This document shows, piece after piece, positions 1 through 64,000 of a stretch of DNA of 64,000 nucleotides. The notes beneath the pieces are model-generated. The model did no database searches and was not told the origin of the DNA. It saw only the letters and a program-made list of their open reading frames with translations. The stretch comes from Lentilactobacillus kosonis (GTDB taxonomy: Bacteria; Bacillota; Bacilli; Lactobacillales; Lactobacillaceae), in NCBI RefSeq assembly GCF_003864335.1, contig NZ_BEXA01000004.1, positions 62,001 through 126,000 on the forward strand, read 5' to 3'. The position numbers and the translations under genes were made by a program. The stretch's first letter is position 1. The number at the start of each line of letters is the position of its first letter.

Positions 1-1614
<1,614 letters not shown>

Positions 1615-1625
<11 letters not shown>

Positions 1626-2129
1626 TTAGCTTTCCCAACCCTTCAACATAAGAATCAACGAGAGCTTTTTGGTCTTCTTCGTTTAATTCTTTAGAAATGA
1701 TTTGGAAGCGATCTCAACTGATAGACTTGCCACATCTTTCTTAGAGTTTGCCAATGCTTCTTGTCGTTGTCTCTCAATATCTTGTTCAGCTGAGCTCTTA
1801 AGGTTTGAGGCATCTTGACGAGCATCGTCAATGATTTGATCACGTTGCTTTTGCCCAGAGTCTTTAGCTTGACTAATAATTCCACTAGCTTCTTCACGAG
1901 TATTTTGAAGTTCTGCTTGACGCTTACTTGCTAAATCAGCAGCTTCAGCTCGTGATTTTTCTGCGGAATCAATATCATTTGAGATTTTATCGGAACGATC
2001 TTGCAGCATTTTAGTTAATGGCGTCCATGCGACAAGTTTAATTAACCACATAAGGATTAAGAAACTAATCATAACAAAAACCATATCACCAATGTACAAT
2101 TGAGTCCCTACTACAGAATACGAAAACAT
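1615..2129 (-). CDS. atpF: F1F0 ATP synthase b subunit (frameshifted near its end)
   Basis: Peripheral stalk subunit b: an N-terminal membrane helix (about residues 15-35) followed by a long charged coiled coil rich in Gln, Ala, Arg and Glu. As read, the frame stops at 148 residues at 1683. Adding one A at the T run 1701-1703 (gene strand AAA to AAAA) gives a normal C-terminus ending GLGKLNDR with a stop at 1615, inside the atpH start. The corrected length is about 171 residues, normal for the family. I therefore give the corrected extent; the indel is probably a sequencing error. Confidence 0.9.
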
Positions 2130-2166
2130 TTATTGGCACCTCCTTCTGAAATATTATTAATTGTCA

Positions 2167-2394
<228 letters not shown>

Positions 2395-2401
2395 TTAAAT
2401 T

Positions 2402-3115
2402 TTATTCCTCGACTTCAACTTTTCGAGAAATATAAACAGTTGATAATGTTACAAAAATAAAGGCTTGAATACATCCAATGAATACAGAGAAGCCTTGCCA
2501 AGCCAATTCAAGTGGTAAACTAACAACCCACATAAGTGGACCGCCCTTTACCGCCATACCGGTAATGATAGTTAATAGCATTTCACCAGCATAGATGTTA
2601 CCGAATAGTCGTAGTCCTAAAGTTAAGAAATTAGTAAATTCCTCGAAAATATTAACCACGAAAAACAGTGAAAATGGCTTAAGGTAATTGTCAAAATGCT
2701 TCTTATATCCTAAAGTCTTAATCCCCATAAATTGAGCGAAAGTCAAAGTTAACAGTGACAACGTTAAAGTAATAATTGGGTCAGCTGTTGGACTTTTTAC
2801 ATAAGTTACTCCAGAAACATCAACGTGCAAGAATAATCCAAGTTGGTTAGCAACTAAGATAAACATAAACAACGTGAATGCCCAAAGGCCTAAATCTTTG
2901 CTCATTTTACCAGGAAGAGAGCCTCTAACGATTCCATTCGTAAAATCTACTGCATACTCAAGAACGTTTTGACCCTTTCCGGGTTTAAGGCTTAAATGTC
3001 TAGACAAACCAAATACTATTCCAAATACAATAAGAAAAACAATCATAATTGAAATTAAGTTTCCAACGTTAAAAGTTAATCCTAAAAATTGAAAGGTAGA
3101 AGTAGGTTGTCCCAC
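2402..3115 (-). CDS. atpB: F1F0 ATP synthase a subunit (GTG start)
   Basis: Stator subunit a of the membrane F0 sector, forming the half-channels through which protons reach the c ring. 237 residues with several hydrophobic helices; the essential arginine lies in the GLRLFGNIYAGEM motif of the penultimate helices. I chose the GTG at 3115 because AGAGGTGAG sits five bases upstream. First well-supported gene of the atp operon in this window, separated from upp by a terminator. Confidence 0.95.
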   Translation of the reverse strand: MGQPTSTFQFLGLTFNVGNLISIMIVFLIVFGIVFGLSRHLSLKPGKGQNVLEYAVDFTNGIVRGSLPGKMSKDLGLWAFTLFMFILVANQLGLFLHVDVSGVTYVKSPTADPIITLTLSLLTLTFAQFMGIKTLGYKKHFDNYLKPFSLFFVVNIFEEFTNFLTLGLRLFGNIYAGEMLLTIITGMAVKGGPLMWVVSLPLELAWQGFSVFIGCIQAFIFVTLSTVYISRKVEVEE

Positions 3116-3187
3116 ATAGTCTCACCTCTTTCCATGACAAATTCTACGCAACGTGTATCTAACTGGTTTAGTGGTCGGGAAGACATC

Positions 3188-3359
3188 TTATACCAAAGAT
3201 AAATTTGCGATGGTAATGAACGAAATTATAATTACGTCCAAATACATATGAAATCATACCACCAAATAAAGCAAAATTCAAAAGAATCTTACCATTTAAA
3301 AAACTTATTAGATAAGGCCCATAACGACTTTTTCGCCTCGGATTACAGGTGCATATCAA
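3188..3359 (-). pseudogene. possible small membrane protein upstream of atpB (AtpI position), doubtful
   Basis: Between the upp terminator and atpB there is a short hydrophobic reading frame. One frame gives LNFALFGGMISYVFG and, after a one-base shift near 3238, DVIIISFITIANLSLV with a stop at 3188. Together these would make a small membrane protein in the position where some bacteria carry atpI. The only start in the first frame is a TTG inside the terminator, with no ribosome-binding site, and an ATG nearby would need another shift. It may be a remnant, a frame-broken small gene, or chance. Confidence 0.25.
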
Positions 3360-3388
3360 AAAAGCAGAGGCCTAACTCCACCCTCTGC
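3358..3388 (-). terminator. rho-independent terminator after upp
   Basis: On the minus strand GCAGAGG (3382-3388) and CCTCTGC (3364-3370) form a 7-bp stem with an 11-base loop, followed by six T. It lies 12 bases after the upp stop and separates upp from the atp operon. Confidence 0.85.
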
Positions 3389-3399
3389 AAATCGATTAA

Positions 3400-4029
3400 C
3401 TATTTAGTTCCAAATAATCGGTCACCGGCATCCCCTAACCCAGGGATAATGTAACCATCTTCACTTAATTTTTCATCAAGTGCGGCAGTATAGATATCAA
3501 TGTCTGGATGAGCTTCTTGAAGTGCTTTAACTCCCTCAGGAGCAGAAACTAAACAAACAAATTTGATGCTACTAGCACCGCGCTTTTTCAATGCATCAAT
3601 AGCCATAATGGCAGAGCCACCAGTTGCTAACATTGGATCCACAACAAAAACTTGTCGCTGATCAATATCAGAAGGCAACTTAACGAAATATTCATGAGGT
3701 TCAAGGGTCTCTTCATCCCGGTACATTCCGATATGCCCAACCTTAGCGGCAGGAATCAAATCAAGAATTCCATCAACCATTCCAATTCCGGCTCTTAAAA
3801 TTGGCACAACGGCAACTTTTTTACCTGAAATTTGTTTGGCGTGGGCAACTGCAACTGGAGTTTGAACGTCAACATCTTCTAAAGGCATATCACGAGAAAC
3901 TTCGAAAGCCATTAACGTTGCAATTTCGTTAACGATTTGTCGAAAGTCTTTCGTACCACAATCCTTATTTCTAATCATTGTCAATTTATGTTGAATCAAC
4001 GGATGATCCATAACTTGAAACTTACCCAA
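3400..4029 (-). CDS. upp: uracil phosphoribosyltransferase (TTG start)
   Basis: Makes UMP from uracil and PRPP in pyrimidine salvage. The frame is open further upstream, but the TTG at 4029 has an AAAAGGAG site at proper distance and gives 209 residues, the family length, beginning with the conserved [16 protein letters not shown]. The PRPP-binding motif [12 protein letters not shown] and the C-terminal [12 protein letters not shown] uracil-binding region are present. Downstream of glyA and ahead of the atp genes, the order seen in many lactobacilli. Confidence 0.96.
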
Positions 4030-4168
4030 AGTAATCCACTCCTTTTTTATTCCTGACAATTGTATCACATTAATAACTGACTGTTGAGATAAGTTGCTGC
4101 TAATTCCCATTTTAGGCCGAAAATGGAATTCCGACAAAGAATGTTGGAATTCCCACTTTAATAATTAA

Positions 4169-5407
4169 TTACTCTAAAGGATATTTATCAGTCAGTTCAC
4201 GGACCTGCTGAGCTACTTGTTTTAAATTATCATCGTTCTTCGGATCAGCAATGACCTGTAAGATTAATTTAGCAACTAATTGACAATCGCCTTCGTTAAA
4301 CCCACGTGTTGTAACGGCGGGAGTTCCTAATCTTAAACCACTTGTCTTCGAAGGTGGCAAGGGATCATTAGGAATTCCTTCCTTATTAGTAGTGATATGC
4401 ACGCTATCTAGTAAATCTTGTAATTCGGCCCCGTTCAAATCACAATTTGATAAGTTCAAGGTCATTAAATGATTATCCGTACCACCAGTCAATACCGACA
4501 CCGTCTCGGATGCCTGGAACACTTCCGCCATTGCTTGTGCATTTTTAATAATTTGCTCGGCATAATTTTTAAACTCTGGTTGTAAATCTTCATAAAATGC
4601 CGTGGCCTTACCTGCAATCACATGTTCCAAAGGACCACCTTGACTGCCAGGGAAAACAGCAGAATTCAACTTCTTAGCATATTCCTGCCTAGCAAGAATC
4701 ATACCACCGCGAGGACCCCTTAGAGTTTTATGTGTCGTGGTTGTAACAACATCCGCGTACTCAACGGGATTTGGATGAAGTCCAGCAGCAACTAGTCCAG
4801 CAATATGGGCCATATCAACCATTAGATAAGCCCCAACGGAATCAGCAATTTCTCTAAAGCGTTGCCAGTCAATAATCCGACTATATGCAGAAGCTCCAGC
4901 GATGATAAGCTTGGGTTGAATTTCTTGAGCCTGCTTTGCAATCGCATCATAGTCTAAACGTTCAGTTTCAGGATTTAATTCATATGAATGAGCATCATAA
5001 AGTTTACCTGAAAAACTTACTTTTGCTCCGTGCGTTAAGTGTCCACCTGCATCAAGTCCCATTCCCAGAATGGTATCACCAGGTTTTAATAACGCAGCAT
5101 AGACAGCTTGATTCGCTTGAGAACCTGAATGTGGTTGCACATTAGCATACTCCGCACCAAATAATTCTTTGGCACGATCGATCGCTAATTGTTCAACCAC
5201 ATCAATATATTCACATCCGCCATAGTAGCGTCGACCAGGATAACCCTCAGCGTACTTATTAGTTAATACTGATCCCTGGGCAGCTCTGACTGCATTGGAA
5301 ACAATATTTTCCGAAGCAATTAATTCAATATTACGTTGCTGACGATCTTCTTCATGACCAATAGCATCCCATAATGCATGGTCCTGTGCTTTGTAATCAT
5401 AATTCAA
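4169..5407 (-). CDS. glyA: serine hydroxymethyltransferase
   Basis: PLP enzyme converting serine and tetrahydrofolate to glycine and methylene-tetrahydrofolate, the main one-carbon source. 412 residues, a full-length family member. The PLP lysine is Lys227 in [14 protein letters not shown]. The N-terminal IELIASEN and [15 protein letters not shown] motifs are intact. It follows the threonylcarbamoyl-AMP synthase gene by 60 bases on the same strand and probably shares its transcript. Confidence 0.97.
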
Positions 5408-5467
5408 CCTACAACACCTCGCAGTTATATTTGAACTTCTAAATAAGTTATAGAAGTGATATCTAGA

Positions 5468-6496
5468 TTATAACTGCTTAAAATGCATTTGCCCAGCTGA
5501 TTTGTTTAACCGGTTCATATAAGCTTCGCCAAGTCCGGTTGGCTCGACACCTTGGACGAAGATAATTTTATACTGGGGTTGATCATCAAAATCCCGTAAC
5601 TCTCTAAATAAATTGTGACTTGCATCACTAACATTGTTTCCAAGTGAAATTTGCTTCACATTTGTTGACCAATTTATCATCTTTAGATCATCATCAAAAG
5701 CCATCACACCAATTGGTGCCTGCAACTGATTATTCTTGATCCACCGACTAACATCTTGCCAGCTATCTCCCGGATCAACAATATACACCTGAGCATTCGG
5801 CGCATAGTGTTTGTATTTCATACCAGGCGCCTTAGGAACTTCATTAGTCCCAACATGATGTAACTCATCCATAACTGGGATTCCAATTACTGATTCAATC
5901 TGTTTCTTTGTGACTGCCCCCGGTCTTAAAATTGCCGGCTGATCAGTCGACATATCCAAAACAGTTGATTCAACCCCCACTTCAGTTGGCCCATCATCTA
6001 AAATAGCGGCAATTTTGCCATTTAAATCATGATACACGTGTTGGGCAGTCGTTGGACTAGGTTTACCAGAAGTATTGGCTGAGGGACCAACCATCGGCTT
6101 ACCAGAAGTTTTAATTAATGTTAACGTAGTTTGGTTATTTGGAAATCTGAACGCTGCGGTCTTCAATCCACCGGTAACAAAAGCTGATAAGGCAGCTGGT
6201 TTTAATTTAAAAATCATCGTTAATGATCCCGGCCAGAAAGCTGCCATTAATTTACGAGCTGTATCACTTAATGGTTCCGCAAAACGTTCAACCGTTGCTA
6301 CATCAGCAACATGTACAATTAAGGGGTTATCGCTAGGACGACCCTTAGCTTGGTACACCTGCTTAACAGCAAATTCATTAGTGGCATCGGCACCAAGTCC
6401 ATAAACGGTTTCCGTTGGAAAGGCCACTAATTCACCTTCACTAATTAACCGAGCTGCCTCGTCAATTTGATCTGGTTTTAAAATTTTTGTTTCCAT
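5468..6496 (-). CDS. ywlC: threonylcarbamoyl-AMP synthase (Sua5/YwlC type)
   Basis: Makes the threonylcarbamoyl-adenylate used for the t6A37 modification of ANN-decoding tRNAs. Residues 1-200 form the YrdC fold with the FPTETVYGLGADA and KGRPSDNPLIVHV motifs; the extra C-terminal Sua5 domain (about 230-342) makes it the long type. The ATG at 6496 follows GGGAGG. It is 16 bases from prmC, so the translation genes prfA-prmC-ywlC look like one operon. Confidence 0.93.
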   Translation of the reverse strand: METKILKPDQIDEAARLISEGELVAFPTETVYGLGADATNEFAVKQVYQAKGRPSDNPLIVHVADVATVERFAEPLSDTARKLMAAFWPGSLTMIFKLKPAALSAFVTGGLKTAAFRFPNNQTTLTLIKTSGKPMVGPSANTSGKPSPTTAQHVYHDLNGKIAAILDDGPTEVGVESTVLDMSTDQPAILRPGAVTKKQIESVIGIPVMDELHHVGTNEVPKAPGMKYKHYAPNAQVYIVDPGDSWQDVSRWIKNNQLQAPIGVMAFDDDLKMINWSTNVKQISLGNNVSDASHNLFRELRDFDDQPQYKIIFVQGVEPTGLGEAYMNRLNKSAGQMHFKQL

Positions 6497-6512
6497 AATA
6501 TACCTCCCAATT

Positions 6513-7361
6513 TTATCTAACTAATTTAACCATTCGTTGATTTCCTGCAACATCATGGCGTGATGTTACCTGCGAATTACTAAATTCGCTTTTTAGTAAT
6601 TTCATTACATCTGCTTCTTGATGAAAACCAATTTCAAAAAATACCATTCCAATATCTGTAAGGTGCTGATTTAATCCGGCGATAATTTGCTTATATACAG
6701 CTAGACCATTATCAGCGGCAAACAAGGCTAAAGATGGTTCGTGAGACACTACGCTAGCTCCCATATCTTCAAGTTCGGCTTCAGAAATATATGGTGGATT
6801 ACTAATAATGATGTCATATTTATCACTAATCTGATCAAACACATCACTAAGTACAAATGAAATGTCAGTTTCCTCTTCTTTAGCATTTTCCTTAGCAACC
6901 TGTAACGCTGCATCCGAAATATCTGTAGCCGTGACTTTAAAAGCTGGTCGATTTTGCTTTATCGCAATCGCAATTGCCCCACTCCCAGTGCCAATGTCAA
7001 GTACCTTCAATGGTTTTTCGTCAATTTCACTTGTCGCTTCCAACACCCAGTCAATTAATTCCTCAGTCTCCACTCTAGGAATCAAAACTTGGTTATTAAC
7101 TTTTAATTGCATTCCATAGAAATCAGCCCGACCAATCGCATACTGAGGAGGCATACCACCAGCGATTTCATTTATGACATTTTGAAATTTTTTCCAGTCT
7201 GCCTCGATCATTTTGGTTTGATTTTTAATTAGCAATTGAACCTGAGTCATATCAAACAGATGAGTCATAATAAAATCTACATCCGCTAAAGTATTAAATT
7301 CTGAATTGTTTTTTAAAGTAAAAGAAGCCCACTTACGGGCTTCAAAATAAGTCTTAGTCAT
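6513..7361 (-). CDS. prmC: peptide chain release factor N5-glutamine methyltransferase
   Basis: Methylates the glutamine of the GGQ motif of release factors using S-adenosylmethionine. The SAM-binding motif I is [14 protein letters not shown] and the substrate-glutamine motif is NPPYIS, with a helical N-terminal domain of about 90 residues. 282 residues is the normal length. The ATG overlaps the end of prfA, its substrate gene, by eight bases, as is common in Firmicutes. Confidence 0.95.
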
Positions 7362-8439
7362 TGTTCAAGTTCTCTAACTTCTGCGCTTGGTCTGAAACAA
7401 CTAACGCGTCAATGATATCATCAAGTTCCCCGTTCATTACCCGGTCTAACTTATTCAAAGTTAATCCAATTCTATGATCGGTTACCCGATTTTGAGGGAA
7501 GTTATAAGTTCTAATTCGTTCTGAACGATCACCGGAACCAACGGCTGATTTACGTTCAGCATTATACTGATCTTTTTCTTGTTGAGCATAGTAATCATAA
7601 ACCCGGGCTTTAAGAATCTTCATTGCTTTTGCCCGGTTTTGTTGTTGAGAACGTTCATCTTGCATGGCAACCACAATTCCGGTTGGTAAATGGGTCATCC
7701 GCACAGCAGATGAAGTCTTGTTAATATGCTGTCCACCGGCACCAGATGAACGGTAAACATCAGTCTTAATGTCTTTGGGGTCAATTTCGATATCAACATC
7801 TTCTTCTTCAGGCATCACTCCGACTGTAGCAGTTGAAGTGTGCACCCGACCAGCAGATTCCGTTACTGGGATTCTTTGAACTCGGTGAGCCCCGTTTTCA
7901 TACTTAAGCTTTGAGTACACCTTGTTACCAGTGATCATCAAGACAATTTCCTTAAAGCCACCAACTTCAGTATCGGCTTCATCAACGATTTCAACATTCC
8001 AACCTTGCTTTTCAGCATACTTTGAATACATGTTAAATAGGTCAGCAGCAAATAAACTACCTTCATCTCCACCAGCAGCACCGTGAATTTCCATGATGAT
8101 ATTTTTATCATCATTAGGATCCTTAGGTAGAAGTAAAATTTTCATTTCTTCTTCGAGTTGTTCTTTTTGGTCTCTAAGATCAGAAATTTCTTCCTTAACC
8201 ATCGACTCTAACTCAGAGTCGTCGATCTTGCTTCTTAGCATCTCTTCGTCATCGTCCAATTGACCAGTGACGTCCTTATACTTATTAAAAGTCGCCACCG
8301 TGTCACGAAGATCCGCTTCTTCTTTTGATAGCTTCATGAATTTTTGAGTATCCGAGATCACTTCGGGATCACTAATTAATTCATTTAATTCATCGTAACG
8401 GTCGACAACCGCTTGTAATTTTTCAAAAATCTCATCCAT
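7354..8439 (-). CDS. prfA: peptide chain release factor 1
   Basis: Recognises UAA and UAG stop codons and triggers release of the finished protein. The stop-codon-reading tripeptide PVT is at residues 191-193 and the catalytic GGQ at 235-237 ([14 protein letters not shown]). 361 residues, full length. The ATG overlaps the tdk stop by one base (TAATG), suggesting re-initiation, and its end overlaps prmC. Confidence 0.97.
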
Positions 8440-9031
8440 TAAATATTTTCCTCGCTTTGTTGCTTAATCAGTGGGTTATAGTAGTGCTTACGACATACTG
8501 GATAGTATGATTCATTTCCACCCATTTGAATTTGTTCACCTTCATATACAGGTTTACCATCATGAAATCTTAAATTCATAATTGCTTTTTTCCCGCAGAA
8601 CCAGCAAATAGTCTTCATTTCTTCAATTTTATCTGCATAAAGCAGCAAGTATTCAGATCCTTCAAATAAGTGATTTTGAAAATCATTTTTAGTCCAAATG
8701 CAATAACCGGGATGTTTAATTCATCAACGATTTTTGCAAGTTGCAAGACGTGCTCTTTCTTTAAAAATTGGGCTTCATCAATCAAAACACAGCTAGCGTT
8801 AGGATCAATATTTTGGACCTGCTCAAAGACATCGGTATCGTCCATAATCGGATATGCAGGTCTTTCCAGACCAATTCTTGACGCGATCATTCCATGCTTC
8901 TCACGCGTATCGACAGCACTAGTCATGATGACTACACTTTTGTTTTGTTCTTCGTAGTTATGAGCGACTTTAATGATTTCAATCGTCTTACCACTATTCA
9001 TTGCTCCATAACGATAAAAAAGTTGTGCCAA
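8439..9031 (-). CDS. tdk: thymidine kinase (frameshifted)
   Basis: Phosphorylates thymidine in salvage. The P-loop YGAMNSGKT and the Walker B motif LIDEAQFL lie in the first half; the zinc-binding cysteines (CWFCGKKA and a later CRKHYY) lie in the second. The two halves are in different frames: one A is missing in the run at 8686-8690, and restoring it gives [19 protein letters not shown] across the join. I chose the TTG at 9031, behind AAAGGGTGG, because it starts at the conserved AQLFYRYG. Length about 197 residues when corrected. Confidence 0.92.
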
Positions 9032-9227
9032 TTTATCCACCCTTTTTCTGACAGTTTCCATTCTATTATACAGAATTCCAGTTAAAATATCGACACTTAG
9101 AAGCGAATCAGTCAGTAAACTATTAGCAAATCATTAAAAGTAGGGATTATTTACCAATTAATGAAGGCAATATGCTAAACTTAGTTTTTGGATTAAAAGT
9201 ACTATATTGTTCAAAGGAGCAATCGAC

Positions 9228-10574
9228 ATGTCATTAAAAAGTTCATTTGCAAAGGCCGCAGGAAAATCTTCCTACTGGTTCCTTCACACGTTTCTAAAAG
9301 GTGGTAGTTCCCTTCCAGGAAAAATTACTACCCGTATCGACCCTGACATCTTAGAAACTCTGGGCCGGGATTATGACGTTATCGTAATTACTGGAACCAA
9401 TGGTAAGACTCTTACCACAGCATTAACGGTTCAAGTATTAAAACAAAAATACGAAAACATCTTAACTAATCCTTCTGGTTCTAACATGGAACAGGGAATC
9501 GTAACTACTTTCTTAACTGCTAAAAAGTCACGTAACCAACGACCATTGGCAGTTCTAGAAGTTGATGAAGCTAATATCATCAAGGTTACCAAATACATCA
9601 AACCTAAAGCATTTGTATTCACAAATATTTTCCGAGATCAAATGGACCGCTATGGTGAAATTTATACTACTTACCAAAAAATTATGGATGGGGTTGCTTT
9701 AGCCCCTAATGCAACCATTATCGCTAATGGTGATGCACCGATTTTTCATAGTAAGCAATTGCCTAATCCGATGGTGTTTTATGGATTCAAAGATCAACCA
9801 GAGTCAGACATTAAGGCGTCTCCTAATACTGATGGTGTACTTTGTCCTAACTGTCAGCACATCCTTCACTACAAGTATATTAGTTATGCCAATTTAGGTG
9901 ATTACTTCTGTCCTAATTGTGGATATTCAAGACCAGAACTTAATTTCGCACTTAACAAACGGATTGAGCTAACTCCAAAATCATCTACGTTTGAAATCGA
10001 TGGCGAGCCAATCAAAATTGGTATCGGTGGAGTTTATAACATTTATAACGCCCTTGCCGCTTACTCAGTTGGCCGATTCATGGGAGTTTCTCCTGCCCAA
10101 ATTCGCAAAGGATTTGAACAAGATGAGCGAATCTTTGGCCGTCAAGAAGAAATCAATGTTAATGGTAAGAATGTTACATTAATCCTAGTGAAGAACCCCG
10201 TAGGTTTAAACCAAGTAATCGATATGATTTCTACTGATAAGGATGAATTTTCATTTATCGGCTTACTAAATGCTAACTATGCCGACGGAATCGATACTAG
10301 TTGGATTTGGGATGGCGACTTTGAACGTCTACCACAGATGAATATTAAGCAATTCATTACTGGTGGTGAACGCTACAAAGACATCACTTACCGACTACAA
10401 GTCGCTGGCGTTGATCCCACAAAGCACCTGGTTGAACCCGATTTAGATAAGGTTGTGGAGATGATAGATGACACCCCAACTAAAAAGGTGTATATTCTAG
10501 CAACGTATACAGCAATGTTAAGTTTACGAAAAACTTTCGCTTCTAAGGGTTATATCAAGGGAGGAATGGACTAA
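9228..10574 (+). CDS. murT: lipid II isoglutaminyl synthase, Mur ligase-like subunit MurT
   Basis: With GatD it amidates the D-glutamate of lipid II to D-isoglutamine. The ATP-binding motif TGTNGKT is at residues 55-61, followed by a Mur ligase central domain. A four-cysteine ribbon (CPNCQ, then CPNCG, about 205-235) is diagnostic for MurT, and the DUF1727 C-terminal domain follows. I use the ATG at 9228 because AAAGGAG lies eight bases ahead. It overlaps gatD by one base (TAATG) and is divergent from tdk. Confidence 0.95.
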   Translation: MSLKSSFAKAAGKSSYWFLHTFLKGGSSLPGKITTRIDPDILETLGRDYDVIVITGTNGKTLTTALTVQVLKQKYENILTNPSGSNMEQGIVTTFLTAKKSRNQRPLAVLEVDEANIIKVTKYIKPKAFVFTNIFRDQMDRYGEIYTTYQKIMDGVALAPNATIIANGDAPIFHSKQLPNPMVFYGFKDQPESDIKASPNTDGVLCPNCQHILHYKYISYANLGDYFCPNCGYSRPELNFALNKRIELTPKSSTFEIDGEPIKIGIGGVYNIYNALAAYSVGRFMGVSPAQIRKGFEQDERIFGRQEEINVNGKNVTLILVKNPVGLNQVIDMISTDKDEFSFIGLLNANYADGIDTSWIWDGDFERLPQMNIKQFITGGERYKDITYRLQVAGVDPTKHLVEPDLDKVVEMIDDTPTKKVYILATYTAMLSLRKTFASKGYIKGGMD

Positions 10575-11362
10575 TGAGTTACTCACTTAAAGTTGGTCAT
10601 CTATATGGGGATTTAATGAACACCTATGGTGACATTGGTAACATTTTAGTTTTAAAACATCTGGCTAAAGAAATGGGTGTTGAATTGGATGATGAGGTGG
10701 TCAGCCTTGACCAACCATTTGATAAGGATAAGTACGATATCGTCATTTTTGGCGGTGGTCAAGACTTTGAACAATCAATTATTTCTAAAGACATCCAAAC
10801 TAAAAAAACTGATTTAATTGATTTCATTGAAGATGGTGGTTCAATGGTCGCTATCTGCGGTGGATACCAACTATTAGGCCATTACTACATTGGTGCCAAT
10901 GGTGAAAAACTTGAAGGAATTGGTGCATTAGACCATTATACCGAAAAACAAGAAAACCACCGATTTATTGGTGATGTGTTAATTGAAAATCAAGAAACTG
11001 GTGAGAAGTACCGCGGCTTTGAAAATCATCAAGGCATCACTTTCCTAGGTGAAGGTGAACGTCCATTAGGTAACGTTCTTGAAGGATATGGGAACAACGG
11101 CGAAGACAAGACTGAAGGTGCAATCTACAAGAATGTTTACTGCACTTATTTCCATGGTCCCATCCTAGCCAGAAACAATCAAATTGCTAAGCATGTGTTA
11201 ATGAATGCGCTAAGCCGCAAGTACCCTGATGCAGACTTAACTACCCAAAAAGAAACTTCAAGTTTCAGAAACATTCTAAAAATAAAACCAAACAAAAAAG
11301 CATTCGATATTAAAGTCGAATCTTTTTGTTACCCTCGATTTGATTCATTGATAAATGTATGA
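10574..11362 (+). CDS. gatD: lipid II isoglutaminyl synthase, glutamine amidotransferase subunit GatD
   Basis: Supplies ammonia from glutamine to MurT for lipid II amidation. A class I amidotransferase fold with nucleophile Cys95 in AICGGYQLLG and catalytic His in YFHGPIL. The reading frame runs to 11362, but its last 25-30 codons pass through a terminator hairpin (11294-11327) and overlap the convergent hydrolase gene. Removing one A from the run near 11278 would stop the protein at about 236 residues, the usual length, so the true end is probably near 11280. Confidence 0.93.
   Translation: MSYSLKVGHLYGDLMNTYGDIGNILVLKHLAKEMGVELDDEVVSLDQPFDKDKYDIVIFGGGQDFEQSIISKDIQTKKTDLIDFIEDGGSMVAICGGYQLLGHYYIGANGEKLEGIGALDHYTEKQENHRFIGDVLIENQETGEKYRGFENHQGITFLGEGERPLGNVLEGYGNNGEDKTEGAIYKNVYCTYFHGPILARNNQIAKHVLMNALSRKYPDADLTTQKETSSFRNILKIKPNKKAFDIKVESFCYPRFDSLINV
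11294..11327. terminator. bidirectional terminator between gatD and the convergent hydrolase gene
   Basis: ATTCGA (11302-11307) and TCGAAT (11316-11321) form a stem flanked by AAAAAAG on the left and CTTTTT on the right, so it can end transcripts from both sides. Both neighbouring reading frames run through or up to it only because of presumed single-base errors. Confidence 0.65.
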
Positions 11363-12344
11363 ATTAATTCACTACGATACTTTAAAAAAGGTTCGTTATT
11401 AACCTGGGGATGGACTCGATTAGATAAATAAATTACGCCCGATGGTGCGCTTGATCAATAATCAGCAAAGTCCCTGTATACCCAGTATGCAAAATGATTG
11501 GGTGATTCTCATCATATGTTAGAATCCAACCGAATGAGCGGATTCCCAAATGATTGGGTGTTTGATCTTGATAAATAGCCGCTAGCATGTCATCATCAAG
11601 TACCTCTCGCGTACTGTCACGATGTTCACCCAACAGAAACCGCACAAATTTTTCTAAATCTGCTTGGTTTGAAAAAAGGCCTGCTGCCCCACTATCTTCC
11701 CCTAAAATCTGAGTTTTAGGATCGTGTACTCGCCCACGTAGTAAACCAAATTCTGGCACAATTTGAGTTGGTACTACTTGTTCGACATTTTTTGGCGCAA
11801 ATGTCGTATTGAACATCTTAAGTGGTGTTAATATTCGTTCTCGAATTAACTGGTGAATTGACTTTCCAGTGATCCTAGAAGCAATCCACCCCAAAAACAA
11901 ATAATTAGTATCTTGATAGCGAACGACAGTTGAACGCTTATCCCCCGCCGTTAGGCCTAACTCGGCTTGAATTAATTGATCCTTGGACAGTTCATTACGA
12001 TGTGGAATATAGCCGACAATATCTGAAGTATGAGTTAACAGATTCCTAATGGTTACTTCGGGGGATTGCCATTCAGGCAGATAATCGCTGATTGAATCCT
12101 CAATCGCAATTTGACCATCACTAATCAGCTGCAAAATCACATTAGTAGTCCCCACAACTTTAGTTAATGAAGCCAGGTCATATAACTCATTTGGCATTAA
12201 AGATAATCGATTCGGTAATAATTCTTGCCATCCAAGTTGCCCTTCGAAATGGTCATTGCCATCAATTATAGTGTATGAAGATCCAGGAACGACCTGTTTA
12301 TCAACCCCGTCGCGAATCTTTGCGAACGTTTTTTTAAATTTCAT
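11329..12344 (-). CDS. serine hydrolase of the beta-lactamase / class C PBP family (frameshifted)
   Basis: Penicillin-binding-protein-like hydrolase. The catalytic SxxK is Ser59-Leu-Thr-Lys62, the second motif is the Tyr of RYQDTNY, and the third motif is HTGYTG near the C-terminus. No signal peptide is seen. The uninterrupted frame ends at 11433 after HHRA, but adding one base near 11435 continues as VIYLSNRVHPQVNNEP and stops at 11329, giving about 338 residues, normal for this family in lactobacilli. Substrate unknown; such proteins are often esterases or D-amino-acid peptidases. Confidence 0.85.
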
Positions 12345-12457
12345 TTTATATCAACTCTCATTTCATTGTTATTACTATAATAACATCATGCTTTTATCAT
12401 CACCTGCTATTTTCTGTTACAATAAACACAGAAATGCATTTACGGAGGGCCTAATAA

Positions 12458-12787
12458 ATGGCAAGTAATTCAGATACAATTTTTCACGTATTAAATTATA
12501 TTAAAAATCATCCTCAACAAGTCATTATTGATAATGATCAGTACAAGAATGCTGTTTCATTATACTTAGATGATACAGTTAAAGTTGGTAATCCTGAAAT
12601 ATATTTTCCGAATCAAGATTTAGCCATCAATCGGATGACAGAAGACTTCATCGCTAAAAACGGCGACCTTCTTGATTACTTTCACGGTCAAACCAAAGTA
12701 TCCGACGAAAACTACCACGATTTGTGGGTTACAAGTAGTCACCTAGTTAAACAACGACGTTACTTAGTCGACCTATCATTTGAATAA
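12458..12787 (+). CDS. small cytosolic protein of unknown function
   Basis: I do not recognise this 109-residue protein. It is soluble, mixed alpha/beta in composition and acidic, with no membrane segment or signal peptide. An excellent GGAGGG site precedes the ATG. It is followed after 20 bases by a two-TM protein gene and then by a secreted metzincin gene, all on the plus strand, so the three may be co-transcribed. Confidence 0.75.
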   Translation: MASNSDTIFHVLNYIKNHPQQVIIDNDQYKNAVSLYLDDTVKVGNPEIYFPNQDLAINRMTEDFIAKNGDLLDYFHGQTKVSDENYHDLWVTSSHLVKQRRYLVDLSFE

Positions 12788-12807
12788 ACGAAACGGGGCT
12801 TAATATT

Positions 12808-13395
12808 ATGGGAGTTCAATTACTAGATATAATCACTAAATTAGCATCGTACGCGATGGTGATTTGCTTTGGCCTATTCGCATACTACAGAATAACAAAT
12901 AAGCAGACTAACGTTCATTACGGTAGATATGCCCTAGTATCATTGTTAATCATGATTGTCTTTGGCACCGCATTTTTCTTAACTCCGCAAGGACAACGTA
13001 TAATTAAAACCGGGAATACTTCTGATACGGTGTTATCCGGACCGGCCAAAAAGAAAAAGGTAATTAAAAATCCTTTGACTGCCGCCACTAAAACTTACCA
13101 CGACACAAACAATCTTATCTTTAAACATCCTACTAAAGTGGTGCTTACTGGTAACAATCTCAAGATAAACGTGGCCGATTCAAGAGACACCCAAGAATCA
13201 TTGAAATTGGCATCTGCTGAAGTCCTAATGGCTCTCAGACAGGCTAATTTAAAACAGATCAGTACCATTCAAATTAATTACCGTCCTTTAAATAGTAGGC
13301 AGCCTAGACTAAAGTATCAGATTAGTACTCACCAACTTATAAATTCATTACCCCAAAAAATCACCATTACCGATTTAACTTCCTACGTTGTTTAA
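12808..13395 (+). CDS. membrane-anchored protein of unknown function
   Basis: A 195-residue protein with two membrane helices (about 10-28 and 43-60), a Lys-rich linker and a C-terminal extracytoplasmic or cytosolic domain of about 110 residues without recognisable motifs. ACGGGG precedes the ATG. It lies between a small cytosolic protein gene and the secreted metalloprotease gene. The soluble domain could serve as a partner of the protease, but that is only inferred from position. Confidence 0.75.
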   Translation: MGVQLLDIITKLASYAMVICFGLFAYYRITNKQTNVHYGRYALVSLLIMIVFGTAFFLTPQGQRIIKTGNTSDTVLSGPAKKKKVIKNPLTAATKTYHDTNNLIFKHPTKVVLTGNNLKINVADSRDTQESLKLASAEVLMALRQANLKQISTIQINYRPLNSRQPRLKYQISTHQLINSLPQKITITDLTSYVV

Positions 13396-13534
13396 CGTAA
13401 TTGCTACATATGATCAATCTTATCTCTACTGTTCAAATGGTCACCATCTTTATGAGTCGCCTGATAGATTATCAGAAAATCATTTAAATCTGCTTCAGGC
13501 AACCCCAATAATTATTATTTTGGAGGTACGCACG

Positions 13535-14884
13535 ATGACAAAATTCAAAAAAACTGTTTCGTTCTTACTGGTTACTCTCGCAGCTATTTCGGGGACAGCC
13601 ACCTATCAAATAATTACTGGAAATCCAGGACATGCAAGTAAAAAAATCAAGATAATCGCTAAAAAAACTTTGGCATCGGCTAAATACCGCATCAACTCCA
13701 ACAAAGCAAAAAAAGCTTATGCTTACACTTCAAATTTAAACCGTCATGTATTTAAATTAAGTAATTATCAGAAAACGACCTTTAATGTGAATAAACAACA
13801 AACCGTGTCTATTAATGGCAAAAAGCGAGTTTATTTTTATGTTAAAAGCACAGGGTTAAAGAAAAATATCTCCGGGTGGGTCTGGCACAAATATCTCACC
13901 AAACAACCCACTAAAGTAACCTCGAAAAAGAGTCTTGAACAGTTAATCAAAGCTACCACTGACTTACAACCATCTGCAAGTGTCCTATCCTTGTCATCAA
14001 CTGTTTATAATAAGTATCAATCTACTTTTAACAAAGAGTACAACGTGGGAGATTATGCTAGTGATGGAGTTTTCAAGAATCATACGGCAAGCGTTTACGT
14101 TGCAGACTCTTCATTAATGCAACCAGTTGCAATGGCCATTGCTAAATGGAACTCAGCTCTTGGTAAACAAGTATTTACAATGGGAACTCAAAACAACCAT
14201 ACGATTACTGTGAAATCAACTGATGGTGACCCTGTTGATTGGGATGGCTATTTCGTTAATAATACGATTTCTATTAATAATCAAAGATTCAATGATTCAT
14301 CTTATGCAACTGATAACCTAAGCCTGCCTTCGGAACTCAATCAACAAGTTGAAACCTTGACGAACCAAGCTAGTAGTCTACTTGATAAAACCAATGATAA
14401 ACTTAATGATCTTAAATCGACGTTTGAATCTGATTATGACAGCTTAGCTACTGTTTACAATTTATCTAGTTCTTCGCAACAAACCATAATAAAAAAGGAA
14501 TTAACTACGCTCCAAAACAAATATAATAACAACGTTACCTTGGTCAAACAAAATTATGAAGATCAGTTAGCAAAGATTAAAGATAAAATTGCAGCGGTGT
14601 ACAGCGATAATCAAGATATAATTAAAAAACTTTCTCGCACTAATTACTGGATTACTGTAGTCGCTCACGAATTGGGCCATACTTTAGGTTTATATCACAC
14701 GCCTTATCTAGATGATGTCATGTATTCTAGTACTTCAAATGAGGCCGATACTAGAACCGCTCCAATTAAATATACTTGGAATAAACCCAAGGACTTCTCG
14801 GTCACTTCCGCGATTGCATCAGCAATTATTTCCAAACGAGATATTAATCGAGCCAAATTAACCATGCAATTAGGTTACTGGTAA
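13535..14884 (+). CDS. secreted zinc metalloprotease, matrixin-like (metzincin) with coiled-coil insert
   Basis: Predicted exported peptidase. The ATG at 13535 follows GGAGG; the frame is open 49 codons further upstream but those have no initiation signal. Residues 1-35 are a signal peptide. Residues about 55-130 form a surface-type SH3-like domain ending in SGWVWHKYLT, shared with the protein at 24134. The catalytic motif HELGHTLGLYH starts at His378 and fits HExxHxxGxxH, followed by a Met-turn (DVMY). Between the expected strand (ISINNQRF) and the active helix lies about 110 residues of charged coiled coil, unusual for matrixins. Substrate unknown. Confidence 0.85.
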   Translation: MTKFKKTVSFLLVTLAAISGTATYQIITGNPGHASKKIKIIAKKTLASAKYRINSNKAKKAYAYTSNLNRHVFKLSNYQKTTFNVNKQQTVSINGKKRVYFYVKSTGLKKNISGWVWHKYLTKQPTKVTSKKSLEQLIKATTDLQPSASVLSLSSTVYNKYQSTFNKEYNVGDYASDGVFKNHTASVYVADSSLMQPVAMAIAKWNSALGKQVFTMGTQNNHTITVKSTDGDPVDWDGYFVNNTISINNQRFNDSSYATDNLSLPSELNQQVETLTNQASSLLDKTNDKLNDLKSTFESDYDSLATVYNLSSSSQQTIIKKELTTLQNKYNNNVTLVKQNYEDQLAKIKDKIAAVYSDNQDIIKKLSRTNYWITVVAHELGHTLGLYHTPYLDDVMYSSTSNEADTRTAPIKYTWNKPKDFSVTSAIASAIISKRDINRAKLTMQLGYW

Positions 14885-14888
14885 CAAA

Positions 14889-14927
14889 ACAAGCGAGCCA
14901 ACAATTATGTTGGCTCGCTTGTTTAAT
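14889..14927. terminator. bidirectional terminator
   Basis: ACAAGCGAGCCAAC (14889-14902) pairs with GTTGGCTCGCTTGT (14909-14922) around a six-base loop, followed by TTTAAT. It ends the metzincin gene and may also serve the convergent esterase gene. Confidence 0.85.
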
Positions 14928-14982
14928 AACTCCAAGATAGAATAGAAAATTTTATCAAAGCAGTTTTTACATAAGCATTAAA

Positions 14983-15780
14983 TCACATTGTTTGACGTAA
15001 GAATAAGATAGTGTCGTCATAAACATCATCTAAATATCCCTTAGCGTGACGCGAACCAGTTAAGAAACGGGTTCTCACTGGTATGTTGTGTTCAATTAAC
15101 GTCTGCTCAAGTTGAATGACACCAGTAGTTGGCACAAACTCATTCATTGAATTAGCTAGATACATTGGTCCTGTCTTGTCTGTAACTCGATGATAAGGGG
15201 TTGCAGGCTCAAATTCAGCTTCATTGCCGTCGAAATAATTTACGACGAACCACTTATAAAATGCATCATTAGCACCTGTCTGATTAATTTCGGCACTTGC
15301 AGTACTGTTGAACGTATTATTTGTATCACCAGGTTGAGGAACAACATCCTGGTGTTTTGCTAACCAATCATCAATATCTAAAATTCCTGACAATGATACG
15401 ATGGGAATACCATACTTAATCCCCATTTCAACTGACATATTACCACCAGCAGATGAACCAACCACTCCAATATGATCATGATCAAACGGATAATCGGAAT
15501 CTTTCAACCACTCATACAGATTGTCCATATCTTCAAGTGGTGCTGGGTAATAAGCAGCCGGCGTGAAGCGGTAATTAGGAACGACTACAAAGTACCCCTC
15601 TTTAGCAAGCCGCTCACCCCAGTCAGCATCCTTACTCTTATCGCCACGGAACCATCCACCACCATGAATATCAATAATGGCACCAGAATAAGACTTCAAA
15701 TCTGTATCGTAGTAGATATCCGTTTTTAAGTCTTTATCTGAATTGTAAACAATATCTAATTCACTTTTAATTGCTGTCAT
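14983..15780 (-). CDS. alpha/beta hydrolase, BD-FAE/HSL-like esterase
   Basis: Carboxylesterase of the hormone-sensitive lipase type. The oxyanion motif HGGGW is near residue 43, the nucleophile serine sits in GSSAGGN near residue 110, and the C-terminal region holds the Asp/His part (GSRHAKGYLDD). 265 residues, cytosolic. The ATG at 15780 has AAAGGGGGTT upstream, which decides against the TTG three codons earlier. Substrate cannot be told from sequence. Confidence 0.88.
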   Translation of the reverse strand: MTAIKSELDIVYNSDKDLKTDIYYDTDLKSYSGAIIDIHGGGWFRGDKSKDADWGERLAKEGYFVVVPNYRFTPAAYYPAPLEDMDNLYEWLKDSDYPFDHDHIGVVGSSAGGNMSVEMGIKYGIPIVSLSGILDIDDWLAKHQDVVPQPGDTNNTFNSTASAEINQTGANDAFYKWFVVNYFDGNEAEFEPATPYHRVTDKTGPMYLANSMNEFVPTTGVIQLEQTLIEHNIPVRTRFLTGSRHAKGYLDDVYDDTILFLRQTM

Positions 15781-15985
15781 ATTGTACAACCCCCTTTATT
15801 AATACAATAATTATAAGGCGGTTATTCCAGCAATGAAAGCATTTAGACTTGTTTACCAAACAATTGAAAAACATGTTCAACCATAACTTGCGACATACAA
15901 AAACATAGCAAATAAAAATAATTTAGAAAAATAAAATAATATACAGAATGAAAAACTTCTCTATATAGTCTTATGTAAATAATAA

Positions 15986-16029
15986 AAAAGACATTATCAA
16001 GTCAACAATGACTAATGATAATGTCTTTT
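15986..16029 (-). terminator. terminator of tRNA-Gln
   Basis: AAAAGACATTATCA (15986-15999) pairs with TGATAATGTCTTTT (16016-16029), giving a 14-bp stem with a T-rich 3' side on the minus strand, six bases after the tRNA. Confidence 0.85.
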
Positions 16030-16034
16030 ATCAA

Positions 16035-16107
16035 TTGGGTATACTGGGCTCGAACCAGTAAATTACGGATTCAGAGTCCGCTGCCTTACCAATTTGGCGA
16101 ATACCCA
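16035..16107 (-). tRNA. tRNA-Gln, anticodon CTG
   Basis: Full cloverleaf on the minus strand: acceptor TGGGTAT/ATACCCA, D arm GCC/GGC, anticodon arm GCGGA-CTCTGAA-TCCGT with anticodon CTG, T arm ACTGG-TTCGAGC-CCAGT. U1-A72 is a usual feature of tRNA-Gln. CCA is not encoded. It decodes CAG only, and is the less common isoacceptor; a TTG tRNA would be expected elsewhere in the genome. Confidence 0.93.
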
Positions 16108-16127
16108 ATAAATTATTAACACATAAT

Positions 16128-16156
16128 ATAATATCGATATTTAAATAGTTTGTCAA
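16128..16156 (-). promoter_or_regulatory. sigma-A promoter of tRNA-Gln
   Basis: On the minus strand TTGACA (16151-16156), a 17-base spacer and TATTAT (16128-16133), placing the start about 15 bases before the tRNA. Near-consensus, as expected for a stable RNA gene. Confidence 0.85.
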
Positions 16157-16178
16157 ATCAAAATATGACCGAGAAAAC

Positions 16179-16207
16179 TTGACAAGCCAGCGTTAATGCG
16201 ATAAATT
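16179..16207 (+). promoter_or_regulatory. sigma-A promoter of tRNA-Glu
   Basis: TTGACA (16179-16184), a 17-base spacer and TAAATT (16202-16207). It lies back to back with the tRNA-Gln promoter, the two -35 boxes being 22 bases apart. Confidence 0.75.
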
Positions 16208-16236
16208 ATTATAGTAAGTTTGAGATTGGTTATCAT

Positions 16237-16310
16237 TGCCCGCTGGTCAAACTGGTTTAAGACGTCGCCCTCTCAAGGCGGAGTTACGGGTTCGAGCCCC
16301 GTGCGGGTGA
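16237..16310 (+). tRNA. tRNA-Glu, anticodon CTC
   Basis: Cloverleaf: acceptor TGCCCGC/GCGGGTG, D arm GTC/GAC, anticodon arm TCGCC-CTCTCAA-GGCGG with anticodon CTC, T arm ACGGG-TTCGAGC-CCCGT, discriminator A. It resembles the usual tRNA-Glu(TTC) of lactobacilli (GGCCCGT at the 5' end). The first two acceptor pairs are wobble pairs (U1-G72, G2-U71), which is odd. CCA is not encoded. Decodes GAG only. Confidence 0.88.
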
Positions 16311-16326
16311 TACTAGATAAATAAGT

Positions 16327-16367
16327 GGTCCGAAAGAGTTGGTAAAACAGCTGTTTCGGACCTTTTT
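16327..16367 (+). terminator. terminator of tRNA-Glu
   Basis: GGTCCGAAA (16327-16335) and TTTCGGACC (16354-16362) form a stem followed by five T. Confidence 0.88.
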
Positions 16368-16572
16368 ATTTCCTCTAATGAAAGATAAATGTACTTAAAA
16401 TAATGGCTAAAAAATACCAACCATGCTCTAAATATTTCAGAAATTTAAGTTTATTCACAACAATCATCCCCTTAGTTACTGACATCTACTATCAAGCATT
16501 TAGATTACGCTTATATAATAAGTTGTCTATAATTGATTAATGTCAAAACCTTTACCCAAGACTATTTTTTAC
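16368..16572. other. intergenic stretch without recognisable features
   Basis: AT-rich DNA between the tRNA-Glu terminator and the pgi terminator. I see no start codon with a ribosome-binding site, no tRNA and no repeat in it. Confidence 0.6.
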
Positions 16573-16610
16573 AAAAAAGTCCCGCAACCAACTAGTTGCG
16601 GGACTTTTTC
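16573..16610 (-). terminator. terminator of pgi operon
   Basis: AGTCCCGCAAC (16578-16588) pairs with GTTGCGGGACT (16595-16605) around a six-base loop; T run on the minus-strand 3' side. Confidence 0.9.
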
Positions 16611-16618
16611 TATTTATC

Positions 16619-17953
16619 TTAAAGGCGCTTGTTTAATTCATCACCAATTTCTTCAAAACCTGGTTTACCCAGTAAACCAAACATATTCGTCTTATATGCT
16701 TCAACTCCTGGTTGGTTAAATGGATTAATCCCATTCAAGTAACCTGAAATTGCAATACCAATTTCGAAGAAGTAGATAAGATATCCAAGTGAATATTCAT
16801 TAAGTTCCGGCATGTGAACGGTCATAACTGGCACTCCACCATCAGTGTGAGCCAAGACAACCCCTTCATAAGCCTTAGTGTTAACCCAATCCATTGATTT
16901 ACCTTCAAGGTATCCTAGACCATCTAAGTCTTTATCAGCTGAAGGCACAATAATGTCTTCATTAGGCGTATCCAACTTAACCACTGTTTCAAATAAGTTT
17001 CTTAAGCCTTCTTGGATGTATTGACCCAATGAATGTAAATCAGTCGTGAAGTTGGCTGAAGATGGGTAAATTCCTTTTTGGTCCTTACCTTCCGATTCAC
17101 CAGCCAATTGTTTCCACCACTCTGAGAACATTCTCAAGTTTGGTTCATAATTTTCCAATAATTCAGTCGTGTAACCCTTACGGTATAAGATATTTCTCAA
17201 AGCAGCATACTTGTATGCATCATTCTTAGTAACATCAGTTTCAGTCAACTCATTTGAGCATCCCGAGCGCCATGCATCAAGTCATCAATATTACCACCAG
17301 ACACAGCGATTGGTAATAACCCAACTGGGCTCAATACTGAGTAACGACCACCAACACCGTCTAGGATGACAAATGATTCCCAACCGTTAACGTCAGCTTC
17401 ACGCTTCAATGCACCGCGCTTAGCGTCAGTTGTTACATAGATTCGACCGTTGGCTTCTTTTTCACCATACTTTTTGCATTAATTTTTCTTTGAATACTCT
17501 AAATGCAATTGCTGGTTCAGTCGTAGTTCCTGACTTAGAAATCACGTTAATTGAAAAGTCATCGTCCCCAACCAAGTCTAATAATTCACTCAAATACGAG
17601 GAACTCAATGAATTACCAGCAAAAATCACTTGAGTTTCGTCTGAGTTACGAGTGTAAAAATTGTTGTGTAGTACATCAATCGCCATTTGAGCGCCGAGAT
17701 ATGAGCCACCAATTCCAATTGTGATTAAATATTTTGAATCACTGCGAATTTTATCAGCCGCTTTTTGAATACGAGCAAATTCATCTTGATCATATTTAGT
17801 TGGTAATTCCAACCAATCACGATATTCACTACCTGCACCGTTTCCGTTTCTAAGTTGATCATCAGCGGCGTTTACCATCGCTTGCATCTCAGCTAATTCG
17901 TTTTCGTGAACAAACTTACTTAACTTGGAGCTATCTAACTTAATGTATGCCAT
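16619..17953 (-). CDS. pgi: glucose-6-phosphate isomerase (two frameshifts)
   Basis: Interconverts glucose-6-phosphate and fructose-6-phosphate. The sequence is readable in three frames: residues 1-162 (SxLGAQ phosphosugar region, [11 protein letters not shown]), a middle part ([13 protein letters not shown]), and a C-terminal part from TETDVTKND to the end ([18 protein letters not shown]). One extra A near 17472 and one missing A near 17264 explain the breaks, and the corrected protein is 444 residues, normal for Firmicutes. The start is only two bases after the corrected stop of the upstream histidine kinase. Confidence 0.93.
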
Positions 17954-17955
17954 CT

Positions 17956-19448
17956 CTACTTACCATCCTTATTATCGTTTGTCAGGTTCTCAGAATCCGA
18001 TTCATTATTACTATGACCTTCATCCGGAAAGACAATTACAAATGTGGTTCCTTCATTGAGCTTTGATTTTACCGAAATCTTACCACCATGTTGCTTAACT
18101 AATTGATGAACAATTGCAAGTCCTAATCCTGATTCGCCGTATTCACTACTACGACGAGAGGCGTCCGCTTTGTAGTAACGTTCAAAATATTTTTCTGTTG
18201 CTCTTCACTCATCCCAATGCCAGTATCAGATATTCGGATAATGGTTTCGTTAAAACCCCGTTCACCAACAATTTTGACGGTGCCGTTTTCCGTAAACTGT
18301 AAAGCATTATTAGTGATATTGATAATAATTTCAGAAAAACGGTCATAATCAGCGTAAATTGGCAACTCTTTAGGTGATTGTAAGATCAATTCATCACCAG
18401 CGCTCTCTGCCTTCTTACCTAATTGTTCAACCACGTTCGTAAGTAAATTATACGCATTAAAGTTCCGTCTATCCAGTTGAATTGAATTAGTTCTGATTTT
18501 TTCGTAGTCCAAATTATCATTAACTAATCTAATTAGTCGCTGAGTTTCACTATTCATCAATTCAAGACTCTTATCCCGTGATTCCGTTGGGATAACATCG
18601 TATCTAATTCCTTCAAGGATTCCCGAAATCGTGGTCAGTGGTGTCCGCATCTCATGCGCAGCATCGGCCAGAAATTCCTGTCTCCGTTCCTCTTGCCGTT
18701 CAATTTCTTGGTTAGCTTCTTGAAGTGATTCCGTCATATGATTGAAATCACTAATTAAGTGACCAATCTCGTCTTTACCATTGTCTGGAAGCCGAATAGC
18801 ATAATTACCATTAGCCACCTGATTAGCAGCGCTCCTTAACTTAGCAACGCGTCGATTCAAACGACTCGCGATGAAGAAACTCACGATAAGAGATATCACC
18901 ATAGCAATTCCCAGCCCAACTAATAGGTTCCGATTAATTCGATTAACATTAGAATTAACACTAGAAACAAACGATCCAGTAACAACTGCCGCGACCAATT
19001 TTTTCTTATAATAATATGGTTTAAGTACTTCGATCATTGCAGGTCTAGTTTGCCCATTAATCAACTTATTTGACCGACTGCTTATTTTGCGGACAATCTG
19101 CCCCTGCTTAAGATGACGCCAGTCATTTTTGGTGATGTTGGTTGAAATTCCATCATTTGGATATAATACTTGTTTTTTAGGATTAAACATCGTGAAATGC
19201 ACTGACTGATTATCAAGTAACGCTGCACTATTTTTTAAACTTTGGGTATTAAACGAAATGTTACCATTCTTTTTGTTATTCACGATTATTGACTGCTGAA
19301 TTAAACTATCAGAATAATTTTCCATTCGCTGCCAAGCACTATCGTACACAAACGACTTACTCATTCTTGAAAATGAAAATCCTAATAATAGAATCGTAAA
19401 TGTAATCACCATAAAGAAGGCTAGCATTTGTTGATAAATCATTTTCAT
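17956..19448 (-). CDS. sensor histidine kinase of an OmpR-type two-component system (frameshifted)
   Basis: Membrane sensor kinase: TM helices about 8-26 and 175-194 bracket an extracellular sensor domain of about 145 residues; a HAMP domain follows (195-250), then the phosphorylated His265 in [11 protein letters not shown] and an ATPase domain. The uninterrupted frame is lost at about 18195 after SEEQQKNI; adding one T continues with [13 protein letters not shown] and the G box [12 protein letters not shown] to a stop at 17956 (497 residues). Its start overlaps the regulator gene by four bases (ATGA). Signal unknown. Confidence 0.92.
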
Positions 19449-20179
19449 TTCTGATTATCCACTTCACTATCATCAAATTTGTAGCCAACTCCCCAAACCG
19501 TTTGGATAACTTGGGGACCAACCTTTTCGATTTTTTGGCGAAGCTTCTTAACGTGCGCATCAACTGTTCGTTCATCACCATAATACTCATAATCCCAAAC
19601 TAACTCTAAGAGCTGTTCTCGGGAGAATACCTGGCGCGGCTTTTGGCCAAGCGTTTTAAGTAATTCAAATTCTTTAGGTGTCAGATCTGGAATTAATTTA
19701 TCATCCAAATATGCCTCACGAGTTTTAACATTTAAACGGAAGTGTTTGGTTAATACCTGTTCATCGGCATCCTGATTATCACCATCTTTACCGTTGGCAT
19801 CATTGGCGGCATTTTGTGATCGCCGTTGAAGAGCCTTAATTCTAGCTACCAATGTAATTGGTGAAAAAGGCTTAGTAACATAATCATCAGCGCCCATTTC
19901 AAACCCTAAAACTTGATCACTATCTGAGTCACGTGCCGTCAACATGATAATTGGCACTGAATCTGATTGTTTACGGATTTCTTGGGCAACTTGCATGCCA
20001 TCCTTTTTGGGTAAATTCAAATCTAAGGTGATAATATCCCACCCTTGAGGATCTTTATTAAAAATGTCCATTGCCTCATCGCCATCATATGCGTATGAAA
20101 CATCCCATCCTTCTTTTTGGAAGAACATTGACATCATTTCTGATACTGATTTATTATCTTCGATCATCAGTAATTTCAT
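19445..20179 (-). CDS. OmpR/PhoB-family response regulator
   Basis: Partner of the downstream kinase. Receiver domain with Asp53 as phosphorylation site (LDLNLPKKDG) and the conserved Lys of VTKPF, then an acidic linker (about 125-145, rich in Asn and Asp), then a winged-helix DNA-binding domain with the RTVDAHVKKLRQKI recognition helix and GVGYKF end. 244 residues. It follows the pseudo-C39 gene by 11 bases. Confidence 0.94.
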   Translation of the reverse strand: MKLLMIEDNKSVSEMMSMFFQKEGWDVSYAYDGDEAMDIFNKDPQGWDIITLDLNLPKKDGMQVAQEIRKQSDSVPIIMLTARDSDSDQVLGFEMGADDYVTKPFSPITLVARIKALQRRSQNAANDANGKDGDNQDADEQVLTKHFRLNVKTREAYLDDKLIPDLTPKEFELLKTLGQKPRQVFSREQLLELVWDYEYYGDERTVDAHVKKLRQKIEKVGPQVIQTVWGVGYKFDDSEVDNQK

Positions 20180-20190
20180 TTAACTGCCTC

Positions 20191-20889
20191 CTAGTAACTA
20201 ATTGCATCAACCGTATTGTTATACAAATGTTTTTTTAAGTGGCCCGCTGAAATGGCTTCGAGTCTACCAGTCCACGGATCATTATAATAAATTGTATGCT
20301 TATTAAAGCCAACCAATAAAATGAAGCTGTTCTTCAGATTATTCATGCCTGCGACCCGGAGTAATACCGGTTTTCGCCGCATTAAATGCTTTTGAAGTTG
20401 TCGAAAATTAACTTTACGTAAATCCTTAATTGAATTGGTTTGGGAAATAATGAGTGATTTTAAATCTATCAAATCAGTCGATACATCATTCCACTGTTTC
20501 ACCGCTTCTAAAATCGTATCGGAATCAGGTGTTCCCTGAGCGCTTGTTAATAGCATCACTAATGCGGTTACTTGATTATCAACATCACTTTGAGTGGCTT
20601 GTATTAATGGCGCAATGGCTAAACGCCGATAGTTAGCTTTCACACTGCGTTTTAAAATCCATCCAGAAATGTTATCAATGGTAAATTTATACCAAGCACG
20701 TTTATTAAAAAAGCTAATTTCATCAATTAATAAATCCTGCCCAATCAGATTATCTGGAAAACTGACTTTACGATTGCTTTTATCAGTAGCATCATCTAGA
20801 TCCTTGATGTACCAGTAATCACCCGCAACCGGCTTTAAGCGAACATAAAATGGATTAGGTCGCTCATTTGCAATTGAGATTTTTCTCAT
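20191..20889 (-). CDS. C39-type peptidase-like protein lacking catalytic residues
   Basis: 232 residues, no signal peptide visible. Residues about 1-85 resemble an SH3-like domain (WYKFTIDNISGWILKRSV). The rest aligns by eye with the peptidase C39-like domain of lactobacilli: the region that is usually GCEITA..MML reads DNQVTALVMLL, so the nucleophile Cys is Asn, and the usual His before GY(D) is Ser in KNSFILLVGF, while NDPW is kept. The protein contains no cysteine at all. It precedes the response regulator by 11 bases, so it may act with that system. ATG at 20889 follows GAGGTG. Confidence 0.75.
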   Translation of the reverse strand: MRKISIANERPNPFYVRLKPVAGDYWYIKDLDDATDKSNRKVSFPDNLIGQDLLIDEISFFNKRAWYKFTIDNISGWILKRSVKANYRRLAIAPLIQATQSDVDNQVTALVMLLTSAQGTPDSDTILEAVKQWNDVSTDLIDLKSLIISQTNSIKDLRKVNFRQLQKHLMRRKPVLLRVAGMNNLKNSFILLVGFNKHTIYYNDPWTGRLEAISAGHLKKHLYNNTVDAISY

Positions 20890-21003
20890 TATCTTCACCT
20901 CATGTATATTCTATTTTACCAATAAACGACTTAACTTGCTTGAAAAGTCCAAAGATTGTTATGATAAAGTTATATCAATCAATTATGTAAGGTGGTAAAT
21001 TTC

Positions 21004-21777
21004 ATGTATAAAGCAATCACGTTTTTTGACCTTGATCACACCCTATTAAATGAACAAACTAAAGTTGACGATGAAGTAGCTGCCGCAATGAAGCAACTGC
21101 GGGAAAATAATGTTCTTCCAGTTATTTCAAGCGGTCGAAACATCTTCGAAATCACTGAAATTATGAAAAAAACTGGAATTGATACCGTTGTCGGTGCTAA
21201 TGGTAGTTATGTTCAATTTGAAGGTAAGCCCGTCTATAAATCACTTGTCCCTAATGAACTGATTACAAGCCTCATGGAATTTGGTAAGCCATTTGAAGAT
21301 TCAGTGACCGTTTATAATGACAAGGATTACCGTATCAGCTTTGTTAACGAAACCGTTAAAAATAATTATGCTTCAATCAACACGCCAGTCCCACCAGTTG
21401 GAGTAGATGATTTTATAAAGGATAACGAGGTCGTAATGATGGTTATCAATACCGTAGGCCATGATCAAGATTATATCGATAAGTTCGCTGGCAAACTGAC
21501 ATTTTATAGAAACACTCCTTACAGCATGGACGTTGTGATGGATGGCGGTTCGAAAATGCGGGGAATTCAAGAGCTACAAAAGAATACTGGCCTAGAAGGG
21601 ATCCCTACCTATGCATTTGGTGATGGCAATAATGATGTTCCCATGCTCGAATACGTGGACCACCCCGTAGTAATGGGCAATGGTCTTCCCCATGTAAAAG
21701 AGCTCGCTGAATTTATTACCACCAATAATACTGATCACGGCATTGTGAATGGTTTAAAACACTTTGATTTAATTTAG
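21004..21777 (+). CDS. HAD-superfamily phosphatase, Cof type
   Basis: Sugar or nucleotide phosphatase of the Cof (HAD-IIB) family. The nucleophile motif is FFDLDHTLL near residue 9, motif II the Ser of VISSGR, and motif IV GDGNNDVPML near the C-terminus. 257 residues; ATG at 21004 after AAGGTGG. Physiological substrate not predictable. Confidence 0.92.
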   Translation: MYKAITFFDLDHTLLNEQTKVDDEVAAAMKQLRENNVLPVISSGRNIFEITEIMKKTGIDTVVGANGSYVQFEGKPVYKSLVPNELITSLMEFGKPFEDSVTVYNDKDYRISFVNETVKNNYASINTPVPPVGVDDFIKDNEVVMMVINTVGHDQDYIDKFAGKLTFYRNTPYSMDVVMDGGSKMRGIQELQKNTGLEGIPTYAFGDGNNDVPMLEYVDHPVVMGNGLPHVKELAEFITTNNTDHGIVNGLKHFDLI

Positions 21778-21849
21778 TCGTTTTTCTAAAATCAATCAAA
21801 TATTAGCATACTCATTTAATTCATAAATCCAAATATTTGTCTTCATAAA

Positions 21850-21885
21850 AAGGTCACTAACACGTTAAGTTAGTGGCCTTAATTT
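21850..21885. terminator. bidirectional terminator between HAD gene and cobT
   Basis: AAGGTCACTAAC (21850-21861) pairs with GTTAGTGGCCTT (21869-21880), with A run before and T run after. Confidence 0.85.
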
Positions 21886-21906
21886 TTACAAAATTATTAT
21901 TCAGTT

Positions 21907-22944
21907 CTAGGGTTGATAACCAAATTGCATTTCGTTTTGCGTATTCATCTGAGTTAATACGTTTTCAATGGCGTCAATTAACGGCAGTACCAACAAAGCT
22001 CCGGTCCCTTCACCCACCGCTAAATGTAAGTCTAGCAATGGTTCAATGTTCAGATAGTCTATTGCCAATGCCGTTCCATTTTCCATTGATGCATGTGATG
22101 TAATTACATACTGATTAATTTTAGGCGTCAGTAATTCGGCCAATGATAACGCCGCATACGAAATAAAGCCATCTAAGATAACCGGCACTCCCATTTCAGC
22201 GGCACCAATCATTGCCCCAATCTTAGCCCCAATTTCATAACCGCCGACTGTTTGTAAAATTGTCATTGCATCATCATTCGCCGGATGCCATCGTTTAAGA
22301 GCCTGGGCGACCACTTTAATTTTATGCTGGCGCCGAACTTCTGTTATATTGGATCCATAACCGACAATTTCGGCTGGTTTAATATCATAACGAGCCGCGA
22401 GAATCGCAGCGGCAGCGGTCGTGTTGGCAATTCCTAGCTCCCCCAACAAGATTATTCGATTACCTGATTCAATCACTTGATGTGCAACTTCACGCCCAAT
22501 TTTAATTGATCGTTCTGCCTCATCTCGAGTCATTGCTGGTTCTTGGACCATATTCCTGGTTCCCCAACGAATCTTTTGAGCAATAATTCGTGGATCATCA
22601 AGCTCTGCATGAACTCCGACATCAATCACTTTCATGTCACAATGCACACTATTAGCGATAGCCGCGGCGGCAGTGTGACCATTAAGTAAATTGATCGATT
22701 GAATTGCAGTAACTTTTTGTGGGGTAGCCGAAACTCCTTCTTCAGCCACTCCGTGATCAGCGGCAAACACTAAACAACACCGCTGATCAACTGATAATTC
22801 AGGGCTATTTTGAATACCGGCAATCTTAACGGCTAGTTCTTCCAGCCGACCTAAACCTGCAATTGGTTTTGCTAAATTATCAAGTTTCTCTTGCATCTCT
22901 GTTTGTGCAATTAACGAAATTGGTTTTAATGAATAATCAGCCAA
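21907..22944 (-). CDS. cobT: nicotinate-nucleotide--dimethylbenzimidazole phosphoribosyltransferase
   Basis: Activates the lower ligand base of cobalamin by making alpha-ribazole phosphate. 345 residues from the TTG at 22944, chosen because AGGAGGAG lies four bases upstream. Conserved CobT features: LVFAADHGVAEEGVSA, LLGELGIANTTAAAA and the C-terminal HLAVGEGTGALL with the catalytic glutamate. No other cobalamin gene or B12 riboswitch is seen next to it. Confidence 0.93.
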   Translation of the reverse strand: MADYSLKPISLIAQTEMQEKLDNLAKPIAGLGRLEELAVKIAGIQNSPELSVDQRCCLVFAADHGVAEEGVSATPQKVTAIQSINLLNGHTAAAAIANSVHCDMKVIDVGVHAELDDPRIIAQKIRWGTRNMVQEPAMTRDEAERSIKIGREVAHQVIESGNRIILLGELGIANTTAAAAILAARYDIKPAEIVGYGSNITEVRRQHKIKVVAQALKRWHPANDDAMTILQTVGGYEIGAKIGAMIGAAEMGVPVILDGFISYAALSLAELLTPKINQYVITSHASMENGTALAIDYLNIEPLLDLHLAVGEGTGALLVLPLIDAIENVLTQMNTQNEMQFGYQP

Positions 22945-23100
22945 ATGATCTCCTCCTAGAATAAAGGTGCTTACAACAATTAGTTTATCACTGCGCCATT
23001 GCACTAATTATCCGAGTTATTAACAATATTTAATGCTGATTTAACTAATTATGACATCTTTGATGACTTAAGTTATGAAATTTTAAATAACGATATGCTT

Positions 23101-23128
23101 GGCCGCAAGTTCGATTCCCACCGAGTTA
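23101..23128 (+). other. possible tRNA 3'-end remnant
   Basis: The stretch holds GTTCGATTCCCAC, which looks like the T loop and 3' side of a tRNA T arm, but the 5' side does not pair and no upstream half exists. It could be a relic of a tRNA-targeted insertion or chance. Confidence 0.2.
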
Positions 23129-23161
23129 ATTTAATAATATACAAACAAATATTAAATTAAT

Positions 23162-23190
23162 AAAAAGACGTCTATTCAAGACGTCTTTTT
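23162..23190 (-). terminator. terminator of the methyltransferase gene
   Basis: AAAAAGACGTC (23162-23172) pairs with GACGTCTTTTT (23180-23190), seven-base loop, after the corrected stop at 23204. Confidence 0.88.
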
Positions 23191-23203
23191 CGTTATAGTT
23201 AAC

Positions 23204-23889
23204 CTATTTTGTACCTACTAGTATTTTCGTACTAAGAGCTGCATACATCCCATTGAAACCACCATGCTGAGTTGACAGTTCACGTATACCGAGTTGCCTC
23301 AACCTATTTCGGTATTCACCAACGTGCTCGATATCCAAATTATTATTTTTCCATCTGGCTTTAGTACTCGATATGCTTCGTCAATCGCTTGTAATCTGCT
23401 GGCCTTAGGCTTCACGTTATGAATTGATAAACTAGCTACAACGTAATCAAATTGATTTTCTTTAAAAGCCAGCTTAGTCATGTCTCCTGTCACCAATTCA
23501 CTAACTGTACTAACTCCTGCCTGCTCTATATTTCGCTGCGTTTCTACTGCAGAATTTCCTAACTGATCGCCTTGATTCCAAATATCTAGGCCAATCACCT
23601 TACCAGGTTCTTTCAACCGCTTTGCAATTTCAATCAGAAACGCACCATGACCTGTACCCAAATCCAAGACTTGCGCGTTGCTATTAAGATTTAATCCAGT
23701 AACTATTCGTTTTATAAGCTTGTATTTGCCAAAAAGTGAAGTGTGTAAGTACACAACTCCAAATAATAAAAATACAATCGGAACAATACACCTAGTCCAA
23801 TTTTCTGAGATAATCCCCATAATTAACCCAATTATACCAATCAATAAAAACATCACTGGTACTAACGGAGCATCAACGCCCTTTTTCAT
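23204..23889 (-). CDS. membrane-anchored class I SAM methyltransferase (frameshifted)
   Basis: Two N-terminal membrane helices (about 8-25 and 30-48) followed by a Rossmann methyltransferase domain with motif I VLDLGTGHGAF and a post-motif FDYVVASLSIHNV. As read it ends at 23299, but adding one G at about 23340 (after IIIW) continues as DIEHVGEYRNRLRQLG and stops at 23204, giving about 228 residues. ATG at 23889 follows TAGGAGAT. Substrate unknown; UbiE-like by fold. Confidence 0.85.
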
Positions 23890-23907
23890 ACAATATCTCC
23901 TATTCAC

Positions 23908-24120
23908 TTATGACTCATATCGTTCAATAATACATGATTTATACAAATTACTACAAGTTTACTTTTACAATAATGATATAAATTAGCTATTACTAGCTTG
24001 AGCTAAGAAAAAATCTTTACGAATCCAATGCTACCTGAAATATACATCAATCATTAAGAACCTATTTAATTATGGTAATTTACTTGGCAACATACCCTTA
24101 AATATATGAAAATAATTTAG
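23908..24120. other. intergenic region without recognisable genes
   Basis: Divergent intergenic DNA between the methyltransferase and the secreted protein gene; AT-rich, no RNA gene or clear promoter that I can defend. Confidence 0.5.
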
Positions 24121-24133
24121 GGAGATGAATTTT

Positions 24134-25342
24134 ATGAATAACAAAATTACAGAAACCTTATCTATCGGTTTATTAGGATTAGGCATTGGCTTTACAGTTA
24201 ACCATCATAATGCTTATGCATCATCTTATCGCTGGGTCAAAACCAAGCAATATAAAAACGTTCCTTTTCATTCCAAAACCACTAATTCGGCTTATATGTG
24301 GAATTGGAATCACACTAAACGGATACACAATCTGAAAAACTATCCTAAAACCACTTGGTATCTATCACAAAGTATCAAAATGGCTAAAGGACGCCAAACT
24401 GGCGTTTATTATCAGGTTACCAGTGGTAATGGTCACACTTCTGGTTATGTCTGGCGTGGATACTTAACCAATGGCATCAACCCTAATCATGAGCCGATCA
24501 GCCAACCTCTTCAAAACAATCTGACTAATCAAACTACTGCTCAAAATAATAACTACACTAAGCAAATTTTAAGTCACTTAACCGGATTAATTGTTGATCC
24601 GGCATTATCAAAGGCAGCTAATGCAATCATTACTGGTACTAATGAAGGTAAAGATAATGACACCACCTACTATGAATCAATTAATTATTTATCAGAGAGC
24701 GACCAAACTAACCTAGTTACAGTCTATGGTGGCGCCGCTGACAAATGGAATGGTCAGGAACCCTACGAGACATTTATTAACCAGTCATTCAGTAAAGCCA
24801 AATTTTCGCCAACTAATTATGCCGGCTGGCGAGTTGGCGTCGCAGCAGCGAATAGTGGCATTAATTACGAAGGCGCCTCACATAACAAAGGTGAATTCAT
24901 AATTTTGCTATTACCACCAACCGGATCGCGGCTTACTGACGCCCAACTGGATAGCGCATTGCCTTTCTTATATAACCTTTTTCCTGAAACAATAAAAGAT
25001 ACTCGCCTCGAAAACATGGCAAATATTTTAGCTAATGCCGATGACGAAGAACCTGATGATGTTCAGGCCACCTATGAGGATGCAACCAAATTCTTAACTA
25101 CAACTGAACGATCATCCATGAAAGAATTTTATGGCTCAATTAGTCCTAATGAGTTGAATAGAGTAAACTCAACGGCGAGTTATGTTGAATTAATTAAGCA
25201 GTCAATTATCAAACAAGACCCTAATTTTGCGAATAAATACCGCGGATATTCGATTGGAATCGGCTTAACCAAATTCGGGATTACCTATTTTGGCGATAAT
25301 CCTGGTAGTTACAGAATTTACTTATTACCATCAGTCAAATAG
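24134..25342 (+). CDS. secreted protein with surface SH3-like domain and duplicated C-terminal domain
   Basis: 402 residues with a signal peptide ending near AYA-SS (about residue 30). Residues about 45-115 are the same kind of surface domain as in the metzincin at 13535 (LKNYPKTTWYLSQ...SGYVWRGYLTNG). The remaining 280 residues contain two related halves: YAGWRVGVAAANSGINYEG with IILLLPP, and YRGYSIGIGLTKFGITYFG with IYLLPS. I do not recognise this repeat. ATG at 24134 follows GGGAG. Probably cell-surface associated; function unknown. Confidence 0.8.
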   Translation: MNNKITETLSIGLLGLGIGFTVNHHNAYASSYRWVKTKQYKNVPFHSKTTNSAYMWNWNHTKRIHNLKNYPKTTWYLSQSIKMAKGRQTGVYYQVTSGNGHTSGYVWRGYLTNGINPNHEPISQPLQNNLTNQTTAQNNNYTKQILSHLTGLIVDPALSKAANAIITGTNEGKDNDTTYYESINYLSESDQTNLVTVYGGAADKWNGQEPYETFINQSFSKAKFSPTNYAGWRVGVAAANSGINYEGASHNKGEFIILLLPPTGSRLTDAQLDSALPFLYNLFPETIKDTRLENMANILANADDEEPDDVQATYEDATKFLTTTERSSMKEFYGSISPNELNRVNSTASYVELIKQSIIKQDPNFANKYRGYSIGIGLTKFGITYFGDNPGSYRIYLLPSVK

Positions 25343-25357
25343 AATATCAAACTATAA

Positions 25358-25395
25358 AAGGCCGTAGAAATTAAGATTACTTCTACGGACTTTTC
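25358..25395. terminator. terminator after the secreted protein gene
   Basis: CCGTAGAA (25362-25369) pairs with TTCTACGG (25381-25388), followed by ACTTTTC; A run on the other side may serve the convergent gene. Confidence 0.7.
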
Positions 25396-25400
25396 AATTA

Positions 25401-26270
25401 CTAATCATTTACAAATGAGTTACGGTAATCTCTAATATATTCACGAACGGTTCTTGGCGACCGCTTTAAGACGTTTTCAACTGTATCAGTCACTTGTTTG
25501 GAATTTCCCATTTGAGTAATCAAATACAGCATCACCATCACATTCACAAAATCCTTTGGCAACTCACGTTTAAGCATAGTTCTTCTGAATTTCCATAAGC
25601 TTGGTTTACTGTATGTGATCTTCGTTCCTAAAATGTCTGTCATATCATTAGCAATTTCGTCATATGTCAACGCTACTGGACCCGTAATATCTAATTTTTG
25701 TCCCAAATATTGCGAATCGGTCAAACTGATTGCTGCCACTTCGCCAATATCTCGAGTATCAATAAAACTGGTCTTAGCATGCCCTGCTGGAATAAACAAG
25801 TCATGATTATCCCGAATATCATCTAGATGTGTCGTATCCAAATTTGCATAAAAAAACTGGGCCGAATAAATGTGTAAGGAATTTCTAGTTCAGTAATCAT
25901 TTTTTCAATTTTATGATGGGGAGTAACTGGATTCTTATCCACCCCAATCATTGATATAAACACAATTTGGGAAATATTTTGTTGCTTAGCATATTTTAAA
26001 AATGGTAATGTGTCTTCTTTCGGTTTGGCTAACTGTGGTGGCCTGATAAAGAACACCCTGTTAACTCCTTCAAATGCTTTGGGAAAAGTTTTGGGATTCA
26101 AAAAATCAAAATGAAACTAGCTTAACATTTTTAAAATCAGTAAACTTAGATTGTGATTTAGCAACATCTCTTACACCAGCAATCAGTTCAATGTCCTCGC
26201 GGTTAGCTAACATTTCAATTAATGGGTAACCAATATTCCCGGTACCGCCAATGATCAGAATTCGTTCCAT
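25401..26270 (-). CDS. NmrA/SDR-type NAD(P)-binding protein (two frameshifts)
   Basis: Atypical short-chain dehydrogenase of the NmrA or QOR2 type. The N-terminal part (ERILIIGGTGNIGYPLIE) carries the nucleotide-binding GxxGxxG; the middle (IVFISMIGVDKNP, FIRPSFFMQ) and C-terminal parts lie in two further frames. An extra T near 26115 and a missing A near 25851 account for the breaks; the corrected product is 289 residues. Either a redox sensor or a quinone reductase; no cysteine or metal motif helps decide. Confidence 0.8.
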
Positions 26271-26360
26271 ATTTGTGTCTCCGCTCTATAGATTAATTAT
26301 TTTGACTAATTTTTATTAATAACCTCATAGAAATGAACCGTAAACTTACAAATAAATTTG

Positions 26361-26690
26361 TTAAAGTTCTCTACTTTCCTTGCGAAACTGAACAGGATTG
26401 CCATTAGACGGCCACAATTGACCAACGAACCCCCGGTACTCTTGGGTGAACTTATAATAATTTTCAAGCTCATTTAGCACATTTTCTAAGTGCTCAAGTT
26501 TATACTCGTCAATCGTATAAACTGGATTAACAATCATGCTGCCGTTCTTAGGCTGGCGCGAGAAAAAGATAGTATATTGTTTATTCTGTTTACTATCAAT
26601 AATTTGTAGTTTGTAATGATCACCACGAATATTTTTAAATAGTGGCTTAATTTTATCAGCAATTATCCTAGCTTCATGTGCTGGAATCAT
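26361..26690 (-). CDS. conserved-looking hypothetical protein
   Basis: 109 residues, soluble, not recognised. It begins with a helix rich in Ile, Lys and Ala, followed by strands (HYKLQIIDSKQNKQYTIFF) and a helical C-terminus. AAGGGAAG precedes the ATG. It is alone between an NmrA-like gene and ssrA. Confidence 0.7.
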   Translation of the reverse strand: MIPAHEARIIADKIKPLFKNIRGDHYKLQIIDSKQNKQYTIFFSRQPKNGSMIVNPVYTIDEYKLEHLENVLNELENYYKFTQEYRGFVGQLWPSNGNPVQFRKESREL

Positions 26691-26897
26691 ACAAAACTTC
26701 CCTTTTTATTTTTATTTGTAATGCAGATCAAACAGTGCAATTAAATTATTCATCAGGTTTCGTTTTAGCACTTAATAATTGTATGTGAAATGTTGATAAG
26801 TTAGTTTTTATCCAATTGTATTTAGTAACAATTATAAAACTAATTTATCGGCAAGTGATTACTTCTAATAGCCCGCTTAATAAAATAATTCAAAATA

Positions 26898-26928
26898 AAA
26901 AGCCGATAGCAATAAGCTATCGGCTTTT
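26898..26928. terminator. terminator of ssrA
   Basis: AAAAGCCGATAGC (26898-26910) pairs with GCTATCGGCTTTT (26916-26928), five-base loop, immediately after the tmRNA 3' end on the minus strand. Confidence 0.9.
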
Positions 26929-26937
26929 CTGTATATA

Positions 26938-27302
26938 TGGAGTCGGCGGGAGTCGAACCCGCGTCCGAGCATATCGTGACCTAGATATCTACGCTCATAG
27001 ATCTACTATTTAAAATTCGCCACTGAAAACGCCGCAAATCAAGGCACCCATCAATGACTAACCTGATTAATCTCTTCTATCTACTTCAGGTGGGAGCGAA
27101 TAGCGTGAGTCCACTAAATTTAGGACCCAGATCTAACCCGTGGACGAGGTTAGGAGGATCTACGTTAAGCGCTTATTAGGCAGCTAAAGCGTAAGAATTG
27201 TTATTATTTTTTGCAGTTATAATTTAACTGGACGGTTTAGCGTGACGCCGCACGAAGCGCAATCCAGGCTCGACCTATACCCGTCGAATCCTTAACGACC
27301 CC
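26938..27302 (-). ncRNA. ssrA: transfer-messenger RNA
   Basis: tmRNA rescues ribosomes stalled on broken mRNAs. The tRNA-like ends pair (5' GGGGTCG with 3' CGACTCC), the 5' region has the conserved GGATTCGACGGG, and the 3' T arm reads CGGGTTCGACTCCCG. The resume codon GCA at 27212-27214 starts a tag AKNNNNSYALAA ending in TAA at 27176-27178, which has the usual ALAA degradation end. CCA is not encoded. Confidence 0.97.
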
Positions 27303-27394
27303 GAAAATACTGCACTAATACTTTACCATATTAATGTATTTTAGGAAAGAACAACGTCTTTATGAATCATGATTTCTAGTTAAATTACCTTAAT

Positions 27395-27763
27395 TTAATA
27401 TGTTTCAGAAATTAGTTCCAAAACATGTGCCAAAATATCAGCGGGTGCTTGTTCAATTAATTCAATATTCCTATTTTCTGGATCAATTGCTCGTTCTTGG
27501 TCAGTTAAAATATATCCCTTAGTTTTAGTATCCTTCAAAGGAATATTTAACGGGAAACTCGCTTGGCGCTCTGATGAAGAAATGGCCACAATTTTGACCA
27601 TTTTTGTGTACTTATAATATTCGGCATTAGAAACTATCAAAACTGGACGGCGTCCATGCTGCTCGTGACCTAGAGTTGGATTCAAATCTGACCAACAAAT
27701 TGACCCCTGTTTAATTTCATCCCATCCCTGAGCATGATGTACTTCTTTACTGGATTCAGTCAT
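27395..27763 (-). CDS. mazF: MazF/PemK-type mRNA interferase toxin
   Basis: Toxin of a type II toxin-antitoxin pair that cleaves mRNA. 122 residues from the ATG at 27763, behind GGGGGA. The family motifs are present: GSICWSDLNPTLGHEQHGRRPVLIVSN region, and QERAID toward the C-terminus. It is preceded, after 39 bases, by the antitoxin gene, the usual order. Confidence 0.9.
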   Translation of the reverse strand: MTESSKEVHHAQGWDEIKQGSICWSDLNPTLGHEQHGRRPVLIVSNAEYYKYTKMVKIVAISSSERQASFPLNIPLKDTKTKGYILTDQERAIDPENRNIELIEQAPADILAHVLELISETY

Positions 27764-27802
27764 GTAAAATCCCCCGTTCAAAATAATTTAAGTAGTGAAA
27801 GA

Positions 27803-28066
27803 TTACAATTCTTCACGACCAATGGCATCGCCTAAATCAATCTCACGACTTTCCTGGTCATTAAAATATTCTTCAACGTCAAATCCATCAAAACGTTTCT
27901 CAAGTGGTGAGCGATGATCAGCTTTTCGAATCACAATCTCATTATTTCGAACATCGATTTCAATTTCTTCGCCCACAGGATCATCCAAACCAATCTGCTG
28001 TAACAAATCTTTTGGCAATCTGACCCCTTGAGAGTTTCCCCAACGATCAACTGTTTTCTTAATCAT
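27803..28066 (-). CDS. mazE: MazE-type antitoxin (SpoVT/AbrB fold)
   Basis: Antitoxin partner of the downstream MazF. The N-terminal swapped-hairpin domain is clear (KKTVDRWGNSQGVRLPKDLL, EIEIDVRNNEIVI) and the acidic C-terminus is the likely toxin-binding tail. 87 residues from the ATG at 28066, which follows GGAGGGG. Such pairs are autoregulated by the MazE DNA-binding domain. Confidence 0.9.
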   Translation of the reverse strand: MIKKTVDRWGNSQGVRLPKDLLQQIGLDDPVGEEIEIDVRNNEIVIRKADHRSPLEKRFDGFDVEEYFNDQESREIDLGDAIGREEL

Positions 28067-28217
28067 CTCTGCCCCTCCAATCGTTAAATACCACTTAACA
28101 CCAAAAGTATACACCAAGTATATCCAGCGAACAATTAACTTGTCTCAAATTCATAATTCAATAGTATAGTAATTATATAGCATCATTAATCATTTCTACC
28201 TTGGAGGTAACAATGCA

Positions 28218-28979
28218 ATGAATTTTCGACCAGATCGTCGGTTATCACAGATGTTTGAAACAACCAGTTATAATATTTTCATTGCCATCATGGCAGTAAT
28301 ATCAATTGCATTAACTATAACTGAAGTTTTCTGCCCACCAATTGATCATAATCTCCCCTTTTTAATCGTGAATGATTCGATTTTGATGCTTTTTACCTTA
28401 GATTATTTCATTCGCCTAGCTATTGCTCCCAAGAAATGGTATTTCTTCAAAAATAATATTTTTGATTTAATCGCCATTATCCCATTCAACACAGCATTCT
28501 CACTATTTAGATTTGCTCGACTATTCCGAATTGCTCGTTTCTTAAGACTAGTTAAGTTGATCAGAATTGTTGGTTTTTCTGGGAGATTCTCGAAGTCCCT
28601 TCGCAAAATTCTCAGCACCAATGGATTCGGCTATGTTCTCTTAACTTCCGGAACCCTGATTGGTGTTTCAACATTAATTTATTCATATTCCGAGAACTCT
28701 AGTATTGGTAGATCATTATGGTGGGCAATTACAACGACCACCACGGTTGGGTATGGTGATGTTAGTCCGCAGACCACCCTGGGTAGAATTACCGCGGTAG
28801 TGTTAATGATAACCGGTATTGGATTGATTGGTTCATTGACAAGTACGGTTACCACCTTCTTCTTTGAAGATCATAACGATAAACAAAATGAAGAAATCGC
28901 TGACTTGAAAAAGCAAAACGAACAAATTTTACATAAATTGGATGAATTACAAACGGCATTAAAGGAATATAAATCATAG
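28218..28979 (+). CDS. voltage-gated-type potassium channel
   Basis: Ion channel with six membrane helices. The S4 segment has regularly spaced arginines (RFARLFRIARFLRLVKLIR) and the selectivity filter is TTVGYGD, which marks K+ selectivity. A C-terminal coiled coil (about 220-253) would tetramerise it. 253 residues; ATG after GGAGG. Full-length for bacterial Kv-like channels. Confidence 0.93.
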   Translation: MNFRPDRRLSQMFETTSYNIFIAIMAVISIALTITEVFCPPIDHNLPFLIVNDSILMLFTLDYFIRLAIAPKKWYFFKNNIFDLIAIIPFNTAFSLFRFARLFRIARFLRLVKLIRIVGFSGRFSKSLRKILSTNGFGYVLLTSGTLIGVSTLIYSYSENSSIGRSLWWAITTTTTVGYGDVSPQTTLGRITAVVLMITGIGLIGSLTSTVTTFFFEDHNDKQNEEIADLKKQNEQILHKLDELQTALKEYKS

Positions 28980-28996
28980 CCATTCAACCAACAAAA

Positions 28997-29028
28997 AAAG
29001 CCGCCTCATTTAAGAGGCGGCTTTACTT
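28997..29028. terminator. bidirectional terminator between the channel gene and rsgA
   Basis: AAAGCCGCCTC (28997-29007) pairs with GAGGCGGCTTT (29014-29024), six-base loop, A run on the left and TTTACTTTT on the right. Confidence 0.85.
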
Positions 29029-29033
29029 TTGAA

Positions 29034-30056
29034 TTACTTTTTAACTGAATTTTTAACTTGATTTTTAAAGCCTTTCATCCCGCCGACTGACTTAAACATC
29101 CGGTCGGTCTTAGCTTGCTCAATTTGGCGGCTAGACAATCCAGAGTATTGCATTTCATGCTGCAACTTCTGATAACTTGCCAATCGTTCAGCAGATAATC
29201 GGCCTGATTCAACGGCAGCTTTAACTGCACAACCAGGTTCTGCTTCATGCTGGCAATCATTAAACTTACATTGAGTTGCTAACTCAACAATATCAGCAAA
29301 CGTCTGTTCAGTAGCCGACTGGCTCACACCAACAATCCCAACCGTCCGAATGCCTGGAGTATCAATCAGGCGAGCACCACTACCTAATAAGTGCATTTTA
29401 CTACTAGTAGTCGTGTGCCGTCCCTTACCGTCATCTTCTCGAATCTTATTAGTCTTTTCAACATTCTGATTCATCAATTTATTGATAAGAGTTGATTTCC
29501 CAACGCCTGATGAACCAACGAACGCTACGTTGACACCACGAACAAGGTATTCATCAAATTTAGTTAACGAACTTATTTCATTCATGCTAGTAGCAATTAT
29601 TGGAATTCCATATGCATTAACTTCAATTTGGGATTGATAGTTCTCAAGTTGAGTATTACTAATTAAATCAGTTTTAGTTAAAACGATTACCGGATTTGCG
29701 CCACTATCCCAAACCAATGTGGTGTACCGATCAAGCCTTGCTAAATTAAAATCCTGATTTACTGACATGGTAATGAATACATAATCTAAGTTGGCAGCCA
29801 TCACTTGTTCTCGATCCTTCGAGCCATTGCTTTGACGTCTAAGAACACTATGTCTTGGTAAAATATCGGTAATTAGAACAAAGTCATTTTGCAATTCACC
29901 AATTACTTCATCGCCAACTACTGGACGCTTACCTTCATTAATCAACTGGCCAGTCAATTTGGCCATTAATTCATTATTTTGATTGTCAATTGCCTTATAG
30001 TTATCTTGAGCTTGTAAACTTACTTGATATTTATTTTCGTTATTTTTTAATCGCAT
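29034..30056 (-). CDS. rsgA: RsgA-type circularly permuted ribosome GTPase
   Basis: GTPase acting on the 30S ribosomal subunit. An N-terminal OB-fold (about 35-90) is followed by a permuted G domain: TKTD (G4), then GSSGVGKST (G1) and DTPG (G3), and a C-terminal zinc knuckle with Cys, Cys, His and Cys (CKFNDCQHEAEPGC). 340 residues. It stands alone, not in the prpC-stkP-rpe context of the usual rsgA, so it may be a second paralogue. It is preceded by a leader peptide and a predicted translational attenuator. Confidence 0.9.
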   Translation of the reverse strand: MRLKNNENKYQVSLQAQDNYKAIDNQNNELMAKLTGQLINEGKRPVVGDEVIGELQNDFVLITDILPRHSVLRRQSNGSKDREQVMAANLDYVFITMSVNQDFNLARLDRYTTLVWDSGANPVIVLTKTDLISNTQLENYQSQIEVNAYGIPIIATSMNEISSLTKFDEYLVRGVNVAFVGSSGVGKSTLINKLMNQNVEKTNKIREDDGKGRHTTTSSKMHLLGSGARLIDTPGIRTVGIVGVSQSATEQTFADIVELATQCKFNDCQHEAEPGCAVKAAVESGRLSAERLASYQKLQHEMQYSGLSSRQIEQAKTDRMFKSVGGMKGFKNQVKNSVKK

Positions 30057-30062
30057 TGTGAT

Positions 30063-30112
30063 CCTCCTAAATTTTTAATTGGGAGGCTGCCTACTAGCCT
30101 CTAAGCTAGCAC
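30063..30112 (-). promoter_or_regulatory. predicted translational attenuator of rsgA
   Basis: Four RNA segments on the minus strand: 1 (30105-30110, GCTAGC at the leader end), 2 (30093-30101, containing GAGGCTAG), 3 (30081-30088, AGCCTCCC) and 4 (30063-30068, AGGAGG, the rsgA ribosome-binding site). Pairings: 1:2 CTAGC/GCTAG, 2:3 GAGGCT/AGCCTC with a seven-base loop, 3:4 CCTCC/GGAGG. 1:2 excludes 2:3 and allows 3:4, hiding the binding site; a ribosome halted on segment 1 would favour 2:3 and free it. This is the layout of erm-type attenuators. Pairing is seen; function is inferred. Confidence 0.6.
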
Positions 30113-30139
30113 AATGCCCTTAATATTTAGTTTATTCAT
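30101..30139 (-). CDS. 12-residue leader peptide upstream of rsgA
   Basis: A short reading frame encoding MNKLNIKGIVLA with ATG at 30139, a TAG stop at 30101-30103, and an AAAGGAG site six bases before the ATG, as strong as that of any gene here. It ends 44 bases before the rsgA start. Its last codons (GTG CTA GCT) form the first arm of the attenuator. The hydrophobic end IVLA recalls, but is not identical to, known macrolide-stalling leaders. Confidence 0.65.
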   Translation of the reverse strand: MNKLNIKGIVLA

Positions 30140-30167
30140 ACAAATCTCCTTTAATTAATCTATGTTC

Positions 30168-30176
30168 ATTGTAACA
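30168..30176 (-). promoter_or_regulatory. extended -10 promoter for the rsgA leader
   Basis: TGTTACAAT on the minus strand (30168-30176) fits an extended -10 box; no good -35 is present. Transcription would start near 30161, about 20 bases before the leader ATG. Confidence 0.55.
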
Positions 30177-30218
30177 AATTAATCCTGATTGATGCCACCA
30201 ATTACATTAGCCACAAAA

Positions 30219-30247
30219 AAAGCACCTCGATAAAATCGAGGTGCTTT
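30219..30247 (-). terminator. terminator of npr
   Basis: AAAGCACCTCGAT (30219-30231) and ATCGAGGTGCTTT (30235-30247) make a 13-bp stem, three-base loop, T run on the minus strand. Confidence 0.9.
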
Positions 30248-30259
30248 CATTATCAATAA

Positions 30260-31627
30260 TTAGAATTTAGATTCACCTAGTGCGTGTTGAGCAGCCAAGT
30301 TCATCAAACTCCATTGACGGTCAAATCCAGGTTGGAAGAAGAAGTCAGCCTCAGCGAGGTCTTCTACCTTCATTTCATTTTGAATAGCTAAGGCTAAAAC
30401 GTTACCTTCAGCTGTAATATCATAAGTGGACATCACCCCACCACCTAATAGACGATGCGTTTGTGGATCAAATAATAGCTTGACATAAACTTTGGGGTTA
30501 TCCTTGCCTTCAGGAACATAGTTTGGACGCAATGTATCTTCATAGAAGCTACCAGCAACTGTAACACCATTACGTTTTGCAGAAGCTTCGTTCAAACCAC
30601 TAGTAGCAAAGTGATAATCAAAGACACTAAGAGCACTTGAACCAACCAGGCCCTTAAATGGCATAGAAGGTTGTTTTTCAAACAAGTGTTGAGTTACATA
30701 GCGCGCTTGGCGACGAGCAACTGTGGCTAAAGCAATTGGCATTTTAGCTTGGGCGGCAATTGAATAAGTCAAAGTAGCATCCCCAACTGCATATACATCT
30801 GGCAAGTTAGTTTGTAAGTATTCATTCGTTTCAATAAATCCACGATCAGTCAATTTAACAGTATCCTTTAACCAATCAGTGTTAGGTTTAACCCCAGCAG
30901 CTTGGATGACGAAATCAGCATCGAAAGTACCCTTATCAGTTGTCACACTCTTAACGGCGCCATCACCATCAAATGACTTGATAGTTGCCCCCATGACAAC
31001 GTTAATACCTTGGTCTTCCAAATGCTTATTCAAAATATCAGTCATTTCTGAATCAAGATAAGCACCTAATGGACGGTCAAGCATATCAATCAAAGTAACA
31101 TTTTTACCTGCTTTATTGCTAGCTTCAGCGGCTTCAATTCCAATGTAACCAGCACCAATTACGGTAATATTTTTAACGCTGTCATCTTCTAACTTACCTT
31201 TAATGGTCGTTGCCCAGTCGTATCCACGCATTAACGCAACGTTTCAAGATCAGTTCCTGGAACAGGCAAATTATTAGGAACCACCCCTGAACTTAAAATT
31301 AATTTGTCGTAATCGTAATCAGCAACTTCACCACTAACGGCGTCCTTAACTGTAACGGTTTTTTATCAGCGTCAATCTTGGTAACTTCGTGATTATTTAA
31401 AACATGAACTCCTTGATCAGTAAATTGCTTAGGCTCAAAGTTTCGAACATCATTAACATCGGTAACGCTATTTTCTAAGTAAAGTTCCATCCCACAAGAC
31501 ATGAATGAAACAAAATCCCCTGCTTCAAACATGGTAATATCGAGATTATCATAACGGTGAAGTAATTCTAAGATTGCCTGATGACCACCGTGTGAAGCAC
31601 CTACTACAACAACTTTAGTTTTGGCAT
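30260..31627 (-). CDS. npr: NADH peroxidase, FAD-dependent (three frameshifts)
   Basis: Reduces hydrogen peroxide to water with NADH. Matches the enterococcal Npr pattern: ASHGGHQAILELL with His13, redox Cys45 in FVSFMSCGMELYLE, then the second nucleotide site VIGAGYIGIEAAEA, AVGDATL and the C-terminal DFFFQPGFDRQW. Breaks near 31620, 31363 and 31238 each need one base added; the corrected protein is about 456 residues and starts MPKTKVVVVG at the ATG 31627 behind AGGAGGAG. A water-forming NADH oxidase is the alternative. A PerR-type box lies in its promoter. Confidence 0.88.
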
Positions 31628-31683
31628 ATAAAACTCCTCCTAATATCAATATAAATGGTGAAACTGATTCATTAACAACTTCT

Positions 31684-31712
31684 ATATTAGAATGATTCTA
31701 AATAAGAGTCAA
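31684..31712 (-). promoter_or_regulatory. npr promoter with PerR/Fur-type operator
   Basis: Minus strand: -35 TTGACT (31707-31712), 17-base spacer, -10 TAATAT (31684-31689). The perfect palindrome TTAGAATGATTCTAA (31687-31701), a 7-1-7 repeat fitting the PerR consensus TTANAATNATTNTAA, fills the spacer and overlaps the -10, so a bound repressor would block RNA polymerase. Confidence 0.8.
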
Positions 31713-31917
31713 GATAACCCATGACTTTTAATCAAAAATCCCAGATTATCCCCCCAATTACTATTATATTGTTTCGTTACGAATAATCCCGAAATATTAT
31801 CTAAAAATTTCTTTGTGATTAATCAGCCTCGGCTTACAATGGAATATGGCTGTTCATACTTAAATTACCATATTTGAAGTAGCGCCCGACAACAAACAAT
31901 AATTGGAGGACAATGAT

Positions 31918-33098
31918 TTGTACATATATTTTAATAAGCACCACAAACTCGTTAAACTTACCACGCTATTAGTAACCCTTCTAACGGCTGGCAGCATCTT
32001 AACCGCTTGTAGCTTAGACGATAATTCTGCTAACAGCAGTGATTCGACACCAGTTACACAAACCAGTTCTAGCAAACACGGTAACAACACAGCTGGGACT
32101 CAACAATCGGTTACTAAGGCTCATCAGCCAGGCAACACTACTAGTAGTCCCAAAATCAATGCTCAACGAAAAGATATTTTATCAAAACTAGTTTCCTACA
32201 CTAACAGCGAATCGGCTGGCCCAAACGGAAATTATTACTGGCTTAATGGCAAAGCTAGATTAACTGGTTTTAGCCATCTGGGAACTGGTAACTACCGCTT
32301 TACTAGTGATGTTCAAGGACGATCGGCAACTGCCAGAGCCATATTAACTTACTCAGAATATCAATCATCAAAAGGATCTCGGCAAGGAAGTCCACTGGAT
32401 CCTCCAGCTTGGCCAACTCCTAATCCCAAGGTGGCCATCACTTATCAGTTAACTGGTAGAACTTATCATGGTTACTTATATAATCGCAGTCACTCTATTG
32501 CTGATAGTTTATTGGGAAGTAAATCCTACACTTCTAAATATAACTTTACGACTGGAACTCGGCCTCAAAATACTGGTGCCAACCAAAATGGTGGGATGCG
32601 ATACGCCGAAGAAACAGCAGAAAATTACTGGAAGAGTCATCCCCAAACCAGTACTTCCATTGATTATGAAACCACACCCTTATATGTAGGAAATGAAACC
32701 GTTCCGCGTGGTTCTATTGTTGATATCAAATCCTCTGATAATACCATTAATACAGAGGTCGTAGTCATCAATTCAGTTGAGGGAATCAAAGTCAATTACA
32801 AAACGGGTAGCAGTAATGCCACTCCGGATTTAAATCACATACCAGCAGCAGTAGCTGCTACCCCAAAGCCAAGTCACCAACCAACTAAAGCAAGTTCAAA
32901 AACTAGTACCCATAGTTCATCAATTACCAAAGCGGTCAATGGTCAGTAGCAGCAACCAACATGGTATTTATGTCTGATTCAAATAAATTCTATAGCCGTG
33001 TGACCAATCCAGCTAATTACCAATACCTAAGCATCACCCAAGCGCAAACTGCTGGCGGTCAACGAGCAACTCGTGGAAATCAATACGCTCAACCTTAA
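31918..33098 (+). CDS. EndA-like DNA/RNA non-specific endonuclease, lipoprotein (TTG start, frameshifted)
   Basis: Predicted surface nuclease. TTG at 31918 follows GGAGG at eight bases; the signal sequence ends in the lipobox LTAC, so it should be lipid-anchored. A Ser/Thr-rich linker follows. The nuclease motif is YNRSHSIADSLLG with His192 (DRGH in the type enzyme), then GTRPQNTGANQ and GGMRYAEETAENY. The frame breaks near 32935; the other frame continues VAATNMVFMSDSNKFYSRV to a stop at 33098, giving about 393 residues. Role could be nutrient DNA use or competence. Confidence 0.85.
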
Positions 33099-33100
33099 TA

Positions 33101-33137
33101 AAAAAGCTTGCTTCTAATCGGAAGCAAGCTTTTTTAT
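33101..33137. terminator. bidirectional terminator
   Basis: AAAAAGCTTGCTTC (33101-33114) pairs with GAAGCAAGCTTTTT (33121-33134), six-base loop, between the nuclease and the convergent HesB-like gene. Confidence 0.9.
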
Positions 33138-33143
33138 TTATAA

Positions 33144-33539
33144 TTAGCAAATCATTTGACTCATTTTAATCATTTCTTGCTTACTTAATGGTTGTTGTTC
33201 ATCAGCAATTGAGAAGCGGACCGCACTATCTAGCATTCCGCTATCGTCTTTAAGGATAAATTGGCTACCTTTGAAATCCAAAGTTAAGCCATTCCCCCAG
33301 AAAGTTAATTCTTCCTTAGAACTAAAGAAGATAAAATCAGTATTGCTCTCTAACATATTACTGAAATCATCATCTGTCTCGGAAGCAGCAACAATCTGGA
33401 AACTATCTCCAATTGCGCAACTTCCGCCAAGGTTCGAATACTTGTTAGAACCGTCATCCAAAATCAAATTAAGAATTGGATATCCAGCAGCTCTTTCTGA
33501 TAATACTTTAGCGGCAGCGTCTTTTACAAATAACTTCAT
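33144..33539 (-). CDS. HesB/YneR-type iron-sulphur biosynthesis-like protein
   Basis: 131-residue cytosolic protein of the HesB-like fold seen in many lactobacilli: begins MKLFVKDAAAKVL, has LILDDGSNKYS and a central FIFFSSKEE. The cysteines of true A-type carriers are not conserved as a set here (one Cys in SCAIG and one near the C-terminus), so a direct cluster-carrier role is uncertain. ATG at 33539; open frame upstream lacks a ribosome-binding site. Confidence 0.75.
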   Translation of the reverse strand: MKLFVKDAAAKVLSERAAGYPILNLILDDGSNKYSNLGGSCAIGDSFQIVAASETDDDFSNMLESNTDFIFFSSKEELTFWGNGLTLDFKGSQFILKDDSGMLDSAVRFSIADEQQPLSKQEMIKMSQMIC

Positions 33540-33733
33540 AAAAAATGATCCCCTTTCTCTTTCATCCATTACCCAATGAGTTGTGTACAATTCATTGTGC
33601 ACAATCTAGTTTACAACAACCCATTTTAGAATGCAAACTCTTGCGGTATCATTGTCATCGAGTTCAATTAGTTGCATCTTAGCTAATAACACGGTTAAAT
33701 GAATGCAAATATAAAAGAAATGGGTTGATTATA

Positions 33734-34234
33734 ATGACTGAAAACACTAAGTCGACATTAACATTTACCGACATTAATGAGGTTCGCCCATTGATCGTTG
33801 ATTTGTTCGAATCGCTATGGGGATCCGACGAAATGATTCTTTCTTCCGGAACCTATAACATTAATAATCTTAATGGTTTGGTTGCTCATGAAGGCGACGA
33901 CATCGTCGGAATTGTAACTTATGAAATTAAATCAAATTTAGTAGAGATTGTTTCATTAAATAGTTTCAGTGATGAAACTGGAATTGGAACTAGCCTATTA
34001 GAACAAGTTAAACAAATTGCTAAAGATCATAATTTAAATGCTATTCACATTATCACTACCAATGATAACGTTCAGGCTCAACAACTTTATGAATATCTCG
34101 GCTTTTCAGCTATCGATGTCATCGAAGGAGCAGTTGATGAAGCTCGAAAAATCAAGCCTGATATTCCACTCATTGCCGATAACGCCTTAGAAATTCATGA
34201 TGAAATACTGTATGAACTAAAATTAACTAAATAA
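33734..34234 (+). CDS. GNAT-family N-acetyltransferase
   Basis: 166 residues with the acetyl-CoA-binding region GIGTSLLEQVKQIAKDH (motif A, the usual Q/RxxGxG/A replaced by TGIGTS) and the motif B YEYLGF. ATG at 33734. Substrate unknown. Confidence 0.85.
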   Translation: MTENTKSTLTFTDINEVRPLIVDLFESLWGSDEMILSSGTYNINNLNGLVAHEGDDIVGIVTYEIKSNLVEIVSLNSFSDETGIGTSLLEQVKQIAKDHNLNAIHIITTNDNVQAQQLYEYLGFSAIDVIEGAVDEARKIKPDIPLIADNALEIHDEILYELKLTK

Positions 34235-34240
34235 AAAAGC

Positions 34241-34266
34241 TAACTTCAAATTGAAGTTACTTTTTA
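34241..34266. terminator. bidirectional terminator
   Basis: TAACTTC (34241-34247) and GAAGTTA (34253-34259) with CTTTTT after and AAAAAAG before. Confidence 0.75.
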
Positions 34267-34809
34267 TTTAATAACGATTTTAGTGCCATAAGGAATAGTT
34301 TGATACATCCACTTGGCATCCGCAACTGATAGACGAATGCAACCATGAGAATGTGGCTTCTTACCAAGAAATTTAGCTTCAGATGGTATGTAATTACCAT
34401 TTCGATCTACTGGTACTGAATGGAATAAGTAAACGCCATGGTCTTTCCATGACACCCAGTAGTTAGCTCCTTCTTTTGAAAAAGGATTGTAGAACGACAA
34501 GCCACGTTCGCGTTGAATGTGATATGTCCCCTTAGGGGTTGGTGATGACTTGGTTCCGGTTGAACAGTACATCGTGTACATCACCTTGTTATTACCGTGA
34601 ATATACACCTTCTGGTTCTTGGTACTAACATAAACCCATGGATTACTCATCTTCGACCACTTAGGATAAGCGATCTTTTGAGATGGTTGCATCCAAGTTG
34701 GAGCCGTGGTTTGGGTAGCAGCTGCTTTAACCTCGTTCATCCCAGAGTAGCTAATGAATGCCAGTGAACTGAGCGATAATAGCGCCAATTTAATAATATT
34801 TCTTTTCAA
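34264..34809 (-). CDS. secreted L,D-transpeptidase (YkuD domain)
   Basis: Cell-wall cross-linking or modifying enzyme. Signal peptide of about 30 residues; the YkuD catalytic motif is HSHGCIRL with Cys157 and His155. The usual LysM or peptidoglycan-binding domains are absent; the mature protein is little more than the catalytic domain. 181 residues. In lactobacilli such proteins also act on beta-lactam-resistant 3-3 bonds, but that is family knowledge. Confidence 0.92.
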   Translation of the reverse strand: MKRNIIKLALLSLSSLAFISYSGMNEVKAAATQTTAPTWMQPSQKIAYPKWSKMSNPWVYVSTKNQKVYIHGNNKVMYTMYCSTGTKSSPTPKGTYHIQRERGLSFYNPFSKEGANYWVSWKDHGVYLFHSVPVDRNGNYIPSEAKFLGKKPHSHGCIRLSVADAKWMYQTIPYGTKIVIK

Positions 34810-34937
34810 AGTCTTCTCCTCCTACCCATTCAATTTTACAGCGTCTACCAATGAAATCAACCTGTTAAATATTTATCATTTACAATGTCGATTTTCATCA
34901 TTATTGAAAACGTTTACAATATTATCTTGTCTGGAAG

Positions 34938-34966
34938 CGCTCAAAATTGTACACTTGAATTGAGCG
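34938..34966. promoter_or_regulatory. inverted repeat upstream of the YfcC-type carrier gene
   Basis: CGCTCAA (34938-34944) and TTGAGCG (34960-34966) are perfect inverted repeats, 15 bases apart, 42 bases before the carrier start codon. A TGGAAGCGCTCA sequence at its left edge is also a weak catabolite-control (cre) candidate. May be an operator. Confidence 0.35.
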
Positions 34967-35007
34967 TAATCTCACAAACACTATTTAAGTTTTAGGGGGA
35001 GTTTTAC

Positions 35008-36539
35008 ATGAAAAAAAGCGGCACTTCAAGCTACGAATGCCAGGAGCATTTGTGATTTTATTCATTCTAACCATTGTTGCAGTGGCTGCCACCTGGGTCA
35101 TTCCTGCCGGTAGTTATTCCAAATTAGCGTACAGCAATTCACAGTTACAAATAACTGAGCCCTCTGGAAAGGTCGAACATGTTCCAGCGACCCAAAAAGA
35201 ATTAGACAAACTTGGAGTAAAGATTGATATTAAGCAATTTACTTCGGGCGGTATTAATCAGGCAGTTTCAATTCCAAATACATACCAAAGATTGAAACAG
35301 CATCCTGCTGGTCCTGGGGCAATTACCAATGATATGGTTCGGGGGACCATTGAAGCGGTTGATATCATGGTATTCATCTTGGTTTTAGGAGGATTAATTG
35401 GCGTTGTCAAAGCCAGTGGTGCCTTCGAATCAGGACTGATGGCTCTGACGAAGCGAACCAAAGGCCATGAATTTTTATTGATTTTCTTTGTTGCTATTTT
35501 AATGGTTCTTGGTGGAACGCTTTGCGGAATTGAAGAAGAAGCCGTGGCCTTTTATCCAATCTTGGTCCCAGTATTTATTGCAATGGGATATGATTCAATT
35601 GTTTCTGTAGGAGCGATTTTCTTAGCCAGTTCGGTTGGAACGTGTTTTTCAACAATTAATCCGTTCTCAGTCGTAATCGCTTCGAACTCAGCCGGAATCG
35701 ACTTCACTCAAGGACTTGGCTTTAGAATTTTTGGTTGTGCTGTCGCAGCGGTTTTCGTCATCGCCTACCTCTATTGGTATAGTAAAAAAGTCAAAGCAGA
35801 TCCAGCATTTTCTTATTCTTATGATGATCACAAGGAATTTAACAAGATGTGGTCAGTTAGTTCAGGTAGTCCCAAAAATAATAACAGCTTTACGATTCGT
35901 AAAAAATTAATTCTAGTTCTTTTTGTCATTACATTCCCCATCATGGTTTGGGGTGTTATGACTCAGGGCTGGTGGTTCCCAACCATGGCTTCATCATTTC
36001 TAACTTTTGCAATTATTATTATGATTATTACTGCTACTGGTGCTCATGGAATTGGTGAAAAGGGTGTGGTGGATGCCTTTGTTAACGGGGCATCTAGTCT
36101 AGTTGGAGTATCTCTAATTATTGGATTAGCTCGTGGAATCAATATCGTTTTAAACGAGGGGATGATTTCGGACACGATTCTAAATTATTCATCCAATTTG
36201 GTATCTAAAATGAGCGGGTCCGTATTCATCCTAGTGATGTTGATTATTTTCTTCTTCCTTGGATTTATCGTACCATCGTCTTCTGGATTGGCTGTGCTTT
36301 CGATGCCAATCATGGCACCGCTTGCGGATACGGTAAATATCCCTCGATTCGCCGTAGTTACTGCTTACCAGTTTGGACAATATGCAATGCTGTTCCTTGC
36401 TCCAACTGGATTAGTTATGGCAACATTACAAATGCTGAATATGCGTTACTCACATTGGCTGCGCTTTGTTTGGCCGGTGGTCGCCTTTGTTTTGATCTTC
36501 GGTGGCGGTCTACTGGTTGCCGAAGTTTTAATCTATTAA
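35008..36539 (+). CDS. YfcC-family membrane carrier (frameshifted at the start)
   Basis: Integral membrane protein of the YfcC / short-chain C4-dicarboxylate carrier-like (DcuC-related) superfamily, about 12 helices, 510 residues. The ATG at 35008 behind AGGGGGAG is out of frame with the body; adding one A to the seven-A run just after it gives MKKKRHFKLRMPGAFVIL and restores the frame. Conserved GGTLCGIEEEAVAFYPI and FIVPSSSGLAVLSMPI are present. YfcC members are thought to move amino acids or dicarboxylates; the substrate is not known here. Confidence 0.87.
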
Positions 36540-36542
36540 CTA

Positions 36543-36580
36543 AAAAAGCTACCAACCCCAATTGGGGTTGATAGCTTTTT
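36543..36580. terminator. bidirectional terminator
   Basis: AGCTACCAACCCC and GGGGTTGATAGCT form a stem around AATT, flanked by AAAAA and TTTTT, between the carrier gene and folP. Confidence 0.9.
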
Positions 36581-36582
36581 AA

Positions 36583-37713
36583 TTAGTCATTAAACCAATA
36601 ACCATTCTCAATGACATCCAACATCCTTGCAAGTTGCACCGTTTCGTCAATGTCATGGACTCTAAGAATCCGACCACCATGCAGATACATGTATGATTCA
36701 GCAATTAAAGTGACTGGTAGACGATCATCTTTGTCTAAACCAAATAGTTTGGACCCAAATCCTTTACGAGAAATGGCCACCATCATTGGCCGGTTCAAAT
36801 AGTTGAATTGATCAATATTTCTCATCATCGCGTAGTCTTGATAACCATCCGCGACCTTTGCATAACCAATTCCTTGATCCAAAGCAATCCGTTCACGGTC
36901 AATGCCAGCATCCATCAGATCGGCTAAATTGTCCTCAAAGAACCGTTTCATCTCAAATGTGAGATTATCATAATCTTTGGTTCGGGCACTGTGCATCGTT
37001 AATAATCCGACGTTAGAATCTTTCAATAAAGCCAACTTGCGCTGGTCATCCGTAAAAGCATTCACATCATTAATAATATCAACTTGGTCAATGATTTCAT
37101 GCATTACATCGTATTTATAAGTATCCACTGCAATTACAATGTCATCACTTACCGATTTAATCATCCTGATAACTGGCACAATTCTTGCTAGTTCTTCAGC
37201 TGGAGATATCTCACTAAAACCTGGTCTGGTAGTTTGACCGCCAACTTCAATCACATCAACTCCACTATTGATCATCGAGCTAATTCGATTGCGAATTGAT
37301 TCCTCATCTTGATAACGGCCGCCATCATAAAATGAATCAGGAGTAATGTTTAAAATACCATAAATCAATGGTTTTTCAGATAGATTAAAGCGATATCTCC
37401 CTGCCTGCCAATAAATCGTATGCTCAGCGATAATCTGTGTTAATTGTTGATTAATTTCATCATCAGGAAATCTTTTCTGCAGCTGATCACTGAGTGTCCT
37501 AAGACTGGTGACTTTAATTTTAAACAATAATTCATTTTGGCTCACCTGGTGAATGAGATCCATTTGCTCAATTAATTGTTGAGCCAGAGCTAATTGTTCT
37601 GAATCATTGGCGATAATTTTTAAAAACAAATTTTGCTCACGTAATTCAACATCGGCTAAGATATCATTCGCAAATAAATTTTCCGTGGTAATTGGTTGTT
37701 CACTAATTTGCAT
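36583..37713 (-). CDS. folP: dihydropteroate synthase
   Basis: Condenses the pterin pyrophosphate with p-aminobenzoate. The TIM-barrel domain starts about residue 110 with PLIYGILNITPDSFYDGG and has VIEVGGQTTRPG, DTYK and the C-terminal RVHD. The 110-residue N-terminal extension is usual in lactobacilli. 376 residues from the ATG at 37713. It is the target of sulfonamides. Last gene of the folate operon. Confidence 0.94.
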   Translation of the reverse strand: MQISEQPITTENLFANDILADVELREQNLFLKIIANDSEQLALAQQLIEQMDLIHQVSQNELLFKIKVTSLRTLSDQLQKRFPDDEINQQLTQIIAEHTIYWQAGRYRFNLSEKPLIYGILNITPDSFYDGGRYQDEESIRNRISSMINSGVDVIEVGGQTTRPGFSEISPAEELARIVPVIRMIKSVSDDIVIAVDTYKYDVMHEIIDQVDIINDVNAFTDDQRKLALLKDSNVGLLTMHSARTKDYDNLTFEMKRFFEDNLADLMDAGIDRERIALDQGIGYAKVADGYQDYAMMRNIDQFNYLNRPMMVAISRKGFGSKLFGLDKDDRLPVTLIAESYMYLHGGRILRVHDIDETVQLARMLDVIENGYWFND

Positions 37714-38311
37714 TATCCTCACTCCTTAGTTGTTGCAACAGGTTCTCAATCGCTTTGGTTCGGTGCAATAATGGCATCTTTTCTTCATCTGTTAGTTGAG
37801 CTAAAGTTTGAAAATAACCTTCTGGTTGAAGAATTTGATCAAATCCACGGCCATTTGTACCAACTGGTTGAGCGCTAATTTGACCGTCAAATTCACCTTC
37901 AGCCAATACTTTAGTTGCCCCATGAATTGCCACTAGGTATGACCTCATTTGGACATTCCTTGACTTTCCAGTAACAAGATCAATAATCACATGGTTCAAA
38001 TCATCCGCGGTAACAAATTTACCCTTTAGTTGTCTGGCGGTCAAAACTCCTAGTTGATCTGGATAAGCAGCTAGAATCATCCCCGAATCATCCCCGACCA
38101 CCCATTCATTGGGTAGTTGATCAGCGATAAACTGAGCTTTTCCCGTCGCATTGTCTAAATAACTGGTCGTCCCTTCAGTTGGAAATTCAAGTCGACCTAA
38201 TAGTTGTTGGTATGAAATGGCCGTTTGCCCTAACCAACTGAAACATTTGATCAGTTCTGCCGTCTTGGACTTATTATTGGAAGCGATTATAAATCTACTT
38301 GGAATTCCCAT
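37703..38311 (-). CDS. rdgB: XTP/dITP diphosphatase (RdgB/HAM1 family)
   Basis: House-cleaning pyrophosphatase for non-canonical purine nucleotides. Begins with FIIASNNKSKTAEL (SxNxxKxxE nucleotide-binding motif) and has WVVGDDSGM and GRGFDQI. Within the folate operon of lactobacilli the same protein has been proposed to remove pyrophosphate from dihydroneopterin triphosphate, filling the missing folQ step; that is inference from context. About 202 residues; overlaps folP by 11 bases and folC by 17. Confidence 0.88.
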   Translation of the reverse strand: MGIPSRFIIASNNKSKTAELIKCFSWLGQTAISYQQLLGRLEFPTEGTTSYLDNATGKAQFIADQLPNEWVVGDDSGMILAAYPDQLGVLTARQLKGKFVTADDLNHVIIDLVTGKSRNVQMRSYLVAIHGATKVLAEGEFDGQISAQPVGTNGRGFDQILQPEGYFQTLAQLTDEEKMPLLHRTKAIENLLQQLRSEDNAN

Positions 38312-39593
38312 ACCATCCATTCTCCAATTCCTTCACTAAGTAAAATGATCCTGTTACCACAATCACTGTATCGTCATCTGCCAGTTGCTTAGCTTGCCTC
38401 AATGCCACTTTAGCATCGACAGCTTCAGTAGTTGGCTTGGTGAATAATCCTTTAATGTCATCTGTCATTAATGCCCGATCATGATTATCAGGTGAGACTG
38501 CGATAACTTGCAAAGCCAATTTATCATATAATTGAGCCATTTTTTGATATTCTTTATCCTTTAAAAAGCCTAAGATAAAAATAAACTTAGATTGTGGTGT
38601 TAGCTTCATCAATGTTTCGGTTAACCTGTTCGCCCCGTCCACATTGTGCGCTCCATCTAGAATTACTAATGGGTGTTTGTCTAAAATTTGGAATCTACCT
38701 GGAATTGTAATATCCCGCATCATTCTGGTTAAAGGGTCAGCTCCAGAAACGATTTCATGGTTTACCAACCAATTATAAATTGTCACCACTGTAGCCAAGT
38801 TATCCAATTGAGCATCGCCAATCAGATTAAAATGAACATTTAATAATTCCGTCTTTCCCAATTGAAGATCTACCAAGGTCCCATTAAATAAAGTTTCTTG
38901 GTTAGCAGTTAATTCATGGGCAGTTATTAGTTGCAGACCATGATGTTCTTGAGAAGTATTCTCAAGAATCTCAATTGCTTCACTATGCTGATGCGGTGCG
39001 ACAAACACCGTTGTGCCGGATTTAATGATTTGAGCCTTATTAGTCGCAATTTCTGAAATTGTGTTACCTAAAATGTTCATATGGTCATAATCAATGTGCG
39101 TAAAGATTGTAATTAATGGCGCACTGATTACATTGGTTGCGTCATTTTGACCACCTAAGCCTGCCTCAATAATTGCCCAATCGACTTGCTTGTCAGCAAA
39201 GTACTGAAGCATTATCAACACAAACCACTCGAACACTGAAATTGCGCTAGGAGATATGCCGCTTGGTAACTTATGGACAATTTTTTGATACGTGATGACA
39301 AATTCTGTTTTACTGATCATTTGGCCATTGATCACGACTTGTTCTCTAGCATCATTTAAAGCTGGACTATCAAAATGGCCAACCCGATAGCCAGCATTTG
39401 TTAAGGTTTGGGCCAACATTGTACCAGTGGAACCCTTTCCGTTGGTCCCAGCAATATGCATAATTCGATAATTAGTCTCAGGATGGCCCATGCTATCCAG
39501 CACTTTTCGCAATAACGCTACTCGATCAGTGTTTGCCGCTAACATCTGTTGATTAAGTTCTTCCATTAACTGCTGATATGTTAATTTAGCCAC
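38295..39593 (-). CDS. folC: folylpolyglutamate / dihydrofolate synthase (GTG start)
   Basis: Adds glutamate to dihydropteroate or folate. Mur ligase fold with ATP motif HIAGTNGKGSTG and FDSPAL early on; C-terminal domain holds ILDGAHNVDGA. 432 residues from the GTG at 39593, preceded by GAGGAA. Overlaps folE by eight bases and rdgB by 17. Confidence 0.93.
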   Translation of the reverse strand: MAKLTYQQLMEELNQQMLAANTDRVALLRKVLDSMGHPETNYRIMHIAGTNGKGSTGTMLAQTLTNAGYRVGHFDSPALNDAREQVVINGQMISKTEFVITYQKIVHKLPSGISPSAISVFEWFVLIMLQYFADKQVDWAIIEAGLGGQNDATNVISAPLITIFTHIDYDHMNILGNTISEIATNKAQIIKSGTTVFVAPHQHSEAIEILENTSQEHHGLQLITAHELTANQETLFNGTLVDLQLGKTELLNVHFNLIGDAQLDNLATVVTIYNWLVNHEIVSGADPLTRMMRDITIPGRFQILDKHPLVILDGAHNVDGANRLTETLMKLTPQSKFIFILGFLKDKEYQKMAQLYDKLALQVIAVSPDNHDRALMTDDIKGLFTKPTTEAVDAKVALRQAKQLADDDTVIVVTGSFYLVKELENGWYGNSK

Positions 39594-40158
39594 GCAAATT
39601 CCTCGTTTGTTGTAAAAATTCATTCTTTAGATCTAAATTATCTTTAAACACTCCCGTAAACTTAGAAGTGTAGGTGGACAAACCATCTTTATTAATTCCA
39701 CGCATTTCCATACACATGTGGCGAGCAGAGAGTGAGACTGCGATTCCTTGAGGATGTAAAATATCTTCTAGCTCAGTGACAATCTGGGTGTTGACTCGTT
39801 CTTGCATTCCAGGTCGTTTTGATACAAATTCAACTAATCGGGGAATTTTACTGATTCCAATTACCTGACCGTCTTTTGGAACATAAGCCACATTTGCTAC
39901 ACCGAAAAAAGGTAGCAAGTGATGTTCACACATTGAATAGAATGGAATTTGTTGGACCAAAATCATTTCTGGATCTTCATCCACGTGAAAAATTTTATAG
40001 TCTGTAAACTCCTCAGGTCGATGATTCAACCCAGCAAAAATTTCTGCATATGCTTTTGCAACTCGCTTAGGAGTTTCAACTAATCCCTCTCGATTAGGGT
40101 CTTCACCAACCGCTTCTAATAAACTCGTGATTGCGGCTTCAATTTTTTCTTCGTTCAA
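39586..40158 (-). CDS. folE: GTP cyclohydrolase I (TTG start)
   Basis: First enzyme of folate synthesis, GTP to dihydroneopterin triphosphate. Zinc ligands in SMCEHHLLPFFG and RHMCMEMRG; substrate site VEVPKRV-type (VETPKRVAKAYAEIF). 190 residues from the TTG at 40158, which follows GGGAGTG; the ATG 11 codons upstream lies within folK and has no site. Confidence 0.94.
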   Translation of the reverse strand: MNEEKIEAAITSLLEAVGEDPNREGLVETPKRVAKAYAEIFAGLNHRPEEFTDYKIFHVDEDPEMILVQQIPFYSMCEHHLLPFFGVANVAYVPKDGQVIGISKIPRLVEFVSKRPGMQERVNTQIVTELEDILHPQGIAVSLSARHMCMEMRGINKDGLSTYTSKFTGVFKDNLDLKNEFLQQTRNLRG

Positions 40159-40159
40159 C

Positions 40160-40651
40160 CTATTCACTCCCAGATTTATATACTTGAACATTCATTTTAT
40201 CAGTTGTTTGATCGAGCATTTTTTGAGCATCTTTGTGCAATTGTGAGTTTGGCTCGACCACTTCTAGTAACGGCACTAATACAAACTTCCTGTTAGGAAT
40301 TTCAGGATGAGGAACTGTCAAATCGCCGGTTTGAATATGATCATCGTTGAAATACAAAATATCTAAATCGATTGTCCGTGGACCCCAATGAACCAATCGT
40401 TTTCGATGAAGTCCTTTCTCAATTGAATGAATCACTTTTAACAAGTTTTCAGCAGTTAAATCTGTGCTAACTTCAACGACGATGTTAAGAAAGTCATCCT
40501 GAGGTACCCCACCAACAGGTTCAGTTTCATAAATTTTGGAGACTTTTTGAATGGCAATTTTGGCATCCCTCAATAATTCTAATGCATCCTTGAGATTTTG
40601 CTCTCGGTCACCCATGTTTGTCCCAATACTCAAGTAAGCTCTATTTTTCAT
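40160..40651 (-). CDS. folK: 2-amino-4-hydroxy-6-hydroxymethyldihydropteridine pyrophosphokinase
   Basis: HPPK: transfers pyrophosphate from ATP to the pterin alcohol. Diagnostic AYLSIGTNMGDRE, GGVPQDDFLNIVVE and WGPRTIDLDIL motifs. About 163 residues from the ATG at 40651; a weak ribosome-binding site, so it is likely coupled to folB, which ends at 40641 inside it. Confidence 0.94.
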   Translation of the reverse strand: MKNRAYLSIGTNMGDREQNLKDALELLRDAKIAIQKVSKIYETEPVGGVPQDDFLNIVVEVSTDLTAENLLKVIHSIEKGLHRKRLVHWGPRTIDLDILYFNDDHIQTGDLTVPHPEIPNRKFVLVPLLEVVEPNSQLHKDAQKMLDQTTDKMNVQVYKSGSE

Positions 40652-41009
40652 CTCGCTCGCCACTCACTTCAATTTCAACATTATCAAAAATTCCAGCAAT
40701 CGGAACACTATACTTTCGAATTCTTAGCTTTACGGCTTCCAAACGAGGAAATTCAGTCAAAATTTGGTGAAGTAGGTTATTAGCTAAGCTCTCAATCAAG
40801 TCATAATTATGATTCAATACGAAGGATTCAATGGCTTTATATACGTCAGAATAACTGACTGTTTCGGTTAAATTATCAGTCTTAACTTTAGTTTCGATTG
40901 GGTAGGTTAGCTCAGCATCAATTTCTAAGCGTTGGCCTAACTTTTTTTCTTCTGCATGCACACCATTATAGGTATGAAAACTCATATTATTAATTCGAAT
41001 TTTTCCCAT
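40641..41009 (-). CDS. folB: dihydroneopterin aldolase
   Basis: Cleaves dihydroneopterin to the hydroxymethyl pterin. 122 residues, family length, with HTYNGVHAEEKKLGQ (the catalytic Glu) and the C-terminal SVPIAGIFDNVEIEV typical of FolB. First gene of the operon folB-folK-folE-folC-rdgB-folP; each gene overlaps or abuts the next. Confidence 0.94.
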   Translation of the reverse strand: MGKIRINNMSFHTYNGVHAEEKKLGQRLEIDAELTYPIETKVKTDNLTETVSYSDVYKAIESFVLNHNYDLIESLANNLLHQILTEFPRLEAVKLRIRKYSVPIAGIFDNVEIEVSGERDEK

Positions 41010-41108
41010 TGGTGAATTCTCCTAACTAAATTTTAATAATTATAATAATAGCATTAAACGGCTGCATTAAAAATGATATTAATGGTTTTAAAAGAGATTT
41101 TTATTAAC

Positions 41109-41147
41109 TAAAAAACAGCAATCCAATATCTTATCAGACTACTGCTT
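41109..41147 (-). terminator. possible terminator of the phosphatase gene
   Basis: An imperfect hairpin (AGCAGTA with TGCTG) followed by six T on the minus strand just after the phosphatase stop. Weak stem. Confidence 0.45.
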
Positions 41148-41151
41148 TAAA

Positions 41152-41895
41152 TTACTTCACGTACATATTAATCATTCGATTCTCAAAATCTTTATCAAGG
41201 TGTAAGGTTGCGTGCAGATAATCTTGGAAACTACCAGCTTTCTTGGTGATTGTTTCAAAAAAATGAGCCAAATAGTCAGCGTTAACTTGTAAAGCCTGAT
41301 TTACCGCTTTTAATTCTTCGTTAGTCGCTTGATCTTTAATTGAATTAAGGATTTCCTGGTTGGCAGCTTTTCTTAACTCATTAGTTTTTAAATAATCAGC
41401 GAAGATATCATCATCGCTAACTTCAAGTGTCTTCAAAATCAAAGCCGCTCCGACTCCAGTACGATCTTTTCCAGCAAAACAATGAAAAATCAGTGGTTCA
41501 TCGCTGGTGGAAACGTCTGTTAAAAACTTATGATAGCCGTTAATGGCTGAGTTGCTATTAGCCAACTGCTCATATGTCGTCATCATATTGTCATATACAT
41601 TACCACCGCTAGTGATCATTCTACTAAGACTAGCACTGTTTTTAGTGGCATCTTTTAAAATATCGATGGCTTGATAGTTAACGTTTGACCACGTGGTATC
41701 TGGAAATTCATCCCGTTCATCGGCTCCTCGCATATCAACAATTCGTTTGATTTTTAATTGATTAGCCAAATAATCAGTTTGTTGGTCAGACAAGGAATTC
41801 AATTGTCCACTTCTAAAAATCTTATCTTCCCTTACCGTTCCGGATTTGGCTGGATGGCCCCCTAACGAACGAAAATTAGTAATTTCTAATGTCAT
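41152..41895 (-). CDS. tyrosine/serine protein phosphatase, IphP-like
   Basis: Dual-specificity type phosphatase with the C(X)5R active site HCFAGKDRTG. N-terminal NFRSLGG and FRSGQLNSL are typical of the lactobacillar family. 247 residues from the ATG at 41895, behind AGGTGA. Other possible substrates are phosphoinositides, as in Listeria LipA. Single gene. Confidence 0.9.
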   Translation of the reverse strand: MTLEITNFRSLGGHPAKSGTVREDKIFRSGQLNSLSDQQTDYLANQLKIKRIVDMRGADERDEFPDTTWSNVNYQAIDILKDATKNSASLSRMITSGGNVYDNMMTTYEQLANSNSAINGYHKFLTDVSTSDEPLIFHCFAGKDRTGVGAALILKTLEVSDDDIFADYLKTNELRKAANQEILNSIKDQATNEELKAVNQALQVNADYLAHFFETITKKAGSFQDYLHATLHLDKDFENRMINMYVK

Positions 41896-42066
41896 CTTTG
41901 TCACCTATCCTTAGTCAGTTTGCATTCTATGGTAATTTTAACATGACTAATCTAATTACAGTCGTTCATTTTTACGTGATATTTCAAAATAAAGGCGTTG
42001 CCTTTCCCAAAACTATTAAATTGCGGTATTATCTTAATAATTAAATTAACTAAAGGAGTGTTCCAA

Positions 42067-42351
42067 ATGAAAGTAATTAACGTTGAATTATCAGTTATCC
42101 CAGGTAAACAAGCAGAGTATGAAGCTTTTATTAATGACTTGGTATCTAATTCTCGTCAAGAAAGTGGCAACATCAGTTATAATCACTTCAAAGCTATTGA
42201 CTCCGACGTCAATTACGAAATCATTGAGCACTGGCAAGACGAAAAAGCCATTGATTCGCATAATAATACGCCGCATTTTCAACATTTTTTAGCTGGCATC
42301 GGTGAATTTTTAACCGCTGATCCAGTGATCATTCGTATGGATGCAAACTAA
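42067..42351 (+). CDS. antibiotic biosynthesis monooxygenase (ABM) domain protein
   Basis: 94-residue protein of the YgiN/ABM ferredoxin-like fold: IPGKQAEYEAFINDLV, ESGNISYNHF, EHWQDEKAIDSHNNTPHF. ATG at 42067 after AAAGGAG. Such proteins protect against quinones or act as small monooxygenases. The next gene follows after 38 bases. Confidence 0.88.
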   Translation: MKVINVELSVIPGKQAEYEAFINDLVSNSRQESGNISYNHFKAIDSDVNYEIIEHWQDEKAIDSHNNTPHFQHFLAGIGEFLTADPVIIRMDAN

Positions 42352-42389
42352 TCATTTTTTATCAATTTAATCAGAGGAAGAGAAGTAAG

Positions 42390-42820
42390 ATGTCATTATC
42401 AATAATTCATTTGGCTGCCATGACCATATCTGGTACCCAATCTCGGTTAGCTGATCCGGTAGACACATCTCTTGGTGTGATTAGCAGTGAAAAATCACTG
42501 CCCTAAATAACTTTACTGCTGATATCGCTGATCAAGCACTATTTGCAGTCAATTACAGCGACGCTGGGGATTCGCTGTATATCTTAGGAACTACTACTAA
42601 CACTAGTGGTATTTCGTTTGATGTTCCAGAAGGTGATTATGCAGAATTTGAAATTACAACTGATAACCGAGAAATCGCTGATCAGCAAATTAGCATAATG
42701 TACGGTGAAGTAGGTATGTCAAAACACTATGCTATTAGCGATAACTTCTCGCTAGAGCAATTATCATCAGATGGACGTATCGAAAAATTATTTATTCCGG
42801 TGGTTAAGAAAAATGGTTAG
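42390..42820 (+). CDS. GyrI-like / effector-binding domain protein (frameshifted)
   Basis: Two short open stretches in different frames belong together: from the ATG at 42390 (behind AGAGGAAG) SLSIIHLAAMTISGTQSRL to about 42500, and then ALNNFTADIADQALFAVNY to a stop at 42820. One base is missing near 42500. The corrected 143-residue product, with YSDAGDSLYILGTTT and VPEGDYAEFEI, resembles the GyrI-like small-molecule-binding domain. Probably in one transcript with the ABM protein. Confidence 0.65.
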
Positions 42821-43372
42821 ACCCTTTTGGTCTAACATTTTTTAGTTTTAATACTTCTGACACCGATTTGATTTCGGCCCCATACATCAGGTGCACGTAT
42901 TCAAGTGCGTGACTATAATCTTCATCGCTTAGAGCTTCGGTTGTTTCTTTAGGGACCACAATATCATATCCTCTAAAACTTGCATCGGCAGCTGAATGTT
43001 GGATACAAATATTTGTCACAACGCCAGTTAAAATCACATTATCAACTTGTAGATCTCGAAGAAGCGAATCTAATCCGGTTTCAAAAAAGCACTATATGTG
43101 TGCTTTTCAAACGTATAATCTTCCGATTGAGGTGCCAACTCGTCGGTAATTTGGCCGCCCCACGTATCTTTCATACTATGATTACCCCAAATTTTTAATT
43201 CATGATCATCAGGATAATGCGCGTCTGAAACATATACTACTGGAACTGATTGCTGATGAGCTTTATCCAATAATTCTTTGATTGGTTGAATCGTTTTTAA
43301 TGCTCGTTCATTTTTCAAGGCACCGGTCAAAAAATCATTGGTCATATCAATTATCACTACTGCTGATTTCAT
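42804..43372 (-). CDS. isochorismatase-family cysteine hydrolase (frameshifted)
   Basis: Hydrolase related to nicotinamidase. Asp of IIDMTNDFL, Lys of FEKHTYSAF and nucleophile Cys in TGVVTNICIQHSA form the triad. The frame breaks in a T6 run near 43085, where one T is missing; corrected, it reads SAFFETGLDSLLRDL. ATG at 43372 after GGAGAG. Its end runs into a terminator shared with the convergent gene, so the last 10 residues may be artefactual. Confidence 0.87.
42816..42843. terminator. bidirectional terminator
   Basis: GTTAGACC (42816-42823) pairs with GGTCTAAC (42829-42836), five-base loop, T run after and A run before. Confidence 0.85.
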
Positions 43373-43641
43373 CACAACTCTCCTTATCAATCCGAAAGCA
43401 AACAACATTTATTGAAATAAAGATACCATAGAACGGTTAGCGAAAACATATTTTCAACTTAAGATTGTGAAATTAATTCTATTTCACAATCATTGACCAA
43501 TTATATTCGGTTATAATCAACAGTTTTCATAAAAGTTTCAGTTCTTTGTGAATTAACATTTGCATTTTCAAAGTAAAGGTAGTACATTTACATACGTGCT
43601 TACAAAAAGTAAGCCAATCCAATTTTTAGGAGTGAATCGTT

Positions 43642-45380
43642 ATGGCAAAAATGAGTGCTGGTCAAGCCTTAGCAAAAGTTTTGGAAAGCTGGGATATTGA
43701 CCATATTTACGGTATTACAGCCGATTCAATTAATAATACAGTTGATGGCCTCTATCAAGAACGGGACCAAATTAAATATATTCAAGTTCGTCACGAAGAA
43801 GTCGGTGCTCTTGCGGCCACTGCTGATGCTAAACTAACTGGTAAAGTTGGCGTTAGTTTTGGGTCTGCTGGTCCAGGCGCAACCCACTTATTCAACGGTT
43901 TATATGATGCCAAAATGGATCACGCTCCAGTAGTAGCAATCATTGGTCAATCAGCTACACCTATCATGAATACTTACTTCTTCCAAGAAATGGATCAGGA
44001 TCCAATGTTCGCTGATCTAACTGATTTTCACAAGCAAGCTACTAATGCCGATCAAATTCCTTACATAATGGATCAAGCCATTCGTTATGCTTATCAACAC
44101 AAGGCGCCTGCAGTAGTAATTATTCCAGATAACCTTTCCGCCGAGGAATTGATTTTGCTCCATACAAATCAGCTAACATTGTTAACGGTGTGACAGAGCA
44201 AGTTATTGATCCAAAGGCTGTTAATGATGTCTACGAAATGATTAAAACCGCTAAGCACCCGGTTCTATGGGCTGGTTTAGGAATGAAGGATGCCCAAGCA
44301 GAAGTCATTGCTTTTTCTGAAAAGTTCAGCGTACCGGTTTTAACAACTGCTCCAGCTACCGGCGTAATTCCAACTGATCATCCTAACTTCATGGGTTCAC
44401 GCGGTCGTCTGGGAACCAAGCCTGCTTTTGAAGTTACCCAAGCAGCCGACTTAATTATTCTGGCTGGTACCAACTATCCATTTAGTAGATTCTTACCGCA
44501 AGGAATTAAATTTGTTCAAATCAATAATTCATTAGCTGACCTAGGTAAACAACGAGACGTTGACCTAGCAATTTTGGCTGACGGTAAGCAATTCTTCAAA
44601 GCGCTTAACCAAGTTGGTGAAGCAATTCCAACCACCCCATTTCTAAAAGCTGCACAAGCCGACAAACGCAATTGGGACGCTTGGTTAGATAAAGTGGCTG
44701 ACGATGACAGCGATGGTCTAACACCTGAGGCTGTGATTCGGGCGATTAAAGATAATTCAGCTGATGATGCCGTCTTTGGTTTAGACGTTGGTAATAACTT
44801 AATGTGGGCGATTCGCCAATTACCATTCAATAAGCAACAAAAGCTGACAATGTCATCTTGGTTTGGAACTATGGGTTACGGATTACCAGCCGCAATTGCT
44901 GGGAAATTAAGTTTCCCTAACAGCCAAGTATTCAACATTGCCGGTGATGGTGGCTTCTCAATGGTTATGCAGGATCTATTAACTCAAGTTCAATATGACA
45001 TGCCAATTATCAATGTGGTTCTAGAAAATAAGGCCTTCGGCTTTATTCAACACGAAAAGATTGCTGCTAGCCAAGAACCATATGGGATCAACTTTATTGG
45101 TGCTGATTGGGCCGGATTTGCTGATAGCATGGGTGCAATTGGCCTTAAAGTAACTGATCTCGCTTCATTAAAAGCCGCCTTCGCCAAAATTAACGAGTTA
45201 CAACAATCAGGTAATACAAAGCCAATTTTAATTGATGCTAAAATCAAGAATGTTGATCCTGCCGATACTAGCTTCATGCCAATTGATCCTACTCAATTCG
45301 ATCAAGCGACTATCGATAGTTTCAATAAAACTGCTAACTTATTTGATCAACCTGCGCTACAAGATTTACTAGATGAATAA
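43642..45380 (+). CDS. pox: pyruvate oxidase (frameshifted)
   Basis: TPP- and FAD-dependent oxidation of pyruvate to acetyl phosphate, CO2 and hydrogen peroxide. N-terminal TPP domain with catalytic Glu in QVRHEEVGALAA, a central FAD-binding domain, and the C-terminal TPP motif GDGGFSM...N. The sequence breaks at about 44147, where GAGGAATTG lacks one A; with it the join reads EEIDFAPYKSANIV and the total is 579 residues, normal for Pox. ATG at 43642 after TTTAGGAG. Stands alone between terminators. Confidence 0.92.
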
Positions 45381-45418
45381 TATTCTAAAATAATCACTAG
45401 TCCTAAAACATAACAAAC

Positions 45419-45467
45419 AATAAGCAATGAAATTGACGCAGTTGATTTTCATTGCTTATTTTATTTT
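45419..45467 (+). terminator. terminator of pox
   Basis: AATAAGCAATGAAA (45419-45432) pairs with TTTCATTGCTTATT (45447-45460), followed by TTATTTTT. Confidence 0.85.
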
Positions 45468-45560
45468 TACAATCCGGTCCGATATCAAGGCAATATTCTT
45501 GTAATCACCATTTTGTTACCATACAATTTACTAAGTAAATTAGACAGGGGGATTTTAACT

Positions 45561-46481
45561 ATGCAAGCTTTTGGATATGATCATAATGGTGGTCCAGATG
45601 TATTCACTGAATACATCGTACCCACACCAACTTTAAAGAATACGGATATTTTAATTCAAACTCAGGCCTTTGGCTTGAACAACTTTGAACGCTCGCAACG
45701 AGCTGGCGTCTTTGGTGAAACCACTAAGCAAATTGTGCCCGGTCGTGATGTTGCAGGGATAGTAAAATCAGTTGGCTCTGAAGTGACTAAGTTTCAGCCT
45801 GGAGATCGTGTGGTTGCTCATGGACACCACGCTTACGCAGAGTTCGCTACTAGTAGCGAAGCGAATACTGTTAAGATTCCTGATAGCATCTCATTTGAAG
45901 ACGCTGCAGCAATTGTTACTACTGGAATTACAGCCTATAAGACCTTGCATTTCTTTGGCCAAGTTAAAGCTGGTCAAACCGTGATTGTTAAAGGCGCATC
46001 TGGCGGAGTTGGTTCCGTTGCTGCTCAACTAGCCGAAGGTCTTGGAGCTCATGTGATTGGAATTGGTTCAAGTAAGAACGCTGATTATGTCAAATCTTTA
46101 GGAATTAGTCAGTATGTCGCCTACGACCAAGAAACTCCCGCTGACGTCTTAAAAGACAAGGCTGATGTAGTCATTAATTCAGCTATGAATGGTGCCGGTG
46201 GTGATGAAGATGTGGCAATGGTCAAATCTGGTGGTGTAATTGCCAGTGTCGCAATGGATGAACCAGAAACCACTAAAAATGTCACGTTTAAACATATTGC
46301 TCCAACCAGTGAAATTTCCGATGTTACAGCTCTCCAAGATATCGTTGACTTAATGGCTCAGAATAAATTATCCATTAAGATTGGTTATGTTCTACCATTT
46401 ACTTTAGATGGTGTGCAAAAAGGACATCAAATTCTTGAAGAATCTCATGATGGTCGAGTAATTATTTCTAAGAACGCTTAA
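45561..46481 (+). CDS. zinc-free quinone oxidoreductase, MDR family
   Basis: NADPH-dependent reductase of the medium-chain (QOR) family, 306 residues. Nucleotide motif VIVKGASGGVGSVAAQLA; the zinc-binding residues of alcohol dehydrogenases are absent. ATG at 45561 after GGGGGA. Likely acts on quinones or enones in redox stress. Confidence 0.9.
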   Translation: MQAFGYDHNGGPDVFTEYIVPTPTLKNTDILIQTQAFGLNNFERSQRAGVFGETTKQIVPGRDVAGIVKSVGSEVTKFQPGDRVVAHGHHAYAEFATSSEANTVKIPDSISFEDAAAIVTTGITAYKTLHFFGQVKAGQTVIVKGASGGVGSVAAQLAEGLGAHVIGIGSSKNADYVKSLGISQYVAYDQETPADVLKDKADVVINSAMNGAGGDEDVAMVKSGGVIASVAMDEPETTKNVTFKHIAPTSEISDVTALQDIVDLMAQNKLSIKIGYVLPFTLDGVQKGHQILEESHDGRVIISKNA

Positions 46482-46490
46482 TTTAATAAT

Positions 46491-46537
46491 AAAAAAGGAT
46501 TCATCCCCATTTTTTCAACGAGGATGGATCCTTTTTT
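46491..46537. terminator. bidirectional terminator
   Basis: AAAAAAGGAT plus CATCC and GGATG plus ATCCTTTTTT form a 15-bp stem with one mismatch and a 15-base loop. Confidence 0.88.
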
Positions 46538-46541
46538 ATTA

Positions 46542-46922
46542 TTAAAGCGTTACTCGCTTTTGAATTTTATCAGTTGGTGAAGCGATCACTAAACCGAAAT
46601 CCTTCATCGAGACCTTTTGATCAACTCGCAAGCCATTTTGAACTAGGATAGTAAATTGATAGTGTTCAGCGATTGCTAACTTCATATATTGGTTAATCAT
46701 TGAATCGGCCATTTTACCATTTAAATACATGCGGTACTCTGGATATCCACGAAGAATGTCGGTTACCATGGCAGGCGTTTTAGAATTATTCAACTCCGCA
46801 ATTGTTAATGCTAACGCAACTCGTTCCCGGAAATTACCTAGGAATTCTCGTTTTTCATCAGGTTTTAATTGGGGGTTACCAAACGCGTGCTGGCGAATGA
46901 AATCTTCAGTATTTTCAGCCAT
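46542..46922 (-). CDS. YueI-family protein (DUF1694)
   Basis: 126-residue cytosolic protein of the YueI family, unknown function. Conserved GNPQLKPDEKREFLGNFRER at the start matches the family. ATG 23 bases after the corrected end of the CPA2 antiporter gene, so co-transcription is likely. Confidence 0.85.
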   Translation of the reverse strand: MAENTEDFIRQHAFGNPQLKPDEKREFLGNFRERVALALTIAELNNSKTPAMVTDILRGYPEYRMYLNGKMADSMINQYMKLAIAEHYQFTILVQNGLRVDQKVSMKDFGLVIASPTDKIQKRVTL

Positions 46923-46945
46923 TTTTCCACCTTCTTAGATTATTA

Positions 46946-48801
46946 TTAATTCAGTTTGCCTAGTTCTTGCCGAATGATTGGCGCATCATCCTTACTACTA
47001 GTAAATATGATTCTATCATTTATCTTAAGGGATGTCCCGCCAGTTGGCCGAATAAAGCGCCGATCCCTAAAAATTGAGTAATCGTGATTCGGTCAATAAA
47101 TGGTAAGTTTCTAACTTGAATATCTGTATACTTACGATTACGCAAGTTCACCTCGTAGACACTAGCATCAGTTGATTTAAGCATCTGCATAGTTGCAGGT
47201 GTTTCAATCAGTGAACGCAAGACACTGATATTCACATCCGGGGTATTGTATAACTCGATTCCTAATGCTGCTAAATTATCTTCCTTTTGGTTTAAAATAT
47301 CACGATCCTCAAAGCGGACGATTACCCGTCTAACTCCATAAGCTTTCGCAGCTTTAGCAATTTCATAGTTCTTATTTGAATTAATCTTACTAATTACCAA
47401 AATATCAGTATCAAATACACCACTCTTCATTAAATAACCAGTTTCCAAATTATCTAATAACTGAACCGGAACCTCACTATTAAATGACCGATAGTTAAGT
47501 GGCGTCTCCGTATACATAATCACATCGTACCATCCCTTAGAAAGCTGTTGAGCAACTGGGACCGTCGTTAAATTGGTACCTATAATATGAACGCGTGTCT
47601 TCTTTAAATCTTCTTGTTCAGCCGAATAAAGTTTATTAAAAATTAACGGCCCTAATACACAGGTAATCACGGCCGCCAATAGAAATGCCCCCGATTGTTG
47701 ATTACTAATGCGTTTAAGATTCTTGGCAACTTGCAGAACTGCCAGAACCACGGTAATTGTCGTAACTGACATCGAAGTTCCTGCAATTGCATTAGCGGTT
47801 TTAAATCGCAAATTCAAAACTACCACAATCAAAGCCTTACTAAGCACATATCCCACAAATAGTACCGGAATCATCATTAATGTTTTAGGATTCTGAATCA
47901 ACAACTTAATATTTAAACCCACGCCACTCATAATGAAGAAAATGGGAATAAAGAACCCATAGCCAATGGAATCCAATCGAACCTTAGTTTCCTCATGTGG
48001 ATCAAGGAGCTTGATAACGATTCCCGCCAAAAAAGCCCCTAGGATGCCTTCTGCCCCAACTGATTCAGCAATGGTAACTAACGTCACAATCATGAAAAAA
48101 GCCAATCGAACATCTAACTGAGTGGTCGCTTTGTTAATACGGTCAAACATATTGAAGAAACTCTTAAACCGCCAGAACAGACCGGCCGCTGCTAATAAAA
48201 TTAACAATAACAGCCACAACGATTTCGAGTTATTGCCATAAGTTGCCGCATAAAACGTCAAACCAACCATAGGAACAACCTCACCTAATGCTGCAATCAG
48301 CAGAATCGTTTGTCCAAATGGTTTGCTTAATAACTCTTTCTCTTTTAAAGCTGCAATAACGATTCCTAATGAAACCGTCATGAATAAGATTGCGGTTAAA
48401 TACACATCTTTAAACAGCCCTAGCCAACTAACGATCAAAGCTAAGCTAACCGATGCAACAATAATGGAAGCGTAGCTGAGCAACGCTAAAAAGACGACTG
48501 AGTATTTAGATTGTGTTTTCTTATCCCGTTGTTCCAGAACTGATGAATTTACATGATGTCTTTTAAATAAGCTAAAATCGATCTCCATGCCACTTAAAAA
48601 CAATAAGACGATCACTCCAACATTTTGAAGCAAGTTTAATGTTGGGTTTCCTTGGATAACGTTTAAGAGGCTCGGTCCTAAAATGACTCCAACGATAATT
48701 TCCACTACCGCCGTCGGTAAAAACGAAATTTTAAACTTAGCCATTATCAGCGGGATGATTAATGCTGCTAATAAAATTAGTACTAATGACAATTGATTCA
48801 T
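46946..48801 (-). CDS. CPA2-family cation:proton antiporter with TrkA domains (frameshifted at the end)
   Basis: KefB/NapA-type membrane antiporter with 12 or so helices (residues 1-390), then a TrkA-N-like nucleotide domain (VHIIGTNLTTVPVAQQL) and TrkA-C. The frame as read ends at 47020; adding one T in the run 47069-47073 (A on plus strand) gives ITQFFRDRRFIRPTGG and KINDRIIFTS with a stop at 46946, 618 residues. Lies 39 bases after the CPA1 antiporter gene. Confidence 0.88.
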
Positions 48802-48840
48802 AATCTATCCCCCTGAAGTTATTTCAGTTTCAAAGACAAG

Positions 48841-50958
48841 TTAATTATTTTCTAACCTACCGGCAACTAATTCTTGATCTTCTTCACTAATAGCAGTTAA
48901 TTCTTCTAATTGATGCAATTGAAGGGTTTGAGCTTGATTAATTTCACTATACAACGCACTAATCATAGTTCTAGGTAATCTTCCAGTGGAACTAGCTTGC
49001 TGAACAAAATTATATTCAAATTGGAAAGCCTGAATATAAAGATCACTATCAACTGAAACGACTTTTTGCTTATATTCGTGACTAATCTGTTTTAAATAGT
49101 CATTAAGGGCCTGGCGAACATCATAAATATAACCATTATCACTCTGGTATTTTTCAAGGCGCGCCTTTAACACACTATCCAAATATGCATCAGTCTGTTC
49201 CAAGACTTCGTCATTTAGAGCGATTACGGCTCCTCTAATATTCTTCCACTTAGCCCATTCTTCAGGAGATTTAGTTTCCTTAAACTGCTCGCGTGAACGT
49301 TGTCGTTGCTTTGGAGTTATAACTCCGTGCATGACGTGCCACTTAGCATGCTTATATTGCTTCTTCAACACATGAAGTTCATGTTTAATAGTCCACTTAT
49401 TTTTCAAACCTGATTTCCAATGATTAATGGCATTATCGTAGATGTTAACTACTTCAGTTCCATACTTGTCGCTAACTTCATTACCATGAATGTACCCACG
49501 GATATAATCTTTTGTCTGATCTAATAATGATTGGAATTGGTCATTCGTCACGGACCGTGGAGTCCACCCCTTTTGAGTTTGTAATTGTGCTGTTAATTCT
49601 TCACGAATAGCGTGATCACTAATTTGTGAACGAATTTGCAGGGTCGCATAATCAACCATCTTACTTCTAACATGCGCAATATCATCTGGCGTGTAGGCCG
49701 CTTCTTCCTTTGGCATGACCATTGGTAACATAACCGCACTAACAACCATGCTAATTAGGATTACTAATGTCGCAACCAGAATTAATTCTTCTCGATAAGG
49801 AAACGCCTGACCACCGATTAACCTGGGTAACGAGAAGGCCATTGCCAACGTCATTGTCCCATGTACCCCACCTAACGCAAAAATTTGCGCATTTTGATGG
49901 TGCAGCGCATTATCGCTTGATGTTCCAAACAATGATCGGATATCTTCTTGACCTTCACGGATAACCCAGAAATAACGAATAGTAAGCATGGCCGCATAAA
50001 TTAAAATGGCCAATCCCAGCAACTGCATAGAACCAGGAACACCAATATTAACAAAATCTCGCCAAACCTCTGGTAATGATAATCCTAAAATTAAAAACAC
50101 CACACTATTTAAAACATTCGCAATTGTGGTCCAAATGGTACTCGATGTTAATTGCACCCGTGTAGAGGTAAGTCTTAGCCGAGAAGATTCCCAGTTATGA
50201 ACAATTCCCGTAGCCACAACTGCTAAAATTCCAGAGGTACCGAGCTGTTCGGCGATAATGTACACCAAAAATGGCGTCATCAAACTAACTGGAATAATCG
50301 AAGTTTCCGGATTATTAACATGCACATTTAACCATACTCTGATACCAACAATTATTAATCCTAAAATAATGCCAATTGTGACTCCACCAATTGAGACGAA
50401 TAAAAAATGACCCAGACCACTAAATAATGAAAATGAGCCTTTTTGTAACACGGACAACGCAAGATCTAACATCACTAATCCGGTGGCATCATTGAATAGC
50501 GATTCCAGTTCCAGCGCTTCACCCACTCCACCTGGCATTTTACTACCATTGTCACTAGTCAAAGACTTAACCGCTACCGCGTCAGTTGGCGTTACGATGG
50601 CAACCAATGCAATTGCTAAAGGTAATGTCCATTCAGTTTCAACTAAGTTAGTGAGAATTCCAACACTTAAAATTGTACCGATAATTAGTACAACTGATAA
50701 TAAGAAAATAGTGCTAAATTTTTGCCGAATTTTAGAAAATGATTGTCGTTGGCCATCAACAAACATCAATGGCGAAATGATCACCAACATAAAAAACTCT
50801 GGTTCTAACTCAAACCCCCTAAATACCGGGGTGAAAGATAGTAATAACCCCATTAAGATATAAATAAATGCATCAGGAACTTTTGGAATAAATTGCTTAA
50901 CAACATTGGCTGCAATTACACCCAACAATAGTAATCCAACTAAATATAACGATTCCAT
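48841..50958 (-). CDS. CPA1-family Na+/H+ antiporter
   Basis: NhaP/NHE-type exchanger: 12-13 helices in residues 1-410, with the ion-site Asp in FNDATGLVM, and a cytosolic tail of about 290 residues rich in charged helices. 705 residues from the ATG at 50958, behind GAGAGG. First gene of the three-gene operon CPA1-CPA2-YueI. Role in sodium or pH homeostasis. Confidence 0.92.
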   Translation of the reverse strand: MESLYLVGLLLLGVIAANVVKQFIPKVPDAFIYILMGLLLSFTPVFRGFELEPEFFMLVIISPLMFVDGQRQSFSKIRQKFSTIFLLSVVLIIGTILSVGILTNLVETEWTLPLAIALVAIVTPTDAVAVKSLTSDNGSKMPGGVGEALELESLFNDATGLVMLDLALSVLQKGSFSLFSGLGHFLFVSIGGVTIGIILGLIIVGIRVWLNVHVNNPETSIIPVSLMTPFLVYIIAEQLGTSGILAVVATGIVHNWESSRLRLTSTRVQLTSSTIWTTIANVLNSVVFLILGLSLPEVWRDFVNIGVPGSMQLLGLAILIYAAMLTIRYFWVIREGQEDIRSLFGTSSDNALHHQNAQIFALGGVHGTMTLAMAFSLPRLIGGQAFPYREELILVATLVILISMVVSAVMLPMVMPKEEAAYTPDDIAHVRSKMVDYATLQIRSQISDHAIREELTAQLQTQKGWTPRSVTNDQFQSLLDQTKDYIRGYIHGNEVSDKYGTEVVNIYDNAINHWKSGLKNKWTIKHELHVLKKQYKHAKWHVMHGVITPKQRQRSREQFKETKSPEEWAKWKNIRGAVIALNDEVLEQTDAYLDSVLKARLEKYQSDNGYIYDVRQALNDYLKQISHEYKQKVVSVDSDLYIQAFQFEYNFVQQASSTGRLPRTMISALYSEINQAQTLQLHQLEELTAISEEDQELVAGRLENN

Positions 50959-51183
50959 AATTCGCCCTCTCAATCACCGAATTTATTATTAAATCCATCA
51001 ATCATCGATATTTTCACTGATAGTGATTATCTACTAACTAAGATTATATAATTTCTATGATTAATCCACTCGAATTTATAACAATTTTTTCAAGTGAATC
51101 CAAATCAGAATTTAAATTCTATGCTTACCAAGCTATTATTTCAAGCCATTAAGTAATAATTATCATGATAGTAGTCGGTTAGC

Positions 51184-51212
51184 TTGTAAATCATAAACAC
51201 TATTGGTACGAT
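51184..51212 (+). promoter_or_regulatory. possible promoter of the DUF975 gene
   Basis: TTGTAA (51184-51189), 17-base spacer, TACGAT (51207-51212), 35 bases before the start codon. Confidence 0.5.
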
Positions 51213-51247
51213 AAAACTGATTTTAAATATTTTTAGGAGGTGACATA

Positions 51248-51974
51248 ATGTCTAAAACAAGTAGAGTTAATATTAAGGAATGGTCCAAAAAAGAACTCAA
51301 TAGTAACTTTAAGTTTTACGTTGTGTTGATTATTTGTGCATTACTAGCAATTATTTTAAGTCGAGGTATTTCAAGTTGGCCAGATGTTCATCAAATAGAT
51401 ATCGAAAACACTTCGCTCAATTTCATCTATGGATGGTTTGGACTTTCATTTGCAGTGTCAGTAATTGGCGCAATGTTTCAAACTAGTGCCATGTTTACAA
51501 TGATTGATATTACAAGAGGTGAGGAAAAACACACCGCCCCAATGCAAAAGACCTTTGCAATTTTTGATAAGGGTCAATACTTTCTTGGTTGGATTGTCAT
51601 TAGTATTCTCGTTGGTATCTTCACGTTCTTATGGAGTTTACTATTAATATTCCCAGGAATCATTAAAAGCTATGCTTACTCACAATCGGTATTTATTTAT
51701 CGTGATGCTATCAAACGTGGTAAGCCAATGGGCTATTTAGAAGCTATCACTGAAAGCCGAAAACGTATGGTTGGTAAGAAATGGTTCTTATTTGTTTTTT
51801 GATTTAAGCTTTTTAGGATGGATTATCTTAGCTACATTGACTGCTGGCATTTTAGGACTTTGGGTATTCCCTTACTACTGGATTTCAAAAGCTAAATTCT
51901 ACTCAGAATTTATCGATAAAACTGAACCAGTTAATAATGACCCAGTTGAAATGAGTGAAACTCCAGCGGAATAA
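51248..51974 (+). CDS. DUF975-family membrane protein (frameshifted)
   Basis: About 240 residues, five or six membrane helices, unknown function. Upstream part up to KKWFLFVF, then one extra T in the T6 run near 51798 throws the frame off; the next part is FDLSFLGWIILATLTAG to the stop at 51974. A perfect AGGAGGTGA site precedes the ATG. DUF975 proteins are common in lactobacilli and Streptococcus. Confidence 0.85.
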
Positions 51975-52047
51975 ATTGAAAGTAATTTGAGTTAATATTA
52001 TTTTTTTAGAATTACAAACAGCGCTTTTCAGCATTAAAGGTAAAATT

Positions 52048-52272
52048 ATGAAATTTAATATAACCCAGAAAAATATAAGCGAAGTCGTTAGATTTATAGC
52101 TGTGCTTGATTCTATGGGAACAGCCTTAATTACAAAGGACGTTGGAAATGCATTTTTACTAGTGGTTGGCATTTCTGGAATTATTGCGACGTTTTTTAGT
52201 CCGGGATTTTTCCTAAATACCGCTACTTTTAATTTTTTTAAAATGCATCAGAAATCATCCACTAAAAATTAA
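52048..52272 (+). CDS. small possible membrane protein
   Basis: 74 residues, one or two hydrophobic stretches (ALITKDVGNAFLLVVGISGIIATFF, of which FLLVVGISGIIATFF looks like a membrane helix). AAAGG lies seven bases before the ATG. I do not recognise it. A longer frame on the other strand overlaps but has no ribosome-binding site. Confidence 0.5.
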   Translation: MKFNITQKNISEVVRFIAVLDSMGTALITKDVGNAFLLVVGISGIIATFFSPGFFLNTATFNFFKMHQKSSTKN

Positions 52273-52289
52273 AAATATTTTCTACTTAA

Positions 52290-52330
52290 AAAGCTCCTGC
52301 TACAGTTTATTGCGTAGTAGGAACTTTTTT
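52290..52330 (+). terminator. terminator
   Basis: AGCTCCTGCTAC and GTAGTAGGAACT pair with two non-canonical positions, followed by six T. Confidence 0.7.
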
Positions 52331-52421
52331 AATTCTATCAGTGACTTCATCAACATAATTCAAAAATTTATTTAACTTGTGGAATAACGACTTAGATTGT
52401 ATGCCAATTACTTTTTCGAGC

Positions 52422-52749
52422 TCACATCAATACATCCGGCTGGCCATGTGCAATATATCTGTGATGCTGTCTTTTGACATTAAACATCGTCACGGTGTAA
52501 CTAGCATCTGGAGATAAATAGCTCTCGGAAATGCTATAAACATTCTTATGAAGATACTTACTTTCATCTTTGTCGTAATATGGTTTGGCCTTTAATGCGA
52601 TTACCGGATGCAAATCTTCTAGAATTCTCATTTTGACAGCACTGGTTGGTGAATCTGATGTCAAATCGATGACGACTAAAGCAATAACATATAAAGATGC
52701 CATTATCGCAATAAGACCTAACAAAACGATTTCTCTTTTTCTTATCCAA
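52422..52749 (-). CDS. small one-TM protein, family copy A (frameshifted near the start)
   Basis: First of four related small genes. A single N-terminal membrane helix (about LIAIMASLYVIALVV) followed by an outside domain: SPTSAVKMRI, HPVIALKAKPYYDKDES, YSISESYLSPD, YTVTMF, QPD. The TTG at 52749 has AGGGGGAGA upstream but is out of frame by one A in the A5 run near 52732. About 108 residues. Not recognised; very similar to copy D at 53649. Confidence 0.65.
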
Positions 52750-52794
52750 CGTTTCTCTCCCCCTATACTTCACCAATATGTATACTTAATAACT

Positions 52795-53105
52795 TTAATC
52801 AGGATATTCAGTTGGAAATGCAAGATAAAATATTAAAAAATTGTGGATCATAAATACATATGTTATTGGTACGGTGATATCCAAACTTTTATATGAGTAT
52901 TTATCGCTAATCGTATAATACCTTTCGCTTCCATAATCAAGCGACTTATCACGTTTAGGGTCAGACATTATTGCCTTAATTGGATGTCCCGAAAAGCCAT
53001 AGTTGTTCACACAGATTTCTTAGGTGATATTGATAGCAGCAACATACCTCCGCTAAAGACAACTACGACCTTGATTGCGAGTTTAATTATATTTCTAAAT
53101 TTCAT
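52795..53105 (-). CDS. small one-TM protein, family copy B (frameshifted)
   Basis: ATG at 53105 after AAGGAAG gives a membrane helix (IIKLAIKVVVVFSGGMLLL) and SPKKSV; after one missing base near 53013 the frame continues VNNYGFSGHPIKAIMSD with RYYTISDKY and ITVPITYVF to the stop at 52795. The order of elements (SPxxxV, HP, Y-x-IS, TV) matches copies A and D. About 103 residues. Function unknown. Confidence 0.55.
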
Positions 53106-53228
53106 TATTTGTATCTTCCTTAATGTGCTACCTACCCACTAAAATTTCGATGGGATTGGTATAACGTAGCGCAAGAACATAAAAATTCGGACCATAAATT
53201 TGTCCTGTCAAAATCTAGCCTACAATTT

Positions 53229-53548
53229 TTAAACAGCGACTGGCTCAGCTATCTTAAAGATCCAATATTTATGAATATTATAATTATCTATAGGGTTTCC
53301 TCCGGCACTATCTGGATAAATTGAATATTTGAAGCTTGTCGTATATATAGTACCATGCGTCTTATTTTCATCACTGTATGTTTCACTACCATCGCGATCG
53401 TAAGATGGATTACTTTAACGGCGCATACTGGACTTCCAGATACAAGCATTGTCATTTTGACAGCCATTTTTGATGACGTGGATAATATTAGAACAAGCGC
53501 GAATATTATTCCGATGGTAATTAATATGCCTTTGAATACTCTTTTCAT
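53229..53548 (-). CDS. small one-TM protein, family copy C (frameshifted)
   Basis: ATG at 53548 after a GGAG site; helix ILITIGIIFALVLIL, then SGSPVCAVKV. One missing A near 53423 leads to the frame NPSYDRDGSETYSDENKTHG with YTTSFKYSIYPDSAGG and a stop at 53229. SPxxAVK links it to the other copies; the rest has diverged. About 106 residues. Confidence 0.55.
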
Positions 53549-53648
53549 ATTTACTTCTCCATTCTAAAGTTCATCTTTGTCCGCTAAGGCGTCATAGTTG
53601 GCTCCGCAATCTAAACTTGCTTTCTTTCCATATTACCTTCCTGATAAT

Positions 53649-53975
53649 TTACACTTCATCAGGTTGTTCATATGCAATATATTTTCCATTATGTTTTTTT
53701 AAAGTAAACATCGTCACTGTGAAGCTACCATCTGATGACAAATATCTTTCAGATATACTATATATAGTTTTGTGAAAGGCCTCGCTCTCATCCTTGTCAT
53801 AATAAGGAGCAGACTTCGATGCAATTAGGGGATGATAATCTTCAAATATTCTCACCTTTACGGCTCCACTTGGAGACATTGATAACAGACGTAAAGTAAC
53901 CATTAAAATAATGTAAAAAACTGCTAATATTCCTAAAACAATAACGATATAACGCCATAATCTATGAGTTTTCAT
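53649..53975 (-). CDS. small one-TM protein, family copy D
   Basis: Intact, 108 residues: N-terminal helix (YIVIVLGILAVFYIILMVTL), then SPSGAVKVRI, HPLIASKSAPYYDKDES, HKTIYSISERYLSSD, FTVTMFTLKK and YIAYEQPDEV. About two thirds of positions in the outer domain agree with copy A. GAGGAGAG precedes the ATG. No known family comes to mind. Confidence 0.75.
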   Translation of the reverse strand: MKTHRLWRYIVIVLGILAVFYIILMVTLRLLSMSPSGAVKVRIFEDYHPLIASKSAPYYDKDESEAFHKTIYSISERYLSSDGSFTVTMFTLKKHNGKYIAYEQPDEV

Positions 53976-54027
53976 TAATACTCTCCTCGAAATATATCAG
54001 TAACCATTGTAATTTCATTCGATATGC

Positions 54028-54626
54028 TTAGCTTGCAATCCAATATGAATTAATCAAAAAAACTGCGACGGTTGATAATACGATTTCAGCTCTTTGTGAA
54101 TAAACAACTTTTAAAATCGCATGTATCCAGTTTGAGAAGAAATTCCCATAAGATCTGTATCTAATATTATCCATAAATTCATCTGATATTAACGCCACAA
54201 GCTTAAATATTATCAGCACAAAGTATAAGGTTACCAACGAGTTTACTGCTTGCATTATTGCGGACATAACATTATTAAAATTTGGGACCGAGAATAAAAT
54301 AATATATAACAACACTGAAAAATTGAAAATCATTATCACGCCACTTGATAAAAATATCCATATTGATGAAATAATGTAAGTTGGAATTATGGATACCAAA
54401 ATTGATGGAACCAAAATAATCGTAACCAACTTTAAAGCTTTTCCCAGTCCACCAATAGAAGTTGGAAAGCTTGTATCACTGGTGATGACACCGCCATTTT
54501 CTGAGAAAAATTTGCTACCTCCAGAAAATTTAAAAGGTGCAAAAAATGGCTACTACCAAAACTAAAAATAACCAAAACTTTGACAAATTTATTAGTTGAA
54601 AAAAGTCCTTTAACGTAGGTTTTCAT
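54028..54626 (-). CDS. multi-TM membrane protein of unknown function (two frameshifts)
   Basis: The ATG at 54626 begins MKTYVKGLFSTNKFVKVLV; removing one T near 54567 and one near 54548 (both in T runs) gives ILVLVVAIFAPFKFSGGS, KFFSENGGVITSDTSFPTS and then LVTIILVPSILVSIIPTYII to the stop at 54028. Corrected, 198 residues with about four helices. Follows the small-protein array. Not recognised. Confidence 0.6.
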
Positions 54627-54783
54627 TATCAGTTTTCCACCTCTTGTACAAATATTAGCTTTTGTTTTTCTTATGCTATCATTTAATTTTATTATAGATC
54701 AGTTTGCACAAAGTACAATGCTTACCCTCTATGTCACAAGACAAGTTATCAAAACCTTTATAAATGAATAAAAAGCTTCATAA

Positions 54784-54822
54784 AATAAGTCCCGCTCATA
54801 TACTCAATGAGCGGGACTTATT
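54784..54822 (-). terminator. terminator of the methionine operon
   Basis: AATAAGTCCCGCTCAT (54784-54799) pairs with ATGAGCGGGACTTATT (54807-54822). The peptidase stop codon lies inside the stem. Confidence 0.9.
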
Positions 54823-55969
54823 GTTTATGCAAATATTTTTTAGCAATCTCTTCGTAAGTATTAATGGTTTCAAAGAAACTTGTTAGCGTGGTAAATTCAT
54901 CAACTTGATGGGCCTTATCCCAAGCGTCTGGTCCTAAAATGACAACCGGCATATCGGAATTAGATTGAATGAATACGCTCGCGTCAGTTGCCCCATTAAT
55001 AATGGATAACTTTGACTTTCGGTCAACATAATCTAATTCAGCAGTTTCTACAACTAACTTGATAAATTCGTTATTCGGATTAGTCTCAACCGGATAAAAA
55101 TTATGAATTAACGAAAACTCCAATTGATAATCCGTCGTCTCATTAATTTCAGCAATTACCTGCTGGATTCGATCAATTACCTGATTATTTGGAAACTTCA
55201 ATGTTGGCCGAATATTCCCATAAATCTCAGCGTATTCAGGGATGATGTTAACCTGGTCGCCGCCTTTAATTAAAGTAACACTATGCTTAACCGGCCCTAA
55301 ATATTCGTCTTGTTTAATATCATCAAATAACGAGGCTTCTCGGTTAATGTATTTAACGATGCCATTAATCGCGTTGATTCCCTGTTCTGGAGTCGAGCTG
55401 TGGACAGCTTTTCCATAACTCTTAATTTGATAATTTAGACTTCCCGAATGAGCAAAGATTACTTCACCCCCAGTTGGTTCACCAACCACCATCGCAGAAA
55501 TATCTTTAGCAATTCCCTGTTCATTTAACCGATTAGCCCCAGGAGTACCATATTCTTCTCCAGCAGTTGCAATAAACCGGAGTTTCCCGGTAATCGGAAT
55601 ATGATGTTCGGTCAATTCAATTAATGCAATGATTTGAGCGGCTAACCCACTTTTCATATCAGCGGTGCCTCGACCATATGCCTGATCACCGACCAATGTG
55701 AATTTTAATGGCTCATGGGTCCACTTAGTCTCATCACCTAAGGCTACTGTGTCTTGATGTCCTTCAAATGCTAAGACCCGCTTATCTGTGCCATCCCCGA
55801 TTTCTGCAACCAAGTTAGCTCGATTATCACCAAACTCATCAATTTCACTACCAATTCCATGCTCGGCCAACTTCTCTGAAATGTATTTAGAAATGGATAA
55901 TTCGTTACCATTAACCGAATTTATTTCAACCAAGTGCCTTAAGATATCAATTTTTTCTGCTTGTTCCAC
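54818..55969 (-). CDS. M20-family metallopeptidase (ArgE/DapE type)
   Basis: Zinc-dependent deacylase or dipeptidase, 383 residues. Metal ligands: His in FEGHQDTVAL, Asp in GRGTADMKSG, Glu-Glu of ATAGEEYGT. The dimerisation domain (about 180-295) is present. As last gene of a Met T-box operon it may release methionine from an acylated or peptide form; that is inferred from context. Succinyl-diaminopimelate desuccinylase is the common automatic label. Confidence 0.88.
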   Translation of the reverse strand: MEQAEKIDILRHLVEINSVNGNELSISKYISEKLAEHGIGSEIDEFGDNRANLVAEIGDGTDKRVLAFEGHQDTVALGDETKWTHEPLKFTLVGDQAYGRGTADMKSGLAAQIIALIELTEHHIPITGKLRFIATAGEEYGTPGANRLNEQGIAKDISAMVVGEPTGGEVIFAHSGSLNYQIKSYGKAVHSSTPEQGINAINGIVKYINREASLFDDIKQDEYLGPVKHSVTLIKGGDQVNIIPEYAEIYGNIRPTLKFPNNQVIDRIQQVIAEINETTDYQLEFSLIHNFYPVETNPNNEFIKLVVETAELDYVDRKSKLSIINGATDASVFIQSNSDMPVVILGPDAWDKAHQVDEFTTLTSFFETINTYEEIAKKYLHKQ

Positions 55970-55994
55970 CTAAATTATCTCCAATCAACCATCC

Positions 55995-56693
55995 TTAACG
56001 ACTTTGATGATCCAGCTTTTTCGCAAGAAAATCACCAACTAATTGGACAACCAATACAAATAGTAATACTAGTAAGGTCGCTATCCATGTGACATCATTT
56101 GAGAATCGATTATAGCCATAAGCAATCGCAGTATTACCTAATCCACCAGCTCCGATTGCTCCAGCCATGGCTGTTAAGCCAATCAAACTAATCAAAGTTA
56201 CTGTAGTTACCCGTACTAATTCTGAACGAGCTTCTTGCAAATAAACATCGACGACTAAGTCCCAAAAGCTTGCCCCCACTGACTGAGCAGCTTCAATTTT
56301 ACCGTGGTCAACTCCTGACAACGCAACTTGCACCTGGCGAGCGTAAAAAGGAAATACCCCAAGCGATAATGGTACCAACGCTGCAGTCGTACCAATTTGC
56401 GTGCCGACGATTTTTTGAGTAACTGGCGCGATAAAGGCAAGTAAAATAATGAATGGAATCGCTCTAAAAATCGAAACAATTTTGTCAAAGACGTTAAACC
56501 AGAAACGGTTAGCTTTGATTCCATGTTCGTCTGTCAAGACCAAGCCAATTCCAAAAATTAGTCCTAGAATGCCACCGAAAATTGCTGACCAGAACGTCAT
56601 AAACAACGTTTGGCCAATTGAAGTCAGCCAGCCATCATCCCCGGACCAACCTAGACTAACTACGTTTGGTAATACACTTGTAATCCAATCCAT
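55995..56693 (-). CDS. metI: methionine ABC transporter permease
   Basis: Membrane subunit with five or six helices and the EAA-type loop (GKIEAAQSVGASFWDLV). 232 residues from the ATG at 56693, after AGGAAG. Works with MetN and MetQ. The start lies within the end of metN. Confidence 0.92.
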   Translation of the reverse strand: MDWITSVLPNVVSLGWSGDDGWLTSIGQTLFMTFWSAIFGGILGLIFGIGLVLTDEHGIKANRFWFNVFDKIVSIFRAIPFIILLAFIAPVTQKIVGTQIGTTAALVPLSLGVFPFYARQVQVALSGVDHGKIEAAQSVGASFWDLVVDVYLQEARSELVRVTTVTLISLIGLTAMAGAIGAGGLGNTAIAYGYNRFSNDVTWIATLLVLLFVLVVQLVGDFLAKKLDHQSR

Positions 56694-57780
56694 TATTTTC
56701 ACTTCCTTCAGCTAATGAAATCTCAGTTGCTTGAACGCCAGCAGTATGCAAATACTCAACGGCCTTTTGACGACTTTCGTCATCACCAGTCACAACTACG
56801 TATAATGTACCAACTGGCGTATCTCTTAATAACTCAACGTTTCCATAAATGATACTAGTTTGAACACCAAACTTAGCGTATAACTGTGTCACGATTGGGT
56901 CACCGGTTGAATTACCCTCGTAGGTTAATTTCAATACTGTCGTATTTGCGGCGTCAGATCCTTGAGACTGTCTCAAAATAGATAATGCATCCTGAGAATT
57001 CTGTTCAGTTCCAACTAATTCTTTAGTAAGGGCTGATTGTGAGTTAGTAAAAATGTCTAGTAGACTACCCCGTTCAATAATTTGTCCCGCACTCATTACG
57101 GCTACCTTATTAGCAACCTTTTTAACGGCATCCATTTCATGGGTAATTAACACTATTGTTAAACCCAGTTCTTTATTCAATTTAGCCAGCAAATCCAAAA
57201 TTTGTGTTGTATTCTTAGGATCCAAAGCAGAAGTAGCTTCATCAGAAATTAAAATATCCGGTTTGTTAGCCAAAGCTCGTGCAATAGCAACCCGTTGCTG
57301 TTGACCACCAGATAATTCAGTTGGGTATGCGTCGCCACGTTCCCCTAAGTCAACCAAATCTAACAATTCCTGGGCTCGATCAGTAATTTCTTTTTCTTTT
57401 AGATGGCTATGACGAAGTGCAAACTTAACGTTTTCAATAACTGTCCGTTCTTCCAACAAGTTAAAGTGTTGAAAAATCATCCCGATACCTCGGCGTTCTT
57501 CCCGTAATTCTTTAGTACTTAACATGGTTGCTTGTTTGCCATCTTGTTTTGAGAAAATAATTTTCCCGTTAATTTCAATAGTTCCATTTGTTGGAATCTG
57601 AAGTAAGTTAATTACCCTTACCAAAGTTGACTTTCCCGCACCGGAATAACCAACGACTCCATAGATATCCCCCTTCTCAACCTCTAAAGAAACATCCTTG
57701 ACCGCTTTAATCTGGTCAGGTTCTTTTCCTTTATCGAAGAAAACATCGATATTATCTAATTTAATTACTGTCTCACTCAT
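56656..57780 (-). CDS. metN: methionine ABC transporter ATP-binding protein
   Basis: ATPase with Walker A GYSGAGKST, signature LSGGQQQRVAIARAL, Walker B ILISDEATSALD, and the C-terminal NIL domain (about 290-360) that binds methionine for feedback. 374 residues; the end overlaps metI by 38 bases, longer than usual, so the last 12 residues may be a small frame error. Confidence 0.93.
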   Translation of the reverse strand: MSETVIKLDNIDVFFDKGKEPDQIKAVKDVSLEVEKGDIYGVVGYSGAGKSTLVRVINLLQIPTNGTIEINGKIIFSKQDGKQATMLSTKELREERRGIGMIFQHFNLLEERTVIENVKFALRHSHLKEKEITDRAQELLDLVDLGERGDAYPTELSGGQQQRVAIARALANKPDILISDEATSALDPKNTTQILDLLAKLNKELGLTIVLITHEMDAVKKVANKVAVMSAGQIIERGSLLDIFTNSQSALTKELVGTEQNSQDALSILRQSQGSDAANTTVLKLTYEGNSTGDPIVTQLYAKFGVQTSIIYGNVELLRDTPVGTLYVVVTGDDESRQKAVEYLHTAGVQATEISLAEGSENNGLDYKCITKRS

Positions 57781-57811
57781 GAACTCACCTCAAACTACTT
57801 TCTAACCAATA

Positions 57812-58660
57812 TTATTTAGTAACATCTAAATCCCAAGCAGGAATTTCTGAACTACCATATTCTTTTTGAATTTCTTTCTTAACTTCTGGGGTTTGGTAAG
57901 CTTTAACAACATCTTTGTAGATTTGCTTGTTTCGGTTAGATTTTTTAGCGGCAATAATATTGATCCATCTCTTAGAATCTTTGTTAATAGGTTCAACGTA
58001 GATGGCACTCTTATAATTCAATCCTGCTGATTGAGCGAAGTTAGTATTAATCACTGCTGCGTCAACATCTGAAAGTGATCTAGCAACTTGACTGGCATCC
58101 AATTCTTTAATCTTAATATTCTTAGGATTTTTAGCAATTGAACTTAAAGTTGCTTGAGTTGTACCGGGTTTTAACGTAATCAAACCAGCATTTTTCAAGA
58201 CAAATAATGAACGTGATTCATTAGTTGCATCATTGGGAACAGCAATAGTTGCGCCATTCTTAAGATCTTTAATATTCTTTACCTTTTGTGAATACACGCG
58301 AATTGGGGTAATAAAGGTCTTACCAATTGACACCACTTTATTACCATTACTTTTATTCCAATCATTCAAGAAATCATAATGTTGGAAAGAGTTCAAATCA
58401 ATGTTGTCATTAACTAAGGCCTTATTAGGTTGGTTATAATCAGTAAATTTTTTGAACTTCAAAGTGATTTTGTACTTATCTTTAGCAACATCTGCAACCT
58501 TATCCCAAATGGCATCATCTTGCTTAGTACCAGACATAACTCCAATGGTCACAGTCTTCGCATTGTTACTTTCACTCCGACCGAAACTTAAATATCCAAT
58601 TCCTAAAATAACAATAATGACAATTGCCCAAATGGCGATATTTCTTCCTCTACGACTCAT
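57812..58660 (-). CDS. metQ: methionine-binding protein, NlpA family
   Basis: Substrate-binding subunit, 282 residues, NlpA fold (VTIGVMSGTKQD, ...DLNSFQHYDFL, ATIAVPNDATNESRSL). The N-terminus has a membrane helix (IAIWAIVIIVILGIGYLSF) but no lipobox cysteine, so it seems to stay anchored by an uncleaved helix instead of a lipid. First transporter gene of the operon. Confidence 0.9.
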   Translation of the reverse strand: MSRRGRNIAIWAIVIIVILGIGYLSFGRSESNNAKTVTIGVMSGTKQDDAIWDKVADVAKDKYKITLKFKKFTDYNQPNKALVNDNIDLNSFQHYDFLNDWNKSNGNKVVSIGKTFITPIRVYSQKVKNIKDLKNGATIAVPNDATNESRSLFVLKNAGLITLKPGTTQATLSSIAKNPKNIKIKELDASQVARSLSDVDAAVINTNFAQSAGLNYKSAIYVEPINKDSKRWINIIAAKKSNRNKQIYKDVVKAYQTPEVKKEIQKEYGSSEIPAWDLDVTK

Positions 58661-58683
58661 CTTAAATTCCTCATTTCTATTTT

Positions 58684-59864
58684 TTAAATAAATTTTAGTT
58701 TTGCGATTCGTTCACACGCTTCAGTGTACCTGGGTTCATCAATCAATAATCCGACCCGGACATAACCTTCACCATTCTTACCAAAACCATTTCCTGGCGC
58801 TACCGCAACCGCGGCTTTGTCTAGTAGCAGATCAGCGAAGCTTTCACTGGTGTAGCCGTCGGGAACCGGCATCCAAGCATAAAAAGTGCCTTCGGAATGG
58901 TATGGTTCCCACCCAATCGCTCTAGCCGCTTTGAAAAATTGGTCTCGCCGTTGTTCATACCGCGCTACCAACTTGGTGACACTTGCCTGTCTGTCATTCA
59001 AAGCAACTGCCGCGGCATCCTGGATTGCTGGGAAAACACTAACGAATAAATGATCTTGAATTAAATTAATGGCTTCAATAATATCTGGATTTCCAACAGC
59101 AAATCCGACTCGCCAACCAGCCATGTTATAAGTCTTTGAAAATGTGTAGGTTTCAATCCCAACATCCTTAGCCCCAGGTGTTTGCAGAAAACTAATTGGT
59201 CGATTACCATCGAACCCAATTGCTCCGTAAGCAAAATCCTGAACTACAGACACATCGTTCTGTTTTGCAAATGCTACAACGTCTTTATAGAAATCTGGAG
59301 TAGCAATCGCTCCGGTGGGATTATTTGGATAGTTAAGATACATCAAATTACGCTTATCATGATTAATTTTAATCGAATTCAAATCGGGCAAATAGCCATT
59401 CTCTGCATCGATGGGAAAAAGATTTAGCTTAGCATTTGCTAATGGAACCCCTGATAAGTAATCTGGATACCCTGGATCTGGTAACCAAACGTTGTCGCCA
59501 GGATTTAATATGGCTAATGGTAATTCAACTAATGCCGTCTTTGAACCACCGATAATTGCTACTTCTGTTTTGGGGTCTAGTTGCACCCTGTATTCTCGTT
59601 GATAAAAATCAGCAGCTGCCTGTTTCAACTCATCTTTACCACGAAAAGGTGAATATTTATGACTATTCGGATCCGCCGTAGCTTTTGCATTGCTTCAACA
59701 ATATTTTTGGGCGTCGGTTGGTCGGGATTTCCCTGCCCGAGATTGATAACGTCGGCTCCAGAAGCAACTTTTTGGCTTACCTTATTAACTAGATCGGCAA
59801 AAAATTGTTTCGGTAAATTATCTAATACTTGCGATTTTTGGATTGTCGTTATGATTCCCCCCAT
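58684..59864 (-). CDS. class I/II PLP aminotransferase (frameshifted)
   Basis: Aminotransferase of the aspartate/MalY-like class. The N-terminal NLGQGNPDQPTP lies in one frame and the bulk in another; adding one A near 59693 gives MQKATADPNSHKYSPFRG. PLP lysine in TYTFSKTYNMAGWRVGF, cofactor Asn in LNYPNNPTG. About 393 residues. The start is uncertain: no start codon sits well behind the GGGGGG site, so the ATG at 59864 is provisional. Under a Met T-box, it may make or use 4-methylthio-2-oxobutyrate. Confidence 0.88.
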
Positions 59865-59882
59865 TCCTTAAATTCAAATCAT

Positions 59883-60125
59883 AAAAAAGTCCCTTTAGTT
59901 GCAGAACAACTAAAGGAGACGAAATCGTGGTACCACCCTGATTCACAGCTCGATTCACTCAAACTGCCTCAACAGCACAATAATGCTAGGGATGGTAACG
60001 GATCCTTCCGTGATTACTGCGTTAACAATAATCCATTTATCAGAGCTCATCTTCGTTTCAAAGTGAACGTTGGTTTACACCTAGGCCAACTCTCTTAAGA
60101 ACACTTTTGAAACTACTCTTCTCTT
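59883..60125 (-). promoter_or_regulatory. T-box riboswitch, methionine-specific
   Basis: Controls the aminotransferase-metQNI-M20 operon by sensing uncharged tRNA-Met. The T-box bulge AGGGTGGTACCACG is at 59926-59939 and the terminator (CTTTAGTTG/CAACTAAAG, then six T) at 59883-59920. Stem I has paired AGAG/CTCT and GTTTC/GAAAC arms bracketing an internal loop GAAGATGAG with ATG (60048-60050) as the specifier codon for methionine. AGAGAGTTGG is the usual distal stem I motif. Confidence 0.92.
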
Positions 60126-60152
60126 CATGACTTGTTTATTGAATTAATTTAA

Positions 60153-60180
60153 ATAATAACATTGATTTTTAATAAATCAA
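60153..60180 (-). promoter_or_regulatory. promoter of the Met T-box operon
   Basis: Minus strand TTGATT (60175-60180), 16-base spacer, TATTAT (60153-60158) with TG one base ahead (extended -10). Confidence 0.75.
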
Positions 60181-60289
60181 GTTATTTTTAATATTAATCC
60201 CACAAACACCCAATAATCTAGTAGTATCGATGACTTAACCACTCTCATAATAAGTCCCAGACTCAAAAGACACCCATTAATAATTTCTT

Positions 60290-60298
60290 TGTTATAAT
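60290..60298 (+). promoter_or_regulatory. extended -10 promoter of the baeRF gene
   Basis: TGTTATAAT at 60290-60298, a consensus extended -10 box; no clear -35. 31 bases before the start codon. Confidence 0.65.
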
Positions 60299-60329
60299 GA
60301 GGTTATAAAAGCTAAAGGAGCGTGACATT

Positions 60330-61388
60330 ATGACAAAAATAATCACATTGAGAAACTTGCCGAAGACACTGACTCCAGATAAAGATGTTATCACCTTGAG
60401 CATCAACTTGAACAAATTAAAGTATCAACAAGATGAACGATTACATCTTAAGAGTGCCCTGACAGAGATCAAGAAGTATGCGGATAATAATTCTGAATTA
60501 GATTATCCTGAATTAGAAAATCAAATTTCTAATTTGATTGATCAAGATTTGCCTTATCAAGGAGTTACTTTGTTTGTTCAAAGTAACAGTCCTGAATTAT
60601 TGGCGCTACCAAGAACAACCGTTGATGACATTCATCTAACCATTAGTAAATCACCAGATTTGCTTTCAGTATTACGTGAACAGCCAAATAAGGTATATTA
60701 TCTATTAGCTTTAGAAGGCTCAACCTTCCGATTATTTAATGTAATCGATCAAACTGTTTCACCAATTAAATTAAGTAAAGAGGCCCCAACTGACCTAGTT
60801 GAAACCCTAGGATCAGAAAAACGTGGTGGCGAAATAAACTTTAGTGGCCAAGGCGGTTCAACTACTTATCACGGTCATAACGAAACTAGTAAAGAAAAAC
60901 AAATTGATTTGGAACGTTACTACCGTGAAATCAACAAGTATCTTAACCAGACCATTGATTTAAAAACTCCGGTGATTTTAATGGGCTTGCCTAAAAACAT
61001 TGCCCTCTTCAAGAAGATTGCTGATAAGCTGACAATTTCTGACATTAAAATTAGTAAAGCACCAACTGATTTAACTGATCCCCAAGTTGAAAAAGTTGCT
61101 CAAACTGAAATTAGTAATCAAGAAATTGAACTAGCAAACCAAAATATCTCTGAACTCAGCAATAAGCGAGTGTTAACTGACACCGCTGAAATTAATGAAG
61201 CAATCGACACTAACCAGTTGAATCGACTTATTGTTAATGTTGGTAACTTAACGGACGAGGTTGATCCTCATTTATATAACGATATTAACCGAATTATCAC
61301 TCGGGCTCTTAAAATTGACAGCCAGGTAATGGTCTTAAAACAAGAAGAACCTCAATCACCATCCCTAATTGAAGGAACTACTTATTAA
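60330..61388 (+). CDS. eRF1-like protein, baeRF family (bacterial archaeo-eukaryotic release factor)
   Basis: 352 residues, no signal peptide. The layout fits baeRF proteins: an N-terminal alpha/beta domain, a central segment with GQGGSTTYHGHNETSKEKQ followed by the helix DLERYYREINKYL, and a C-terminal pelota-like domain (PVILMGLPKNIALFKKI). The eRF1 GGQ may be mimicked by the GQGG stretch but its function is not proven. Related proteins bind ribosomes in hibernation or rescue. ATG after AAAGGAG. The family assignment is from memory of the motif and should be tested. Confidence 0.65.
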   Translation: MTKIITLRNLPKTLTPDKDVITLSINLNKLKYQQDERLHLKSALTEIKKYADNNSELDYPELENQISNLIDQDLPYQGVTLFVQSNSPELLALPRTTVDDIHLTISKSPDLLSVLREQPNKVYYLLALEGSTFRLFNVIDQTVSPIKLSKEAPTDLVETLGSEKRGGEINFSGQGGSTTYHGHNETSKEKQIDLERYYREINKYLNQTIDLKTPVILMGLPKNIALFKKIADKLTISDIKISKAPTDLTDPQVEKVAQTEISNQEIELANQNISELSNKRVLTDTAEINEAIDTNQLNRLIVNVGNLTDEVDPHLYNDINRIITRALKIDSQVMVLKQEEPQSPSLIEGTTY

Positions 61389-61399
61389 CACCATTTCTA

Positions 61400-61445
61400 A
61401 AAATAAAGCCATTTCCTAATGAATTAGGGAATGGCTTTATTTTTC
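61400..61445. terminator. bidirectional terminator
   Basis: AATAAAGCCATTTCCTAAT and ATTAGGGAATGGCTTTATT form a long stem, A run left and T run right. Confidence 0.88.
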
Positions 61446-61913
61446 TTATCTTTGTAAATCAGCGTTAGTTAATACTTTAACTGACGGTCTTTGGTAATAA
61501 TAAAACTGGTTAAGTGTTGAATCATATAGGCACTGTTGACCATACACATCAAATGCTCGCCTAACCGTTACAGACTTGCCTGGATTGATCACAACAGCCC
61601 TATGTGGTAAGGCCACCGGTGCCATCCGTTTAGGGTAATGACGCCGATAATATCTAATTTTAGAAAACGTAAATTTAATTTGTTTTTTAGTTCCATTCTT
61701 AATTTTCATATTGCGATATACGCGAACGTAAACACTTGGTGAATTTTTAGCATCGTAGTGCCAAGCGCCGGAAAACTTGACCTTTTGTCGCTCTTTACTT
61801 GAAAGCTGAGCATAATTAACCTGGGGCACCTTTGTGGCAAATATTGGTTCGGCAATAGTTAACATTAACGCTATCGTCATTGTTGAGATAGCAATTGTCT
61901 TTAAAATTTTCAT
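61446..61913 (-). CDS. secreted protein of unknown function
   Basis: 155 residues with a signal peptide (cleavage likely after IFA-T, about residue 27). The mature protein is basic and rich in Tyr and Lys, with RYYRRHYPKRMAPVALPHRA and a C-terminal YYYQRPSVKVLT. Short, no known domain. It lies between a terminator and a divergent secreted-protein gene. Confidence 0.75.
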   Translation of the reverse strand: MKILKTIAISTMTIALMLTIAEPIFATKVPQVNYAQLSSKERQKVKFSGAWHYDAKNSPSVYVRVYRNMKIKNGTKKQIKFTFSKIRYYRRHYPKRMAPVALPHRAVVINPGKSVTVRRAFDVYGQQCLYDSTLNQFYYYQRPSVKVLTNADLQR

Positions 61914-62038
61914 GTCAATAGGATACCAAGCTACTATTAGTCAATCAAGGTTTTTAACCAAATCGTAAACCGAATGTTACCATTTATTAAGTTTAGAATT
62001 ATTGTAAAAAGGCTATAATTATTATTGAGGTGAATTAA

Positions 62039-62862
62039 ATGAAAATCAAACATATATTAGTCATGACCGGAATGATTATCGGAACTTTATTAGCTGGGAG
62101 CACATATGCATCTGCTGCTACCCAGTCTACAAAAACTACCCAAGACACCACTCCTGCTGCGACGGTGACAAATCCTTATGCTTACTTCCAAGCTTTAAAG
62201 AATGTCACGATTCCCCTACCAGGAAATGAGCAAACCGTAAAAATCAAGAAAGGTACTATTGTTCCTGGATACGTTTTTCAAGATGCATTCAGAAGTCAAC
62301 TTAGTATTAAATTGAATTTAAGTTCACTCAGTTATCAATCTCGTAAATCTTGGAGTAAAATAACTAACAAAACTAATTGGCAACAAAGCGGGGCCACAGA
62401 GCAAGCAACTGCGTTCAAGGCAGTTGCCGCTCCTCAACAAATGTTGATTTCAACTGTGAACAGCTTACCATTGACGGGTATGTTTTACGTTGGAAACAAG
62501 GCCAGCGCAAATGGCACAACTAAATTAAAGAGTCGCTTAGTTATCACTACCGATGGTTACGTTGAGCGTTACTATGACACTTATCCTAATATGAGTGTAA
62601 AGCCAATGGCTTCAGCTAAAATCAGTAAGGTTGAAACCAAAGGTGCTACTAAGTATCTCTACTATCCTAGCCATATTAAAGGTGTTAAGGACAGTCATGT
62701 TGCCAAAACCGGTAAGATGCAATATCGATTGGCAATCAAGAATCTAAAAAATCAACTACCACTAAGGTAACTAATGATGGCGACACGGCAATTGAAACCT
62801 ATGCAGTTTACTCATTTGGTGGTCAACATTACTTCACATTAACTAAATCAACTATCCTATAA
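62039..62862 (+). CDS. secreted protein of unknown function (frameshifted)
   Basis: Signal peptide of about 26 residues (cleavage near ASA-AT). The mature part starts Thr-rich, then has KNVTIPLPGNEQTVKIKKGTI, a beta-rich domain seen in lactobacillar exported proteins. The frame ends at 62770; adding one A to the run near 62748 gives KKSTTTKVTNDGDTAIETYA and VYSFGGQHYFTLTKS, with a stop at 62862. About 274 residues. ATG after GAGGTGA. Confidence 0.75.
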
Positions 62863-62872
62863 TTAGGATAGT

Positions 62873-62901
62873 TTGACTCTACACCGATTATCAGGTATAT
62901 T
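62873..62901 (+). promoter_or_regulatory. promoter of the SMR exporter gene
   Basis: TTGACT (62873-62878), 17-base spacer, TATATT (62896-62901). Transcription would start near 62908, about 113 bases before the ATG, leaving a long leader. Confidence 0.75.
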
Positions 62902-62924
62902 GGTTTGAATTAATTAAATAATTG

Positions 62925-63004
62925 ATGCGCCACCGGGTGCAAACAAAGTCAACACATTACTAAACTTCGTTAGGTCTAAGGAGAAGTTTAGCAATGTGTT
63001 TTTT
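62925..63004 (+). promoter_or_regulatory. attenuator or riboswitch leader of the SMR exporter gene
   Basis: A strong hairpin, AACACATT-A-CTAAACTTC (62951-62968) with GAAGTTTAG-C-AATGTGTT (62983-63000), is followed by six T and so is a terminator placed upstream of the gene. A GC-rich hairpin-like stretch (GCGCCACCGGGTGC, 62927-62940) precedes it, and the 14-base loop (GTTAGGTCTAAGGA) could pair with it. The layout fits a guanidine riboswitch ahead of a guanidinium exporter; the class is not proven. Confidence 0.55.
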
Positions 63005-63020
63005 ATTGGAGGAATTTCAA

Positions 63021-63341
63021 ATGTCATGGATCAATTTATTAATTGCCGGTTTTTTTGAAGTTTTCTGGGCTACGACTCTAAAATTAAGCCACGGATTCAC
63101 TAAACTGGGCTTCTCAATTGCAACTCTAATTGGGTTAGCACTTAGCTTTTATTTTTTAGCCAAAGCCACAAAAACAATGCCCATCAGCTTATCCTATCCA
63201 ATTTGGACAGGAATCGGTGCCGTAGGTTCAATCCTAGTAGGCGTATTTTTATTCAAAGATAACTTATCAATTACTACCTGGATATTTGTTATTATGTTAA
63301 TTGTTGGAATTATTGGAATTAAGGTCACAAGCGGACATTAA
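63021..63341 (+). CDS. small multidrug resistance (SMR) protein, Gdx/SugE-type guanidinium exporter
   Basis: 106 residues, four membrane helices, Glu13 in GFFEVFWATTLKLSHGFT. The KLSHGFT and SYPIWTGIGAVGS motifs are those of the Gdx subtype, which exports guanidinium, rather than of EmrE. ATG after GGAGG. The upstream terminator-bearing leader supports ligand control. Confidence 0.85.
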   Translation: MSWINLLIAGFFEVFWATTLKLSHGFTKLGFSIATLIGLALSFYFLAKATKTMPISLSYPIWTGIGAVGSILVGVFLFKDNLSITTWIFVIMLIVGIIGIKVTSGH

Positions 63342-63382
63342 TGATATAATGACAATATCATTTTTTAAAGGAGAAGCAAAAA

Positions 63383-63897
63383 ATGGCACTAAGCGTCAAA
63401 AGGTGTAATCTTAACGACCTCGATCAATTGACCGAAATCGCTATTGAGACCTTTGTCGATACCTTTTTACCCAATAATCGGCAAAAAGACATCGATCAGT
63501 ATGTAATGAATGCGTTTAATAGTTCTAAAATTACTGATGAAATGCACAATCCTGAATCTTCATTTTACTTCGTATTTTATGACCATGAGCTTGCTGGTTA
63601 TTTAAAGATCAATTTGGGTACTGCTCAAACTGAAGAAATGGGTCCCGATTACTTAGAGGTTCAAAGAATTTACGTCCGCAAGAAATTTCAAGGTATGGGG
63701 ATTGGTAATGTACTAATGGAGCGAGCAGTTAAACTTGCTCAACATAATAAGAAGAAAAAAATTTGGCTTGGGGTTTGGGAGAAAAATGTTGCTGCGCAAA
63801 TTTTTATGCTAAATGGAACTTTAAAAAAACCGGTACACACACCTTTTTAATGGGCGGTACCCCAAATAATGACTGGATTATGACAAAAAATTTATAA
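63383..63897 (+). CDS. GNAT-family N-acetyltransferase (frameshifted)
   Basis: Acetyl-CoA motif RKKFQGMGIGNVLMERAV (R/QxxGxG/A) and the preceding LEVQRIYV strand. The frame breaks near 63805, where one A is missing (CAAATTTTTATG); corrected, it continues QNFYAKWNFKKTGTHTF and stops at 63897, 171 residues. ATG after AAAGGAG. Substrate unknown. Confidence 0.85.
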
Positions 63898-63903
63898 TTA
63901 ATT

Positions 63904-63942
63904 GTCGACTTTTCACTATTCAATGAAAAGTCGACTTTTTTA
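63904..63942 (+). terminator. terminator after the GNAT gene
   Basis: GTCGACTTTTCA (63904-63915) pairs with TGAAAAGTCGAC (63924-63935), followed by six T. Confidence 0.9.
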
Positions 63943-64000
63943 TTTAAAATCAATTATTCTTAATCTATAGATTTTCTAACAATAACTATGGGGGATCCAT

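Follow-up and report, generated by a model that had tools for sequence, protein, structure and literature searches.

A probable ribosome-sensing attenuator upstream of a second, accessory rsgA gene in Lentilactobacillus kosonis and other Bacillota

What could a reading frame of 12 codons be doing directly ahead of the gene for a ribosome-associated GTPase? The question is raised by the minus strand of a 64,000-nucleotide stretch of the Lentilactobacillus kosonis genome (contig NZ_BEXA01000004.1; hereafter the window), where an RsgA-family gene, called rsgA2 here, lies behind a short leader ORF equipped with a ribosome-binding site (RBS) of its own. The first-pass annotation of this DNA had described a 12-codon leader with its own AAAGGAG site, followed by four segments able to pair 1:2, 2:3 and 3:4, the fourth being the rsgA RBS, and had compared the whole to ermC-type attenuators. 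We found the leader and all four segments in the sequence as described (Table 1). Two features were absent from that description: an extra helix, P0, which takes in the start codon of the gene, and the fact that this gene encodes the second RsgA of its genome. In ermC-type attenuators, a short leader bearing a Shine-Dalgarno (SD) sequence encodes a hydrophobic, Ile/Val-rich arrest sequence and is followed by mutually exclusive 1:2, 2:3 and 3:4 pairs, segment 4 being the RBS. At the window locus, the RBS-like segment 2 begins 13 nt past the first nucleotide of the leader's Ile codon. Leaders of relatives include MNKLNNKGIVLA, MTNNKGIVLA, MTTNNEGIVLA, MKNTVKKTSIVLA, MLTAEIVLA, and MCKREDIVR. A possible -10 element stands ahead of the leader; a consensus promoter scan listed no minus-strand promoter at this TACAAT.

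Table 1. Positions in the window of the rsgA2 gene, its leader, and the pairing elements between them
Feature	Position	Strand	Remark	Basis
Possible -10 element TACAAT	30168..30173	minus	just 5' of leader SD	putative, read directly
Leader SD AAAGGAG	30146..30152	minus	SD duplex -8.7 kcal/mol	sequence
Leader ORF MNKLNIKGIVLA-stop, 12 codons	30101..30139	minus		sequence
Helix P0, 5' arm GCATTGTG	30110..30117	minus	leader codons G-I-V; pairs with 30060..30053	MFE and centroid fold
Segment 1 CTAGC	30105..30109	minus		sequence and fold
Segment 2 GAGGCTAG	30094..30101	minus	partner is segment 1 or segment 3	fold, shuffle test
Segment 3 AGCCTCCC	30081..30088	minus	partner is segment 2 or RBS	fold, 0/100 shuffles
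Segment 4 GGAGG	30063..30067	minus	rsgA2 RBS	sequence and fold
Helix P0, 3' arm CACAATGC	30053..30060	minus	includes rsgA2 start codon	fold
rsgA2, 340 aa	29034..30056	minus	RsgA-family circularly permuted GTPase with zinc-knuckle residues	TIGR00157, PF03193, tree

The rsgA2 product scored 174.3 bits against TIGR00157 (cut-off 100) and 166.9 bits against PF03193 (cut-off 30), and both the GTPase motifs and the Cys/His zinc residues are kept in RsgA2 as invariant columns (alignment A1). A search of its own genome returned a canonical RsgA encoded elsewhere, 31% identical to RsgA2, and in a tree 44 RsgA2 and 13 RsgA1 proteins fell on the two sides of one branch with a support of 100/100. This search and the tree rule out that the gene is the housekeeping rsgA (RsgA1, the YloQ/YjeQ orthologs). 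Since the downstream gene is an RsgA by TIGR00157 and no Erm rRNA methylase, the locus was not filed as an erm leader region either. The RsgA2 profile (E 1e-60) matched 97 of 397 family genomes, 189 of 398 class genomes, and 101 of 398 genomes in the phylum sample, and this presence in only part of the genomes indicates that RsgA2 is accessory. RsgA-family matches, with the subfamilies not sorted apart, were also obtained in 184 plasmid records, and on a Lysinibacillus plasmid the RsgA copy adjoins fosM. The annotation of Lactiplantibacillus plantarum WCFS1 lists an rsgA2, lp_1687. Our own start caller assigned a TTG start codon to 101 of 136 Bacilli RsgA2 genes, mostly behind a strong SD.

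We then looked at how the window locus folds. The lowest-energy fold is a three-way junction composed of P0, 1:2, and 3:4, the last of these pairing segment 3 with the RBS. P0 joins GCAUUGUG (leader codons G-I-V) to CACAAUGC (rsgA start codon), and the start codon is buried. A 72-nt stretch that begins at the G-I-V codons and ends just beyond the rsgA start has a folding energy of -24.0 kcal/mol (z -3.41), a stability equalled by 0/200 shuffles, and a 126-nt region gave a z of -2.39 with 1/200 shuffles equally stable. The scheme in which a single segment 3 can pair either with segment 2 or with the RBS was reproduced by 0/100 shuffles of the locus. Taken singly, the 2:3 hairpin reaches -8.6 kcal/mol versus -7.6 kcal/mol for 3:4, meaning that a freed segment 2 can shift the equilibrium, albeit by a small margin. 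The RBS is hidden in one fold and free in the alternative fold, the opening predicted at the window locus being only partial. When the window was scanned for background, an SD-preceded ATG leader was present at 4 of 67 ORFs, and among these four the pairing score was -9.3 for rsgA and -5.1, -3.3, and -2.3 for the other three. No transcription terminator was called at the window locus. A gathering search of the window for known Rfam elements gave only a tmRNA and two tRNAs.

The absence from relatives of the leader ORF or of the paired segments had been named in advance as what would speak against an attenuator. For this, 206 loci were tried and 198 were placed, five being lost for want of a start and three for want of a hit. 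Fifteen RsgA1-like rows were set apart as controls and 17 further rows were removed by hand (non-Bacilli, truncated or misplaced start), including L018, L138, and L145, which do carry Ile-Val leaders. Removal of identical or too short upstream regions left 157, which were thinned to 136 non-redundant RsgA2 upstream regions. A leader was defined as an ATG ORF of 4-30 codons with a strong SD, and dinucleotide shuffles served as background. Such a leader was found in 99 of the 136 Bacilli regions versus 390 of 2720 shuffles, and the dipeptide Ile-Val was found in 44 of these 99 leaders versus 15 of the 390 shuffle leaders. Leader and Ile-Val are therefore both found across Bacilli. No leader was found in the 15 RsgA1 controls (0/15), a weak control because most of the DNA ahead of RsgA1 genes is coding. 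A slightly changed set of criteria gave the 102 leaders that were analysed further. Among them Ile-Val was encoded 48 times in the leader frame, 5 times in the +1 frame, and 0 times in the +2 frame. The Val codons of the 48 in-frame occurrences were GTA (22), GTG (12), GTC (8), and GTT (6), and this free variation indicates that the peptide is what is conserved. ATT-GTG doubles as an arm of helix P0 in the window clade; elsewhere that does not apply. The residue preceding Ile-Val was Ser in 12 cases, Glu in 8, Asp in 5, Ala in 4, Met in 4, and Gly in 3, with others besides. Listeria monocytogenes carries MAIVKMENLIINTGVFYL before its RsgA2, with the switch predicted at a later codon.

The paired segments were scored wherever the region measured 35-180 nt, which was the case for 83 of the 102 leaders. 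Segment 3 paired with both segment 2 and the RBS, with at most 5 of 100 shuffles as good, in 32 of the 83 loci; 23 of these were among the 43 loci with Ile-Val and 1 was among the 20 with ultrashort leaders. The latter (MSVVQ, MSVSR, MLFI, etc.) showed another output, a terminator preceding the gene in 24 of 25 cases (shuffles 11/125). Terminators also occurred behind 10 of 47 Ile-Val leaders (shuffles 0/235) and behind 12 of 30 other leaders (shuffles 2/150). Altogether, 76 of the 102 leaders have RBS sequestration or a terminator behind them, 2 of them both, and 26 have neither by these scores. By eye, a stretch GTGTACCC ... GGGTACC recurs between the leader, of 4-5 residues, and the terminator in L056-L080, L110-L119, and others; this stretch upstream of rsgA2 may be a separate conserved RNA.

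Where would a ribosome have to stop for the RBS to be released? Among the 23 Ile-Val loci whose segments were significant, the distance from the first Ile base to the start of segment 2 was 11-15 nt in 12 loci and 24-25 nt in 6. When random codons of the same leaders were drawn instead, 12 loci within one 5-nt window were reached in 0 of 5000 draws, and in a set thinned to 20 by removal of three near relatives, the observed 9 were reached in 11 of 5000. The distance from the leader start to segment 2 is clustered too, a fixed codon anchor giving 9 and 16 versus 12 and 18 for the Ile anchor, meaning that Ile is the better anchor although spacing is ordered relative to the leader start as well. 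We also folded the 48 Ile-Val leaders with the part covered by a ribosome masked. Mean RBS access peaked with the ribosome edge at +12 nt, at 0.31 (random codons 0.24, sd 0.02), and was lowest at +33 nt, at 0.18 (random 0.26, sd 0.03). At the window locus, RBS access rose from about 0.2 to 0.5 only. It reached 0.7 in L124, 0.5 in L007, and 0.4 in L011, with a slight rise in L006, while in the close relatives L005 and L120 masked folding gave no rise (practically none in L005). The trigger had previously been placed at a stall on IVLA-stop. This part needs refinement. The masked fold keeps the RBS closed with a ribosome at the stop codon; the opening is predicted with the leading edge +12 nt from the Ile codon, which places roughly codon 8 or 9 in the P site.

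We then turned to loci from other classes of this phylum, which had not been used to define the pattern. In this set, 66 of 69 loci were kept (L248, L274, and L293 were dropped), and near relatives were left unthinned, L228 and L229 being near-copies. A leader was present in 34 of the 66 loci (shuffles 243/1320), Ile-Val in 12 of the 34 leaders (shuffles 7/243), and significant segments in 18 of 39. The Ile-to-segment-2 distances were 12, 12, 12, 12, 12, 12, 13, and 68 nt, that is, 12-13 nt in seven of eight. Many of these leaders have 18 residues and follow M-x6-[A/V/L]-E-I-V-x3-E-V-x3, with the variants E-S-V, E-I-A, and K-I-T. At L226, a locus on a Clostridia plasmid, the leader lacks Ile-Val. 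The pairing scheme is thus found both across Bacilli and in Bacillota outside this class.

Two covariance models were built, R1 on the window clade and R2 on 16 EIV-type leaders. R1 matched 7 of 301 family genomes, with one match each, and these seven are the genomes from which it was seeded; this model therefore reaches only the window clade, and an element spread through the genome can be rejected. R2 gave 23 matches in 22 of 388 genomes, of which 18 adjoin RsgA2 loci (12 model seeds, 6 non-seeds) and five are away from RsgA2 (L309, L310, L313, L316, L318). Two of these five precede a GNAT acetyltransferase, with leaders MKKNYKMEIVY and MKKNYKSEIVR, two precede an RNHCP-domain protein (PF12647), with leaders MTKYFQEEIVR and MTKYFQSVLVR, and the fifth is not directly followed by a gene. 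This indicates that the module is portable and not confined to rsgA. In L039, too, rsgA2 is immediately preceded by an RNHCP gene, and in L319, from a Vibrio coralliilyticus plasmid, the two genes overlap. Since RNHCP turned up in a motif scan at no more than 3 of 318 loci, most of these loci being short, the link between RNHCP and rsgA2 is weak. Pair changes were counted on the 16 EIV-type relatives, the window clade not being among them (alignment A4), and not on the MAFFT alignment A2, in which the RBS was misaligned. In the 2:3 helix, 9 cells were changed on both sides versus 4.3 (sd 2.0) in shuffled alignments (12/500 as high), and in the 3:4 helix 2 cells versus 0.7 (66/500 as high). Covariation, proposed earlier as a check, thus showed a weak excess of such changes, a modest support for the pairs; the core hardly varies because it must copy the RBS.

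With a leader, exclusive pairings, a conserved Ile-Val, a fixed Ile-to-segment-2 spacing, and a separate paralog clade all seen in silico, we consider it very likely that the switch is real and is an attenuator of some ribosome-sensing kind. Folds and conservation both support the ermC-like logic first proposed. More specifically, the region is probably a translational attenuator of the accessory RsgA paralog, in which a stall at Ile-Val opens the RBS. When the leader is freely translated or untranslated, P0, 1:2, and 3:4 would form and hide both the RBS and the start codon of rsgA2. A ribosome stalled with the Gly8/Ile9 codons in the P site would cover the 3' part of the leader including segment 1, and segment 2, left free, would pair with segment 3 and release the RBS. 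The most likely cause of the stall would be a ribosome-targeting antibiotic, or a translation stress of a similar kind, acting through an [E/D/S/G]-Ile-Val arrest sequence, and we lean toward such a drug as the natural inducer. RsgA2, once induced, would serve as a translation-stress factor that acts on the 30S or 70S ribosome; for a role in protecting or rescuing ribosomes, we see the balance as even.

Arrest could also occur without any drug, the peptide sensing a general translation defect (e.g. low EF-P, a defective 30S or slow termination) and keeping RsgA2 under homeostatic control. A strict Ile-Val and a fixed distance are what an arrest peptide needs. However, the Ile codon lies anywhere from position 3 to 15 of the leaders, meaning that chain length at the predicted stall varies, and most drug-free arrest peptides are longer than such chains. 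Even though RsgA acts on the 30S decoding region, as stated in an excerpt of a review (PMC6912228), we regard this explanation as unlikely. Control by amino-acid starvation appears improbable as well. Slow decoding of Ile and Val (and Leu) would signal a branched-chain shortage and tie RsgA2 to the stringent response, and the same excerpt mentions (p)ppGpp binding by RsgA of several species (PMC6912228). The residue after Ile-Val is Leu in 10 of 48 leaders and Met in 9 of 48, but also Thr, Ala, Ser, Lys, and others, there are two regulatory codons only and no run, and the downstream genes (RsgA2, GNAT, RNHCP) are not biosynthetic. Finally, a plain RBS thermometer or constitutive hairpin with an incidental leader ORF is very improbable, since, despite a stable OFF fold and 34 of 136 relatives without a called leader, the enrichment of leader and Ile-Val, the frame specificity, and the fixed spacing are all repeated outside Bacilli.

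The proposed stall-opened attenuator of RsgA2 was then compared with known systems. Like the ermC type, the rsgA2 leader has its own SD, exclusive pairs, segment 4 as RBS, and a hydrophobic, Ile/Val-rich presumed arrest sequence; unlike it, the locus precedes the gene of an RsgA paralog instead of an rRNA methylase, carries Ile-Val behind an acidic or small residue as its motif, and has the extra start-codon helix. The further comparisons draw on excerpts of the papers cited. In Listeria monocytogenes, HflXr (lmo0762), a homolog of a ribosome-associated GTPase, is induced on stalling via a short leader ORF in the rli80 attenuator (PMC6310831). The rsgA2 gene likewise encodes a paralog of a ribosome-associated GTPase behind a short leader, with predicted stall control of comparable logic. 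In the excerpt, hflXr is controlled by transcription attenuation with an Arg-Leu-Arg motif, and resistance has been demonstrated for HflXr (PMC6310831). By contrast, rsgA2 has a sequestered RBS and Ile-Val, and a protective role of RsgA2 is presumed. In Bacillus subtilis, stalling on an upstream ORF controls the ribosome-protecting factor encoded by vmlR through transcription and translation attenuation (PMC9226507). The resemblance to rsgA2 lies in the upstream ORF and the predicted stalling control, but vmlR is an ABC-F gene with a stall at initiation, while that of rsgA2 is predicted within the leader. In Streptomyces coelicolor, one of a pair of RsgA paralogs is activated by WblC as part of the WblC/WhiB7 regulon (PMC7157823); there a transcription factor is in control, unlike at the rsgA2 leader. 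RsgA is able to dissociate 70S ribosomes according to the review excerpt (PMC6912228), and rsgA appears in a gene table from an analysis of producers of protein-synthesis inhibitors (PMC9290621). Two findings count against the proposed reading: Enterococcus faecium treated with chloramphenicol contained less of an RsgA, the copy not being stated in the excerpt (PMC12441150), and deletion of rsgA in S. aureus gave higher antimicrobial resistance, as cited there. As for the earlier statement that no attenuator of this kind has been described on an RsgA gene, the open PMC literature gave no such description, subscription journals being mostly outside that scope.

Should this reading be correct, a sizeable fraction of Bacillota genomes would encode in RsgA2 a candidate factor for antibiotic or translation stress, where annotation sees just a GTPase of ribosome assembly. 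The leader motif and its fixed spacing also provide a searchable signature for further genes under the same control, as with the GNAT and RNHCP matches. More tentatively, and with a little less than even confidence, we propose that an undescribed arrest leader, [E/D/S/G]-Ile-Val with an RBS copy 12-13 nt on, could be a portable drug- or stress-sensing switch across Bacillota, controlling RsgA2 and, elsewhere, GNAT and RNHCP genes. RsgA2 would then be an inducible ribosome-protection or rescue GTPase, and, following HflXr, a second example of a duplicated assembly or recycling GTPase brought under antibiotic control.

Other features were seen near the locus in the window. On the minus strand, a gene resembling NADH oxidase/CoA-disulfide reductase is in two pieces (30260..31231 and 31299..31649), which could reflect a sequencing error or a disrupted gene. 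A MazF-like toxin gene, with a preceding small gene that resembles by eye a MazE-type antitoxin, is also encoded on the minus strand (27395..27781, 27803..28117), and the tmRNA lies at 26935..27302.
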